From Truepera sp. bin119 (GTDB lineage: Bacteria; Deinococcota; Deinococci; Deinococcales; Trueperaceae): DNA of 46,303 nt. The notes under the pieces are model-generated. The model was not told the origin of the DNA, did no database searches, and was given only the letters and a program-made list of their open reading frames with translations. Numbering within the stretch: position 1 is the stretch's first letter; every line of letters starts with the position of its first letter. The stretch lies in NCBI GenBank assembly GCA_002239005.1, contig MPNL01000026.1:1-46303 (forward strand), in the 5' to 3' direction. Shown here in pieces: positions 1 through 46,303 of this stretch. Both the position numbers and the translations under genes were made by a program.

Positions 1-1
1 T

Positions 2-127
2 GGGGACACGGTGGAGTTGTCGGTCAGTCTGATCAAGCCGATCGCGATGGAGGAAGGGTTACGCTTCGCAATTCGTGAGGGTGGTCGTACTGTCGGTGCC
101 GGTGTCGTTACCCAAGTCGCTAAGTAG
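2..127 (+). CDS. tuf: Elongation factor Tu, C-terminal end (partial)
   Basis: The window opens inside this gene. The 41 visible residues read [19 protein letters not shown] and continue through the conserved EF-Tu terminus [20 protein letters not shown], then TAG. EF-Tu is the GTPase that delivers aminoacyl-tRNA to the ribosome; this piece is the end of its third beta-barrel domain. It is followed by rpmG, secE and nusG, the usual order around tuf in Deinococcota and many other bacteria. The family is certain although most of the gene is outside the window. Confidence 0.96.
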
Positions 128-198
128 GACCCTTCCGCCACGTTCGGCTGCAAACGTTCCTGATGGTCTCTGAGCAGCCGCGCGTCCGCATTCGCGTC

Positions 199-207
199 TG
201 CTATGAT
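199..207 (+). promoter_or_regulatory. Extended -10 promoter element upstream of rpmG
   Basis: TGCTATGAT is an extended -10 (TGnTATnAT) lying 19 bases before the rpmG ATG, with the Shine-Dalgarno GGGAGG in between. No good -35 hexamer is visible 17 bases upstream, as expected for an extended -10. It may give rpmG-secE-nusG transcription independent of tuf. Confidence 0.45.
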
Positions 208-226
208 GCTCCGATTGGGAGGTGCC

Positions 227-391
227 ATGGCAAGCGACGTACGAATTAAATTGCTGCTCGAGTGCTCCGAGTGCAAGCACCGCAACTACGCGACGCACAA
301 GAACCGACGCAACACCCAGGGGAAACTCGAGCTACGCAAGTATTGCCCTTGGGGCCGGAAGCACACCTTGCACCGAGAGATAAAGGTTTAG
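227..391 (+). CDS. rpmG: 50S ribosomal protein L33, missing one zinc-ligand cysteine
   Basis: A 54-residue L33, a small protein of the large ribosomal subunit near the E site. ATG 227 is preceded by GGGAGG, which decides the start over an upstream in-frame ATG at 203. The zinc-binding type of L33 carries two CxxC pairs. Here the first is intact (CSEC) but the second reads CPWG, with Gly where Thermus L33 has Cys (CPWC). A single base (GGC for TGC) accounts for the change. Zinc binding is therefore probably weakened or lost, unless this is a sequencing error. The stop is followed after 1 base by secE, so the two are likely co-translated. Confidence 0.95.
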
Positions 392-392
392 G

Positions 393-572
393 ATGAACCG
401 AATCCTTCAGTATCTTCGCAACTCCCGAGCGGAACTGAGTCGGGTGACTTGGCCGACCCGAAACGAAGTGATTCAGTCGACCCAAGCTACCCTGGTGTTT
501 GTGCTCCTGACGGTATTCTTCCTGCTGATCGCGGACACTACCCTCGGCAACCTCATTGGGCTTGTCACCTGA
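393..572 (+). CDS. secE: Preprotein translocase subunit SecE
   Basis: A 59-residue single-span SecE of the short bacterial type. It contains the conserved cytoplasmic amphipathic segment LRNSRAELSRVTWPTRNEV (residues 8-26; the WPTRNEV motif is diagnostic) and one transmembrane helix at about residues 33-50. SecE clamps SecY in the SecYEG protein-export channel of the inner membrane. The gene begins 1 base after the rpmG stop and precedes nusG by 30 bases, the conserved secE-nusG pairing. Confidence 0.95.
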   Translation: MNRILQYLRNSRAELSRVTWPTRNEVIQSTQATLVFVLLTVFFLLIADTTLGNLIGLVT

Positions 573-602
573 CCCCCCACATCCAGGGAATTTGGGAGAA
601 CC

Positions 603-1160
603 ATGAGTATCGAGTGGTATGCGGTTCACACCTATGTCGGTCACGAGGAGAAGGTCAGGGAGAATATCCTTAACCGCGCTAAGTCTCTGGGCATTGCCGA
701 CCGTATCTATCAGGTCGTGGTCCCCACCGAAGAGACCGTCGAGCACGCCAGCAGCAGCAAGAAGGAGGTCGTCAACCGGAAACTATTTCCGGGCTACATC
801 TTTATACAGATGGACTTGGGGGATAATCCCGACGAACCCAATGAATCCTGGGAGGTGGTGCGCTACACCCCGGGCGTGACCGGCTTTGTAGGTACGGCCA
901 CCCAGGCTATCCCTCTCTCGCGTGAAGAGGAGCAGCGCATGCTCGGCACTATAGGCATTACCGGATCGAAGGGGATCCCCAAAATCAAGAGCACCTTCTC
1001 GGTGGGTGACATGGTTCAGGTCATATCTGGACCGTTTGCCGACTTCATCGGGGTGGTCTCAGAGGCGAATCCGGAGCGGGGGAAGGTCAAGGTTTTGGTC
1101 TCCATCTTCGGGCGGGAGACGCCTGTCGAACTCGATTTCTCTCAGGTTGTAAGGACCTGA
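603..1160 (+). CDS. nusG: Transcription termination/antitermination protein NusG
   Basis: A 185-residue NusG. The N-terminal NGN domain starts [18 protein letters not shown] and includes [12 protein letters not shown] (about residues 59-70), the RNA-polymerase-binding face. A KOW domain follows at about 130-185 with [19 protein letters not shown]. NusG bridges the polymerase clamp and couples transcription to Rho or to the ribosome. GGGAGA lies just before the ATG. Length and domain order are normal. The 75-base gap to rplK carries a strong AAGGAGG site for rplK. Confidence 0.97.
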
Positions 1161-1235
1161 TGGCAGCGATCTGAAGTTGGCGTCTGGCCCCCGCCACGAG
1201 CGCCACGTCTGGCAGGGGAGTTATAAGGAGGCACG

Positions 1236-1673
1236 ATGGCGAAGAAGATTGCAGGGCTAGTGAAGTTGCAACTGCCGGCAGGTGGAGCGACGCCCGCCCC
1301 ACCCGTCGGTCCCGCACTAGGCCAGTTCGGGGCAAACATTATGCAATTCGTCAAGGAGTACAACGCTGCGACTGCATCCCATGGCGACGCAATCATCCCG
1401 GTCGAGATCACGATCTATGCCGATCGATCGTTCAGCTTCATCACCAAGACTCCACCAGCTAGCTACCTGATTCGCAAAGAGGCCGGGATCCCAAAGGGCT
1501 CAGGCGAGCCAAACCGGGATAAGGTCGGAACACTCCAATGGGATCAGTGCATCGAAATCGGAAAGCAGAAGATGGCCGATCTCAACGCCAACGATGAGGT
1601 TGCTGCGGCACGAATCATCGCTGGCACCGCCCGTTCGATGGGCGTCGTCGTGGAGGGGGCACCCGATGCCTAG
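1236..1673 (+). CDS. rplK: 50S ribosomal protein L11
   Basis: A 145-residue L11, which binds the GTPase-associated centre of 23S rRNA and takes part in factor-dependent GTP hydrolysis and the stringent response. The proline-rich N-terminal stretch ([20 protein letters not shown]) is the classic L11 signature and thiostrepton-site face. The C-terminal RNA-binding domain ends with [17 protein letters not shown]. The ATG is preceded by AAGGAGG. Its last 8 bases overlap the start of rplA, so the two are translationally coupled. Confidence 0.97.
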
Positions 1674-2349
1674 ACATGGAAAACGGTACCGTGAACTCCG
1701 TGCGCGAATCGACCGCACAAAGGCCTACAGCCCGAACGAGGCTGTCGTCCTAGTCAAGGAGCTTGCAACAGCCAAGTTTGACGAGACGGTCGAGGCTCAC
1801 TTCCGGCTCGGGATCGACCCGCGCAAGTCGGATCAGAACGTCCGGGGCACCGTGACCCTCCCTCACGGGACTGGTAAGAATATCCGGGTGCTCGCGATCG
1901 CTCAAGGGGATAAGGCAGCAGAGGCCAGAGAGGCAGGAGCTGACGAGGTGGGTGACGAAGAGGTCATCGAGAGGATTCTCGGTGGCTGGATGGAGTTCGA
2001 TGCTGTGGTGGCCACCCCGAACATGATGGGACAGGTCGGTAGCAAGCTAGGCCGGACCCTGGGGCCGCGTGGGCTCCTTCCCAACCCCAAGTCCGGCACA
2101 GTCGGCATGAACATCGGAGAGATCGTAGGTCAACTCAAGGCGGGGCGAATCGAATTTCGCAGCGACAAGACCGGCGTGGTCCATACGCCGATCGGGAAGG
2201 CTAGTTTCGAGTCCGAGAAGCTTGCCGAAAACTTGCAGACATTCAAAACAGCACTCGAAGCTGCGAGGCCGGAGGCCGCGCGAGGCACCTTCGTGCGTAG
2301 CACCTATCTCACCTCGACTATGGGGCCGAGCGTGAGGGTAGCGGTCTAA
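1666..2349 (+). CDS. rplA: 50S ribosomal protein L1
   Basis: A 227-residue L1, the protein of the mobile L1 stalk that helps release deacylated tRNA; in many bacteria it also represses its own operon. [17 protein letters not shown] is the normal N-terminus, so ATG 1666 is chosen over an in-frame ATG at 1594 that would lie inside rplK. GGAGGGGG precedes it. The conserved stretch [18 protein letters not shown] is present at about residues 128-145. It overlaps the end of rplK by 8 bases. Confidence 0.97.
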
Positions 2350-2430
2350 TCGATTGAGACACCCCACCCGGTGCATAGCAGTGGTGCGTCCCCCTACATG
2401 CGGAGCCACCCAGCAGCGCCATAATGGCGT

Positions 2431-2490
2431 TGGAGACAGCAGGGGCTTGCCAGGCTTAAAGATCCTGCCGAAGCGTCCGCGTTACGCTTC
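2431..2490 (+). ncRNA. L10-type leader (rplJL autoregulatory RNA) with adjacent hairpin
   Basis: The 203-base gap before rplJ contains GGAGACAGCAGG, then GCTTAAAG, then CCTGCCGAAG, which resembles the conserved core of the L10 leader. The GCAGG and CCTGC arms can pair and the internal strand resembles the L10(L12)4 binding site. Immediately after it is a perfect 7-bp hairpin GAAGCGT-N7-ACGCTTC (2470-2490) with no T-tract. In known cases excess L10-L12 complex binds this leader and represses rplJL. The assignment is by eye. Confidence 0.6.
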
Positions 2491-2552
2491 ACGGCTGCAC
2501 CTAATCGAGAGACGAGCGTTCAGTCTAAGTCAACTCAAGGATGAAGGTGACG

Positions 2553-3080
2553 ATGGCCAGCCAAAAGAATGATGCAGCGGTATCGATGCTCAAGGGGGTA
2601 CTCGCCGAGGCGAAGACCTTCTTTCTAGTGGACTACCAGGGTCTCACCGCTGGCGAGCTCAACGTGCTACGCGCCAAGGTGCGCAAAGCGGGCGGGCGGA
2701 TTCTAGTCACCAAGAACACACTCATCAATGTGGTTCTCAAAGACAGCGGCATAGAGGGGCTTGCAGAGACTCTCAAGGGTCCCACAGCGTTGGTACTGGT
2801 CGACGATGACCCCGTCGGCCCCGCTAAGGTGCTAAGCGAGTTCGCGAAGGGCCACAACAAGGATCTGCCTATGCCCAAGGGCGGCCTGCTCCAGGGAGTC
2901 GTGGTCGCGGGTGAGGCAATCGACCGCATCGCTAAGCTACCTGGCAGAGTCCAGCTTCTGAGCGAGTTGGTGGGGGTCCTTCAGGCTCCGATGCAGCAAC
3001 TCGTTGGGGCCCTTGAGGGACCGCAGAGGAACCTGGTTGGCGTCGTGACCAACTATTTAGAGAAGATCGAGGAGGCATAG
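2553..3080 (+). CDS. rplJ: 50S ribosomal protein L10
   Basis: A 175-residue L10, the base of the ribosomal stalk that anchors L7/L12 dimers. FFLVDYQGLTAGELNVLR and the RILVTKNTLINVVL stretch are diagnostic of the family. The C-terminal helix (about 130-175) is the L7/L12 attachment spine. ATG 2553 gives the usual MASQKND start and has GGTGA just upstream; an in-frame ATG at 2541 is possible but has almost no space for a ribosome-binding site. The gene abuts rplL (1 base gap) and follows an L10-type leader. Confidence 0.95.
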   Translation: MASQKNDAAVSMLKGVLAEAKTFFLVDYQGLTAGELNVLRAKVRKAGGRILVTKNTLINVVLKDSGIEGLAETLKGPTALVLVDDDPVGPAKVLSEFAKGHNKDLPMPKGGLLQGVVVAGEAIDRIAKLPGRVQLLSELVGVLQAPMQQLVGALEGPQRNLVGVVTNYLEKIEEA

Positions 3081-3081
3081 G

Positions 3082-3471
3082 ATGGCATTTGACAAAGACG
3101 CAATGGTTGAACAGCTCAGTGGGCTGACCGTTCTCGAGCTGGTAGATCTGGTAGAGTCGCTCAAAGAGAAGTGGGGCGTCGAGGCTACAGCCGTGATGTC
3201 GGTTGGAGCCGTGGCGACTCCCGACAGCGGGTCGGATAGTGGCGACGCCACAGAGGAGCAGACGGAGTTTACTGTCAGCATTCAGAGCGTTGGGGAGAAG
3301 AAACTTCAGGTCATCAAGGCAGTACGCGAAATCGTATCCGGCCTGGGCCTCAAAGAGGCGAAGGATCTGGTCGAATCCAACGGAGTCGTCCGGGAGGATA
3401 TCGGCAAAGAAGAGGCCGAGGAGATCAAGGCGAAGCTCGAGGCTGCGGGAGCAACTGTCGACGTCAGATAG
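3082..3471 (+). CDS. rplL: 50S ribosomal protein L7/L12
   Basis: A 129-residue L7/L12, the multi-copy stalk protein that recruits translation factors. The N-terminal dimerisation helix is followed by an Asp/Ser/Thr-rich hinge (about residues 45-58), more acidic than the usual Ala-rich hinge. The C-terminal domain has KLQVIKAVREI and GLGLKEAKDLVES, the factor-binding helices. GAGGAGG within the end of rplJ supplies the ribosome-binding site. Coupling with rplJ is expected because one L10 binds several L7/L12 dimers. Confidence 0.97.
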   Translation: MAFDKDAMVEQLSGLTVLELVDLVESLKEKWGVEATAVMSVGAVATPDSGSDSGDATEEQTEFTVSIQSVGEKKLQVIKAVREIVSGLGLKEAKDLVESNGVVREDIGKEEAEEIKAKLEAAGATVDVR

Positions 3472-3857
3472 TTCTCCGAGTGCACTCTGGTCGGGGGCCA
3501 GCGTAAGCTGTCTTACCCCCTCCCTGCGGAGTTTGCGCTAGAGTGATTGTTTGTCTCTTCGTGACTCTGGTCATCGAGGACTTGCAAGGCTAGGGAGGAG
3601 AATGGAGAGTTGCGCGAATCCTAGTGGAACCCCAAGCCTCATCATTAGACTACAGAACCCTCTTTCAGGAAACAGCAGTTGCAGACGCACAACTATAGAT
3701 AAAGACCTGCCGGATGTCAGCATCCAGCAGCCGGTGGGGGTGTCCTGAAATCGGCCCGATTCGAGTCGCCGAGTGCAGGCATTCGGGGCACTTCGCAATT
3801 CAGTGTAGTGCCGGTGCGAGAGGGTGTGTTCGGTGTTGCAAGAAGTGAGAGGTGAAG
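3472..3857 (+). other. Structured rplL-rpoB intergenic region
   Basis: This 386-bp stretch has no credible gene. Just after rplL lie crossing complementary segments: CTCCG (3474-3478) with CGGAG (3527-3531), and CACTCT (3483-3488) with AGAGTG (3540-3545). A GGGGG/CCCCC pair (3493-3497 with 3516-3520) is nested in both. The two outer pairings cannot form together, and the second is followed by a T-rich run (ATTGTTTGTCTC). This position hosts partial terminators or processing sites in other bacteria, so an attenuator is plausible. The rest shows only the rpoB ribosome-binding site GAGAGGTG. Confidence 0.4.
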
Positions 3858-6800
3858 ATGCGCGAGGTCCGGGCATTCGGCAGCATCCGTGAGGTCGTCA
3901 ACCTGCCGAATCTCACCAACATTCAGATTGCGTCATACAAGCAGTTTTTGCAACTCGGTGTTGCTGCTGCCCAGCGAGAGAACGTGGGTTTGCAGGCCGC
4001 TTTCAAAGAGGTATTCCCGATCAACGAGACCGAGCGGGGGCGGCAGACCGGCCTGGTACTCGACTTTCTAGAGTACGCGCTCGACGAGCCCGAGTACTCT
4101 CCGGAAGAGTGCCGAGAGAAGGATCTGACCTATCACGCCGGTCTATTTGGGAAACTCCAGCTTGTTCACAAGGACACCGGTCTCATCAAAGAGGATCAGG
4201 TGTTCCTCGGTGATCTGCCCCTCATGACCGACGATGGCTCTTTCGTCATCAACGGTGCTGATCGGGTGATCGTCTCCCAAATCCACCGCTCGCCTGGCGT
4301 CTATTTCACAGCTGCATGGAAGGGAATGACCCGAAGTCTCACCGCTAGCATCATCCCTATGCCCAAGCGGGGGCCGTGGATCGAGATCGAGTTCGACAGT
4401 TCGGACGTGCTATGGATGAGGGTGAACAAGCGCAAGTTCCCATTTACCCTATTGCTCCAGATCCTCGGGTACGGTGACGAGCAGATCCGCGAACTGTTCG
4501 CTGAAAACGAGGAACTCGTCGACCCGACCCTCGAGGGTGAGAAAGCCTCGGGCATCACCCCCGACGAGGCGCTCCTGAGGCTATTCACGATCCTTCGCCC
4601 TGGCGATCCGCCCAAGGTCGACAAGGCCGCTAGCTACCTGTTCAGCCTGCTGGCCGACCCGCGACGTTACGACCTTGGGGAGGCTGGGCGGTTCAAGATG
4701 AATAGCAAGCTCGGCCTCAATTACGAAGCGAGCACACTGCTCGGGTATGAGGATGGTCAGTTCGTCGACTATGGCCTCGTACCCACGATCCAGTACCTAG
4801 TCAAGATCCGGGCGGGTGAAGAGGGTTACACCGAAGACGACATCGACCACCTTGGCAACCGCCGGATCCGGACCGTCGGGGAGTTGGTCGGTGATCAGAT
4901 CAGGGTGGGCCTTGGCCGTATGGCCCGCGGGGTCCGAGAGCGGATGCTCCTCGGCAACCCTGATGCAGCGACGCCTCAGAAGCTGGTGAACAATCGGCCT
5001 ATCGTGGCAGCGCTCCGAGAGTTCTTCGGACGGAGTCAGTTGAGCCAGTTCAAGGATCAGGTCAACCCGCTCTCCGAACTAAAGCATAAGCGCCGCATCT
5101 CTGCCCTCGGTCCGGGAGGGCTCACCCGGGAGCGCGCCGGGTTCGACGTGCGCGATGTCCACCGGACCCACTATGGGAGGATCTGCCCCATTGAGACCCC
5201 GGAAGGGGCCAACATCGGGCTGATCACGTCGCTAGCCTCGTACGCCCGCGTCAACGAACTGGGATTCATCGAGGCCCCCTATCGCAGGGTCTCGAAGGAC
5301 AAGGTCACCGACGAGGTGGTCTATATGACGGCCCACGAGGAGGATGACTACATCATCGCTCAGGCGAATACGCCGCTCGACAAGAAGGGGGGGTTCGCGA
5401 CCGACACCATCGTGGCTCGCAGACTGGGCGACCCGGTCTTCGCCTCACCTGCACAGGTCGATTTCATGGATGTCTCCCCAAAACAGATCATCTCGGTACC
5501 GACGTCACTCATCCCCTTCTTGGAGCACGATGACGCCAACCGGGCACTGATGGGATCGAACATGCAGTCGCAGGCCGTTCCGCTGATCCAGACCGAAGCA
5601 CCGTACGTCGGGACCGGGGTCGAGGAGCGTGTCTCTCACGATTCGGGGACCGTGGTGCTTGCCGAGGAGGCTGGGACGGTCACGTTTGTCGACGCCAACA
5701 AGATCGTCATTAAGAGCGATAAGGGGGGCGAGAGGACCTATCCCCTTATCCGCTTCCAGCGATCCAATCAGAATACCAATCTCGACCAGCGTCCGATCAT
5801 ATCCATCGGCGCGAAGGTCAAGGCAGATCAGGTGATCGCCGACGGTCCAGCCTCACAGAATGGACGCCTCGCACTCGGCCAGAACATCCTCATTGCCATC
5901 ATGCCGTTCGACGGCTACAACTTCGAAGACGCTATCGTCCTCTCCGAGAACCTGGTCCGGACCGACGTCTACACCTCGATGCACATCGAGAAGTTCGAGA
6001 AAGAGGCGCGCGACACCAAGCTCGGACCTGAGAAAATCACGCGTGACATCCCTGGCCTCTCTGAGGCCGCGCTGAGAGATCTCGACGAGGACGGTGTAGT
6101 CCGCATCGGCGCCGAGGTCAAGCAGGGCGACATCCTAGTTGGACACACCAGTTTCAAGGGTGAGAAGGATCCCACGCCGGAGGAGCGACTCCTCCGTTCG
6201 ATCTTCGGGGAGAAAGCCCGCGAGGTGAAGGACACCTCGCTCAGGGTACCGCCGGGCGATGGGGGCATCGTGCTCCGCACGGTCCGGTTTCGGCGCGGCG
6301 ACCCCGGCGTCGAGCTTAAGCCCGGCGTGCAGGAGATGATCCGTGTCTACGTTGCGCAGAAGCGTCGTCTGATCGAAGGTGACAAGCTGGCCAACCGCCA
6401 CGGTAACAAGGGGGTGGTTGCCAAGATCTTGCCGCCAGAGGACATGCCCTATCTCGAGGACGGTACCCCGGTGGATCTTGTGTTCAACCCGCTGGGCGTC
6501 CCGTCACGCATGAACCTCGGTCAGATCCTTGAGACTCACCTCGGTCTTGCCGCGTACAAGCACGGTGTCTCGTTCGTGACTCCGGTTTTTGATGGTGCCA
6601 GCGAGGAGGAGATTAAAGCGCTACTGGTCGATGCCGCCGACCATGCTATTGCTGAGAAAGCAGAGTCCGGGTACATGGCGGACAAACGCGAACTCGAGGT
6701 GATGCGTAGAGCTGTGAAGCTCGGAATTATCCCTGGGAATCTTGACTTAGGCGACTCGCAGAGGGCCCTGCTGAAGGCTGGAAAGGCTGTACTTTACGAT

Positions 6801-7232
6801 GGGCGTACGGGCAAGGCTATCGACGCACCGATCGTCGTCGGAATCATGTACGTCATGAAGCTCTATCACATGGTCGAGGACAAGATGCACGCCCGCTCCA
6901 CCGGCCCCTACTCACTTATCACACAGCAGCCGCTGGGCGGCAAGGCCCAATTCGGCGGTCAGCGGCTCGGCGAGATGGAGTGCTGGGCGCTGCAGGCGCA
7001 CGGAGCATCCTACACCCTGCAGGAAATGCTTACCATCAAGTCTGACGATATCGATGGGCGCAATGCCGCCTACGAGGCCATCGTCAAGGGCAACGACGTG
7101 CTCGAGCCCACCATCCCAGAGTCGTTCAAGGTTCTGGTCAAAGAACTCCACTCACTGGGCCTTGACGTCAAGGTCCTCGATGACGCCGAAAAGCCTGTGA
7201 CCATCTTCGACGAACTAGGCCGTCACTGGTAA
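3858..7232 (+). CDS. rpoB: DNA-directed RNA polymerase subunit beta
   Basis: A 1124-residue beta subunit, close in length and throughout its sequence to Thermus RpoB. The rifampicin region (about residues 390-425) reads FFGRSQLSQFKDQVNPLSE, with Lys where E. coli has Met as in Thermus. HKRRISALGPGGLTRERAG and RTHYGRICPIETPEGANIG follow. The C-terminal clamp-linked part has GDKLANRHGNKGVVAKI and QQPLGGKAQFGGQRLGEME. ATG 3858 is chosen because GAGAGGTG sits at the right distance; a GTG at 3852 would lie in that site. rpoC follows 12 bases later. Confidence 0.98.
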   Translation: MREVRAFGSIREVVNLPNLTNIQIASYKQFLQLGVAAAQRENVGLQAAFKEVFPINETERGRQTGLVLDFLEYALDEPEYSPEECREKDLTYHAGLFGKLQLVHKDTGLIKEDQVFLGDLPLMTDDGSFVINGADRVIVSQIHRSPGVYFTAAWKGMTRSLTASIIPMPKRGPWIEIEFDSSDVLWMRVNKRKFPFTLLLQILGYGDEQIRELFAENEELVDPTLEGEKASGITPDEALLRLFTILRPGDPPKVDKAASYLFSLLADPRRYDLGEAGRFKMNSKLGLNYEASTLLGYEDGQFVDYGLVPTIQYLVKIRAGEEGYTEDDIDHLGNRRIRTVGELVGDQIRVGLGRMARGVRERMLLGNPDAATPQKLVNNRPIVAALREFFGRSQLSQFKDQVNPLSELKHKRRISALGPGGLTRERAGFDVRDVHRTHYGRICPIETPEGANIGLITSLASYARVNELGFIEAPYRRVSKDKVTDEVVYMTAHEEDDYIIAQANTPLDKKGGFATDTIVARRLGDPVFASPAQVDFMDVSPKQIISVPTSLIPFLEHDDANRALMGSNMQSQAVPLIQTEAPYVGTGVEERVSHDSGTVVLAEEAGTVTFVDANKIVIKSDKGGERTYPLIRFQRSNQNTNLDQRPIISIGAKVKADQVIADGPASQNGRLALGQNILIAIMPFDGYNFEDAIVLSENLVRTDVYTSMHIEKFEKEARDTKLGPEKITRDIPGLSEAALRDLDEDGVVRIGAEVKQGDILVGHTSFKGEKDPTPEERLLRSIFGEKAREVKDTSLRVPPGDGGIVLRTVRFRRGDPGVELKPGVQEMIRVYVAQKRRLIEGDKLANRHGNKGVVAKILPPEDMPYLEDGTPVDLVFNPLGVPSRMNLGQILETHLGLAAYKHGVSFVTPVFDGASEEEIKALLVDAADHAIAEKAESGYMADKRELEVMRRAVKLGIIPGNLDLGDSQRALLKAGKAVLYDGRTGKAIDAPIVVGIMYVMKLYHMVEDKMHARSTGPYSLITQQPLGGKAQFGGQRLGEMECWALQAHGASYTLQEMLTIKSDDIDGRNAAYEAIVKGNDVLEPTIPESFKVLVKELHSLGLDVKVLDDAEKPVTIFDELGRHW

Positions 7233-7244
7233 GCGAGGTTGTAC

Positions 7245-10200
7245 ATGAAGGACAGGGAATTCTCACGCGTCCAGATCTCGATCGCCTCTCCAGAGCGCAT
7301 CCGTGGCTGGAGCTACGGCGAGATTACCAAGCCTGAGACGATCAACTACCGAACCCTTAAACCCGAGCGGGATGGCCTGTTCGACGAGCGGGTGTTTGGC
7401 CCGGAGAAGGATTGGGAGTGCGCGTGCGGCAAGTATCGCGGCCAGCGGTTCGCAGGCAAGCAGTGCGAGCGCTGCGGGGTTGAAATCACCAAGTCGACGG
7501 TACGGCGCTACAGGATGGGCCACGTCGAACTGGCCACCCCCTGTGCCCACATCTGGTACGTGAGGGATATCCCCAGCAAGATCGGTTCGCTGCTGAACCT
7601 CTCAACCAGCCAACTCGAGCAGGTCCTCTACTTCGCGAAGTACATCGTCACCCGACCGGAGGGAGCTGTTAAGGACGGTAAACCTCTGCGTCGTGGGGAC
7701 TTGCTGACCGACAATGAGTACCGCAAGCTCCGCGATGGCCACCAGGAAACCTATACTGTGCAACTCGGTGAGGATGCGGTGGTCGGTGACGGTGAAGCGG
7801 TCGAGGAGGGGCAGCAACTTGCGAAGGGCGTCAAGTCGAAGCTGAACGGTGTCGCCCAGTACCGATTCTCCAGGAAGGTCTCCTTCGACTACGCCGAGTC
7901 GCGCGAGGTCCGCTTCTTGGTGCCGAAGCGCTCCTGGATTGAGGAGGAGCGTTACGTCGGAGGTCAGCCCTTCGCCGAAATCGATTCGGATCTGATCCTG
8001 ACCGCCGGCGACGAGGGCGTAGTCGAAGTCCTGCCGGTCGGCAGCGACGGCGGCGTCCTGAATCTTCGCGACCCCGACGAGGACGAAGTAATCGCTAGCT
8101 ACCTGATCCCCGTTGGAGTGGAGGTTGTCATCGGGGACGGCGAATTCGTTGAGGCTGGGTCCGAACTTGCGCGGGCGGTCGAGGGGACCACCCTGACGCT
8201 GCCGAAGGAGGCTAGTGCCCAGGTGCTGGCCAGCACGACCAAAAATAAGGAGACTACTCTGACTCTGCGGGTCGAATGGGCCCGCTGCGAGAGCCATGAG
8301 ATCAACCCCACCATGCACGTGTTGGTGGGCGACGGTTCCAGGGTGAGCGCTGGTGAGAAGGTTGTTGGTGCCATCGATGCCGCACAGGAGATCACAGCAG
8401 CCGCTGACGGTGTGGTCCGCCTGTCCGAACCTGCCAGTATCGTAGTGTCGAGGGCGCGGGTCTACGACTACCGGGACGAGCCGCTCGTGGTGAATGGAGA
8501 TCGCGTGAGACCCGGTGACGATCTCGCTGACAACGGAACCATCAAGGCCGACTTTTCGGGCCGGGTCGAGATCGACCTAGTTCGGAAACAGGTCCGGGTC
8601 GTCGAGAGCTACGACTTCGAAGCCAAGATGGGAGCCGAGGCAGTCAAGGACCTCCTCGATTCGCTCGACCTAGCGAAACTCGAGGCCGAACTAGTCGAGG
8701 AGATGAGCAGCCCCAGCCGCCACAAGCGGTCGAAGGCACGTAAACGACTCGAGATCGTGCGGCACTTCCTTCGTTCCGGCAACAAGCCTGGCTGGATGAT
8801 CCTCGAGGCAGTACCGATCATGCCACCCAACCTGCGCCCCATGGTGCAGGTTGAGGGCGGTCGCTTCGCCACCAGCGACCTCAACGATCTCTATCGCCGG
8901 CTGATCAACCGGAACAATCGACTCAAAAAGCTCATAGCCCAAGAGGCGCCGGAGATGATCATCCGCAACGAGAAGAGAATGTTGCAGGAGGCGGTAGACG
9001 CACTGATCGATAATGGACGCCGAGGATCCTCTGTGGTCCATCCTGGCAACGACCGGCCTCTGCGTTCGCTCACCGACCTGCTCGGCGGTAAACAGGGCCG
9101 CTTCCGCCAGAACCTTCTCGGCAAGCGCGTAGATTACTCTGGACGCAGCGTCATCGTCGTGGGCCCGCAACTCAAGCTACACCAGTGTGGCGTGCCCAAG
9201 CGTATGGCGCTGGAGCTGTTCAAACCCTTCCTGTTCAAGAAACTCGAGGAGCGCGGTATCGTGAGCAACATCAAGAGCGCCCGCAAGTTGCTCGAGCGCT
9301 ACCGCGATACCCGCGACGAGATCTGGGACACCCTCGAGGAGGTGATTCAGGACCGGGCCGTGCTTCTGAATCGGGCACCTACACTCCACCGGCTGGGCAT
9401 CCAGGCTTTTGAGCCCGTCCTTGTGGAGGGACAGGCCATTCAATTGCACCCGCTGGTGTGCGAGGCTTTCAACGCCGACTTTGACGGCGATCAGATGGCC
9501 ATCCACGTCCCGCTCTCGGTCTACGCCCAGGCCGAGGCCCGACTCCAGATGCTCAGCTCCCACAACCTACTCTCGCCAGCACACGGCAATCCCAACGTGG
9601 CCGCAAGCCGTGATATCATCTTAGGTCTGTTCGTCCTCACCCAGGTGCATACCGGCCAAAGGGGCACGGGCAACACCTACAAGAGCATCGAAGCGGCTCT
9701 GAAGGACTTCGACAAGGGAAAGCTGGATCTCAACTCGACCATCACTGTAGATGGCGCCGAGACCAATATCGGCTGTCTCAAGTACCGTTTCAGCACGGTC
9801 GACGAGGCGCTGCTGGCTGTGGACCGCGGTGAGATCGACATGCAAGACGTGGTCACTGTCCAGATCGACGGTGAACTGATCCATACCAGCCCCGGTCGCA
9901 TGCTCTTCTCCCGCATGGTCAGGGAGACCCTGGCCGAGGACGGCGCGGAACTGCCTGCTTCAATGATCCGCTACGACATCGCCTATGAGAGAAACGCCCT
10001 AAGGGACCTGATCACCGAATCCTTCAAGATGCTAGGTATCGATCGCACGGCGAAATTACTCGACGGGCTTAAGAGATCTGGCTTCGAACTGTCAACCACG
10101 AGCGGCATCACGATCGGTATAGACGACGTTGTGATTCCCAAAGCGAAGCGGGACCTGCTCGAACAGGCCCAGGAGAAACTCACGAGGATCAACGCCGCCT

Positions 10201-11819
10201 ACGAACGTGGTTTCGTCACCGATCAGGAGCGGTTTCAACAGGTGGTCCGCCTCTGGAACGACACGACAGAGAATGTTAAAGAGGCCGTCTTCGAGAACTT
10301 TGAAAGCAACCTCCCTTTCAATCCCCTCTACATCATGGCCCAATCCGGCGCCAGGGGAAACCCGCAGCAGATCAAGCAGCTAGCTGGCATGCGCGGGCTG
10401 ATGGCGAAGCCATCGGGCGAAACCATCGAACTCCCCATTCGGGCGAATTTCCGTGAAGGTCTCGATGTCCTCGAGTACTTCATCTCCACGCATGGAGCTC
10501 GAAAGGGTGGAGCGGATACGGCCCTCAGGACGGCGGATTCGGGCTATCTGACCCGGAAACTGGTCGACGTGGCCCATGAGTTGGTGGTACGCGAGGACGA
10601 CTGCGGCACCGCAGAGTTCATCACCGTCGACTTCTACACTCCAGAAGGGCGCCTGCGGTCCAAGGGCCAGACCGAGATGAGCCTCTACGGTCGCCACTTG
10701 GCATTCGACTTCAGGATCGGCGAGCTTACCTTCCCAGCCGAGAGCCTTCTAAGCAGGCAGGAACTCGATCAGATCTATGCCCGACTCTCCGACCACTCTG
10801 AGGTCACCTCCATCGAGGTGCGCAGTCCGCTCACCTGCCAGACCCGGGCTGGCGTGTGCCGCACCTGCTACGGCATGGACATGTCCACCATGCGCAAGGT
10901 TAGCCTCGGTGAGGCGGTTGGCGTCATCGCAGCGGAGTCGATCGGTGAGCCCGGAACCCAACTCACCATGCGCACCTTCCACACCGGCGGGATCGCGACT
11001 GGCGGCGACATCACCCAGGGCCTGCCACGGGTCATCGAACTGGTCGAGGCTCGTAAGCCTAAGGCGCGAGCGGTGATTTCAGATCTCGACGGGGTAGTCA
11101 CTGCCGAAGAGGATGATGAGCGGGTCCGGCTCACTGTCACCAGCGAGGACGGGGCCTTCAGCAAGACCTACCGCATCGACCGCAACGTGCGCCTGCTGGT
11201 TCGCGAGGGTGATACGGTCGAAGCCGGCGACCAGCTGACTCGTGGAGCCATCAACCCGCACGACCTGCTCGAGTCTCGCGGCCCCGACGCTGTTCAGAGG
11301 TACCTGGTGGAAGAGATCCAGAGGGTGTACCGCGGGCAGGGAGTGAGCGTGCACGACAAGCACATAGAGGTGGTCGTCCGGCAGATGCTCAAGTACGTTG
11401 AGATCTTGAACCCTGGGGACAGCAAACTCCTCGAGGGACAGATAGTCGAGAAGTTCGATATTGAAGAGGCCAACAATGCCCCCCTCGAGGGGGATAAGGA
11501 GCCAGCGAGCTGGAAGCCAGTCCTGCTCGGCATCACCAAGGCTAGCCTGTCCACCAGGTCCTGGCTGTCGGCCGCCAGCTTCCAGCACACCACTCACGTG
11601 CTCACCGAGGCAGCCGTGTCTGCCAAGACGGACAGGTTAGTGGGTCTCAAGGAGAATGTCATCCTGGGTCGGTTGATCCCCGCCGGGACCGGACTTAAGG
11701 CGATCCGGGCGACCCAGGTAGTAGACGAGAACATGCTCGAAAGGCACCGGCAGGCGGAGGCTAGCACCACGCTGGCTTCCCACCCCCCTGTGGAGTCGAG
11801 GCAGCAACCCGAAGCCTAG
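7245..11819 (+). CDS. rpoC: DNA-directed RNA polymerase subunit beta', Thermus-type with long insertion
   Basis: A 1524-residue beta' subunit, the same length as my recollection of Thermus RpoC. The N-terminal zinc site uses C59, C61, C74 and C77. A large insertion at roughly residues 150-450 with repeated barrel-sandwich (lipoyl-like) elements is characteristic of Deinococcota. The catalytic Mg2+ loop NADFDGDQM is at residues 743-751 (D745, D747, D749). The second zinc site (CGTAEF, then [11 protein letters not shown]) lies in the C-terminal third, followed by [18 protein letters not shown] 7245 has GAGG 6 bases upstream; TTG 7239 is an unlikely alternative. No clear terminator follows. Confidence 0.98.
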
Positions 11820-11879
11820 CGAGCCTCCTTAGAGTGGGGGCCGCTCTTACCGATGCCGTCGGTTGTTATGCTCTCCCTG

Positions 11880-12287
11880 GTGATCCTCGCCCTCGACCCC
11901 GGTCTCAACATCGGTATCGCTATGGTGTGCCTCGATGGTACGGTGCGCCACCTCAACATCATTACCCTCAATGACTTGAGGAGTCTCAACCCCCTCCCAA
12001 GCGTTACGATCGTTATCGGGAACGGCACCGGTAGCGACCGGGTCCAGGGGATTCTCCGCGAGCAGGGCCTCAGCTTTGCGGTGGTGGAAGAGGCGGGCAC
12101 CTCCCTCGAGGCCCGCGAACTCTTCTTCCGCGATCACCCACCGAAGGGCCTAGCTAAACTGTTGCCGCGGGGGCTCAGGTTCCCCCCTCGAGCGGTAGAT
12201 GACTACGCAGCGTACGCCATCGCACTACGGTTCCTCAAGCGAGAGGCAGATGCAGGAGGCAATGCACATGCAAGCGAAGGCTTCTGA
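11880..12287 (+). CDS. RuvC/YqgF-like RNase H-fold nuclease
   Basis: A 135-residue protein if started at GTG 11880. It begins VILALDPGLNIGIAMV, the first strand of RuvC-like RNase H folds with catalytic Asp6. IGNGTGSDRV (46-55) and VEEAGTSLEARELF (69-82) resemble the YqgF domain of Tex and the YqgF nucleases. AVDDYAAYAIAL (105-116) supplies the C-terminal Asp pair, giving an apparently complete D-E-D set (D6, E70/E71, D107/D108). YqgF proteins process 16S rRNA ends; RuvC relatives resolve Holliday junctions. Which activity applies here is not decidable from sequence. TATGCT ends exactly 7 bases before GTG 11880 and no Shine-Dalgarno is seen, suggesting a leaderless start; ATG 11853 and 11868 are alternatives. 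Confidence 0.75.
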   Translation: MILALDPGLNIGIAMVCLDGTVRHLNIITLNDLRSLNPLPSVTIVIGNGTGSDRVQGILREQGLSFAVVEEAGTSLEARELFFRDHPPKGLAKLLPRGLRFPPRAVDDYAAYAIALRFLKREADAGGNAHASEGF

Positions 12288-12329
12288 GGCACTGCGCAAC
12301 CCTCTATAGAGTCAAGTAAGACTGCGGGG

Positions 12330-12836
12330 TCAGTTCAGGTTATCGTGTTCCGTGATATCCATCAGCGCCCTTGCCTCGGCGGTGTTCAGCCCCATGACGG
12401 CGCCGAACTCGCCAGCTAGGAGACGGAGTGCTCGGCGGTATGCCTGACGATCAAGGTCGGGAAGGCCGCGCTCGAGATCCCAGCGACGCAACTCACTGGC
12501 CAGCGTGGCGATCTGATAGGGATCGCCACTAGTAAGGATATCCGTTACCTTGCGATGGCGAGCGGCCCACTGCTTGGGCAGGGTGATTCGTCCATTCTGC
12601 AGACGCTCGAGGACACTCTGAACTTCATCCCGGGTGAGGGCAGGACGGAGGCCGGCCTCTTGGGGAGCTTTGACCGGTACGAAAGCGCGGGAAGTACCGT
12701 TGGGGAAGTCCACCTGGTAATACTGATGATCGGTCCCGGCAACGGTCTTAGTCGTCATCCCAGAGACCACACCAACTCCGTAGGGGGGGAGGACAACCTG
12801 GTCGCCACTCTTGAAGCTCTTAGGAGTGTCTTTCAA
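12330..12836 (-). CDS. carD: CarD family transcriptional regulator
   Basis: A 168-residue CarD/CdnL protein, which binds the RNA polymerase beta subunit and stabilises open promoter complexes. The N-terminal Tudor-like RNAP-interacting domain is residues 8-60 (FKSGDQVVLPPYGVGVVSGM, then YYQVDFPNG). The C-terminal helical DNA-binding domain is about 65-160 with TLASELRRWDLERGLPDLD. The start is TTG at 12836, supported by GGAAGGAG six bases upstream. Farther upstream on this strand are TTTACA and TACTCT spaced 16 bases, a plausible promoter, and a CTGCAC-GGC-GTGCAG hairpin in the leader. It converges on the RuvC-like gene with 42 bases between. Confidence 0.92.
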   Translation of the reverse strand: MKDTPKSFKSGDQVVLPPYGVGVVSGMTTKTVAGTDHQYYQVDFPNGTSRAFVPVKAPQEAGLRPALTRDEVQSVLERLQNGRITLPKQWAARHRKVTDILTSGDPYQIATLASELRRWDLERGLPDLDRQAYRRALRLLAGEFGAVMGLNTAEARALMDITEHDNLN

Positions 12837-13025
12837 TTCCTGCTCCTTCCAGATTCAAAAGACAACCTACTGCACGCCGTGCAGCGGTGTTTTCAGAGTA
12901 AGCTACCTCTTCTTCTTGTAAAAGGTACGTGCTTTTCGGTCCGTCTGACGTTGACCCCGTAGCACGACCACGCAGCCTATTGTAACAGAGTTCGGCGCAT
13001 CGTGCACGGGTTCACAAGATCCATC

Positions 13026-13940
13026 TCACTCATCGGCATCGGAGTCACAGACGGGTGGAACTCGAAGGCCGAAGCCACTTGCGCGGGCCGTGATTGCGAT
13101 GCCCAGAAGAAGTACCAGGGCCCCCACGAGTGTGAGCGAAGACGGCACCTCACGGAAGAATAGGAAGGCGAGCATCGTGGAACCCACGGGATCGAGGAGG
13201 GCTACGGTGGCGACAAAGGTCGGGTCGAGACGTTTCATAGCGAAATTGATTCCCGTATGCCCGACGAGTTGAGGAATCAAAGCCAGCAGGGCGATCCACA
13301 GAAAGGTATCGAGTCGGTAATCGATGTAGGGAAGCCCGGCGATGGCAGGGAGTGGCAAAAGAACCGCTGCAGCTACACCGTAAGCGAGGCCTGCATACGC
13401 GTCGAGTCTCAAACCGTGCCGCTGTGCGGAGCGACCTAGCAGGAAGTATCCTGTAAGGAAGATCGCTCCCGATAAAGCTAGGGCGTCACCCAGCAGGGGT
13501 GCGTTCCCACCACGCAGGTCGCCGAAGCCGATCATGGCCCCACCCGCCACGGCTACGAGCACGCCGAGCAGAACTGAGAGGGAGGGCACCGTTCTTAGGA
13601 ACAGCCAGGAAAAGAGTGTGATCCAGAGCGGCGTCGTCGAGACCAAGGTTGTGCTGGCAGCCACCGTAGTGTAGGACAGTGATGTGATCCAGGTCGCAAA
13701 GTGTGCTCCGAGAAAGAGCCCTGCCAGAGCGCTAAAAAGTAGCGTCTGGGCAGTAAGAGGTGTCGAGCGGAGACCCCGGGCGCTGATCGGAATCAGCACC
13801 AAGCTCGCGAGCGCCATCCGGTAAGCCGCCACCACCACCCCCGGAGCGTCTGCAAGGCGGACGAAGATGGCTGCCAGGGTTACCGCCAAGATTGCGACAA
13901 TGAGCACCAGATAGACCCAGACCAATCCGGGGGTCGGCAT
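13026..13940 (-). CDS. EamA/DMT family membrane transporter
   Basis: A 304-residue inner-membrane protein with about ten hydrophobic helices arranged as two EamA repeats. The first starts LVWVYLVLIVAILAVTLAAIF; the second begins about residue 150 with LLGDALALSGAIFLTGYFLL. The conserved AAYRMALASLVL and DPVGSTMLAFLFFREVPS patterns of drug/metabolite exporters are present. The substrate cannot be told. TACGAT ends 7 bases before ATG 13940 and no Shine-Dalgarno is visible, so a leaderless start at 13940 is preferred over ATG 13949, which overlaps that -10. Confidence 0.88.
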   Translation of the reverse strand: MPTPGLVWVYLVLIVAILAVTLAAIFVRLADAPGVVVAAYRMALASLVLIPISARGLRSTPLTAQTLLFSALAGLFLGAHFATWITSLSYTTVAASTTLVSTTPLWITLFSWLFLRTVPSLSVLLGVLVAVAGGAMIGFGDLRGGNAPLLGDALALSGAIFLTGYFLLGRSAQRHGLRLDAYAGLAYGVAAAVLLPLPAIAGLPYIDYRLDTFLWIALLALIPQLVGHTGINFAMKRLDPTFVATVALLDPVGSTMLAFLFFREVPSSLTLVGALVLLLGIAITARASGFGLRVPPVCDSDADE

Positions 13941-13996
13941 GGCGAACATCGTACCGCTTCAACATTATGAATCGGAGCCTATCTGGAGACCGCTAG

Positions 13997-14282
13997 TCGT
14001 AACGTGAGATCATCTCTTACCCCCTTCAAGCCGTTTATAGTGAATTATCCCCGTCTAAAACGCGACCTCTCGACTATTCCCCCCTGGTATGGGCAAAACT
14101 CGGTGAAGCCTATTCGAGAACCGCCCCTTCACACTCCATCGTGGCCCCCTACCGGCACCAATTCCAGAACCACGGGTTCCGCCAAGCTCTGGCACACACC
14201 TCCTCTGATCGCTCTGATCGGGGGGCGGGATAACCTCACGCCACCACCTACTTATCTGAGTGGGAGTGGAGATAATCTCACG
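13997..14282. repeat. Degenerate intergenic repeat, copy A
   Basis: The 545-bp gap between the EamA gene and the RodZ gene contains no credible CDS. Its core (13997-14200) aligns with 29522-29736 over about 205 bases. Identical blocks include CCTATTCGAGAACC, CCGGCACCAATTCCA and ACGGGTTCCGCCAAG. A shared tail motif GATAATCTCACG is at 14271-14282 here, and a related GATAACCTCACG at 14229-14240. Single-base indels between the copies shift all reading frames, so it is not a conserved CDS. The remaining 14283-14485 shows nothing recognisable. Confidence 0.75.
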
Positions 14283-14485
14283 CTACAACCTGAATGCTCA
14301 ACCCACGCAACACGCGACTCGACCGAGCATTGATCGAGGGGTTCAGTCCGACCTGAGGAGACCTGAGTGAAAACTCTCACCCAGTTGGGGTCTGGACAGA
14401 ATGCGGCTCGCGGGTTGCACTGACTGCTACCTCATTGTCATCCCGAGCTTGCAGTTCCCGTAAGGAGGACCCTATCGCAACGGGA

Positions 14486-15535
14486 TCAGGGGAAGGCTCG
14501 ACCCAGAACCTCGCCTGGGTTCCCTAGAGTTCCTGCGTCCTGATCGTTTATCGACAGCTGCACACCTACGCCGTTACCGGCATGAATATAGACCGGGAGA
14601 TCGAACTCGTAACGCTCGCCCGGCTCGACGGTATCATAGATGAGGCGCTCCCCTTCATTACGGGCCTCGCTCTGGTAGACCTCTAGCCATGTGGTTTCGG
14701 TAATGGTCACAACGATGGTTCCCCCTGAAGAGGATACGGATGACTCTTCTGTGTCCAGAGACTCTTCTGTGTCCAGAACAGAGGAGTCCAGCGGGTCCAG
14801 AGCGACCTCAAGTCGCTGGTTAGTGGTGAGATCGAGCCGCTCCTCATAGGTTTTGAACCCCTCGAGGGAGATCTGTAGAAGCCTCGAATCGAGGGCTGTG
14901 ACCGGGGCGTCCTCAATGGGGGTAACACCAGCTAGAGCGAAGGCGTCGATACTGACAACGGCCCCTGGTGGGTCGGTGATGATAGTGAGGAAAGTGGTGG
15001 TGGGTCCAACCGGCTCCGGTTCGACCGTATCCTCCTCGACGGTCGTATCCCCTTCGATAGGTCCTGTCTCCACCACACCCGTGTCCTGAGGAGTAGAGAA
15101 CAGGAGGGAGTTGAAACCCCACAGGGCGAGCAGCACCACCGCGATGATCAGGAGAATGGACGAGAACCAGAGACCCAGGCGTGATCGCGTGCGCGGGGAC
15201 CCTCCTCCGCCCCCACGCCTCTGCTCGGCAACCTCTTTCTGGCCCTCTATGAGGGACATCATGTTGCCTCTATCCCGCTCAAAGACATAGACCTCGAGCA
15301 GTCTCTGAGGATCTTCATTAACGGCCTTCGCATACAACCTCAGGAAGTTTCGGGTGTAGATCTCTCCCGGCAACTCGTCGTATCGCCCCTCCTCCAGGGC
15401 TGCGAGGTATTCGCGCCGGACGTTGGTAGCCCCTGCGATGTCGGTGAGATCGAGCCCTTGGCGGTCGCGGGCGCTGCGGAGCAGGTCACCTAGGCTGTGG
15501 GAGCGGCTGTCGCTAGAGGGATGCAGTTCACTCAT
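14486..15535 (-). CDS. RodZ-like membrane protein with HTH, PEGA and DUF4115 domains
   Basis: A 349-residue RodZ/YfgA-type protein. A cytoplasmic helix-turn-helix of HTH_25 type (residues 14-85, with REYLAALEEGRYDELPGEIY) is followed by a Gly/Arg linker and one transmembrane helix (about 119-142). An acidic linker follows, then a PEGA-like beta domain (181-248: ITDPPGAVVSIDAFALAGVTP), a short repeat LDTEESLDTEES (254-265), and a C-terminal DUF4115 domain (272-349). RodZ links MreB to the elongasome and sets cell shape; the PEGA insertion is not part of standard RodZ. GGAG sits 6 bases before the ATG. Its start overlaps the end of psuG by 8 bases. Confidence 0.85.
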   Translation of the reverse strand: MSELHPSSDSRSHSLGDLLRSARDRQGLDLTDIAGATNVRREYLAALEEGRYDELPGEIYTRNFLRLYAKAVNEDPQRLLEVYVFERDRGNMMSLIEGQKEVAEQRRGGGGGSPRTRSRLGLWFSSILLIIAVVLLALWGFNSLLFSTPQDTGVVETGPIEGDTTVEEDTVEPEPVGPTTTFLTIITDPPGAVVSIDAFALAGVTPIEDAPVTALDSRLLQISLEGFKTYEERLDLTTNQRLEVALDPLDSSVLDTEESLDTEESSVSSSGGTIVVTITETTWLEVYQSEARNEGERLIYDTVEPGERYEFDLPVYIHAGNGVGVQLSINDQDAGTLGNPGEVLGRAFP

Positions 15536-16445
15536 GGAGAACTCCAGAAACCAGGGTACCCTCTCCCGCGCGCTCGGCTAGCGAGGTGGCAATTCGGGCG
15601 GCCAGTGCAGCATTCTCCACGAGCAACCGCAGATTGACCTCAACCGTCCGCCCTCCAGAGAGGTCCGCAAGTCGAGCTAAGAGGAAGGGAGTCGTATCCT
15701 TGCCGTAAACTCCGGCCGCTGCAGCGTCGCGGCGTGCTCCGTTCAGGTAATTTTCAAGTTCGCCCCGGGCAAGGCCTTCGGAGACGGGATTGCTGACGAC
15801 AAACCCGGGTCCACCTAGAAGTAGGTGATTGATGAAAGCATGGGCGACCGCTTCGGGAGTGTCGAGACGGACAGGAAGGGGCAGGTCGGTCTCAGGAAGG
15901 TGGAAGCCAGCGAGCCGGGAGGAGCGATACCCGATCGTCGGTACACCGTAGCTCTCGAGCCTCTCGAGTGTAGCTTCAACATTAAGGATGCTCTTAGGTC
16001 CAGAGCAAACGGTGAGCAGGGGGAAGCGGGCCAGCGCCGACAGGTCGGCCGACACGTCATGGGAGTCGTGGTGAACGCCACCGATCCCGCCCGTAGCGAA
16101 TACTCTGATCCCAGCCAGTTGGGCGATCTGCAACGTCGCTGCCACCGTGGTACCCGCGTCTCGGCCAAGCAGCGTCGGCAGGTTCCATAGGCTCACCTTA
16201 TCAGCACCTCCGTTAGCGAGAACGGCAAGTTCGTCGCAGCTAAGTCCCACCACCGGCACGCCCTGGAGAATCCCGACGGTGGCAGGCACGGCACCCGCTC
16301 CACACACCGTCTCCTCAAGGTGGTGCGCCAGCTCGAGGTTGCGAGGCCAAGGCAATCCGTGGGTGATTAGGGCGGACTCCAACGCCACAACTGGCCGTCC
16401 CATTCGCAGGGCTTGGCACACGGTCGGGGCGATCCGCAGAGTCAC
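15528..16445 (-). CDS. psuG: Pseudouridine-5'-phosphate glycosidase
   Basis: PsuG (indigoidine-synthase-A-like fold) reversibly splits pseudouridine 5'-phosphate into uracil and ribose 5-phosphate in nucleoside salvage. Signature stretches are GRPVVALESALITHGLPWP near the N-terminus, the Gly-rich ATGGIGGVHHDSHDVSADLS, VCSGPKSILNVEATLERLES and NPVSEGLARGELE. The chosen GTG 16445 gives 305 residues and the usual distance to VALES. TATCAT ends 6 bases before it and no Shine-Dalgarno is seen for any candidate. ATG 16475 and TTG 16493 are alternatives. No psuK kinase is adjacent; the downstream neighbour is the overlapping RodZ gene. Confidence 0.9.
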   Translation of the reverse strand: MTLRIAPTVCQALRMGRPVVALESALITHGLPWPRNLELAHHLEETVCGAGAVPATVGILQGVPVVGLSCDELAVLANGGADKVSLWNLPTLLGRDAGTTVAATLQIAQLAGIRVFATGGIGGVHHDSHDVSADLSALARFPLLTVCSGPKSILNVEATLERLESYGVPTIGYRSSRLAGFHLPETDLPLPVRLDTPEAVAHAFINHLLLGGPGFVVSNPVSEGLARGELENYLNGARRDAAAAGVYGKDTTPFLLARLADLSGGRTVEVNLRLLVENAALAARIATSLAERAGEGTLVSGVLHE

Positions 16446-16495
16446 AGGGTCATGATACCTCACCTGTTGGCGCATACATGAGCCGCCGACCAATG

Positions 16496-16508
16496 GTATT
16501 CGGAATAC
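16496..16508. promoter_or_regulatory. Perfect palindrome in the psuG/FUN14 divergent region
   Basis: GTATTC-G-GAATAC is a perfect 6-1-6 inverted repeat. It lies between the divergent psuG and FUN14-protein genes, 26 bases upstream of the FUN14 -10 element. It could be an operator serving either gene, but only one copy is seen and chance is not excluded. Confidence 0.35.
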
Positions 16509-16534
16509 TCAAAGACCCCTGAGCGGTAGTGTGC

Positions 16535-16540
16535 TAGACT
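16535..16540 (+). promoter_or_regulatory. -10 element of leaderless FUN14 gene
   Basis: TAGACT, extended by an upstream TGC (TGCTAGACT), ends exactly 7 bases before GTG 16548. There is no Shine-Dalgarno, which fits transcription starting at or next to the start codon. The same TGCTAGACT is found before sufS. Confidence 0.55.
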
Positions 16541-16547
16541 TCTAGCC

Positions 16548-16877
16548 GTGGAGCCCCCGGGCCTGGAGCAGGTGGCACCCTACCTGGAGCAACTGGGTTT
16601 CGGCCTAATCGCAGGATTCGCTACCGGGTATGCGCTAAAGAAGCTGGGAAAGCTGATCGCCATCGCGTTCGGTCTTCTGTTCGTCACCATTCAGTTGCTG
16701 GCCTACTTCAACTTCGTAGCCATCAACTGGATCAAGGTCGAGCACATCCTCAACCCCCTCTTCAAACCGGAATCGTTGTCCCAGGCGTGGCAGTCGCTGG
16801 TGAAGATTCTTACTTTCAATATCACCTTCGCCGCAGCATTCGTGCCCGGCTTGGTGCTTGGGCTGCGGAGGGGATAG
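16548..16877 (+). CDS. FUN14 family membrane protein
   Basis: A 109-residue small membrane protein. Residues 15-60 carry the FUN14 pattern: a Gly-rich helix LGFGLIAGFATGYALKKLGKL, then AIAFGLLFVTIQLLAYFNFV. A C-terminal helix (about 90-107) ends GLVLGLRRG. Eukaryotic FUNDC1 is a mitochondrial receptor; the bacterial relatives have no established function. The GTG start is placed by the -10 element 7 bases upstream. It is a single-gene unit ahead of the groESL promoter and has no visible functional link to it. Confidence 0.75.
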   Translation: MEPPGLEQVAPYLEQLGFGLIAGFATGYALKKLGKLIAIAFGLLFVTIQLLAYFNFVAINWIKVEHILNPLFKPESLSQAWQSLVKILTFNITFAAAFVPGLVLGLRRG

Positions 16878-17021
16878 CCGATTCGAACCCCGACCCGGCA
16901 CGACCCTGCATCGGGGCATCGTAGCTACCTGCGGTGTGGGTCCGGCCCACCTGCCGGCCTACGGGTCTCCAGAAGATCGTGGTGAAGCCACGCCAACCTG
17001 AGCATTTCAGACTCAAGGTAC

Positions 17022-17051
17022 TTGACATCGCCTTCTACCATACCTTACGAT
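17022..17051 (+). promoter_or_regulatory. groESL housekeeping promoter
   Basis: TTGACA (17022-17027) and TACGAT (17046-17051) are separated by 18 bases and sit directly upstream of the CIRCE element. This is the clearest sigma-70-type promoter in the window. Confidence 0.8.
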
Positions 17052-17059
17052 GAGGGGCA

Positions 17060-17086
17060 CTAGCACTCCCGAGAGGCGAGTGCTAA
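17060..17086 (+). promoter_or_regulatory. CIRCE operator (HrcA binding site)
   Basis: CTAGCACTC-N9-GAGTGCTAA matches the CIRCE consensus TTAGCACTC-N9-GAGTGCTAA with a single mismatch at the first base. It begins 9 bases after the -10, overlapping the expected transcription start. HrcA bound here represses groESL in unstressed cells. hrcA itself is not in the window. Confidence 0.93.
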
Positions 17087-17135
17087 AATCGTGACTGGGC
17101 TACCAGTCAGAAATCCAATTAGCAGGAGGAAACAC

Positions 17136-17423
17136 ATGACTTTAAGGCCCCTTGGTGACAAGGTTGTAGTCGAGGTTGTCGAGGAAGCTCAGACTACGTC
17201 GAGCGGCATCGTCCTGCCCGATTCGGCGCAGGAGAAGAGCCAGCGTGGCAAGGTCCTTGCCGTGGGGAGCGGGAAGGTCCTTGAGAGCGGCGAGAGGGTC
17301 GCTCTCGAGGTGCAGGAAGGTGACACTGTAGTCTTCGCCAAGTACGGTGGCACCGAAGTCAATATCGACGGCAAGGAACTGATGATCCTCTCCGAGCGTG
17401 ACATTCACGCCATCGTCCAGTAA
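17136..17423 (+). CDS. groES: Co-chaperonin GroES
   Basis: A 95-residue GroES, the heptameric lid of the chaperonin chamber. It has [14 protein letters not shown] at the start, the mobile loop around [19 protein letters not shown] (residues 20-38, with the GIVLP contact to GroEL) and [18 protein letters not shown] near the end. AGGAGG 8 bases before ATG 17136 fixes the start. It is driven by the TTGACA/TACGAT promoter under CIRCE control and is followed after 12 bases by groEL. Confidence 0.98.
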
Positions 17424-19073
<1,650 letters not shown>

Positions 19074-19105
19074 GCACCACCGGATGGGCTCCACGATCCT
19101 AGTCC

Positions 19106-19136
19106 TAGGGAGCGGCTTCAGCGGAGCCGCTCCCTA
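19106..19136 (+). terminator. groESL transcription terminator
   Basis: TAGGGAGCGGCT-N7-AGCCGCTCCCTA is a perfect 12-bp stem with a 7-base loop, 33 bases after the groEL stop. The following CCCCTTAT is only weakly T-rich, but stem strength and position fit a terminator. Confidence 0.8.
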
Positions 19137-19182
19137 CCCCTTATGCCGGATGGAGAGGCCCCGAATCTCATACCCCCAAACA

Positions 19183-19206
19183 GTGTAGGATATCGGTCGC
19201 CTACAC
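19183..19206. repeat. Perfect inverted repeat in groEL-gpmI gap
   Basis: GTGTAGG-N10-CCTACAC lies in the 346-bp space between the convergent groEL and gpmI genes. A second hairpin at the gpmI stop (GAGCGG-N7-CCGCTC, 19403-19421) may end gpmI transcription. Apart from these and the groESL terminator the gap holds nothing recognisable. Confidence 0.4.
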
Positions 19207-19419
19207 CCAGCGAGTGCCTCGGGCACGCCGTGATCAAACCCGGCACTGCACGCCAACCCCTACAGGGACCCCGACACCCTTCAGCGCATCGGCTAGATAC
19301 GCTGGCCCAGGCTGGTTACAGCCTCCGGTTCCAGAAGTCCTCAGGCTGGACATGTATGCAAACTTGGCAGGCTGCACGCTCTGCTGAGCCTCGAGCCAAG
19401 AGGAGCGGACGCGCCCCGC

Positions 19420-20949
19420 TCAGGGCCCTAGCAACGACCGTCCCGTCATCTCCTTGGGCTGACTCAACCCAAGAAGCTCGAGCACCGTAGGGGCCACGTC
19501 TCCCAGAACACCCCCCTTACGAAGACGCAGCTTCCGATCGTCGCTCACCACGATGCAGGGGACCGGATTGGTGGTGTGAGCGGTATGCGGTCCCCCATCC
19601 TCAGCGATCATCGCCTCGGCGTTACCATGATCGGCAATGATGACGGCGGTTCCACCCTTAGCACGCACCGCCTCCACGATCTTTCCCATGCCCTCATCAG
19701 TAGCCTCACAGGCCTTGATGGTTGCGTCGAGGATGCCTGTGTGTCCCACCATATCGGGGTTTGCGAAGTTGACCAGAATGAAGTCGTCGTTGACGCTGCG
19801 AATCCGTTCGACCATGGATTCGGCCAACCCAGGGGCGCTCATCTCCGGTTTCAGGTCGTACGTTGCCACCCTAGGAGAGGGCACAAGGTGCCGGTCCTCG
19901 CCGGGAAAGGGTTCTTCACGCTGTGCATTAAAGAAGTAGGTGACATGGGCATACTTCTCGGTCTCGGCAGCGTGGCACTGTCGGAGCGCCGCAAGACTGA
20001 GGATCTCGGCCAAACCGTTGTGGATGGAGGGGTGCTCAAAAGCGTATGGGGCGGAGAGTTCGGTATCGATCTGCATCAGTGAGGTGAAGCGAATCTCCGG
20101 CTTACGGCAGCGCCGGAATTCACCCCAGGAGGCGTCCCCGAGTAGCGCATAGGTGAGTTGCCGAGCACGGTCGGCACGGAAGTTGAAGCATAAGACGGTG
20201 TCACCATCCCTGATCGGACCGACCGGAGCGCCAGCTCGAACGATGACGGTTGGCTCAAGGAATTCGTCCGTCTCGCCGCGGATATAGCCCGCCTCGACCG
20301 CCTCGACGCCCGTAAGCGCCCTATAGTCAGCCCGGCCGCATACCACCGCGTCGAAGGCCTTCTTGGTCCGAGTCCAGCGGTGATCTCGGTCCATAGCGAA
20401 ATAGCGGCCGCTCACACTGGCAATGTGGATGTCGTGGCCCAGACCTTCGATGTGCTGCTGGAGCTCTCTGATGTGGCCCAGTCCGCTATCCGGCGGGGTA
20501 TCGCGGCCGTCGGTAAAGGCGTGGACGTAGACGGGACCGGCCCCTTTGCGCCTTGCTAGCTCTAACAGGGCAAACAGGTGCTCGAGGTCGCTGTGGACCC
20601 CACCCCGACTCACCAAGCCGATCAAGTGAACAGTTCCGCCTGCGGCGCCGAAGGTGTCATTCAGTACTTTGTTTTCGAAGAAGGCTCCTGTCGCGACCTG
20701 CTCCCGTATGAAGCTCAGGCTCTGCAGCACTACTCGCCCTGCACCGATGTTGAGGTGGCCTACCTCACTGTTGCCGATCTGGCCTTCCGGGAGTCCCACG
20801 GCTCGCCCTGAGGCCTGCAGCCACGTAGTGGGAAAGGACTCTCGGTAACGGTCGAAGTAGTGTGTGGCCGCTCTGGAGACGGCGTTTCCCGGGCTGTCCG
20901 GCGCCAAACCGAAGCCGTCTAGGATAATCAGGGCAATAGGTCTGGGCAT
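19420..20949 (-). CDS. gpmI: 2,3-bisphosphoglycerate-independent phosphoglycerate mutase
   Basis: A 509-residue GpmI, the Mn2+-dependent enzyme interconverting 3- and 2-phosphoglycerate in glycolysis. LIILDGFG (residues 8-15) gives the metal-binding Asp11. The catalytic serine is Ser61 in GQIGNSEVGHLNIGAGR. HAFTDGRDTPPDSG marks the transferase domain, while NFANPDMVGHTG and IIADHGNAE supply the metal ligands of the phosphatase domain. ATG 20949 has GGAGGAG immediately upstream and replaces an upstream in-frame start at 21012 that would overlap the DciA gene. Confidence 0.96.
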   Translation of the reverse strand: MPRPIALIILDGFGLAPDSPGNAVSRAATHYFDRYRESFPTTWLQASGRAVGLPEGQIGNSEVGHLNIGAGRVVLQSLSFIREQVATGAFFENKVLNDTFGAAGGTVHLIGLVSRGGVHSDLEHLFALLELARRKGAGPVYVHAFTDGRDTPPDSGLGHIRELQQHIEGLGHDIHIASVSGRYFAMDRDHRWTRTKKAFDAVVCGRADYRALTGVEAVEAGYIRGETDEFLEPTVIVRAGAPVGPIRDGDTVLCFNFRADRARQLTYALLGDASWGEFRRCRKPEIRFTSLMQIDTELSAPYAFEHPSIHNGLAEILSLAALRQCHAAETEKYAHVTYFFNAQREEPFPGEDRHLVPSPRVATYDLKPEMSAPGLAESMVERIRSVNDDFILVNFANPDMVGHTGILDATIKACEATDEGMGKIVEAVRAKGGTAVIIADHGNAEAMIAEDGGPHTAHTTNPVPCIVVSDDRKLRLRKGGVLGDVAPTVLELLGLSQPKEMTGRSLLGP

Positions 20950-21002
20950 GCTCTCCTCCGATAGGATACGACCGGCCAGAGGGACAGGCTGGCCTTCGCC
21001 AG

Positions 21003-21833
21003 CTATCCCCACCTCCCCAGGGCCCGGGCGATACGGGGTGGGAGCCGATCATAGTCGTCGGATCCTATATCGGCTAGCAACCTGTCAAGTTGGAATGCGA
21101 GGAAGCAGCGTGCTGCCGCCTCAAGGTGAGGCTTGAAGGTCGGATCGGCGAGGGCCTGGGGAAGCAATTCGGTCAGTCGATCCTCGAGGTCGGCCTGGGC
21201 CAGATATCGGGCGACGGCGCACTCCTCGTCACTCAGGTGTGGGGTGGGGCTGTCGGGATCGACCATGAGCACCTTACTGGCCCGCTGCACCCGTACCTCG
21301 CCGGCGTAACGCTGGCAGGTCTCGCACAGTTCCGGCATCTCCGAGAGAGAATCGCACAGGGGGCAAGGAACCCACCCCTCAGCCTCCTTGCGGGCACGGT
21401 AGGCGAGCATGGAACGGGCGGCCTGCATCGCAGGCCTCACCAACTCCTCCGGGAGGTCGAGTTCGCCGATCCTATGGGCCAGCCGGGAGAGGGCTTGGGG
21501 ATCCACAGCGACCTCCCGGACCTCTGATCCCCCCACGTCCTCACGACCACCGAATGCACCACGTCCGGCCCGGAAGCGCACATCCCGAACATCCCGGATG
21601 CCAAAGCGGTTCCTATAGGCCTCGAGGAACCGTCCTCTCTGCAGCGACAGATGCATTGAGGTCTCGCTGTCGGGCACATCGACGTAGAGGATGCCGTCCT
21701 TGAGCGATCGGCCCCTTGTAAACGCTGCAAGTTCCGGTCCAGCCACCTGGGGCCAAAGCAGCACCGCCTCGGCCCGCCGGACCGCGCGTTTCATGCCGCC
21801 CCACTTGAACACCTTGGCCAATAGGTCGGCCAC
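21003..21833 (-). CDS. DciA/DUF721-like protein with C4 zinc-ribbon
   Basis: A 276-residue protein whose N-terminal ~90 residues look like DUF721/DciA: ADLLAKVFKWGGMKRAVRRA, then WPQVAGPELAAFTRG and DGILYVDVPDSETSMHLS. DciA loads the replicative helicase DnaB in many bacteria. The C-terminal half adds a four-cysteine module (C157, C160, C170, C173: CPLC-N9-CETC) in a charged helical region. The gene follows recF by 10 bases, the common recF-dciA arrangement. The start is uncertain: GTG 21833 gives a DciA-like N-terminus, and a TTG slightly upstream would overlap recF. The helicase-loader role is inference. Confidence 0.75.
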   Translation of the reverse strand: MADLLAKVFKWGGMKRAVRRAEAVLLWPQVAGPELAAFTRGRSLKDGILYVDVPDSETSMHLSLQRGRFLEAYRNRFGIRDVRDVRFRAGRGAFGGREDVGGSEVREVAVDPQALSRLAHRIGELDLPEELVRPAMQAARSMLAYRARKEAEGWVPCPLCDSLSEMPELCETCQRYAGEVRVQRASKVLMVDPDSPTPHLSDEECAVARYLAQADLEDRLTELLPQALADPTFKPHLEAAARCFLAFQLDRLLADIGSDDYDRLPPRIARALGRWG

Positions 21834-21843
21834 ATGCCCTGAG

Positions 21844-22890
21844 TCACGCGACAAGAACCACGCCTCCGTCGATGCGTAGTGCGGCACCTGCAACAGATGG
21901 TGGTTCGGTGCCGCTAACCAGAGCCTGTGGCGTGTCGCCCGCCAGTCCCAACAGGTACCCGCTACGGGCGGCATCGAGCTCTGCGGTGAAGTCGTCTAAG
22001 AGCAGGACCGGAGCCTCTCTATGCTTTTCACAAAGCAGCCGGTACTCCGCCACCCGCAGGGCCAAGGCCGCAGTCCGGGCCTCACCCCGTGATCCGTACG
22101 CCTGTAGGCGGTTTCCGTCGAGGACTAGCTCGATGTCGTCACGGTGGGGGCCGACTACAGTGGTTCCGCGCGCCTGCTCTTCGAGGCGACTGTTGGCAAG
22201 GGCCTCTGGAAGCGAGGCCTCACCCCCAGGACGACGCAGGAGAACATCGAGCGACTTCAGAGGACCTGCGATTTTGCGATAGACCTCGTCGGCCAATTCC
22301 CCGATACGAGTGACGGCCCTAACCCTCAGCGCCTCCACCTCCAGACCGAGTTCGAGGAATCGATCTGTCCAGACCTCGAGGGTCGGATCCCCTCCCAACA
22401 CTTTGAGGCAGGCGTTCCGCTGCTCCACGACACGATTATACTCGCGCAAAATGGCGGCGTAGCGGACCGAGAGCTTCGAAAGGACGCTGTCGAGATAACC
22501 CCTACGACCTGAGGGGGGACCATGGATCAGATCGGTGTCCTCGGGAGTAATGAGCACCGCCGTGCTAACCCGAGAGATGTCGTAGGCTCGCACAAACTGG
22601 CCGTTGAGCTTAAGAGCCTTCCGCCCTGGTGCCAACCCGACCTCAACGCGGTTCCTGCCCTGGTGGTGTTCCACCTCAGTGGCGACGTAGCCCTCCTCCT
22701 GACCCAACCGGACTGACTCGGCGATCCTACCTCCGGGGAGCTCTCCGGTAAGGCCGAGGTAGGCCGCGTGGAGCAGATTAGACTTACCCGCCGCATTCGG
22801 ACCCACAACGGCGGTGATCCCTTCAGAGAAGGAGAGTGCTGGGGTGACCAAGTTGCGAAAGTTCAGTAGCGAGAGAGTGTGGAGTCGCAC
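21844..22890 (-). CDS. recF: DNA replication and repair protein RecF
   Basis: A 348-residue SMC-like ATPase that with RecO and RecR loads RecA at single-strand gaps. Walker A is GPNAAGKSN (residues 30-38). The signature region is GSRGEARTAALALRVAE, with Glu-Ala where RecF often has Gln-Gln. Walker B is VLLLDDFTAELD. N-terminal LHTLSLLNFRNL is the usual RecF opening. The GTG start at 22890 follows TAGACT by 6 bases with no Shine-Dalgarno, so it is likely leaderless. In Deinococcota, which lack RecBC, RecFOR is the main RecA-loading route. Confidence 0.95.
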   Translation of the reverse strand: MRLHTLSLLNFRNLVTPALSFSEGITAVVGPNAAGKSNLLHAAYLGLTGELPGGRIAESVRLGQEEGYVATEVEHHQGRNRVEVGLAPGRKALKLNGQFVRAYDISRVSTAVLITPEDTDLIHGPPSGRRGYLDSVLSKLSVRYAAILREYNRVVEQRNACLKVLGGDPTLEVWTDRFLELGLEVEALRVRAVTRIGELADEVYRKIAGPLKSLDVLLRRPGGEASLPEALANSRLEEQARGTTVVGPHRDDIELVLDGNRLQAYGSRGEARTAALALRVAEYRLLCEKHREAPVLLLDDFTAELDAARSGYLLGLAGDTPQALVSGTEPPSVAGAALRIDGGVVLVA

Positions 22891-22896
22891 CCCGAC

Positions 22897-22902
22897 AGTC
22901 TA
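22897..22902 (-). promoter_or_regulatory. -10 element of leaderless recF
   Basis: On the minus strand TAGACT is followed by GTCGGG and then the GTG start of recF. The hexamer is identical to those before the FUN14 gene, sufS and bamA. Confidence 0.55.
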
Positions 22903-23103
22903 CCGCCCAGTCGGCATCGAGAGACTCGCTGAGCGGGGCACCTCTCCTACCCCACTCAGAGGGTTCCACACCTACCACAGCCCAAGTCCACAGCTGCACG
23001 GATTCGCCACGGGGTGATCGAGCCACCCTACACCGTTTGCAGATCGCTCCGATCCCTACAGGACACTTAACAAAGTTTTGATCGAAATAGCGTATGCAGA
23101 TTT

Positions 23104-23120
23104 TTCGGAACGATTCCGAA
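23104..23120. promoter_or_regulatory. Perfect palindromic operator at the sufS promoter
   Basis: TTCGGAA-CGA-TTCCGAA is a perfect 7-3-7 inverted repeat. It covers the expected -35 position and part of the spacer, ending 7 bases before the -10 TAGACT (23128-23133). A repressor bound here would block polymerase. It does not resemble the CAAC-N6-GTTG SufR site or the E. coli IscR sites. The regulator is unknown and no regulator gene is adjacent. Confidence 0.7.
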
Positions 23121-23127
23121 CTTATGC

Positions 23128-23133
23128 TAGACT
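23128..23133 (+). promoter_or_regulatory. -10 element of leaderless sufS
   Basis: TGCTAGACT is an extended -10 whose hexamer ends 6 bases before ATG 23140. No Shine-Dalgarno fits in that space. Confidence 0.6.
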
Positions 23134-23139
23134 CGACCC

Positions 23140-24372
23140 ATGGGCCTCGATCCCCATGTTCTGCGCGGAGACTTCCCCATCCTCAGACGCGAGGTGAACG
23201 GCAAACCGCTCGTCTACTTCGACAACGCTGCCTCGTCGCAGAAGCCGAGGCAGGTGATCGAGGCGATGACCGAGTATTACTTCAACCATCATGCCAACGT
23301 TCACCGTGGGGCTCACACTCTCTCAGTCGAAGCCACTGAGATGTATGAGGGGGTCCGCCGCAAGGTGGCCCGGTTTCTAGGGGCGGCCGATCCTGCCTCC
23401 GTCATATTCACCCGCAACACTACGGAGGCGATGAATCTCGTCGCGCATAGCTGGGCCCGAAGCGTCCTGGAACCGGGGGATGAGATCGTCGTCACCGCCG
23501 CCGAGCACCACGCCAACCTGGTGCCCTGGCACCTGCTCGCTGCCGAGCGTGGCGTCGCAGTTCGGGGCGTGGGCCTTCGTCCCGACCACCGAGTCGACCT
23601 CGACGAGCTTGAGGAGGTCGTGGGCGAACGGACCCGGCTCGTCTCCACTTGGCATATGTCGAACGTCCTAGGGGTTATCAACCCTATCGCCCGGATCGCC
23701 GAACTCGCCCACCGGGTTGGGGCTCTGCTGCTGGTGGATGGAGCCCAGGCAGCCCCCCACCTACCGGTCGATGTAGAGGCCCTTGGGGCCGACTTCTACG
23801 CCATAAGTGGCCACAAGATGTGCGGCCCGACCGGCGCGGGAGCGCTCTGGGCACGCCCCGAGATCCTCCGGGAGATGCCGCCGTTTCTGGGCGGCGGAGA
23901 GATGATCCGCAAGGTCTTCCTAGATTCTAGTACCTATGCCGACATCCCTATGCGCTTCGAAGCCGGCACTCCCAACATCGCCGAGGTGATCGGGCTGGGA
24001 GCTGCCGTAGACTACCTCGAGACGATCGGATTGGATGCGATCTTCGAGCACGACCAGGCACTAGTGCGCTACGCCCTGGAGCGGTTGCAAGCGCTCCAGG
24101 GCGTCACCCTGTACGGGCCCGAGGGGGACGACCGGGGCGGGATCTTGGCCTTCAACATCGACGGCATCCATCCTCATGACGTCGCCACGGCCCTTGATCA
24201 GGAGGGAATCGCGGTCCGGGCGGGCCATCACTGCGCCCAGCCGCTTATGCGCACCCTCAATGCCCAGGCCATGGCCCGGGCCAGCTTCTACTTCTACAAT
24301 ACCGAAGGGGAGATCGACCGCCTGGTGGATGCGGTAGCGAAGGCGCGCGAATTCTTCGCGGCCTTCGCCTGA
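23140..24372 (+). CDS. sufS: Cysteine desulfurase SufS
   Basis: A 410-residue group II cysteine desulfurase that strips sulfur from cysteine for Fe-S cluster assembly. YFDNAASSQKP (26-36), the PLP-contacting Asp200 in LLLVDGAQAAPH, the Schiff-base lysine K226 in SGHKMCGPTGAG, and the persulfide cysteine C365 in RAGHHCAQPLM are all present. sufU follows 20 bases later, making a SufS-SufU pair of the Gram-positive/Deinococcota type. Expression is probably controlled through the palindrome overlapping its promoter, and translation is likely leaderless. Confidence 0.96.
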   Translation: MGLDPHVLRGDFPILRREVNGKPLVYFDNAASSQKPRQVIEAMTEYYFNHHANVHRGAHTLSVEATEMYEGVRRKVARFLGAADPASVIFTRNTTEAMNLVAHSWARSVLEPGDEIVVTAAEHHANLVPWHLLAAERGVAVRGVGLRPDHRVDLDELEEVVGERTRLVSTWHMSNVLGVINPIARIAELAHRVGALLLVDGAQAAPHLPVDVEALGADFYAISGHKMCGPTGAGALWARPEILREMPPFLGGGEMIRKVFLDSSTYADIPMRFEAGTPNIAEVIGLGAAVDYLETIGLDAIFEHDQALVRYALERLQALQGVTLYGPEGDDRGGILAFNIDGIHPHDVATALDQEGIAVRAGHHCAQPLMRTLNAQAMARASFYFYNTEGEIDRLVDAVAKAREFFAAFA

Positions 24373-24392
24373 CCCACAACCAGGGGTCCACC

Positions 24393-24848
24393 ATGTTCAT
24401 GCTCAACACCCTCTACAAGGAGATGATCCTCGAGCACTACAAGAGGCCTCGCAATCGAGGCGTGCTCGAGGAGGCCACGGTGATCCAAGAGGGTACCAAC
24501 CCCTCCTGCGGCGACGAACTGGAGCTCTACCTCCAGATCGAAGGTGGTGTCATCTGTAAGATCCGGTTCATCGGCGAAGGTTGTGCCATCAGCCAGGCGA
24601 GCACATCGATGATGACCGAGGCGGTCCGGGAAAGGACGGTCGAGGGAGCGCTCGAACTGAGCCAGAAGTTCAAGGCCATGATCCACGGTGCCCCCCCCGC
24701 CGAAGAGCTCGGCGACCTGCGCCTTCTGCAGGGCGTCAGCAAACTCCACGCGCGCGTCAAGTGCGCTACGCTACCGTGGACAACTCTTGAACAAGTCCTC
24801 CGAACCCTAGCGAGGCTGGAGGGGGAGACCAAAAGGGAATTGGGCTGA
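24393..24848 (+). CDS. sufU: SufU sulfurtransferase/Fe-S assembly protein
   Basis: A 151-residue IscU-like SufU. YKEMILEHYKRPRNRG (8-23) is the classic N-terminus. The zinc/sulfur site uses C39, D41, C64 and C124 (NPSCGDELE, GEGCAISQAS, RVKCATLPW). The insertion between the second and third cysteines is typical of SufU rather than IscU. SufU accepts sulfur from SufS at its zinc site and passes it to the SufBCD scaffold, which is not in this window. AGGGG precedes ATG 24393; ATG 24399 is an alternative. A weak hairpin ACCAG-N6-CTGGT (24859-24874) follows the stop. Confidence 0.94.
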   Translation: MFMLNTLYKEMILEHYKRPRNRGVLEEATVIQEGTNPSCGDELELYLQIEGGVICKIRFIGEGCAISQASTSMMTEAVRERTVEGALELSQKFKAMIHGAPPAEELGDLRLLQGVSKLHARVKCATLPWTTLEQVLRTLARLEGETKRELG

Positions 24849-25197
24849 ACTCGGGTCTACCAGGGATGACTGGTCCGGTGTTGCTGTAAGGTGACGGTTT
24901 GGTGCCTTTCCAGCTCCTAACACTTAAGCCCCTAGCCTCTTTCGGCCTGTTCAACTACCCACCGGAATATTGCCGAGGCTCCGGTCGTAGACCATAGCTC
25001 CTAGAGGACGCGCCGCTGCCTTTAGGCGCTCTGCACCCGAACCCTGCGAAGCATCCTCATCGTGGTCCGGTCGAGACCTACACAAGGGAGTTCCGCACCC
25101 GACTCTTATGGCAACCGGCGACCCCCGCGCCGAGGACTGCACAATGGATGTCGATAGACTCATGTCTCACCAACACCCCTGTCGACGGTCGAAGATA
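24849..25197. other. Intergenic region between convergent sufU and yggS
   Basis: This 349-bp stretch separates two convergent genes. Apart from the weak ACCAG/CTGGT hairpin just after sufU nothing recognisable is seen. No tRNA-like fold, no repeat shared with elsewhere in the window, and no reading frame with a plausible protein was found on either strand. Confidence 0.5.
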
Positions 25198-25833
25198 TCA
25201 CTCGAAGAGAGCAGAGCCGACACGAACGAGCGTGGACCCCTCTTCAATTGCAACCTCGAAGTCACTGCTCATCCCCATCGACAGAACATCGAGCTTCAGC
25301 CTCTCACCCAAAACCCGGAGTGTCCGAAAACTCGGGCGGGCAGCCTCTGGATCGGGATGATACGGCGCCATGCACATGAGCCCTTCGACTGTGACGTGGT
25401 CGAGGGAACGAACGTAGCGGAGTAGCTCCGGTGCCCCTTCGGGATCGACCCCCTGCTTGCTCACCTCGCCTGAGACGTTGACCTCGATCAACGTTCGGAA
25501 GAGGTGATCACGCTTCTCACCATAGGCCTCCAGCGCGTCGGCGAGGCGCTTCGAGTTCAGCGAGTGGATCAGGTGAGCGCCTGTACAGTACTTGACCTTG
25601 TTCCTCTGCAAATTGCCGATCAGGTGCCACTCCACCCCCTCAAGCTCAAATGCCTTCTTGCGCCACTCCTGCACCCGGTTTTCCCCCAGGATGTGGTGGC
25701 CATATCTCAGGACCTCGCTCTCAATCTCCCCCACAGTCCGACCTTTCGTGACGGCCACCAGAGCAGTCTCGGTGGGGTCGCGCCCCACCCGATGGGCGGC
25801 TGCGGACATCCGCTCTAGGATACTGGGAAGCAT
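25198..25833 (-). CDS. YggS/PLPBP family pyridoxal phosphate homeostasis protein
   Basis: A 211-residue PLP-binding TIM-barrel protein of the YggS family, which buffers PLP and B6 vitamers without known catalysis. VAVTKGRTVGEIE carries the PLP lysine (about residue 30). LGENRVQEWRKKA, EWHLIGNLQRNKVKY and the phosphate-gripping MGMSSDFEVAIEEGSTLVRVGSALF are family signatures. ATG 25833 has no obvious ribosome-binding site and no TANNNT at leaderless distance. It lies 30 bases after pnp in the same direction, so translation may depend on read-through of that transcript. Confidence 0.93.
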   Translation of the reverse strand: MLPSILERMSAAAHRVGRDPTETALVAVTKGRTVGEIESEVLRYGHHILGENRVQEWRKKAFELEGVEWHLIGNLQRNKVKYCTGAHLIHSLNSKRLADALEAYGEKRDHLFRTLIEVNVSGEVSKQGVDPEGAPELLRYVRSLDHVTVEGLMCMAPYHPDPEAARPSFRTLRVLGERLKLDVLSMGMSSDFEVAIEEGSTLVRVGSALFE

Positions 25834-25863
25834 AGGTGAGTCGTCGGTTCGGAACCCGGACCG

Positions 25864-26703
25864 CTAGAGCTGGGGTAAGATGGCTTTGACAAGCCTGCGG
25901 AAGGTCGCCCCCGCCCTCTCAGCCATGGCCAGAATGTCGTTGGCGGTCGCGTGTTGGTGGCGATCTGCTATTGCCATATCCGTCACCGATGAAAGGCCGA
26001 GCACGCGCATCCCCTGGTGTCGGGCGACGGTGACCTCGTGCACAGTCGACATGCCAATAGCATCGGCCCCAATAGTACGGTAGGCCCGGAGTTCGGCACG
26101 GGTGGCGAAGCTAGGCCCGGAGATGGCAAGGTACACCCCCTCCCTGAGTCGGATGTTCTCCCTCCGAGCTGTCTGGCGGGCGATCTCGAGGTACTCCAGA
26201 TCGTAACAGTCGAACATCACCGGGAAGCGAGGCCCGAGCACCTCGTCGTTGTAGCCCACAAGGGGGTTGGCACCGGTGGCGTCGATAAAGTCGAGTTGGA
26301 GCATCAGGTCGCCGGCCTCCCAAGCAGGATTCAGGCCTCCGCAGGCATTGCTTACGAGCAACCGGTCGGCTCCCAAGGCGTTTAGGAGGCGCACGGGAAA
26401 CGCCACCTGTTGGGAGGAGATTCCCTCGTAGAGGTGGAGGCGGCCCTGCATCGCCACGACCCTTCGCCCGGCTAGTCGGCCGAGGATCAGGCGGCCCGCA
26501 TGTTCTGGCGCAGTGCTGGGAACAAACCCCGGCAGATCCCCGTACCGAATGCTAGTGACCTGATCCACCTCGTCTGCCAGGGGACCGAGTCCAGAGCCGA
26601 GCACTATGGCCACCTCAGGTTCGAAGTCGCTTACGGTGCGGACCGCCTCGACAGCCTCGGCAAGGTATCCACCGGCGTGACTGAAGCGTTCAGTAGGGTG
26701 CAT
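25864..26703 (-). CDS. Purine nucleoside phosphorylase, probably 6-aminopurine-preferring
   Basis: A 279-residue trimeric-type PNP that cleaves purine nucleosides with phosphate. The phosphate site is IVLGSGLGPLAD (33-44) and MQGRLHLYEG (85-94). The base/ribose contacts include SNACGGLNP and GMSTVHEV (M219). At the purine-recognising position this protein has Asp242 (SSVTDMAIA), where guanosine/inosine enzymes carry Asn. In Thermus the Asn/Asp choice separates guanosine- from adenosine-specific PNPs, and MTA phosphorylases also use Asp. Adenosine or methylthioadenosine is therefore the likelier substrate (inference). TATGAT ends 6 bases before ATG 26703, a leaderless start; an upstream in-frame start at 26769 is unlikely. 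Confidence 0.9.
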   Translation of the reverse strand: MHPTERFSHAGGYLAEAVEAVRTVSDFEPEVAIVLGSGLGPLADEVDQVTSIRYGDLPGFVPSTAPEHAGRLILGRLAGRRVVAMQGRLHLYEGISSQQVAFPVRLLNALGADRLLVSNACGGLNPAWEAGDLMLQLDFIDATGANPLVGYNDEVLGPRFPVMFDCYDLEYLEIARQTARRENIRLREGVYLAISGPSFATRAELRAYRTIGADAIGMSTVHEVTVARHQGMRVLGLSSVTDMAIADRHQHATANDILAMAERAGATFRRLVKAILPQL

Positions 26704-26793
26704 GAGGGCATCATAACCGCTCCTGCGGACCGGCTCACCCTTCTTACCTCGCGTTCGAGATGTTCTCACCCGAATACAGGATAGACTATCCGT
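26704..26793. promoter_or_regulatory. Divergent pnp/bamA leaderless promoter region
   Basis: Only 90 bases separate the two divergent start codons. On the minus strand TATGAT (26710-26715) sits 6 bases before the pnp ATG. On the plus strand TAGACT (26782-26787) sits 6 bases before the bamA ATG. Neither has a Shine-Dalgarno or a convincing -35. Confidence 0.55.
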
Positions 26794-29436
26794 ATGCCTA
26801 TTCGCCGAGCCGTCCTAGTGATCGCTCTTCTACTGTCCAGCGCAGTCGCACAGGAGCTTCGAGGGGGCCTCACCGAGGTGTTGGTCGAAGGCACGACTGG
26901 GTACGCGGATCTGGTCAAGGTGATCATCAGTGCCCGTCCCGGAATCCCGGTCGAACGTATCGACCTTGAGGCCGAGCGCAATCGGGTGTACTCCCTTGGC
27001 ACCTTTAAGGAGGCCTCCGTCAGTCTCGAAGATCGGGGAGCTGGCCCGATCCTGGTCATTCGGGTTAAGGAGAACCCGGCAATCTTTGAGGTGGTGCTGG
27101 ACGGGACCCGGGCGCTGCAGTCTGCGCTACTTGTGGATTTTCTGCGCCAGCAGAACCTCGTGGAGGCGGGGGCTGTCTACAATACCACCCGAGCTGAGGA
27201 GGCGATCGGCACCCTCCAGGAAGCCTACCGTCAGGCGGGTTTCCCCTTCGATGTCCCCACCGTCCTCACCGTGGAGCCGATCCTTGAGGAGGCTGAGGGA
27301 GGAGCCGAGCCCCCGGTCCGGCTCCGCTACACGGTCAGCGAGAACGAACCCGTCGACGAGATAACCTTCGAGGGAGCCACAGTGCTCGAGGAGTCGAAGC
27401 TAAGGACGCTCTTCCACCCGCTCAGGCAGAATGAGGAGGGTTTCGATCTGACCCTCTACAGGACAGCAGTCGAGGCGGTAGCAGACGAGTACAGTCAACT
27501 CGGCTACCGGCAGAGCGGAGTCAATCTCGCAACCACAGAGCTTGTCAACGGGGTCCTCGCGATCCGGCTCCGCGAACTTCGCATCGTCAGTATCAACACC
27601 ACGGCCATCGGCGTGGACGCCTCGGAGTTGAGCCTAGCGGTCGGCGATCTATTCAACTTCGACCTGCTCCTGGAGGACATTAGGCGTCTCGCCAAGGGCC
27701 GAAGTGGAGATGTTCGTTTAGTGCCCCGGATCCTGCCGACCACGGGCGAGGTCAGGATCTCGTTCGAACTAGGACCACCCGAGACCGCTGGACCTGTGGT
27801 TGAGGTGCGCATCGAAGGCAACACCGTCGTGCCGACCGAGGAGCTTCTCGAACTCCTTGAACTCAGCATAGGTGACACCTTCGCATCGGTCCTCGCCCAG
27901 GAGGACTTCCTCAAGGTGCGTCAATACTACGCTGACAAGGGGTATCTCATCCTCAATCAGCCAAATTTCAACTACCTCGATGGTACCTACGTCCAGCGGA
28001 TCACCGAGTTGAAGGTAGCCGGGTATCAGGTCACCTTCCGGGGGGGGCGTGACAACAGCCAGGATTTCCTCGTCACACGCTACATGCCACCGGTGGGATC
28101 GGTGGTGAACGAGTTCGACATCCTCGCCGGTCTCAGAGAGGTGGCCAGGCTGGGCGCGGTGCGGCCTCTCGGTCGCGAGTTCATCGCGACCGACGCCCCC
28201 GACGCAGTGATCGTGAATCTCGTGGTTGAGGAGACCGCCACGGGTCGGTTCACCCCCTCCGCACGCTACGCGACCGATTCGGGCTTCTCCGCCGCCGCCG
28301 CCTACAGCGAAGGAAACTTCCTCGGGAGAGGGCACCGTCTGAGCGCTGACCTTGACGGACGAAGCTCTGGCCTAGGGCTAGAGCTGGGCGCCCAGATCAG
28401 CTACTCTATCCCCTGGATCTACGTAGATGTGCTCGACTTCCGGGAGGTACCCACCTCCGTGTCGGTCTCCCTCTTCAGTCAGCCAGAAGTCAACATCCCG
28501 CTAACCGCCGGAGGTAGTATCCGAGTCGGTTACCCCGGCCTACCCAACACTGAGGCCAATCGGGTCCGGATAGGCGAGTACACGACCCGAAACACAGGGA
28601 TCAGTTTCAGTGTGGGACGGTCAATTCTCGAGAATACCAACCTGCTGTTTAGCGCCTTCGGGAGCGTGAGCGAGCACAAGCTCGAGCCGCCCAGTGTGAA
28701 GTGCATTTTCGATAATAGCGGCAATGTGGAGAATGGAGGGACCTGCTCCCTCCCATCCGAGGACGCAGCCCAGTTCCTGCCACAGGGGGGGCTATCCTCC
28801 TTCCTCAGCACCCGTGTGACCTACGACGACCGTGACAACCCTGACTTCCCGCGCGCCGGGGTCGCCGCCACCGGCCGGATAGGCATCGGCTTCGGCAACG
28901 ACTTCCGCAACGCCCAAGGGGAGCGCAAGAGCTACCTGTTCCAGCAGGTCGAGTTCGGCATCAAGACCTACATCCTGCTCCAGAACATCGCCCCTGGCGT
29001 GGTCCGGAGTCCCAACCACGTGCTCGCCTTCAGGGTCAACCTCGGCCATCAGTTTGGCAACGACTTTCCAGCGAACCGCCACTTCCGGGTCGGCCGCACG
29101 AGCAGCGAGGCCACCCTCATTCGGGGCTACACCCTCATCGACTTCAACCTCTCACGGACCTACGCTACAGGGTCAGTCGAGTATCGCTACGATTTCGGTC
29201 TCGACACCTTCGCTACCCAGACCGTGATCGGGATCGCCTTCCTAGATTTCGGCTACGCCTCGAGCGTGCCCGACTTCCCTGATTATGGCGCCCCGATCTT
29301 CGCCGGGGCAGGCATCGGCGTCCAGGTGAACCTCGGCTTCGGCGGCGTGCTCCTCCCAGCCTTGCGGCTCGACTACGGCTTCAGCCAGCGCAACCCGAGC
29401 GGCGTATTCTCCTTCCGAATCGGACCGGTCTTCTGA
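26794..29436 (+). CDS. bamA: Outer membrane assembly protein BamA (Omp85)
   Basis: An 880-residue Omp85 protein. A signal peptide (1-19, ending AVA|QEL) is followed by several POTRA-type repeats up to about residue 450 (for example VVEVRIEGNTVVPTEELLELLE and VRQYYADKGYLI). The C-terminal part is a beta-barrel starting near GRFTPSARYATDSG. The loop-6 motif appears as LIRGYTLIDF and the chain ends FRIGPVF, an aromatic C-terminus typical of barrel proteins. BamA inserts barrel proteins into the outer membrane, so this is a diderm cell. Two cysteines about 15 residues apart (KCIF, GTCSLP) lie in a predicted barrel loop and could form a disulfide. Confidence 0.92.
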   Translation: MPIRRAVLVIALLLSSAVAQELRGGLTEVLVEGTTGYADLVKVIISARPGIPVERIDLEAERNRVYSLGTFKEASVSLEDRGAGPILVIRVKENPAIFEVVLDGTRALQSALLVDFLRQQNLVEAGAVYNTTRAEEAIGTLQEAYRQAGFPFDVPTVLTVEPILEEAEGGAEPPVRLRYTVSENEPVDEITFEGATVLEESKLRTLFHPLRQNEEGFDLTLYRTAVEAVADEYSQLGYRQSGVNLATTELVNGVLAIRLRELRIVSINTTAIGVDASELSLAVGDLFNFDLLLEDIRRLAKGRSGDVRLVPRILPTTGEVRISFELGPPETAGPVVEVRIEGNTVVPTEELLELLELSIGDTFASVLAQEDFLKVRQYYADKGYLILNQPNFNYLDGTYVQRITELKVAGYQVTFRGGRDNSQDFLVTRYMPPVGSVVNEFDILAGLREVARLGAVRPLGREFIATDAPDAVIVNLVVEETATGRFTPSARYATDSGFSAAAAYSEGNFLGRGHRLSADLDGRSSGLGLELGAQISYSIPWIYVDVLDFREVPTSVSVSLFSQPEVNIPLTAGGSIRVGYPGLPNTEANRVRIGEYTTRNTGISFSVGRSILENTNLLFSAFGSVSEHKLEPPSVKCIFDNSGNVENGGTCSLPSEDAAQFLPQGGLSSFLSTRVTYDDRDNPDFPRAGVAATGRIGIGFGNDFRNAQGERKSYLFQQVEFGIKTYILLQNIAPGVVRSPNHVLAFRVNLGHQFGNDFPANRHFRVGRTSSEATLIRGYTLIDFNLSRTYATGSVEYRYDFGLDTFATQTVIGIAFLDFGYASSVPDFPDYGAPIFAGAGIGVQVNLGFGGVLLPALRLDYGFSQRNPSGVFSFRIGPVF

Positions 29437-29521
29437 CCTACCCGGTTCTAGAGCTCAGATCCCTCCTGCGCGCTAATGTGCAACAGACCTCTTGTAAAAG
29501 TGGTAGTTCAACGCAATATGA

Positions 29522-29784
29522 TCGTAACGCAAGATTGTCTCATGCCCCCTCCAAGCTGGTCTCTGAAATGAAGCTGCCCCCGTCTGGAAGGCGATTTCTC
29601 GATTATTCTTCCTTCCCCTGGTACGGGTAAATTCGGTGAGGCCTATTCGAGAACCTCCCCTTCACTCCTCATTATCACCCCCATACCGGCACCAATTCCA
29701 AAACTACGGGTTCCGCCAAGGTCTGGTACGCATCCCCAAAGGACGGATTCGCTGGATCTGGTAGAGGTGCGAGATAATCTCACG
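29522..29784. repeat. Degenerate intergenic repeat, copy B
   Basis: This sits in the 619-bp gap between bamA and zwf. The core 29522-29736 aligns with 13997-14200, beginning with the shared TCGTAACG and sharing the 14-15-base identical blocks noted for copy A. The tail motif GATAATCTCACG is at 29773-29784. The rest of the gap (29437-29521, 29785-30055) shows no gene; only the zwf ribosome-binding site is recognisable. Confidence 0.75.
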
Positions 29785-30055
29785 TCACTACCGACGAGAG
29801 CGAGGAGGGACTTGCACTCCTTAAGCCAGCGCCGACAAATAAGATGAGCCAAATCGACATCAAGCACGTCCCGAAGCAGAGAGGGAGGGGTCCCTGATCG
29901 CCTACCCTCTAGACCGAACTGCCAGCGCCAACCCGTGGATGAGCGGAAACACCCCTTCGCTCACTTCAAATCCCAGCAGGAGGACAACTCCACCACCAGG
30001 GATACAGCAGCACTCAGCTGCGGACACGGGGTCCGAGAAATCGAGGAGGGCTAAA

Positions 30056-31495
30056 ATGGACCGCGCCCAGCGCTGTGCCTTCATCATCTTTGGCATCACC
30101 GGAGACCTCGGAGCCCGCAAGCTACTTCCCGCCCTCTACGCGCTCCACCGTAACGGGCGGCTCCATCCTGAGACTGCCATCATCGGATACGCACGGAGTG
30201 ACCACACCGATGGGAGCCTCCGGGCGAAGCTCGAGAAATCCCTGGAACGGTTCGTCCCGGACTTCGACAGGAAGAGTTGGGCACACCTCGCCCCGCGAAT
30301 CCACTACATCAGAGGTGGCTACGCAGACGCCGCTGGCTTCGCCACCCTCCACAACCACCTGAAGGGCACCGGCCTTGAGAGCCGAATCCTGTATACAGCC
30401 ACCCCACCCGAGGTCTACGAGAGCATCGCCCTGGGCATCGTCGGGGTTGGACTGAATCGCTCGGAGGGTTTCACTCGGCTGGTGATTGAGAAGCCGTTCG
30501 GTACCGATCTGGAGAGCGCAAGGGAGCTGAATCGGACGCTCCTTCAGTGTTTCAACGAAGAGCAGCTATATCGCATCGACCACTACCTGGCGAAGGAGAC
30601 CGCCCAGAACCTGGCGGTCCTGCGGTTCGCGAACACCCTGTTCGAACCGATCTGGTCGAACCGTTCAGTCGACAATATCCAGATCACCATGGCTGAACCC
30701 ATGGGCATGGAAGGCCGAGGCGAGTTTTATGAGCAGGCCGGAGTGATCCGGGACGTGTTCCAAAACCACCTGCTCCAACTCGTTGCTCTCATTGCGATGG
30801 AGCCCCCCTCCAACTACGACGCGACGAGCGTTCGCAATGAGAAGGTGAAGGTCTTCGATGCCATGGCCCCGCTGAAACCTGATCGTGCGGTACTGGGCCA
30901 GTACGTTGCCTCGAACGGCATGCCGGGGTACCGAGAGGAGAAGGGGGTAGCGCCCGACTCACGACAGGCGACCTTCGCCGCAGTTCACTTCGACATCCTC
31001 AACTGGCGCTGGTCTGGGGTTCCATTCTTCGTCCGCTCGGGGAAGCGACTCGAGGGCAAGGCTAGTCAGATCGTGCTGCAGTTCAAGGTCCCGCCCCACA
31101 TCCCGTTCACGCTTGACCGCGACCTGAAGCCCGACCGACTGATCCTGAGATTGGTCCCAAATGAAGGGATCACGATTCGCTTCAACGGCAAAGTTCCCGG
31201 TCAAGGGATCGATCTCGACCGCATCAGCCTCAACTTCTCCTACGGCAGCCGGTTCAATCGACCGATTCCAGATGCCTACGAGACACTGCTCCTCGACGTC
31301 ATGCTGGGGGACGCCACCCTGTTCATGCGGGCAGACGAGGTCGAGAGTCAGTGGCGAGTGGTAATGCCGCTCATCGACCACCTGGACCTAGAGCTCGAGG
31401 AACCCCACTTCTACTCGGCGGGGAGCCTAGGTCCGAAGGCCGCCTACACCATGCTCACCGAGCAAGGGCGCCACTGGTATCGACCCTGGGATTAA
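30056..31495 (+). CDS. zwf: Glucose-6-phosphate 1-dehydrogenase
   Basis: A 479-residue G6PD, the NADP-dependent entry enzyme of the oxidative pentose phosphate pathway. FGITGDLGARKLLPAL (residues 11-26) is the dinucleotide-binding GxxGDL fingerprint. EKPFGTDL follows, then the substrate signature RIDHYLAKET, where most G6PDs have RIDHYLGKE. VFQNHLLQLVALIAMEPP and FVRSGKRLEGK are also conserved. GAGGAGGG just upstream fixes ATG 30056. A long in-frame extension to 29939 has no domain content and is rejected. No pgl or gnd is adjacent. Confidence 0.95.
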   Translation: MDRAQRCAFIIFGITGDLGARKLLPALYALHRNGRLHPETAIIGYARSDHTDGSLRAKLEKSLERFVPDFDRKSWAHLAPRIHYIRGGYADAAGFATLHNHLKGTGLESRILYTATPPEVYESIALGIVGVGLNRSEGFTRLVIEKPFGTDLESARELNRTLLQCFNEEQLYRIDHYLAKETAQNLAVLRFANTLFEPIWSNRSVDNIQITMAEPMGMEGRGEFYEQAGVIRDVFQNHLLQLVALIAMEPPSNYDATSVRNEKVKVFDAMAPLKPDRAVLGQYVASNGMPGYREEKGVAPDSRQATFAAVHFDILNWRWSGVPFFVRSGKRLEGKASQIVLQFKVPPHIPFTLDRDLKPDRLILRLVPNEGITIRFNGKVPGQGIDLDRISLNFSYGSRFNRPIPDAYETLLLDVMLGDATLFMRADEVESQWRVVMPLIDHLDLELEEPHFYSAGSLGPKAAYTMLTEQGRHWYRPWD

Positions 31496-31595
31496 CCAAG
31501 AGGGTCCCTGGAGGAGTTGGTGCAAGACTGAGACTCATGTCAATTCCCAATCAATGACCCCAGGACCCCAAGCCCTGAGAGTACCTCAAACGCGG

Positions 31596-31607
31596 GTCTC
31601 ATGAGAC
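31596..31607. repeat. 12-bp perfect palindrome after zwf
   Basis: GTCTCATGAGAC lies in the 193-bp space between zwf and the glycosyltransferase gene. It could be an operator or chance; nothing else recognisable is in this space. Confidence 0.25.
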
Positions 31608-31688
31608 GACCGTCGACCCCGCGCGATTCGTCCACCCTCAAGCCGCTCAATCCCATCTCAGACCGGAACATGTCAGACTGGAGCGGTG

Positions 31689-32540
31689 ATGAGCCCTCTC
31701 CTCGGGGTCGCGATCATACACCACCGCGTTCCCGATCTCCTCGAGAGCTGCCTCGAGCGCCTAGAGCGCTACTATCCCCGGTACCCGGTGGTGGTAGTGG
31801 ACACCGCGCCGGACAGCACCTTCCTAGCTAGGTTGCAAGATCGGTACCGGGAGATCGACATCCTCAGGGTTGCTAACCACAGCTACGCCGCTGCGGTCAA
31901 CGCCGGGCTCAGGCATCTCGATACCCCCCTCATCGCGCAGATGAATGCCGACGTCTTCGTGGAGGCCGAGACCTTCGCTCATCTGAAACGGCCCTTCGGT
32001 GACCCTAGCGTGGCGATGACGGGTCCGCTGTTCGTCACCGGACAGGGCCGGCGGCAGCACCACGGTCCACTCTATCGACTGAACTACCTGCGACTCCAAC
32101 CGAACGGGCAGTTGCCGGTCTCCTGGCTGTCGGGCGCCCTGCAACTAGTCAGGAGAAGTGCAGTCGGCTCCGTTGGTGGAATGGATTCCAGCCTACGCTT
32201 CTACAACGACGATATCGAGTGGTGCTTCCGACTTAGACAGGCGGGTTTCCGCTGTCTCCTCGTCTCGACCGAGGTAACTCACCTCGGCGGCAGCTCGACG
32301 CCCAACTCTGCCCGCTTCCTTGTCGAGGGGTACCGTGGCGGCATGCGAATCTCGCAACGATACCGCCCCCCCTGGTTCCGGTGGCTACACCAACTGGCCG
32401 TGCGGGGCGAAGCGCAGCTACGGGCGACGATCGCTGTGCGGGGTGAAACCCGCAGCACCTACCGAACCATCAGCACTATGTTTCGCACCCGGCGCTTCGA
32501 CCAGAGCCCGTTTGGATCAACCCTAGACAGGGGCAACTGA
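31689..32540 (+). CDS. Family 2 glycosyltransferase (rhamnosyltransferase-like)
   Basis: A 283-residue GT-A-fold glycosyltransferase. LLGVAIIHHRVPDLLESCLERL starts the nucleotide-binding fold and PVVVVDTAPDSTF is the next strand. QMNADVFVE fills the DxD-like metal/sugar-nucleotide site. WLSGALQLVRRSAVGSVGGMDSSLRFYNDDIEWCFRLRQAG is the acceptor-side pattern of COG1216 transferases. The donor and acceptor sugars cannot be told. It has no neighbouring polysaccharide genes. A weak GGAG precedes ATG 31689; GTG 31686 is an equal alternative. Confidence 0.85.
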   Translation: MSPLLGVAIIHHRVPDLLESCLERLERYYPRYPVVVVDTAPDSTFLARLQDRYREIDILRVANHSYAAAVNAGLRHLDTPLIAQMNADVFVEAETFAHLKRPFGDPSVAMTGPLFVTGQGRRQHHGPLYRLNYLRLQPNGQLPVSWLSGALQLVRRSAVGSVGGMDSSLRFYNDDIEWCFRLRQAGFRCLLVSTEVTHLGGSSTPNSARFLVEGYRGGMRISQRYRPPWFRWLHQLAVRGEAQLRATIAVRGETRSTYRTISTMFRTRRFDQSPFGSTLDRGN

Positions 32541-32745
32541 GAGCGCACACTCTGACCTGTACCGGAGCGTATTACACCGTTCCTGTAGAACGCTTGACTC
32601 CTGGCAACTCTCACACCAGCCGCCTCGATCACCGACGCCAACAACCGCCCCACTACCCATTTTCTAGGGAGCAGCACGGACTCTGCTTCACCCCCTCCAC
32701 CTCACCACCAACACGTCTCAATAACCCGGTGCCATACTCGCTGAG

Positions 32746-33732
32746 TCAATCTCCTGCTCTCAGAACCTGCTCCCTCCTGAGGTTGCCAGGATCGGTCGCG
32801 GCCTCCCGTGGCACTGTGAAGGCGAACGTGTTTCCACCCTCCACCGGCTCTGCCCAAGCCCTCCCTCCCCAAGCGCTGGTGATCGAGCGCACGATATAAA
32901 GTCCTAAGCCGGTCCCTCTGACCTTGGGTGAGGGGCCGCGGGAGTGGAGTTCGAACAGCGTTTCGAGGTGGCCCGGCTCAAGCGGCCTGCCCCGATCCCG
33001 CACGGTCACACGTACGAAGTCGGGGGCATTGGGGTCGACCGCTGCAGCAACCTCCACGGTCGCGAAGTCGGGACCGTGAATGGCGGCGTTCTCAACTAAG
33101 TTGATAATGACTTGAAGGAGCTTGTCGGCGTCTGCCCAGACGGTCAGGTTGGGTACCTCGGCGGCAAGGCGTACCCCGTGCTCGTCGAGCGTCTGGAGCA
33201 AGACGCTCTGGGCCCGCCCGAGGATCTCGCTCAGAACCACCCTGCGCACCTTGGGAGGTGTCACGTCGACAGTGAGATCCTCAATAAGGCGGGTGAGGCG
33301 GGTACACTCCTCCACAGCCCGCCCAAGGAATCGGTCTCGCGTCTCACCGTCGAGCTCGAGTCGCAGGGTCTCGAGAGCAACACGAATTGAGGTGGTCGGG
33401 GTCCGGAGCTCATGCGAAAGTACCGCTAGGAGTTCCCGGGCACCCTCCTGGCTGGTTTTGACCTCAGTGACATCTCTAAGTGACAGGCCACCTCGAATCG
33501 GCGTCGCCAGAACCAAGCGACCGCGAGTTGCGACCTCGATCGGACGACCCTCGATGTAGGCGCGCTCGAGCCGATGGTCGCGCAGCACGGCGATAAGTGG
33601 CTGCCCTGGGACCGTCTGGAGGTCTACCTTGAGGAGTTCAGCCGCCGCCCGATTGAGGGCGATCACCCGTGCCTGATCGACCAGGACAACTCCCTCAGCG
33701 AGATCGTCGAACCAGGGTTCAGAACGGTTCAC
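32746..33732 (-). CDS. PhoR-like sensor histidine kinase, apparently soluble
   Basis: A 328-residue histidine kinase if begun at GTG 33732 (TTG 33741 and 33771 are alternatives). A PAS-like segment occupies residues 5-90 (PWFDDLAEGVVLVDQ). The phosphoacceptor is His107 in LAVLSHELRTP. The N-box is VIINLVENAAIHG. The G1 box reads RDRGRPL rather than DxGxG, and G2 is GTGLGLYIV. No transmembrane helix is present, unlike typical PhoR. It overlaps the end of phoB by about 14 bases, so the pair is translationally coupled. The role in phosphate signalling is inferred from phoB, phoU and the Pho boxes. Confidence 0.85.
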   Translation of the reverse strand: MNRSEPWFDDLAEGVVLVDQARVIALNRAAAELLKVDLQTVPGQPLIAVLRDHRLERAYIEGRPIEVATRGRLVLATPIRGGLSLRDVTEVKTSQEGARELLAVLSHELRTPTTSIRVALETLRLELDGETRDRFLGRAVEECTRLTRLIEDLTVDVTPPKVRRVVLSEILGRAQSVLLQTLDEHGVRLAAEVPNLTVWADADKLLQVIINLVENAAIHGPDFATVEVAAAVDPNAPDFVRVTVRDRGRPLEPGHLETLFELHSRGPSPKVRGTGLGLYIVRSITSAWGGRAWAEPVEGGNTFAFTVPREAATDPGNLRREQVLRAGD

Positions 33733-34393
33733 CGTCGACAAGCCGGTACCCCCGTCCGCGCACGGTCTCAATCAGCCCACTGCCGAGTTGGGATCGTAGC
33801 TGCGCCACGTGCTGATCCACCGTCCGCTCCGTGCCGATGAAATCCTCTCCCCACACGCGATCGAGGAGTTCGGATCGGGAGAACACCCGCCCCGGATGGA
33901 CAGCTAGGAAGCGGATCAACTCGAACTCCCGTCGCGTCAACTCCTTAGGAATCCCCCCCAGGCTCACCCGCCCCTGCCGGCTGTCCACCAGCAACGGCCC
34001 GATCTGCACCCTGTCAGCAGGTTGAATGCGCCTAAGCAGGGCGCGTACCCGTGCCACCAACTCCGCGACACTGAAGGGTTTGACCAGATAGTCGTCGGCT
34101 CCAGACTCGAGGCCCTCGATGCGATCCATCTCCGTGGCGCGGGCCGTCAACATCAGGACTGGAACCTCCGCCCCCGAATTCTGATCGCGCAGCCTTCGAA
34201 GGAACACCAGTCCAGGCTCATCCGGAAGCATCCAGTCCAACACCACCAGGTCGGCGTTACCGACAGAAGGCCAAGCAGAGGTTGCAGAGTCGGCCTCAAT
34301 CACCTGGAAACCGGCTCGTCTAAGGTGGAAGCCGACCAGCTCCCGAACAGCGGCGTCGTCCTCAAGGACCAGCACCCGCCCTCCCCTGTTCAT
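33719..34393 (-). CDS. phoB: PhoB-like phosphate response regulator
   Basis: A 224-residue OmpR/PhoB-family regulator. The receiver domain (6-120) has the acidic pocket E11-D12-D13, phosphoacceptor Asp53 in DLVVLDWMLP, VLMLTARAT and the lysine in YLVKPFS. A winged-helix DNA-binding domain (about 130-220) contains LTRREFELIRFLAVHPGRV, FSRSELLDRVWG and TVDQHVAQLRSQLG, close to PhoB. The gene is divergent from phoU and its upstream region carries a Pho-box-like repeat just before TACAAT (34446-34451), suggesting autoregulation. Confidence 0.9.
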   Translation of the reverse strand: MNRGGRVLVLEDDAAVRELVGFHLRRAGFQVIEADSATSAWPSVGNADLVVLDWMLPDEPGLVFLRRLRDQNSGAEVPVLMLTARATEMDRIEGLESGADDYLVKPFSVAELVARVRALLRRIQPADRVQIGPLLVDSRQGRVSLGGIPKELTRREFELIRFLAVHPGRVFSRSELLDRVWGEDFIGTERTVDQHVAQLRSQLGSGLIETVRGRGYRLVDGEPF

Positions 34394-34453
34394 GCGACTA
34401 CCAGGTTCCTTCGGTTGCCCTGACTCGCACCCATCCGAGTCATTGTATCTCGG

Positions 34454-34474
34454 TCGCCGTCAGGTCTCCGTCAG
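34454..34474 (-). promoter_or_regulatory. Pho-box-like direct repeat facing phoB
   Basis: On the minus strand two half-sites (CTGACGG and CTGACGG) are spaced 11 bases apart, the helical spacing of PhoB boxes. Two bases after the second repeat unit lies the -10 TACAAT of phoB. It matches the phoU-facing copy at 20 of 21 positions in opposite orientation. Confidence 0.7.
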
Positions 34475-34510
34475 GGGAAACGGCTGTCCATAACGTCCCC
34501 CATCACACAG

Positions 34511-34531
34511 CTGACGGAGACCTGACAGCGA
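34511..34531 (+). promoter_or_regulatory. Pho-box-like direct repeat facing phoU
   Basis: CTGACGG at 34511 and CTGACAG at 34522 form an 11-base direct repeat, and ATGACA at 34533 continues the same spacing as a third half-site. ATGACA (34533-34538) can also act as the -35, 16 bases before TACGCT (34555-34560). Confidence 0.7.
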
Positions 34532-34532
34532 A

Positions 34533-34560
34533 ATGACATACTCGTGGGCTATGGTACGCT
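34533..34560 (+). promoter_or_regulatory. phoU promoter, near-leaderless
   Basis: ATGACA (34533-34538) and TACGCT (34555-34560) are 16 bases apart. The -10 ends 8 bases before ATG 34569 and no Shine-Dalgarno is present. Confidence 0.5.
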
Positions 34561-34568
34561 CGACGGCT

Positions 34569-35207
34569 ATGGACACCCTCAATCAGGACCTCCTGGAGAT
34601 CAACGCTTCCACGGTCCGCATGCTCAGCCAGGTTCGAGAGGCGGCGGGCCTCGCTCAGCAGGCTCTCATCCAGGCTGACCTTGAGGCTGCGCAAAAATGC
34701 ATCGAAGGCGACGACGCCATCGACAAACTTATGAGACAGCTCGAGAAACAGATCCTGATCATCATCGCCCGACGACAGCCGGCTGCCAGAGACCTGCGCT
34801 TCCTGGGGGCCATCTATCGCTCCCTCGCAGACATCGAACGGGCGGGGGATTATGCGGTGCGGGTGGCACGCGCCGCCAGGGCCCTGGCCCAGAAGCCGCC
34901 GCTAAAGAAGTACCTCGACATGGAGCGAATCCTCACCGTGATCAGCACGATGATCGAGGTGACCATTAAGGCCCTAGCCGAGTCCGATATCGAGGTCGCC
35001 AAGCAGGCGTGGGCCATGGACAATGAGATCGACGATCTCTACCAGCAGATCGAGCGTGAGCTACTCACCTATATGATCGAGGACCCCCACACCATAAGCG
35101 TCTCGACCCAACTGCTAAGCATCGGTCGCTACCTCGAGAGGTTCGGAGACCATATCGAGAACGTCGACGAACACATCATCTTCTGGCTCACGGGCGTGCG
35201 GCTTTAG
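34569..35207 (+). CDS. phoU: Phosphate signalling protein PhoU
   Basis: A 212-residue all-helical PhoU with two homologous three-helix halves. The conserved pattern EGDDAIDKLMRQLEKQIL plus ARDLRFLGAIYRSLADIERAGDYAVRVAR is in the first half. AMDNEIDDLYQQIERELLTYM plus LLSIGRYLERFGDHIENVDEHIIF is in the second. The E/D-rich stretches bind metal. PhoU links PstSCAB transport to PhoR and restrains the Pho response; pst genes are not in this window. ATG 34569 is chosen on PhoU N-terminal similarity and the -10 spacing; an ATG at 34533 is rejected because it falls within the promoter. Confidence 0.93.
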   Translation: MDTLNQDLLEINASTVRMLSQVREAAGLAQQALIQADLEAAQKCIEGDDAIDKLMRQLEKQILIIIARRQPAARDLRFLGAIYRSLADIERAGDYAVRVARAARALAQKPPLKKYLDMERILTVISTMIEVTIKALAESDIEVAKQAWAMDNEIDDLYQQIERELLTYMIEDPHTISVSTQLLSIGRYLERFGDHIENVDEHIIFWLTGVRL

Positions 35208-35270
35208 TGCCGACACCAACCACTACCCCATCGCGTCAAATACCTCTCGCGCGGAGGTGCCTCTATTAGC

Positions 35271-35276
35271 TAGGCT
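35271..35276 (+). promoter_or_regulatory. -10 element of leaderless amidase gene
   Basis: TAGGCT ends exactly 7 bases before GTG 35284, with no Shine-Dalgarno. It lies inside the longer open frame that starts at GTG 35257, which argues against that upstream start. Confidence 0.5.
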
Positions 35277-35283
35277 GAGCGCT

Positions 35284-36060
35284 GTGACCCCATCCACCCC
35301 GACTCCGAAGCGAAAAGGGAGAGTAGTCAGGCGGGTGCAGAGATTGGCGCTACTCGCTGGTGCCCTTTTCGTGCTCATCAGCCTCTACCTTCCCATCAAC
35401 AGGATCGGGATCGTCAGCGCCCCACAGGGGATCAGCCTGCCACGGGTGCTCTCTCGCATCTTCCCAGGAGTGCCGAGGGTCGGCCTCCAGATCGGCCACT
35501 TCGAAGTCCACAACCACCCCAAGGAGCTGGCAGCGTTGCGCAAGAACACGGGAGGCTCGGTCGAGGGCCTTCACGAGGTCGCCCTGAATCGGGCCGTCGC
35601 CAGGGAGCTGAAGACTATCCTGGAGGCCCGCGGCATCGAGGTGGACCTGCTCCCCGCCACCATCCCACCCCGCTACCGGGCTGACCTAGTCCTTTCTATC
35701 CACGCTGACGCCAGTGACGACCTAGAGAGGCGCGGGTACAAGAGTGCGCACTTTATCCCCGCCCGCAACCGAGCCGAACCCGAACTCAAACGTGCAGTAG
35801 ATGGAACCTACCTTGCGATGAGTGGGCTCCCGGACGACCACGAGAATGTGACCAGAAGCATGTTCAACTACTACGCCTTCAATCACCGACGCTATCACCA
35901 TAGCGTGCGCCGGACGACGCCGGGCCTGATCGTAGAGCTCGGTTACATATCCAACTACGAAGATCGGTCATTCCTCGAGGACCCCAGCCGACCCGCAGAG
36001 GCGCTCGCCGCTGGCATCATCACCTACCTCGAGCAGAGGGGACGCCTGATCGGCAACTGA
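35284..36060 (+). CDS. N-acetylmuramoyl-L-alanine amidase (Amidase_3)
   Basis: A 258-residue zinc amidase that cleaves the peptide from MurNAc in peptidoglycan. A basic N-terminus and one hydrophobic helix (about 23-38) form a signal anchor, placing the enzyme outside the inner membrane. Expected zinc ligands are seen: His in LQIGHFEVH, Glu in LHEVALNRAVARELK, and His in LSIHADASDD. IVELGYISNYEDRSFLED carries the catalytic Glu. thpR starts 1 base after its stop, so the two are co-translated, although no functional link is evident. Confidence 0.85.
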   Translation: MTPSTPTPKRKGRVVRRVQRLALLAGALFVLISLYLPINRIGIVSAPQGISLPRVLSRIFPGVPRVGLQIGHFEVHNHPKELAALRKNTGGSVEGLHEVALNRAVARELKTILEARGIEVDLLPATIPPRYRADLVLSIHADASDDLERRGYKSAHFIPARNRAEPELKRAVDGTYLAMSGLPDDHENVTRSMFNYYAFNHRRYHHSVRRTTPGLIVELGYISNYEDRSFLEDPSRPAEALAAGIITYLEQRGRLIGN

Positions 36061-36061
36061 G

Positions 36062-36658
36062 ATGCCACGGCTATTCGCCGCCATCGAACCCGCAGCCGAG
36101 GTCCTAAACACTATTCGTGAGGCTCAAGCAACGCTGCGACGGGAGCTCGCGGGAGAACCGATCCGCTGGCAACACCCTGGCCAAGCCCATCTGACCCTGC
36201 ACTTCCTATGCAACTTGCCAGGGCACGTCCTGGGAACGGTGCAGGAGCACGTCCTGCCCGCCGTAGCAAGGGCCGTCCAAGGGGCGTGTCGGCACTCACG
36301 GCCCATCGACCTCAAGACTGCAGGCTTCGGTACGTTCCCCAGGGTGGCGCGGCCGAGCATCCTATGGCTGGGGGTGGCAGGCGACCTCGGGGAACTCTCC
36401 GCCTTGGAGCGTCACCTCTCCTTCTTACTCACAGGGTTGAGTTCTACCAAGCCGAAGGGGCGCTTCACCTCCCATTTCACCCTAGGCCGGGTCCGGAGGC
36501 TGGAGGGGGGAACACGGGAGCGGGTCGCCGCAGCGCTGACACTGTCCAGTCCGAAATCCGTACGCTGGACCGCGACCGAGGTCGCCCTGATAGAGAGTCG
36601 GTTGCGGCCAGAGGGTGCGGAACACCACGTTCGGATGCGGGCGAACCTCGCCCCCTAA
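36062..36658 (+). CDS. thpR: RNA 2',3'-cyclic phosphodiesterase (2'-5' RNA ligase family)
   Basis: A 198-residue 2H phosphoesterase. It has both HxTx motifs, HLTL at residues 43-46 and HFTL at 138-141, set in the usual contexts (GQAHLTLHFLCNL; RFTSHFTLGRVRR). RLFAAIEP at the start is typical. The enzyme opens 2',3'-cyclic phosphates and in vitro can join tRNA halves by 2'-5' links; its cellular role is unsettled. The ATG lies within TGAGATG, overlapping-style coupling to the amidase gene. Confidence 0.9.
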   Translation: MPRLFAAIEPAAEVLNTIREAQATLRRELAGEPIRWQHPGQAHLTLHFLCNLPGHVLGTVQEHVLPAVARAVQGACRHSRPIDLKTAGFGTFPRVARPSILWLGVAGDLGELSALERHLSFLLTGLSSTKPKGRFTSHFTLGRVRRLEGGTRERVAAALTLSSPKSVRWTATEVALIESRLRPEGAEHHVRMRANLAP

Positions 36659-36713
36659 CCGGTGATCAATAGGGAATTTACCCCTCCTCCGACCGTGCTA
36701 CCATGCCGTCAAC

Positions 36714-37103
36714 ATGTGGCCCGTGGGTTCCCTGCTCATCCTCGCCCTCGTGTGTGTAGCCTGTAGACTGCCAACCAACGAGGTCTCTGGTGGCGGCACG
36801 TCGGATGCGCTACAGATGGAAATCGAGGTCGATCTGAAGCCGGACATCGGAATAACACCCGTCTCCGTTCGCGTCGTTCAGGAAGGACGAGCGGTGGCTG
36901 GAGCCTCGGTTGAGATCACAGGTGACATGACTCACGCGGGCATGATCCCTGTGATCCGCAAGGCCGTCGAGGTCGAGCCGGGATTGTATCGTGCCGACAC
37001 CTTCGAATTCACCATGGCAGGGGACTGGTTCCTAACAGCTGAGGTCGTACTCAGCGATGGCAAGAGGGTCAGCAAGATCCTGCCGCTGAGCGTCCAGAGG
37101 TAG
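36714..37103 (+). CDS. FixH/YtkA-like lipoprotein
   Basis: A 129-residue exported protein. A hydrophobic leader is followed by Cys17 (LVCVAC), a slightly non-standard lipobox, so a lipoprotein is likely. Residues 36-128 match the FixH/YtkA beta-sandwich pattern: ITPVSVRVVQEGRAVAGASVEITGDMTHAGMIPV, then VEPGLYRADTFEFTMAGDWFLTAEV. FixH/CcoH takes part in cbb3 oxidase assembly and YtkA domains occur with copper proteins. It opens the probable copper group. TACCAT (36699-36704) is 9 bases before the ATG. Confidence 0.75.
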   Translation: MWPVGSLLILALVCVACRLPTNEVSGGGTSDALQMEIEVDLKPDIGITPVSVRVVQEGRAVAGASVEITGDMTHAGMIPVIRKAVEVEPGLYRADTFEFTMAGDWFLTAEVVLSDGKRVSKILPLSVQR

Positions 37104-37104
37104 C

Positions 37105-37548
37105 ATGAAGCGGTGCCCTCTCGACCCTGGGGTCCACGACCTATCTGCTCTCGTCGCTCTGCTGCTCACCTCCGGCCTCTTCACAGGCCCTTTCATAGCC
37201 GCCACAGACTCCGGTCACAGCCATGCGGAAACGACCCCACCCCACTCCATCAGTGGCCTCCCCGTCTCACCGCACCCTCCACCCCAACCTGCAACGGCGG
37301 TTATCCACACTCTCAGCACACCCCTGCTTCGCAACAGGGTCTCTCCAGTTCGACCGCTGCATCGGCTGTTCCGATCCAACCTCACCCGTGCTCCCCCAAC
37401 AATCCTAAGCCGGTACTTTCCAGGACACCGAGAGAGGAGATGGAATCGGCAGCCAGGACGGTCGGCTGGATCTGATGATTCAGCCCTTCAGGAGGAAAAA
37501 CCATATGGCTCGCAAGCTCCGCGCGCACTGCACCGGCATTGGCACTAG
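37105..37548 (+). CDS. Hypothetical His-containing exported protein, possibly degraded
   Basis: A 147-codon open frame begins 1 base after the FixH-like stop with AGAGG upstream. Residues 14-35 are hydrophobic and signal-like (LSALVALLLTSGLFTGPFIA), followed by a short His-containing segment (DSGHSHAETTPPHS) and a Pro/Arg-rich tail containing RAPPT. This layout recalls DUF2946-type small proteins found near copper genes, but the match is weak. The last third overlaps the decayed cupredoxin and may be read-through of a lost stop. It may be a genuine small protein or a relic. Confidence 0.35.
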   Translation: MKRCPLDPGVHDLSALVALLLTSGLFTGPFIAATDSGHSHAETTPPHSISGLPVSPHPPPQPATAVIHTLSTPLLRNRVSPVRPLHRLFRSNLTRAPPTILSRYFPGHRERRWNRQPGRSAGSDDSALQEEKPYGSQAPRALHRHWH

Positions 37549-37819
37549 TGCTCCGAGTGGCTCACACCAAGAGTATAGACGCGATCATACAGCCATGGAC
37601 ATTCATGCCCGGTTCGTGCCCAATCAACCCCTGGCGAGCATGGACCGGAGAGAGGAGCGTGTCTACCCAGTTCACGATCACTTCGAAGACGCATACAGTG
37701 CCGACGGGCTCACACCCAAGACGTACACCTCCACACTGCAGTTCGGCATAGCAGGTACCCGACTATCACCATCATGGGAAACCCCGGAGACAGTCTCACT
37801 CCTATTCGAAGTGCAGTGA
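37505..37819 (+). pseudogene. Decayed cupredoxin-like gene
   Basis: AGGAGG precedes ATG 37505, but no single frame reads through. The start (MARKLR) is in one frame. A signal-like APALALVLRVAHT and the strand KSIDAIIQPWTFMPG, then FTITSKTHT, are in a second. DGLTPKTYTSTLQFGIAG and ETPETVSLLFEVQ return to the first frame, with a stop at 37817-37819. Joined, these resemble an exported cupredoxin_1 domain up to the last strand. The C-terminal Cys-x-n-His copper loop is missing. At least two frameshifts and a truncation mark it as a pseudogene. Family assignment is by eye. Confidence 0.5.
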
Positions 37820-37846
37820 CCTGAACCCAGATTGGCGGTTGCTCTA

Positions 37847-38350
37847 ATGACTCTACTTGCAAGACCCCTCTCTGCCCTAGCGGCACTCACTCTCATAGGT
37901 GCTGCTGCGGCTCACACTTTCCTTAAGAGCTCTACGCCAGAGAATGGTAGCACCCTCGCCGAGGCACCGAGCGAGGTGACGTTGGAAATGAAAGAGGCAG
38001 TGGAGGTGCGATTCAGCATCTTTAAGGTGTATCCGCTGGAGACGAGCCCGGAACTGAGTCGGCGCGAACTGACAGCGGCTGCGGAGGCGCTGATAGAGGA
38101 GGTGCTCGAGCTCCGTGACGACGACGAGGCTCGGGTGGATACGGGTGTCGTGACCGAAGAGCGGACGACGCCCACGATCACACTGTCGTTGCGTGAGGAT
38201 CTCGAGCCAGGCTCGTATCTGGTGATGTGGCGAGCTCTGTCGATCGATGGCCATACCACGGAAGGATTTATAATCTTCACCTTCGATCCAGAACAGCTAC
38301 CGGCGGGGGAATCGGATGTAGATCACAACCTGGCAGCCGCCGGGGACTAG
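37847..38350 (+). CDS. copC: CopC-domain copper-binding protein
   Basis: A 167-residue exported CopC. After a signal peptide ending GAAAA the mature chain starts at His (HTFLKSSTPENGSTLAEAP), the N-terminal Cu(II) ligand of CopC. The C-terminal SIDGHTTEGFIIFTF supplies the second conserved His. Between these halves lies an unusual acidic/Arg-rich stretch (about residues 64-100) longer than in short CopCs. CopC binds copper in the periplasm and hands it to CopD. No ribosome-binding site is seen for ATG 37847; TTG 37832 is possible. copD starts 1 base after the stop. Confidence 0.85.
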   Translation: MTLLARPLSALAALTLIGAAAAHTFLKSSTPENGSTLAEAPSEVTLEMKEAVEVRFSIFKVYPLETSPELSRRELTAAAEALIEEVLELRDDDEARVDTGVVTEERTTPTITLSLREDLEPGSYLVMWRALSIDGHTTEGFIIFTFDPEQLPAGESDVDHNLAAAGD

Positions 38351-38351
38351 G

Positions 38352-39242
38352 GTGCTTGCGGCGGTCAAGTCCCTGCTCTACTTGGGCACCATCTTGCTGG
38401 TCGGTGCCGGAGTGTTCGCGCATTTTGTCGGCCCAGGCCTGATCTCCGGTGCTTCGGCGGTGCGGAGGGGCTCCCTAGGGCTAGGGGTACTGCTCGGAGC
38501 TGTAACCCTGTTGGTTGCAAGCTCTCTGGACATTGCACTGACCATCCGTACCACTCTGGGTTTCCTCGACACAGAACTGGTGAGCGAATACATCCGGTTC
38601 ACGAGGCACGGGAGGGCGATCACCATCCGTATCGGCCTGATCCTGATCGTGGCGATCCTCTCCCTCTCGGGGAGAAGTCACCCAAAATTTTGGGTCCACA
38701 CCGCGACGAAGGCTATCTTCGTCGCAGCCGGAGTGGCCCTCCTGGCAACCTTCAGCTGGACCAGCCATGCGGTTGTTATGCAGGGCCAGGTCCCAATGGT
38801 CGCCGATCTGATCCATTTCGGAGCAGCCGCAGCCTGGGGCGGTTCCATGCTCTACCTGGCCACGCTCCCCTACTGGCGAACCCGCAACCCGGAACTGATC
38901 GCTTCCGTCGAACGCCACTCAAAGTTGGGCCTAGTCAGCGTAGTTGGACTGTTCGCCACAGGCGTCTACGCCGGACTTCTGCACATCTGGTCACCTACCG
39001 TCCTCACGAACTCTCCCTACGGTCATACGCTGATCATCAAGGTGATCTTCGTCCTCTTGACCGTTAGCGTCGCGGCGGTAAACCGACTCTGGTTCGCACC
39101 CCGGTTCCGGGACGAACAGAGGTCGGGATCGCCCGGACTGACGCGCCGTTTCGGAATCCTCGTCCGCACCGAGGCCGTCTTGCTCACAGCGATCCTGATC
39201 ACGACCGGCACGCTCACGACGAGTCCGCTTCCGCACCCGTAA
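38352..39242 (+). CDS. copD: CopD family copper-import membrane protein
   Basis: A 296-residue polytopic protein with about eight hydrophobic helices. The family features HAVVMQGQVPMVADLIHFGAAAAWGGSMLYLA (central His and Trp residues) and a matching ERHSKLGLVSVVGLFATGVYAG segment are present. CopD moves copper received from CopC across the inner membrane. The GTG start at 38352 lies directly after the copC stop, so the two are co-translated. The polyferredoxin gene follows 29 bases later. Confidence 0.87.
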   Translation: MLAAVKSLLYLGTILLVGAGVFAHFVGPGLISGASAVRRGSLGLGVLLGAVTLLVASSLDIALTIRTTLGFLDTELVSEYIRFTRHGRAITIRIGLILIVAILSLSGRSHPKFWVHTATKAIFVAAGVALLATFSWTSHAVVMQGQVPMVADLIHFGAAAAWGGSMLYLATLPYWRTRNPELIASVERHSKLGLVSVVGLFATGVYAGLLHIWSPTVLTNSPYGHTLIIKVIFVLLTVSVAAVNRLWFAPRFRDEQRSGSPGLTRRFGILVRTEAVLLTAILITTGTLTTSPLPHP

Positions 39243-39271
39243 GGCAGGAAGGAAACAGCACAAGAACCCTC

Positions 39272-40819
39272 ATGGCAGATCACATCCTGCCCTCCACCCC
39301 CGCCCCGAGGGCCGAACTCCCTACCCTCGGCCCCATCACCGAACAGCCCAGAGGCTTCGACCTGTTCCGGCTCCCGGGCATCAGACACTTAGTCCGCTGG
39401 AAGTACGCCCGCTTCGCCTTCCAGCTACCCCTGCTGATCCTGGCGCTACTCGTCATCATCGACGGCTTCACGGGCCGCCAGCTGGCCCCGAGAAATGTGG
39501 CCACTACCAGCGTGTGGCTGCACTACCGTGGATTGGTGGTGCTCGCGCTGGCGCTCTTCGGAAACGCCTTCTGCGCCGCCTGCCCCCTGATGTTGACGCG
39601 GGGCGCCACCAACCGATTGAAGCGGATCCTACCCGACATCGAATGGCCCCGGGCTCTGCAGAATAAGTGGTTTGTCGGAAGCCTCACCCTGATCTACCTG
39701 TTCAGCTATGAGTACTTCGACCTCTGGGCAAGCCCCTACTTGACGGCCTGGCTTGCCGTCGGCTATTTCGGAGCGGCGCTCGTGGTCGATGCCCTGTTCC
39801 CGGACGGAACCTTCTGTCGCTTCGTATGCCCGCTGGGCAACTTCAATTTCGCGCTGTCGAGTGCCTCTCCGACAATGATCACCGCCATAGACCACGACCT
39901 GTGTCGGCAGTGCAAGCATAAGCCGTGCCTCCACGGGCGCGAGACACGGGCGGAGGGGGCGGGAACCGGGCGCGCAGCCTTCATCCCACTAGCCGAGATC
40001 ACTCACGCGAACAGCGAGGGCTACTTCCCCGGCTGCGAAACCAACCTGTTCGTCCCCGCAATCCAGTCCAACATGGACTGCACCAACTGCTTCAACTGCG
40101 TGCGGGCCTGCCCCTACGACAACGTGGCGCTGACCGTGCGGGCACCCTGGTGGGAGCTTACACGGGCCCCCTGGCAGCAGCGGGGGCGGTTGGCAGTGAT
40201 GGCCTTCGCGGTGCTTCTCACCTACTGGGGGCTCCTCAACGCAGCGGCTATGGTCGGGCCATTCTTTGACCTAGCCCAGAGCATCTCGCGCGCGCTCTCG
40301 AGCGAGAGCGAACTGGTTGTCCTTGGTGCGCTCTTCCTGCTAGTCACCGCAGTGGGGCTCCTCACCTCTATGGCAATCTCCACGGTGGCCGATCTTCTCG
40401 GTGGGGCGGGCTTCCACCCGTGGCGCGCCCTCCAGCGGTGGGGGTACGTCACCCTCGCCCTTGGGGTCGGCTTCTGGGGCGCCCACTACCTGTTCCACTT
40501 CCTCACCGGAGCGCTGTCGGCAGCGCCGGTCTTCGCGCACTTCTTCGAGTACAGGGGCTTCGCTGTCGACCCAAACTGGCGTCTAGCCCAGATGGTGCCG
40601 ACGCGCTGGCTCTTCCCGATAACAGCCTCCTTCACCGTTGCCTATACCCTGCTGGCAAGCTATGTCACGATCTGGATCGGGCTGCGGGACTTTGACCGGC
40701 GTGGAGTACTGGCCATCTGGCCAGTACTCCTCTTTGTACTGGCCTTCGCCAGCCTAGCGCTGCTGGTGTTGGCCCAACCGATGGAGATGCGAGGGACCAT
40801 CCTCGGCCCGAGCTACTGA
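39272..40819 (+). CDS. FixG/NapH-like membrane polyferredoxin
   Basis: A 515-residue inner-membrane protein with about nine helices and a cytoplasmic-type Fe-S segment in the middle. CxxCP-type motifs occur at C101/C104 and C182/C186 (CRFVCPLGN). A cysteine set C211, C214, C219 plus C255, and the ferredoxin motif C270-C273-C276-C280 (CTNCFNCVRACPYDN), can hold two 4Fe-4S clusters. Relatives include FixG/CcoG, reported to reduce Cu(II) for cbb3 oxidase assembly, and NapH/NosR electron carriers. Adjacent CopC, CopD and FixH-like genes favour a copper-reduction role (inference). Four or five extra C-terminal helices exceed normal FixG. Confidence 0.8.
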   Translation: MADHILPSTPAPRAELPTLGPITEQPRGFDLFRLPGIRHLVRWKYARFAFQLPLLILALLVIIDGFTGRQLAPRNVATTSVWLHYRGLVVLALALFGNAFCAACPLMLTRGATNRLKRILPDIEWPRALQNKWFVGSLTLIYLFSYEYFDLWASPYLTAWLAVGYFGAALVVDALFPDGTFCRFVCPLGNFNFALSSASPTMITAIDHDLCRQCKHKPCLHGRETRAEGAGTGRAAFIPLAEITHANSEGYFPGCETNLFVPAIQSNMDCTNCFNCVRACPYDNVALTVRAPWWELTRAPWQQRGRLAVMAFAVLLTYWGLLNAAAMVGPFFDLAQSISRALSSESELVVLGALFLLVTAVGLLTSMAISTVADLLGGAGFHPWRALQRWGYVTLALGVGFWGAHYLFHFLTGALSAAPVFAHFFEYRGFAVDPNWRLAQMVPTRWLFPITASFTVAYTLLASYVTIWIGLRDFDRRGVLAIWPVLLFVLAFASLALLVLAQPMEMRGTILGPSY

Positions 40820-41137
40820 CCCTAAGCACCTCCCACGCATGAATTCAGTCGAGGACCTCTCAGAGTCTGTTCCATAAGCCGAGCGACCGCCTAAGTGCTG
40901 TACCTTCTCGGTCAGGCAGCCAATCCTCGGACTTGGCACGATGTATGGGAACCAATCTACCAGATGAACATGACAGGTCTTGCCGAAGCCTACACCCGCA
41001 CCGAATTCGGCCCAGATACCTGCTTGGGCATTTCAGCGGCTCGGTAGCAAGTCTCCCCTACTCATTCGCGAAACCGGACCGACCTGCGGTACGCCGAAGA
41101 TGAGACCTGAGTTCCACGCTATTATTGATTCTGACGC
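40820..41137. other. Intergenic region before the ABC permease operon
   Basis: This 318-bp stretch contains no convincing gene. GACCG and CGGTC, about 20 bases apart near 40885-40914, could form a weak stem after the polyferredoxin gene. TATTAT at 41120-41125 lies 12 bases before GTG 41138 and is a possible -10 for the permease operon, giving a very short leader. No Shine-Dalgarno is visible. Confidence 0.4.
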
Positions 41138-42475
41138 GTGGCCCAAGAGCAACAGGTATTCTCGCTCAGCGGATCCCGGCGGGCCCTCGACGAGCGCTGG
41201 CAGCCGCGCCTGTGGCTCGCAGCGCTGCTGACAGGTGCCGCCGGGCTCGCCGGGGCGGGATTCCACCGACTCGAACTGCTCGGGCCCGACGCGGCAGGCT
41301 CAGTCGGCGGAATCACAATCGGCCTGCTGGCGGTGGCCGCAACAACTCAGGTCGCCTTGAGCTTCTACCTCGGCGACCGGACGCGCTGGATCGGAACAGC
41401 CTCCGGGATCGTAACCGCAGGGCTTCTCCCCATCGCCGGGAGTCTGCCCCTGTTCGGAATCGTCTGGCCCGGACTCGCTCTCATAGGCGGACTGCTCCTC
41501 TTATATATCCGCTCACGTGCGCAATTATCGGAGAGAACCATCAACCAACTGAGCGGCTGGCTGCTCGTGATACCGGCCCTAGTCCTGATGATGCTCTGGG
41601 TCTACTTCCCGGCCATCTACGCCCTCTGGATTAGTCTTTTTAAGGACTTTAACTACCTCGGCGCAGCCGAGTTCGTGGGGCTGGAGAATTACCGGATCGC
41701 TCTGCGCGATCCTCGCTTCCTGAAGTCACTAGCCAACACCACCTGGTATGTGGTCGGGACGGTACCGCTCAGCATCTTCCTGGGCATGCTCACCGCAATC
41801 CTGCTGAACGAGCGCATCCGCGGCCTGAGTCTCTACCGCGTGGCCTACTTCCTTCCCTACATCACGGCCCTGACGGCCGCCGCTGCAGTGTGGCGCTGGA
41901 TCTACAACCCTAACGCCGGTCTGCTGAACTGGCTGCTCGGCCTCGGCGACTTCCGCTGGCTGGCCAACCCCAATGGCCTGTTCGAACTGATCCTGTCGCC
42001 TTTCGGTGTCGAGCTATCGGGGCTGGTCGTGGGGCCGAGCGTTGCTCTCATCGCCATCATGATCATGAGCGTGTGGCACTTCCTCGGCTACAACGTGGTC
42101 ATCTTCCTTGCCGGACTCCAGTCCATTCCGAAGGAGTACTACGAGGCGGCGCGCATCGACGGCACAAACTGGCACCAGCAGGTCCGCTATATCACCTGGC
42201 CACTCCTGGCACCGACCACCTTCTTCGTATTGATCATCAGCCTGATCGGTTCGCTGAACGTGTTCACGCAGATCCTCATCCTCACACCAGAGGGGGGGGT
42301 GCTCAATGACACCCTCTCGGTCGTGATGTACCTGTACTTCAAGGGCTTCCGCGACTTCGACTTCGGCTACGCCTCGGCCCTGGCCTTCATCCTGTTCGTG
42401 ATCACTCTGCTCCTAACCCTGCTGCAGCGCCGTCTCTTTAATCGCCTCTTCGGCGGAGAGGCAGAGACGAGATGA
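41138..42475 (+). CDS. ABC transporter permease, MalF/UgpA type, with extra N-terminal helices
   Basis: A 445-residue binding-protein-dependent permease. Residues 1-130 add about four hydrophobic segments before the usual start of the family (WLLVIPALVLMMLWVYFPAIYALWISLF, about 142-168). A typical UgpA/MalF core follows (LENYRIALRDPRFLKSLANTTWYV). The EAA loop contacting the ATPase is EYYEAARIDGTNWHQQVRYITWPLLAP. The GTG start has no ribosome-binding site but a TATTAT 12 bases upstream. Its last 4 bases overlap the next permease (ATGA). The substrate is probably a sugar or glycerol-3-phosphate-like compound; no ATPase gene is adjacent. Confidence 0.9.
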   Translation: MAQEQQVFSLSGSRRALDERWQPRLWLAALLTGAAGLAGAGFHRLELLGPDAAGSVGGITIGLLAVAATTQVALSFYLGDRTRWIGTASGIVTAGLLPIAGSLPLFGIVWPGLALIGGLLLLYIRSRAQLSERTINQLSGWLLVIPALVLMMLWVYFPAIYALWISLFKDFNYLGAAEFVGLENYRIALRDPRFLKSLANTTWYVVGTVPLSIFLGMLTAILLNERIRGLSLYRVAYFLPYITALTAAAAVWRWIYNPNAGLLNWLLGLGDFRWLANPNGLFELILSPFGVELSGLVVGPSVALIAIMIMSVWHFLGYNVVIFLAGLQSIPKEYYEAARIDGTNWHQQVRYITWPLLAPTTFFVLIISLIGSLNVFTQILILTPEGGVLNDTLSVVMYLYFKGFRDFDFGYASALAFILFVITLLLTLLQRRLFNRLFGGEAETR

Positions 42476-43761
42476 ACTTTCGATGGTCGGTTGGACGCAC
42501 CATCATCTACCTCGTCCTCACCGTCGGCGCGGCCCTGATGATATTCCCCTTCTACTGGATGGTCGCGACCTCTTTTCAGAATCGGCAGGAGACGGCCTCT
42601 AGCACACCGGTGCTGATCCCAGAGCAGATGCGCCTGCGGAACTGGGTGGCCTCCTTCCAACTGGGCCGACAGGGGCGCCCCGGCCTCCTCGGCGGGTTGC
42701 TCGGCGGGTTCCGACCGGGGCGTAGCGTGAGCCTCGATCTTACCCTCGCGAACACCAGCGGCGGGGAGGTCGAGGCCATCATCCCGAAGCCGCTCGGAGT
42801 CCTCTCGTTCCCGCTAGGAGACGATACCCTCATCGAAACCAGGCTGGTATCGGAGGGCCCGGAGGGGGGGGGGCGGGACCGGGGCACCCCGACCAACCCA
42901 GGGGAGGGGGGGAGCCTGTACCGGGTCACGCTGACCAACCAGGGGGAGAGCGCCTACAGTCGGATTCCACTCGAGGTGCGCATCCCGAAGGGGGCGACTC
43001 TCCTCTCCAGTACCCTGGCACCGGACGGGCTGCGCAGTTCCAGAAGGTTTAACCGCGTGGAGTACGCCGACATCGCACCAGGGGCGGTCGGCTACCTGTT
43101 CCGGAACTATGTAGCTGCCTGGCAGGCCGCCCCGTTCGGCCGCTACTTCTTCAACTCCGCCTTCACCGCCATAGTGCAGGTGCTGGCGGGTCTCACGGTC
43201 GCCAGTCTGGCCGCCTTTGCGCTAGCCCGCATCCCCTTCTGGGGACGCGAGGTGGTGTTCGTCCTCATCCTGGGGACGCTGATGGTCCCGGGCGAGGTGC
43301 TGCTCATCCCCAACTTCGTGGTACTGGCGCGGCTTAGCTGGATCAACACCTACTTTGCTCTGATCGTGCCGTTCATCGCCAGCGCCTTCGGCATCTTCCT
43401 GCTCAGGCAGTTCTTCCTGACGCTCCCCCAGGAACTCTTCGACGCAGCCCGCATCGACGGGGCCGGGTGGCTCACCCAACTGTGGCAGATCGCAATCCCG
43501 CTGGCCCTTCCCGGGCTGCTGACCTACGCGCTGTTTGCGTTCCTGGGGTCCTGGAACGCCCTCCTCTGGCCGCTGATCGTAACCAACAGTGACGACATGC
43601 GCACCATCCAGGTGGGGCTGCGCTTCTTTGTCGAGGAGACCGGCACGGACTTCGGCCCGATGATGGCCGCCTCCACCATGGCCATCTTGCCAATCATCAT
43701 CGGCTTCTTCTTCGTGCAAAAGCAGTTTATCCAGGGAATCGCCCGCTCGGGGCTCAAGTAG
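42472..43761 (+). CDS. ABC transporter permease, MalG/UgpE type, with inserted domain
   Basis: A 429-residue permease, about 150 residues longer than the usual ~280. TM1 (10-30: IIYLVLTVGAALMIFPFYWM) is normal. The stretch from about 64 to 209 is an extra, beta-rich, Gly/Pro-containing domain (SVSLDLTLANTSGG; YRVTLTNQGESAYSRIPLEV) in the first periplasmic loop. It is bracketed by LRNWVASFQ (55-63) and FRNYVAAWQ (210-218), as if a segment was duplicated at the junction. From PFGRYFFNSAFTAIVQ onward the core is standard, including the EAA loop ELFDAARIDGAGWLTQLWQIAIPLALP. It overlaps the upstream permease by 4 bases. Confidence 0.9.
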   Translation: MNFRWSVGRTIIYLVLTVGAALMIFPFYWMVATSFQNRQETASSTPVLIPEQMRLRNWVASFQLGRQGRPGLLGGLLGGFRPGRSVSLDLTLANTSGGEVEAIIPKPLGVLSFPLGDDTLIETRLVSEGPEGGGRDRGTPTNPGEGGSLYRVTLTNQGESAYSRIPLEVRIPKGATLLSSTLAPDGLRSSRRFNRVEYADIAPGAVGYLFRNYVAAWQAAPFGRYFFNSAFTAIVQVLAGLTVASLAAFALARIPFWGREVVFVLILGTLMVPGEVLLIPNFVVLARLSWINTYFALIVPFIASAFGIFLLRQFFLTLPQELFDAARIDGAGWLTQLWQIAIPLALPGLLTYALFAFLGSWNALLWPLIVTNSDDMRTIQVGLRFFVEETGTDFGPMMAASTMAILPIIIGFFFVQKQFIQGIARSGLK

Positions 43762-44022
43762 AACCCTACTCCGAGTCCGTGGAACGCTGCTGACAAACTC
43801 CTGGTATCACGAACGCCGGGATACCGCCGAGCTTGCTAGTAGACCCGAAGCTCCAACGAAGCCGTCCTTGTCCGATCTCGGGGCGGTGGCGAGGTTGAGG
43901 TACCGGAAGTAGGCAGATTACGCAGCAGCACGAGTCAGGATGACTCACGCGGACGGCTGCAAGAATGCTACGGCGGGTGCAACTCGACGACGCAAATCAG
44001 GCTGAGGGAACCCCCGCTTGGT
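43762..44022. other. Non-coding part of the permease to binding-protein gap
   Basis: No credible gene is seen here. GGTATC-N11-GATACC (43803-43825) could be a weak terminator for the permeases, though no T-tract follows. GAGTCA-GGA-TGACTC (43932-43946) is a perfect short palindrome of unknown role. Confidence 0.4.
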
Positions 44023-44400
44023 TCAACGCAAGTACAGAGCTCGAGCCCGCTGATCAAACCACGCTTGCAGTTCAGCAAATGTCTCTTCAACAGTCATTCC
44101 CCGTTGCTCGAGCAGATCCTCAAGAGGTGTTGTAAACAGCTCGACATGGATCCCTTCTCCGAATCGCTCCGCAAGAAATAGCATGATTGCCGCCCCGCCG
44201 TAATAAATGCTGGTCGTCGTGATTTCCGATTGACCGTCGAGGGTGCGGCAGTAGACTATCGTCTCTCGTTCGTACTGGTGGACACGCCGGATTAGTGAGT
44301 CGATGGCCGTCGTCCGATTGTATGCTGTTGAGTAGAAGAAGCCATCGTACGCGGAAGCGGAGAAGGCACTCCATCTGGCTGTCTCGTGATCGGTGCGGTT
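44023..44400 (-). pseudogene. C-terminal remnant of an unidentified protein
   Basis: On the minus strand a frame without a usable start encodes a protein-like stretch of about 126 residues: ARWSAFSASAYDGFFYSTAY, IVYCRTLDGQSEITTTSIYY, GGAAIMLFLAERFGEGIHVE and a regular C-terminus LLEQRGMTVEETFAELQAWF before TGA at 44023-44025. Composition and the YYGGAAIMLFLAERFG segment, recalling the C-terminal helices of some M1-like peptidases, argue for a real but 5'-truncated gene. Upstream the frame soon meets a stop and loses coherence. The family is not certain. It sits inside what would otherwise be one transport operon. Confidence 0.5.
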
Positions 44401-44575
44401 CTTAATCGTTGGCGGTCGCGGCGATCCTTTGGACCGACTCTGTCTCTTTGCGAACCCAAGATGCCGGGACTGGCAAGATTACAACTGCCAAGCAGCTTTC
44501 CGAGGTGATGCAAGAGCATGTGCCGCAAGACGCGGAGTACTGAGGAGGTCTTCAAAACGGCTCGCGTTTCGAGGG

Positions 44576-44581
44576 TATGAT
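44576..44581 (+). promoter_or_regulatory. -10 element of the solute-binding protein gene
   Basis: TATGAT lies 59 bases before the ATG of the binding-protein gene. TTCAAA (44551-44556) is a poor -35 at 19 bases. It suggests the binding protein now has its own transcript. Confidence 0.4.
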
Positions 44582-44640
44582 GAATACTGAGTAACAACCG
44601 CCCTGTCGGGAGCGAATCCAGGCGAAGCCAAGGAGGGATC

Positions 44641-45966
44641 ATGTTGAGACGGATTGGGATCATCGCAGGCCTGCTCGTCCTCGGAGCACTGACCTCAAGC
44701 GCACTCGCCCAGACGGCCGAAGAGGAGATCGACGCCCTCTGTGCGGCCAGCCCACAGATACTCGAGTTCTGGCACGGTTTCCGGGGCGGTGCACCGCGCG
44801 AGACACTCGAGAACCTGACGCTCGAGTACAACCGCCTGAACGAAGGTCGGGTGTGCGTCCGGCCCATCAGCCAGGGGGGCTACGGCGACCTCTCCACCAA
44901 GATCCTGGCCGCCTCGGCCGCCGGGGAGTTGCCGGTCCTCGCCCAGGGGTATGAGAACAACATCGCCACCTACCTGAAGGCGGGCGTGGTGGCCGACCTC
45001 GAGGCGGTCGGCGTGAATCCGGCTGGCCTGTACCAGAACTTCCTCCAGGCGGTCACCTGGGACGGCACCCTCTACGGCGTGCCCCTGAACAAGTCGGTCC
45101 ACTTGCTCTTCTACAACCGCGACCTGCTCCTGCTCCACGACGACGACCTAGCGGAGCTGGGCATCCCCCTGAATGAGGACAGCGTTCGGGTGCCCACTAC
45201 GCTTGATGAGCTGATCGCAGCAGCGGGTGCCCTGACCGCCATCTACGCTGAGCCTGTCTACTGGTTCCGCCCCGCCGATCTGGCCACCTACGAGGACTGG
45301 TTCTGGACCATGGGCGGCAGCTACTACGACGACGGTGGTGACCTGGTCGTTAACAGCGAGATCGGGGTCCAAGCGCTTAAGCAGCTGGTCGAACTAACTC
45401 ATGACAGGGGGGTCGCGCGGGCGATCACCGACGGCAGCTTCATCAACCAGAACTTCGGCACCGGGGTGTTCGGCTTCGCCTTCGACACCAGCGCCGCCTA
45501 CCGCTTCTACCTTGGCGCAGCGAACTTCGACGTGGGGCTGGCCCCCATCCCCGGCGGCAGCGCGGGCACCCATGGCGCCAGCGTCTTCCAGGGCACCAAC
45601 ATCCTGGTGTTCAACACGGCTTCCACGGAGGATCAGGAGGCGGCAGCGGAGTACATCAATTTCATGATCGCGCCAGCGACCAATGCGGTGTTCGCGGTCT
45701 CCACCGGATACGCCCCCATCGGCGACGAGGCCGCCAACCTGCCCGAATTCCTCGCCTACCTAGACGAGAACCCCGACTTCTATGCCATCGTAGATCAACT
45801 CGCCACGACCCAATTCGAGCCCAATCTGGCCGAGTGGGGGCAGATCCGCTTCGAGATCCTCGGCCAGGCCGTAGTGAGGGCGGTGCTTCAGGAGGACACC
45901 GCGCAGGAGGCCCTCGAGGCTGCGCAGGCCGAGGTGGAAGCGCTCCTCGCTGGCGAGACCCGGTAG
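44641..45966 (+). CDS. ABC transporter solute-binding protein, family 1 (UgpB/MalE type)
   Basis: A 441-residue periplasmic binding protein. The signal peptide (1-23) ends ALA|Q with no lipobox. The mature part has the family-1 pattern: QILEFWHGFRGGAPRETLENL near the N-terminus, WDGTLYGVPLNKSVHLLFYNRDLL in the hinge region, and EAAAEYINFMIAPATNAVFAVSTGYAPI in the C-lobe. The FWH and NKSVHLLFYN elements resemble UgpB, which binds glycerol-3-phosphate. AAGGAGGG before the ATG is strong. It presumably serves the two permeases at 41.1-43.8 kb; the next gene is a nucleotidase, consistent with phosphate-ester substrates (inference). Confidence 0.92.
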   Translation: MLRRIGIIAGLLVLGALTSSALAQTAEEEIDALCAASPQILEFWHGFRGGAPRETLENLTLEYNRLNEGRVCVRPISQGGYGDLSTKILAASAAGELPVLAQGYENNIATYLKAGVVADLEAVGVNPAGLYQNFLQAVTWDGTLYGVPLNKSVHLLFYNRDLLLLHDDDLAELGIPLNEDSVRVPTTLDELIAAAGALTAIYAEPVYWFRPADLATYEDWFWTMGGSYYDDGGDLVVNSEIGVQALKQLVELTHDRGVARAITDGSFINQNFGTGVFGFAFDTSAAYRFYLGAANFDVGLAPIPGGSAGTHGASVFQGTNILVFNTASTEDQEAAAEYINFMIAPATNAVFAVSTGYAPIGDEAANLPEFLAYLDENPDFYAIVDQLATTQFEPNLAEWGQIRFEILGQAVVRAVLQEDTAQEALEAAQAEVEALLAGETR

Positions 45967-45990
45967 TCGTTACCTAGAAGGAGGAGACCG

Positions 45991-46141
45991 ATGAAAAGAC
46001 AGGACCGCATCCTACTCAGCCTGCTACTAGGCCTCGCGCTCGCAGGTGGGCTAGCCTGGGCCGAGAACCTGACCGTTCTTTCGCTCTCGGAGTACCACGG
46101 CCACCTGCTCCCCGACGATGACGGTGTAGGTGGGCTAGCAG
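45991..46141 (+). pseudogene. 5'-nucleotidase-like gene, interrupted after about 50 codons
   Basis: ATG 45991 follows a near-perfect AGAAGGAGGAG. The encoded start has a signal peptide (ending AWA|EN) and then LTVLSLSEYHGHLLPDDDG, the first metal-binding segment of periplasmic 5'-nucleotidase/UDP-sugar hydrolase metallophosphatases (usually ND-x-HGH; here SEYHGH). At about 46141 the sequence changes to an insertion-sequence end and the frame stops at 46167. The rest of the gene, if it survives, would lie beyond the element outside the window. It is 24 bases after the binding-protein gene, in the same operon. Confidence 0.8.
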
Positions 46142-46303
46142 CCTGTCGGACTTTGTGTGAGACTTGAGATTATACAACGGAATGAGCGGTTACGGGCTTG
46201 ACTTTTGAGCCCATTCATGCCACAATAAGGACATGAACATCGTGTCAGTTTTCAAGAGTTTTCCCGACCAGCACGCCTGTATCGCGCACCTGGAGCGGGT
46301 ACG
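46142..46303 (+). mobile_element. IS1595-family insertion sequence, left end (partial)
   Basis: The element appears to begin with CCTGTCGGACTTTGTGTGA, similar to IS1595-family terminal repeats (CTGTCGGACTTTGTGT). It continues to the window edge and includes the start of its transposase. The other end and the expected 8-bp target duplication are outside the window, so the exact boundary is uncertain by a few bases. Confidence 0.75.
46233..46303 (+). CDS. IS1595-family transposase, N-terminus (partial)
   Basis: ATG 46233 opens a frame that runs off the window: MNIVSVFKSFPDQHACIAHL, then ERVR. This is the typical N-terminal opening of IS1595/ISXO2-type transposases, preceding their zinc-ribbon. 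AATAAGGAC just upstream offers a modest ribosome-binding site. Only 23 codons are visible, so integrity cannot be judged. Confidence 0.7.
   Translation, partial: MNIVSVFKSFPDQHACIAHLERV

Follow-up and report, generated by a model that had tools for sequence, protein, structure and literature searches.

The region between phoB and phoU is very probably a divergent pair of promoters under PhoB control. Two 21-nt elements, CTGACGGAGACCTGACGGCGA at 34454-34474 on the minus strand and CTGACGGAGACCTGACAGCGA at 34511-34531 on the plus strand, were located by searching the window, which is the whole stretch of 46,303 nucleotides that was analysed. They point outward, one toward phoB and one toward phoU, lie 36 nt apart and are identical at 20 of 21 positions, just as a sequence-only reading had described them. 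Both consist of two direct repeats with a period of 11 nt and the core CTGAC. No further match with up to three mismatches is present in the 46-kb window, 0.01 being expected by chance, and two matches to the element were not obtained in any of 100 shuffles. The elements and their surroundings are as follows.

32746-33771, minus strand: phoR-like sensor kinase gene (PAS-HisKA-HATPase, Pfam), overlapping the 3' end of phoB
33719-34393, minus strand: phoB, response regulator of the OmpR/PhoB family, 224 aa (Pfam Response_reg and Trans_reg_C)
34442-34447, minus strand: predicted phoB -10 element TACAAT, placed at +27 relative to the first half-site
34454-34474, minus strand: predicted Pho box of the phoB promoter, CTGACGGAGAC-CTGACGGCGA; tandem kept 5' of phoB in relatives
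34511-34531, plus strand: predicted Pho box of the phoU promoter, CTGACGGAGAC-CTGACAGCGA; tandem kept 5' of phoU in relatives
34533-34537, plus strand: ATGAC, claimed earlier as a third half-site; present in the window, overlapping the phoU -10 element
34537-34542, plus strand: predicted phoU -10 element CATACT, at +26 from the first half-site; family consensus CANNCT
34555-34560, plus strand: TACGCT, a further -10-like motif ending 8 nt ahead of the phoU start codon, with conservation anchored on that codon; candidate leaderless promoter
34569-35207, plus strand: phoU, full-length (TIGR02135, 188.4 bits versus a cut-off of 130.25)

Genes and proteins around the boxes

The identity of the flanking genes had been read correctly from the sequence, with a PhoB-type regulator on the minus strand (by best NCBIfam match) and a PhoU, scoring above the TIGR02135 cut-off, on the plus strand. 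The best of the 84 NCBIfam families matching the phoB product is TIGR02154 (PhoB), but with 236 bits the protein misses the equivalog cut-off of 296.2 bits. The best matches of the PhoR-like kinase, PnpS and PhoR, are each below cut-off as well, so that PhoB and PhoR are named here from their best matches, their gene neighbourhood and the regulon. According to Pfam and an alignment with E. coli PhoB, the regulator possesses a winged-helix effector and a receiver with the phospho-acceptor Asp, the Thr and the Lys, the residues D12, D53, T83 and K105 being retained. The ATG at 34533 was rejected as start of phoU, since homologues align from 34569 and 34533 is located inside the promoter.

Most likely, the cell switches on phoB and phoU together in low phosphate. 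Under phosphate scarcity, PhoB would be phosphorylated by the PhoR-like kinase, and a head-to-tail dimer of PhoB~P would occupy each Pho box in the -35 region. PhoB~P would then activate its own operon via the minus-strand box and TACAAT, and phoU via the plus-strand box and CATACT, the two boxes acting as separate units, one per promoter. This mechanism would be an ordinary one, positive autoregulation in which phoU, a negative regulator, is induced at the same time. We infer PhoB binding, activation as opposed to repression, and phosphate dependence at both boxes from the sequence comparisons given below, by which the earlier proposal that PhoB controls itself and phoU is well supported.

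Several other features were noted in the window. The PhoR-like kinase (32746-33771, minus strand) is without a hydrophobic stretch comparable to the one that anchors E. coli PhoR in the membrane, the best 19-aa hydropathy being 0.98 versus 2.46, and it appears to be soluble. A small terminator-like palindrome, TGACTCGCACCCATCCGAGTCA, adjoins the phoB -10 element at 34421-34442. The translation of 39272-40819 (plus strand) reads as a membrane protein carrying a pair of ferredoxin-like cysteine motifs, located next to CopC/CopD-like genes. An Rfam scan of the window gave no match.

Conservation of the boxes and the predicted regulon

The source genome is a 3.2-Mb draft, and its nearest named relatives are metagenome assemblies of Trueperaceae (Deinococcota). 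The phoU neighbourhoods of the source genome and 29 relatives, 30 genomes in all, were scored for tandems of [CAT]TGAC with an 11-nt period. Perfect tandems were found not more than 130 nt 5' of phoU in 21 of the 30 genomes, while 0.055 were expected from dinucleotide shuffles. For phoB the corresponding figures are 18 of 24 genomes and 0.02; since the genomes share ancestry, neither count consists of independent trials. The sequence around the boxes differs widely among most relatives, and in about one quarter of them a clear box is missing on one side. On this comparative evidence the repeats, which had been likened to a PhoB box for their 11-base period, are of the PhoB type on both sides. 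In 14 genomes from other families of the order, no clear box was detected 5' of phoU, and phoB precedes phoU with both genes pointing the same way. The divergent arrangement thus appears to belong to Trueperaceae.

If the boxes are bound by PhoB, the repeat was expected at pst and pho genes elsewhere, and this is where it was found. The exact core CTGACN6MTGAC occurs at seven places in the 3.2-Mb genome, four of which are at phoB, phoU (two overlapping registers) and pstS. The pstSCAB genes reside on another contig, where pstS is preceded by CTGACAGTAGG-ATGAC, that is CTGAC-N6-ATGAC; the same arrangement of box and -10 element is present at pstS in most relatives. Allowing one mismatch made the genome-wide search uninformative (53 matches versus 50 for the control). 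A stricter pattern combining box and -10 element, CTGACNNNNNCMTGACRN{8,10}TANNNT, yielded 31 matches in 39 genomes of the family, and the reversed pattern used as control yielded none. Of these matches, twelve are found before phoB and about eight before pstS-type genes. Further targets are genes for four Ugp-type ABC permeases (with a weak family score for the one scanned), one UgpB-like protein, two PhnD-type proteins scoring above the TIGR01098 cut-off and one PhnS2-like protein, so that nearly all of the 31 targets are phoB, pstS, PhnD-type, Ugp-like or other phosphorus-uptake genes. Because phoB and pstS had helped to shape the pattern, it is the phn, ugp and TIGR00975-type pstS targets that test it independently. 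The resulting consensus, CTGACRNNNNC-[CA]TGACR followed by TANNNT at +26/27, defines the Pho box by comparison in a little-studied family that branches deeply, and has enough specificity to recover a large part of the regulon in the family's genomes. One or two of the matches concern a glycosyltransferase-like gene, identified by eye, which box and -10 element directly precede in one Trueperaceae sequence (L122) and probably in a second (L119); control of this gene could perhaps reflect a phosphate-saving change of the envelope.

Other readings of the two boxes were considered. They could form one composite operator, in which PhoB molecules at the inverted sites 57 nt apart interact by looping or cooperative contact and couple the promoters. 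The near-perfect inverted symmetry in the window would fit such an operator, which we nevertheless regard as improbable. While the two boxes of the source genome share 20 of 21 positions, those of 14 relatives match each other at just 10-15 of 21, and a functional constraint on their near-identity was rejected for this reason. The spacing is equally variable, the distance from the phoB start to phoU ranging from 89 to 963 nt. In two relatives (L053 and L054) the genes are 600-960 nt apart and each retains its own box, and the same is true for G011, where phoB and phoU are located on different contigs (L034 and L127). The persistence of each box in genomes in which the genes lie apart indicates that the boxes are independent.

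Another reading takes PhoB as a mere neighbour and assigns the boxes to a different regulator of the OmpR family. Direct repeats of about 10-11 bp are common among these regulators, and the score of the window PhoB below the PhoB equivalog cut-off leaves room for this reading, but the targets of the box are phosphorus-uptake genes and the box tracks phoB itself, which makes it highly improbable. Finally, the arms are complementary at 20 of 21 positions, as they would be in a chance or structural inverted repeat, a terminator or cruciform to which no regulator binds. This explanation has hardly any chance of being correct, since the elements are conserved as direct repeats phased with a -10 element and not as a palindrome, and the pstS box is present in a single orientation. 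Control of two separate promoters by PhoB is therefore the preferred reading.

Promoter elements and a second phoU promoter candidate

At phoB, phoU and pstS, the box occupies the -35 region, and a -10 element is found where one is expected for a Pho box, some 15-17 nt beyond the point at which the last repeat starts. The -10 element claimed directly after the phoB-side box is indeed there (TACAAT), and nearly every relative with a box has TANNNT 15-16 nt past the start of the second half-site of phoB. In the family, this mostly TANNNT element of phoB is placed one nucleotide later than those of pstS and phoU. The pstS gene of the source genome has TACACT at +26, and TANNCT is found at that place in the family. 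When 25 phoU promoters were aligned on their half-sites, the -10 element spanned +26 to +31, with A at the second and T at the sixth position both kept in 24 of them and C at the first position in 17. The third half-site of phoU, which had been proposed to double as the -35 element, was rejected: ATGAC or TGAC is present at that place in only one of the 25 promoters, that of the source genome, and the element conserved there in 24 of 25 is the -10 element. A difference in promoter strength had also been suggested. A weaker phoU promoter is plausible, because its -10 element starts with C in 17 of 25 cases, but this is a different reason from the one put forward; the geometry is nearly alike at phoB and phoU (+27 and +26). 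A generic sigma-70 scan of 34380-34620 found no promoter, which is no surprise for promoters that depend on an activator and have no consensus -35 element.

Closer to phoU, the motif TACGCT overlaps TATGGT at 34550-34555. In an alignment anchored on the start codon, T at -14 is present in 28 of 30 rows, and [TC]ATGNTANGCT is conserved from -19 to -9. In Deinococcota, including Deinococcus, TANNNT adjacent to open reading frames drives leaderless genes (PMC12340547). The phoU gene might accordingly have stacked promoters, a PhoB-dependent one consisting of box and CATACT, and a PhoB-independent, leaderless one at TACGCT, which would add to divergent control by PhoB and to which we assign somewhat less than an even chance. 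PhoU would then still be made in high phosphate, when it would be needed to keep PhoR off. The fixed distance of [TC]ATGNTANGCT from the start codon, compared with a box-to-start distance varying from 52 to 58 in most genomes, argues for a second promoter, as does the lack of a Shine-Dalgarno sequence upstream of phoU, pstS having GGAGG. On the other hand, TANNNT is exact at -14 in just about half of the genomes, some having TATGAT at -19 instead, and the motif could be part of the 5' end of the first phoU transcript. The position of the candidate TANNNT a few nucleotides before the reading frame resembles that at the leaderless genes of Deinococcota (PMC12340547), but in phoU it would represent a second start downstream of a regulated Pho promoter.

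Comparison with known Pho systems and a tandem behind pstS

The predicted control of phoB and phoU is of a textbook type, here in a little-studied bacterial family. In E. coli, the Pho box is composed of 11-nt direct repeats, PhoB is autoregulated and pstSCAB-phoU belongs to the regulon (PMC4415409, PMC10294691). As at E. coli phoB, pstS and phoA, two 11-nt direct repeats are found in Trueperaceae at sigma-70-type promoters of phoB and pst. The core is CTGAC[A/G] compared with CTGTCA in E. coli, although the E. coli phoB promoter, when its sequence was read, was seen to hold the tandem CTGTCATAAAT-CTGACGCATAA, which includes a CTGAC repeat. Among the aligned sequences of the family, the recognition helix of PhoB (RTVDQHVAQLR) shows few changes and is close to invariant, paralleling the conserved CTGAC. 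In the E. coli helix, RTVDVHIRRLR, the residues V197, R200 and R201 correspond to Q, A and Q in the window PhoB, and these replacements may be the cause of CTGAC instead of CTGTC. Also unlike in E. coli, phoU is separated from pstSCAB and divergent from phoBR. In other phyla, including Streptomyces (GTTCACC) and Bacillus, PhoB/PhoP homologues use 11-nt direct repeats with a lineage-specific core (PMC4415409), which in Streptomyces and Bacillus differs from the CTGAC of Trueperaceae. While complex operators with extra repeats have been described in Streptomyces, promoters here generally have a single, simple tandem. Literature searches for a Pho box in Deinococcus, Thermus or Truepera retrieved no direct paper.

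A Pho-like tandem was also observed directly after the stop codon of pstS, in the pstS-pstC interval (L087, 4985-5062, minus strand; G000 contig C66). It reads CTGACAGAGCT-CTGAA in the source genome and [CT]TGAC-N6-[CT]TGA[CT] in others, is followed by TANNNT at +26/27 in most, and is placed at the foot of a strong hairpin (z -4.1 in the source genome). The tandem is present in 8 of 19 genomes versus 0.004 expected, the relatives carrying it being L095-L098, L101 and L106-L108. This predicted internal promoter is a more unusual by-product of the analysis than the phoB and phoU boxes. Its predicted start lies inside the 5' arm of the hairpin, and transcripts from it would therefore escape the pstS terminator. 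It is tempting to speculate, though we consider it more apt to fail than to hold, that gene ratios in Trueperaceae are set by promoter placement and not by box strength: phoU would have a conserved, weakened -10 element (CANNCT) and a second, leaderless promoter, and pstCAB would be served by a separate Pho promoter inside the pstS terminator, whose transcripts would be missing the hairpin's 5' arm and so avoid being terminated.
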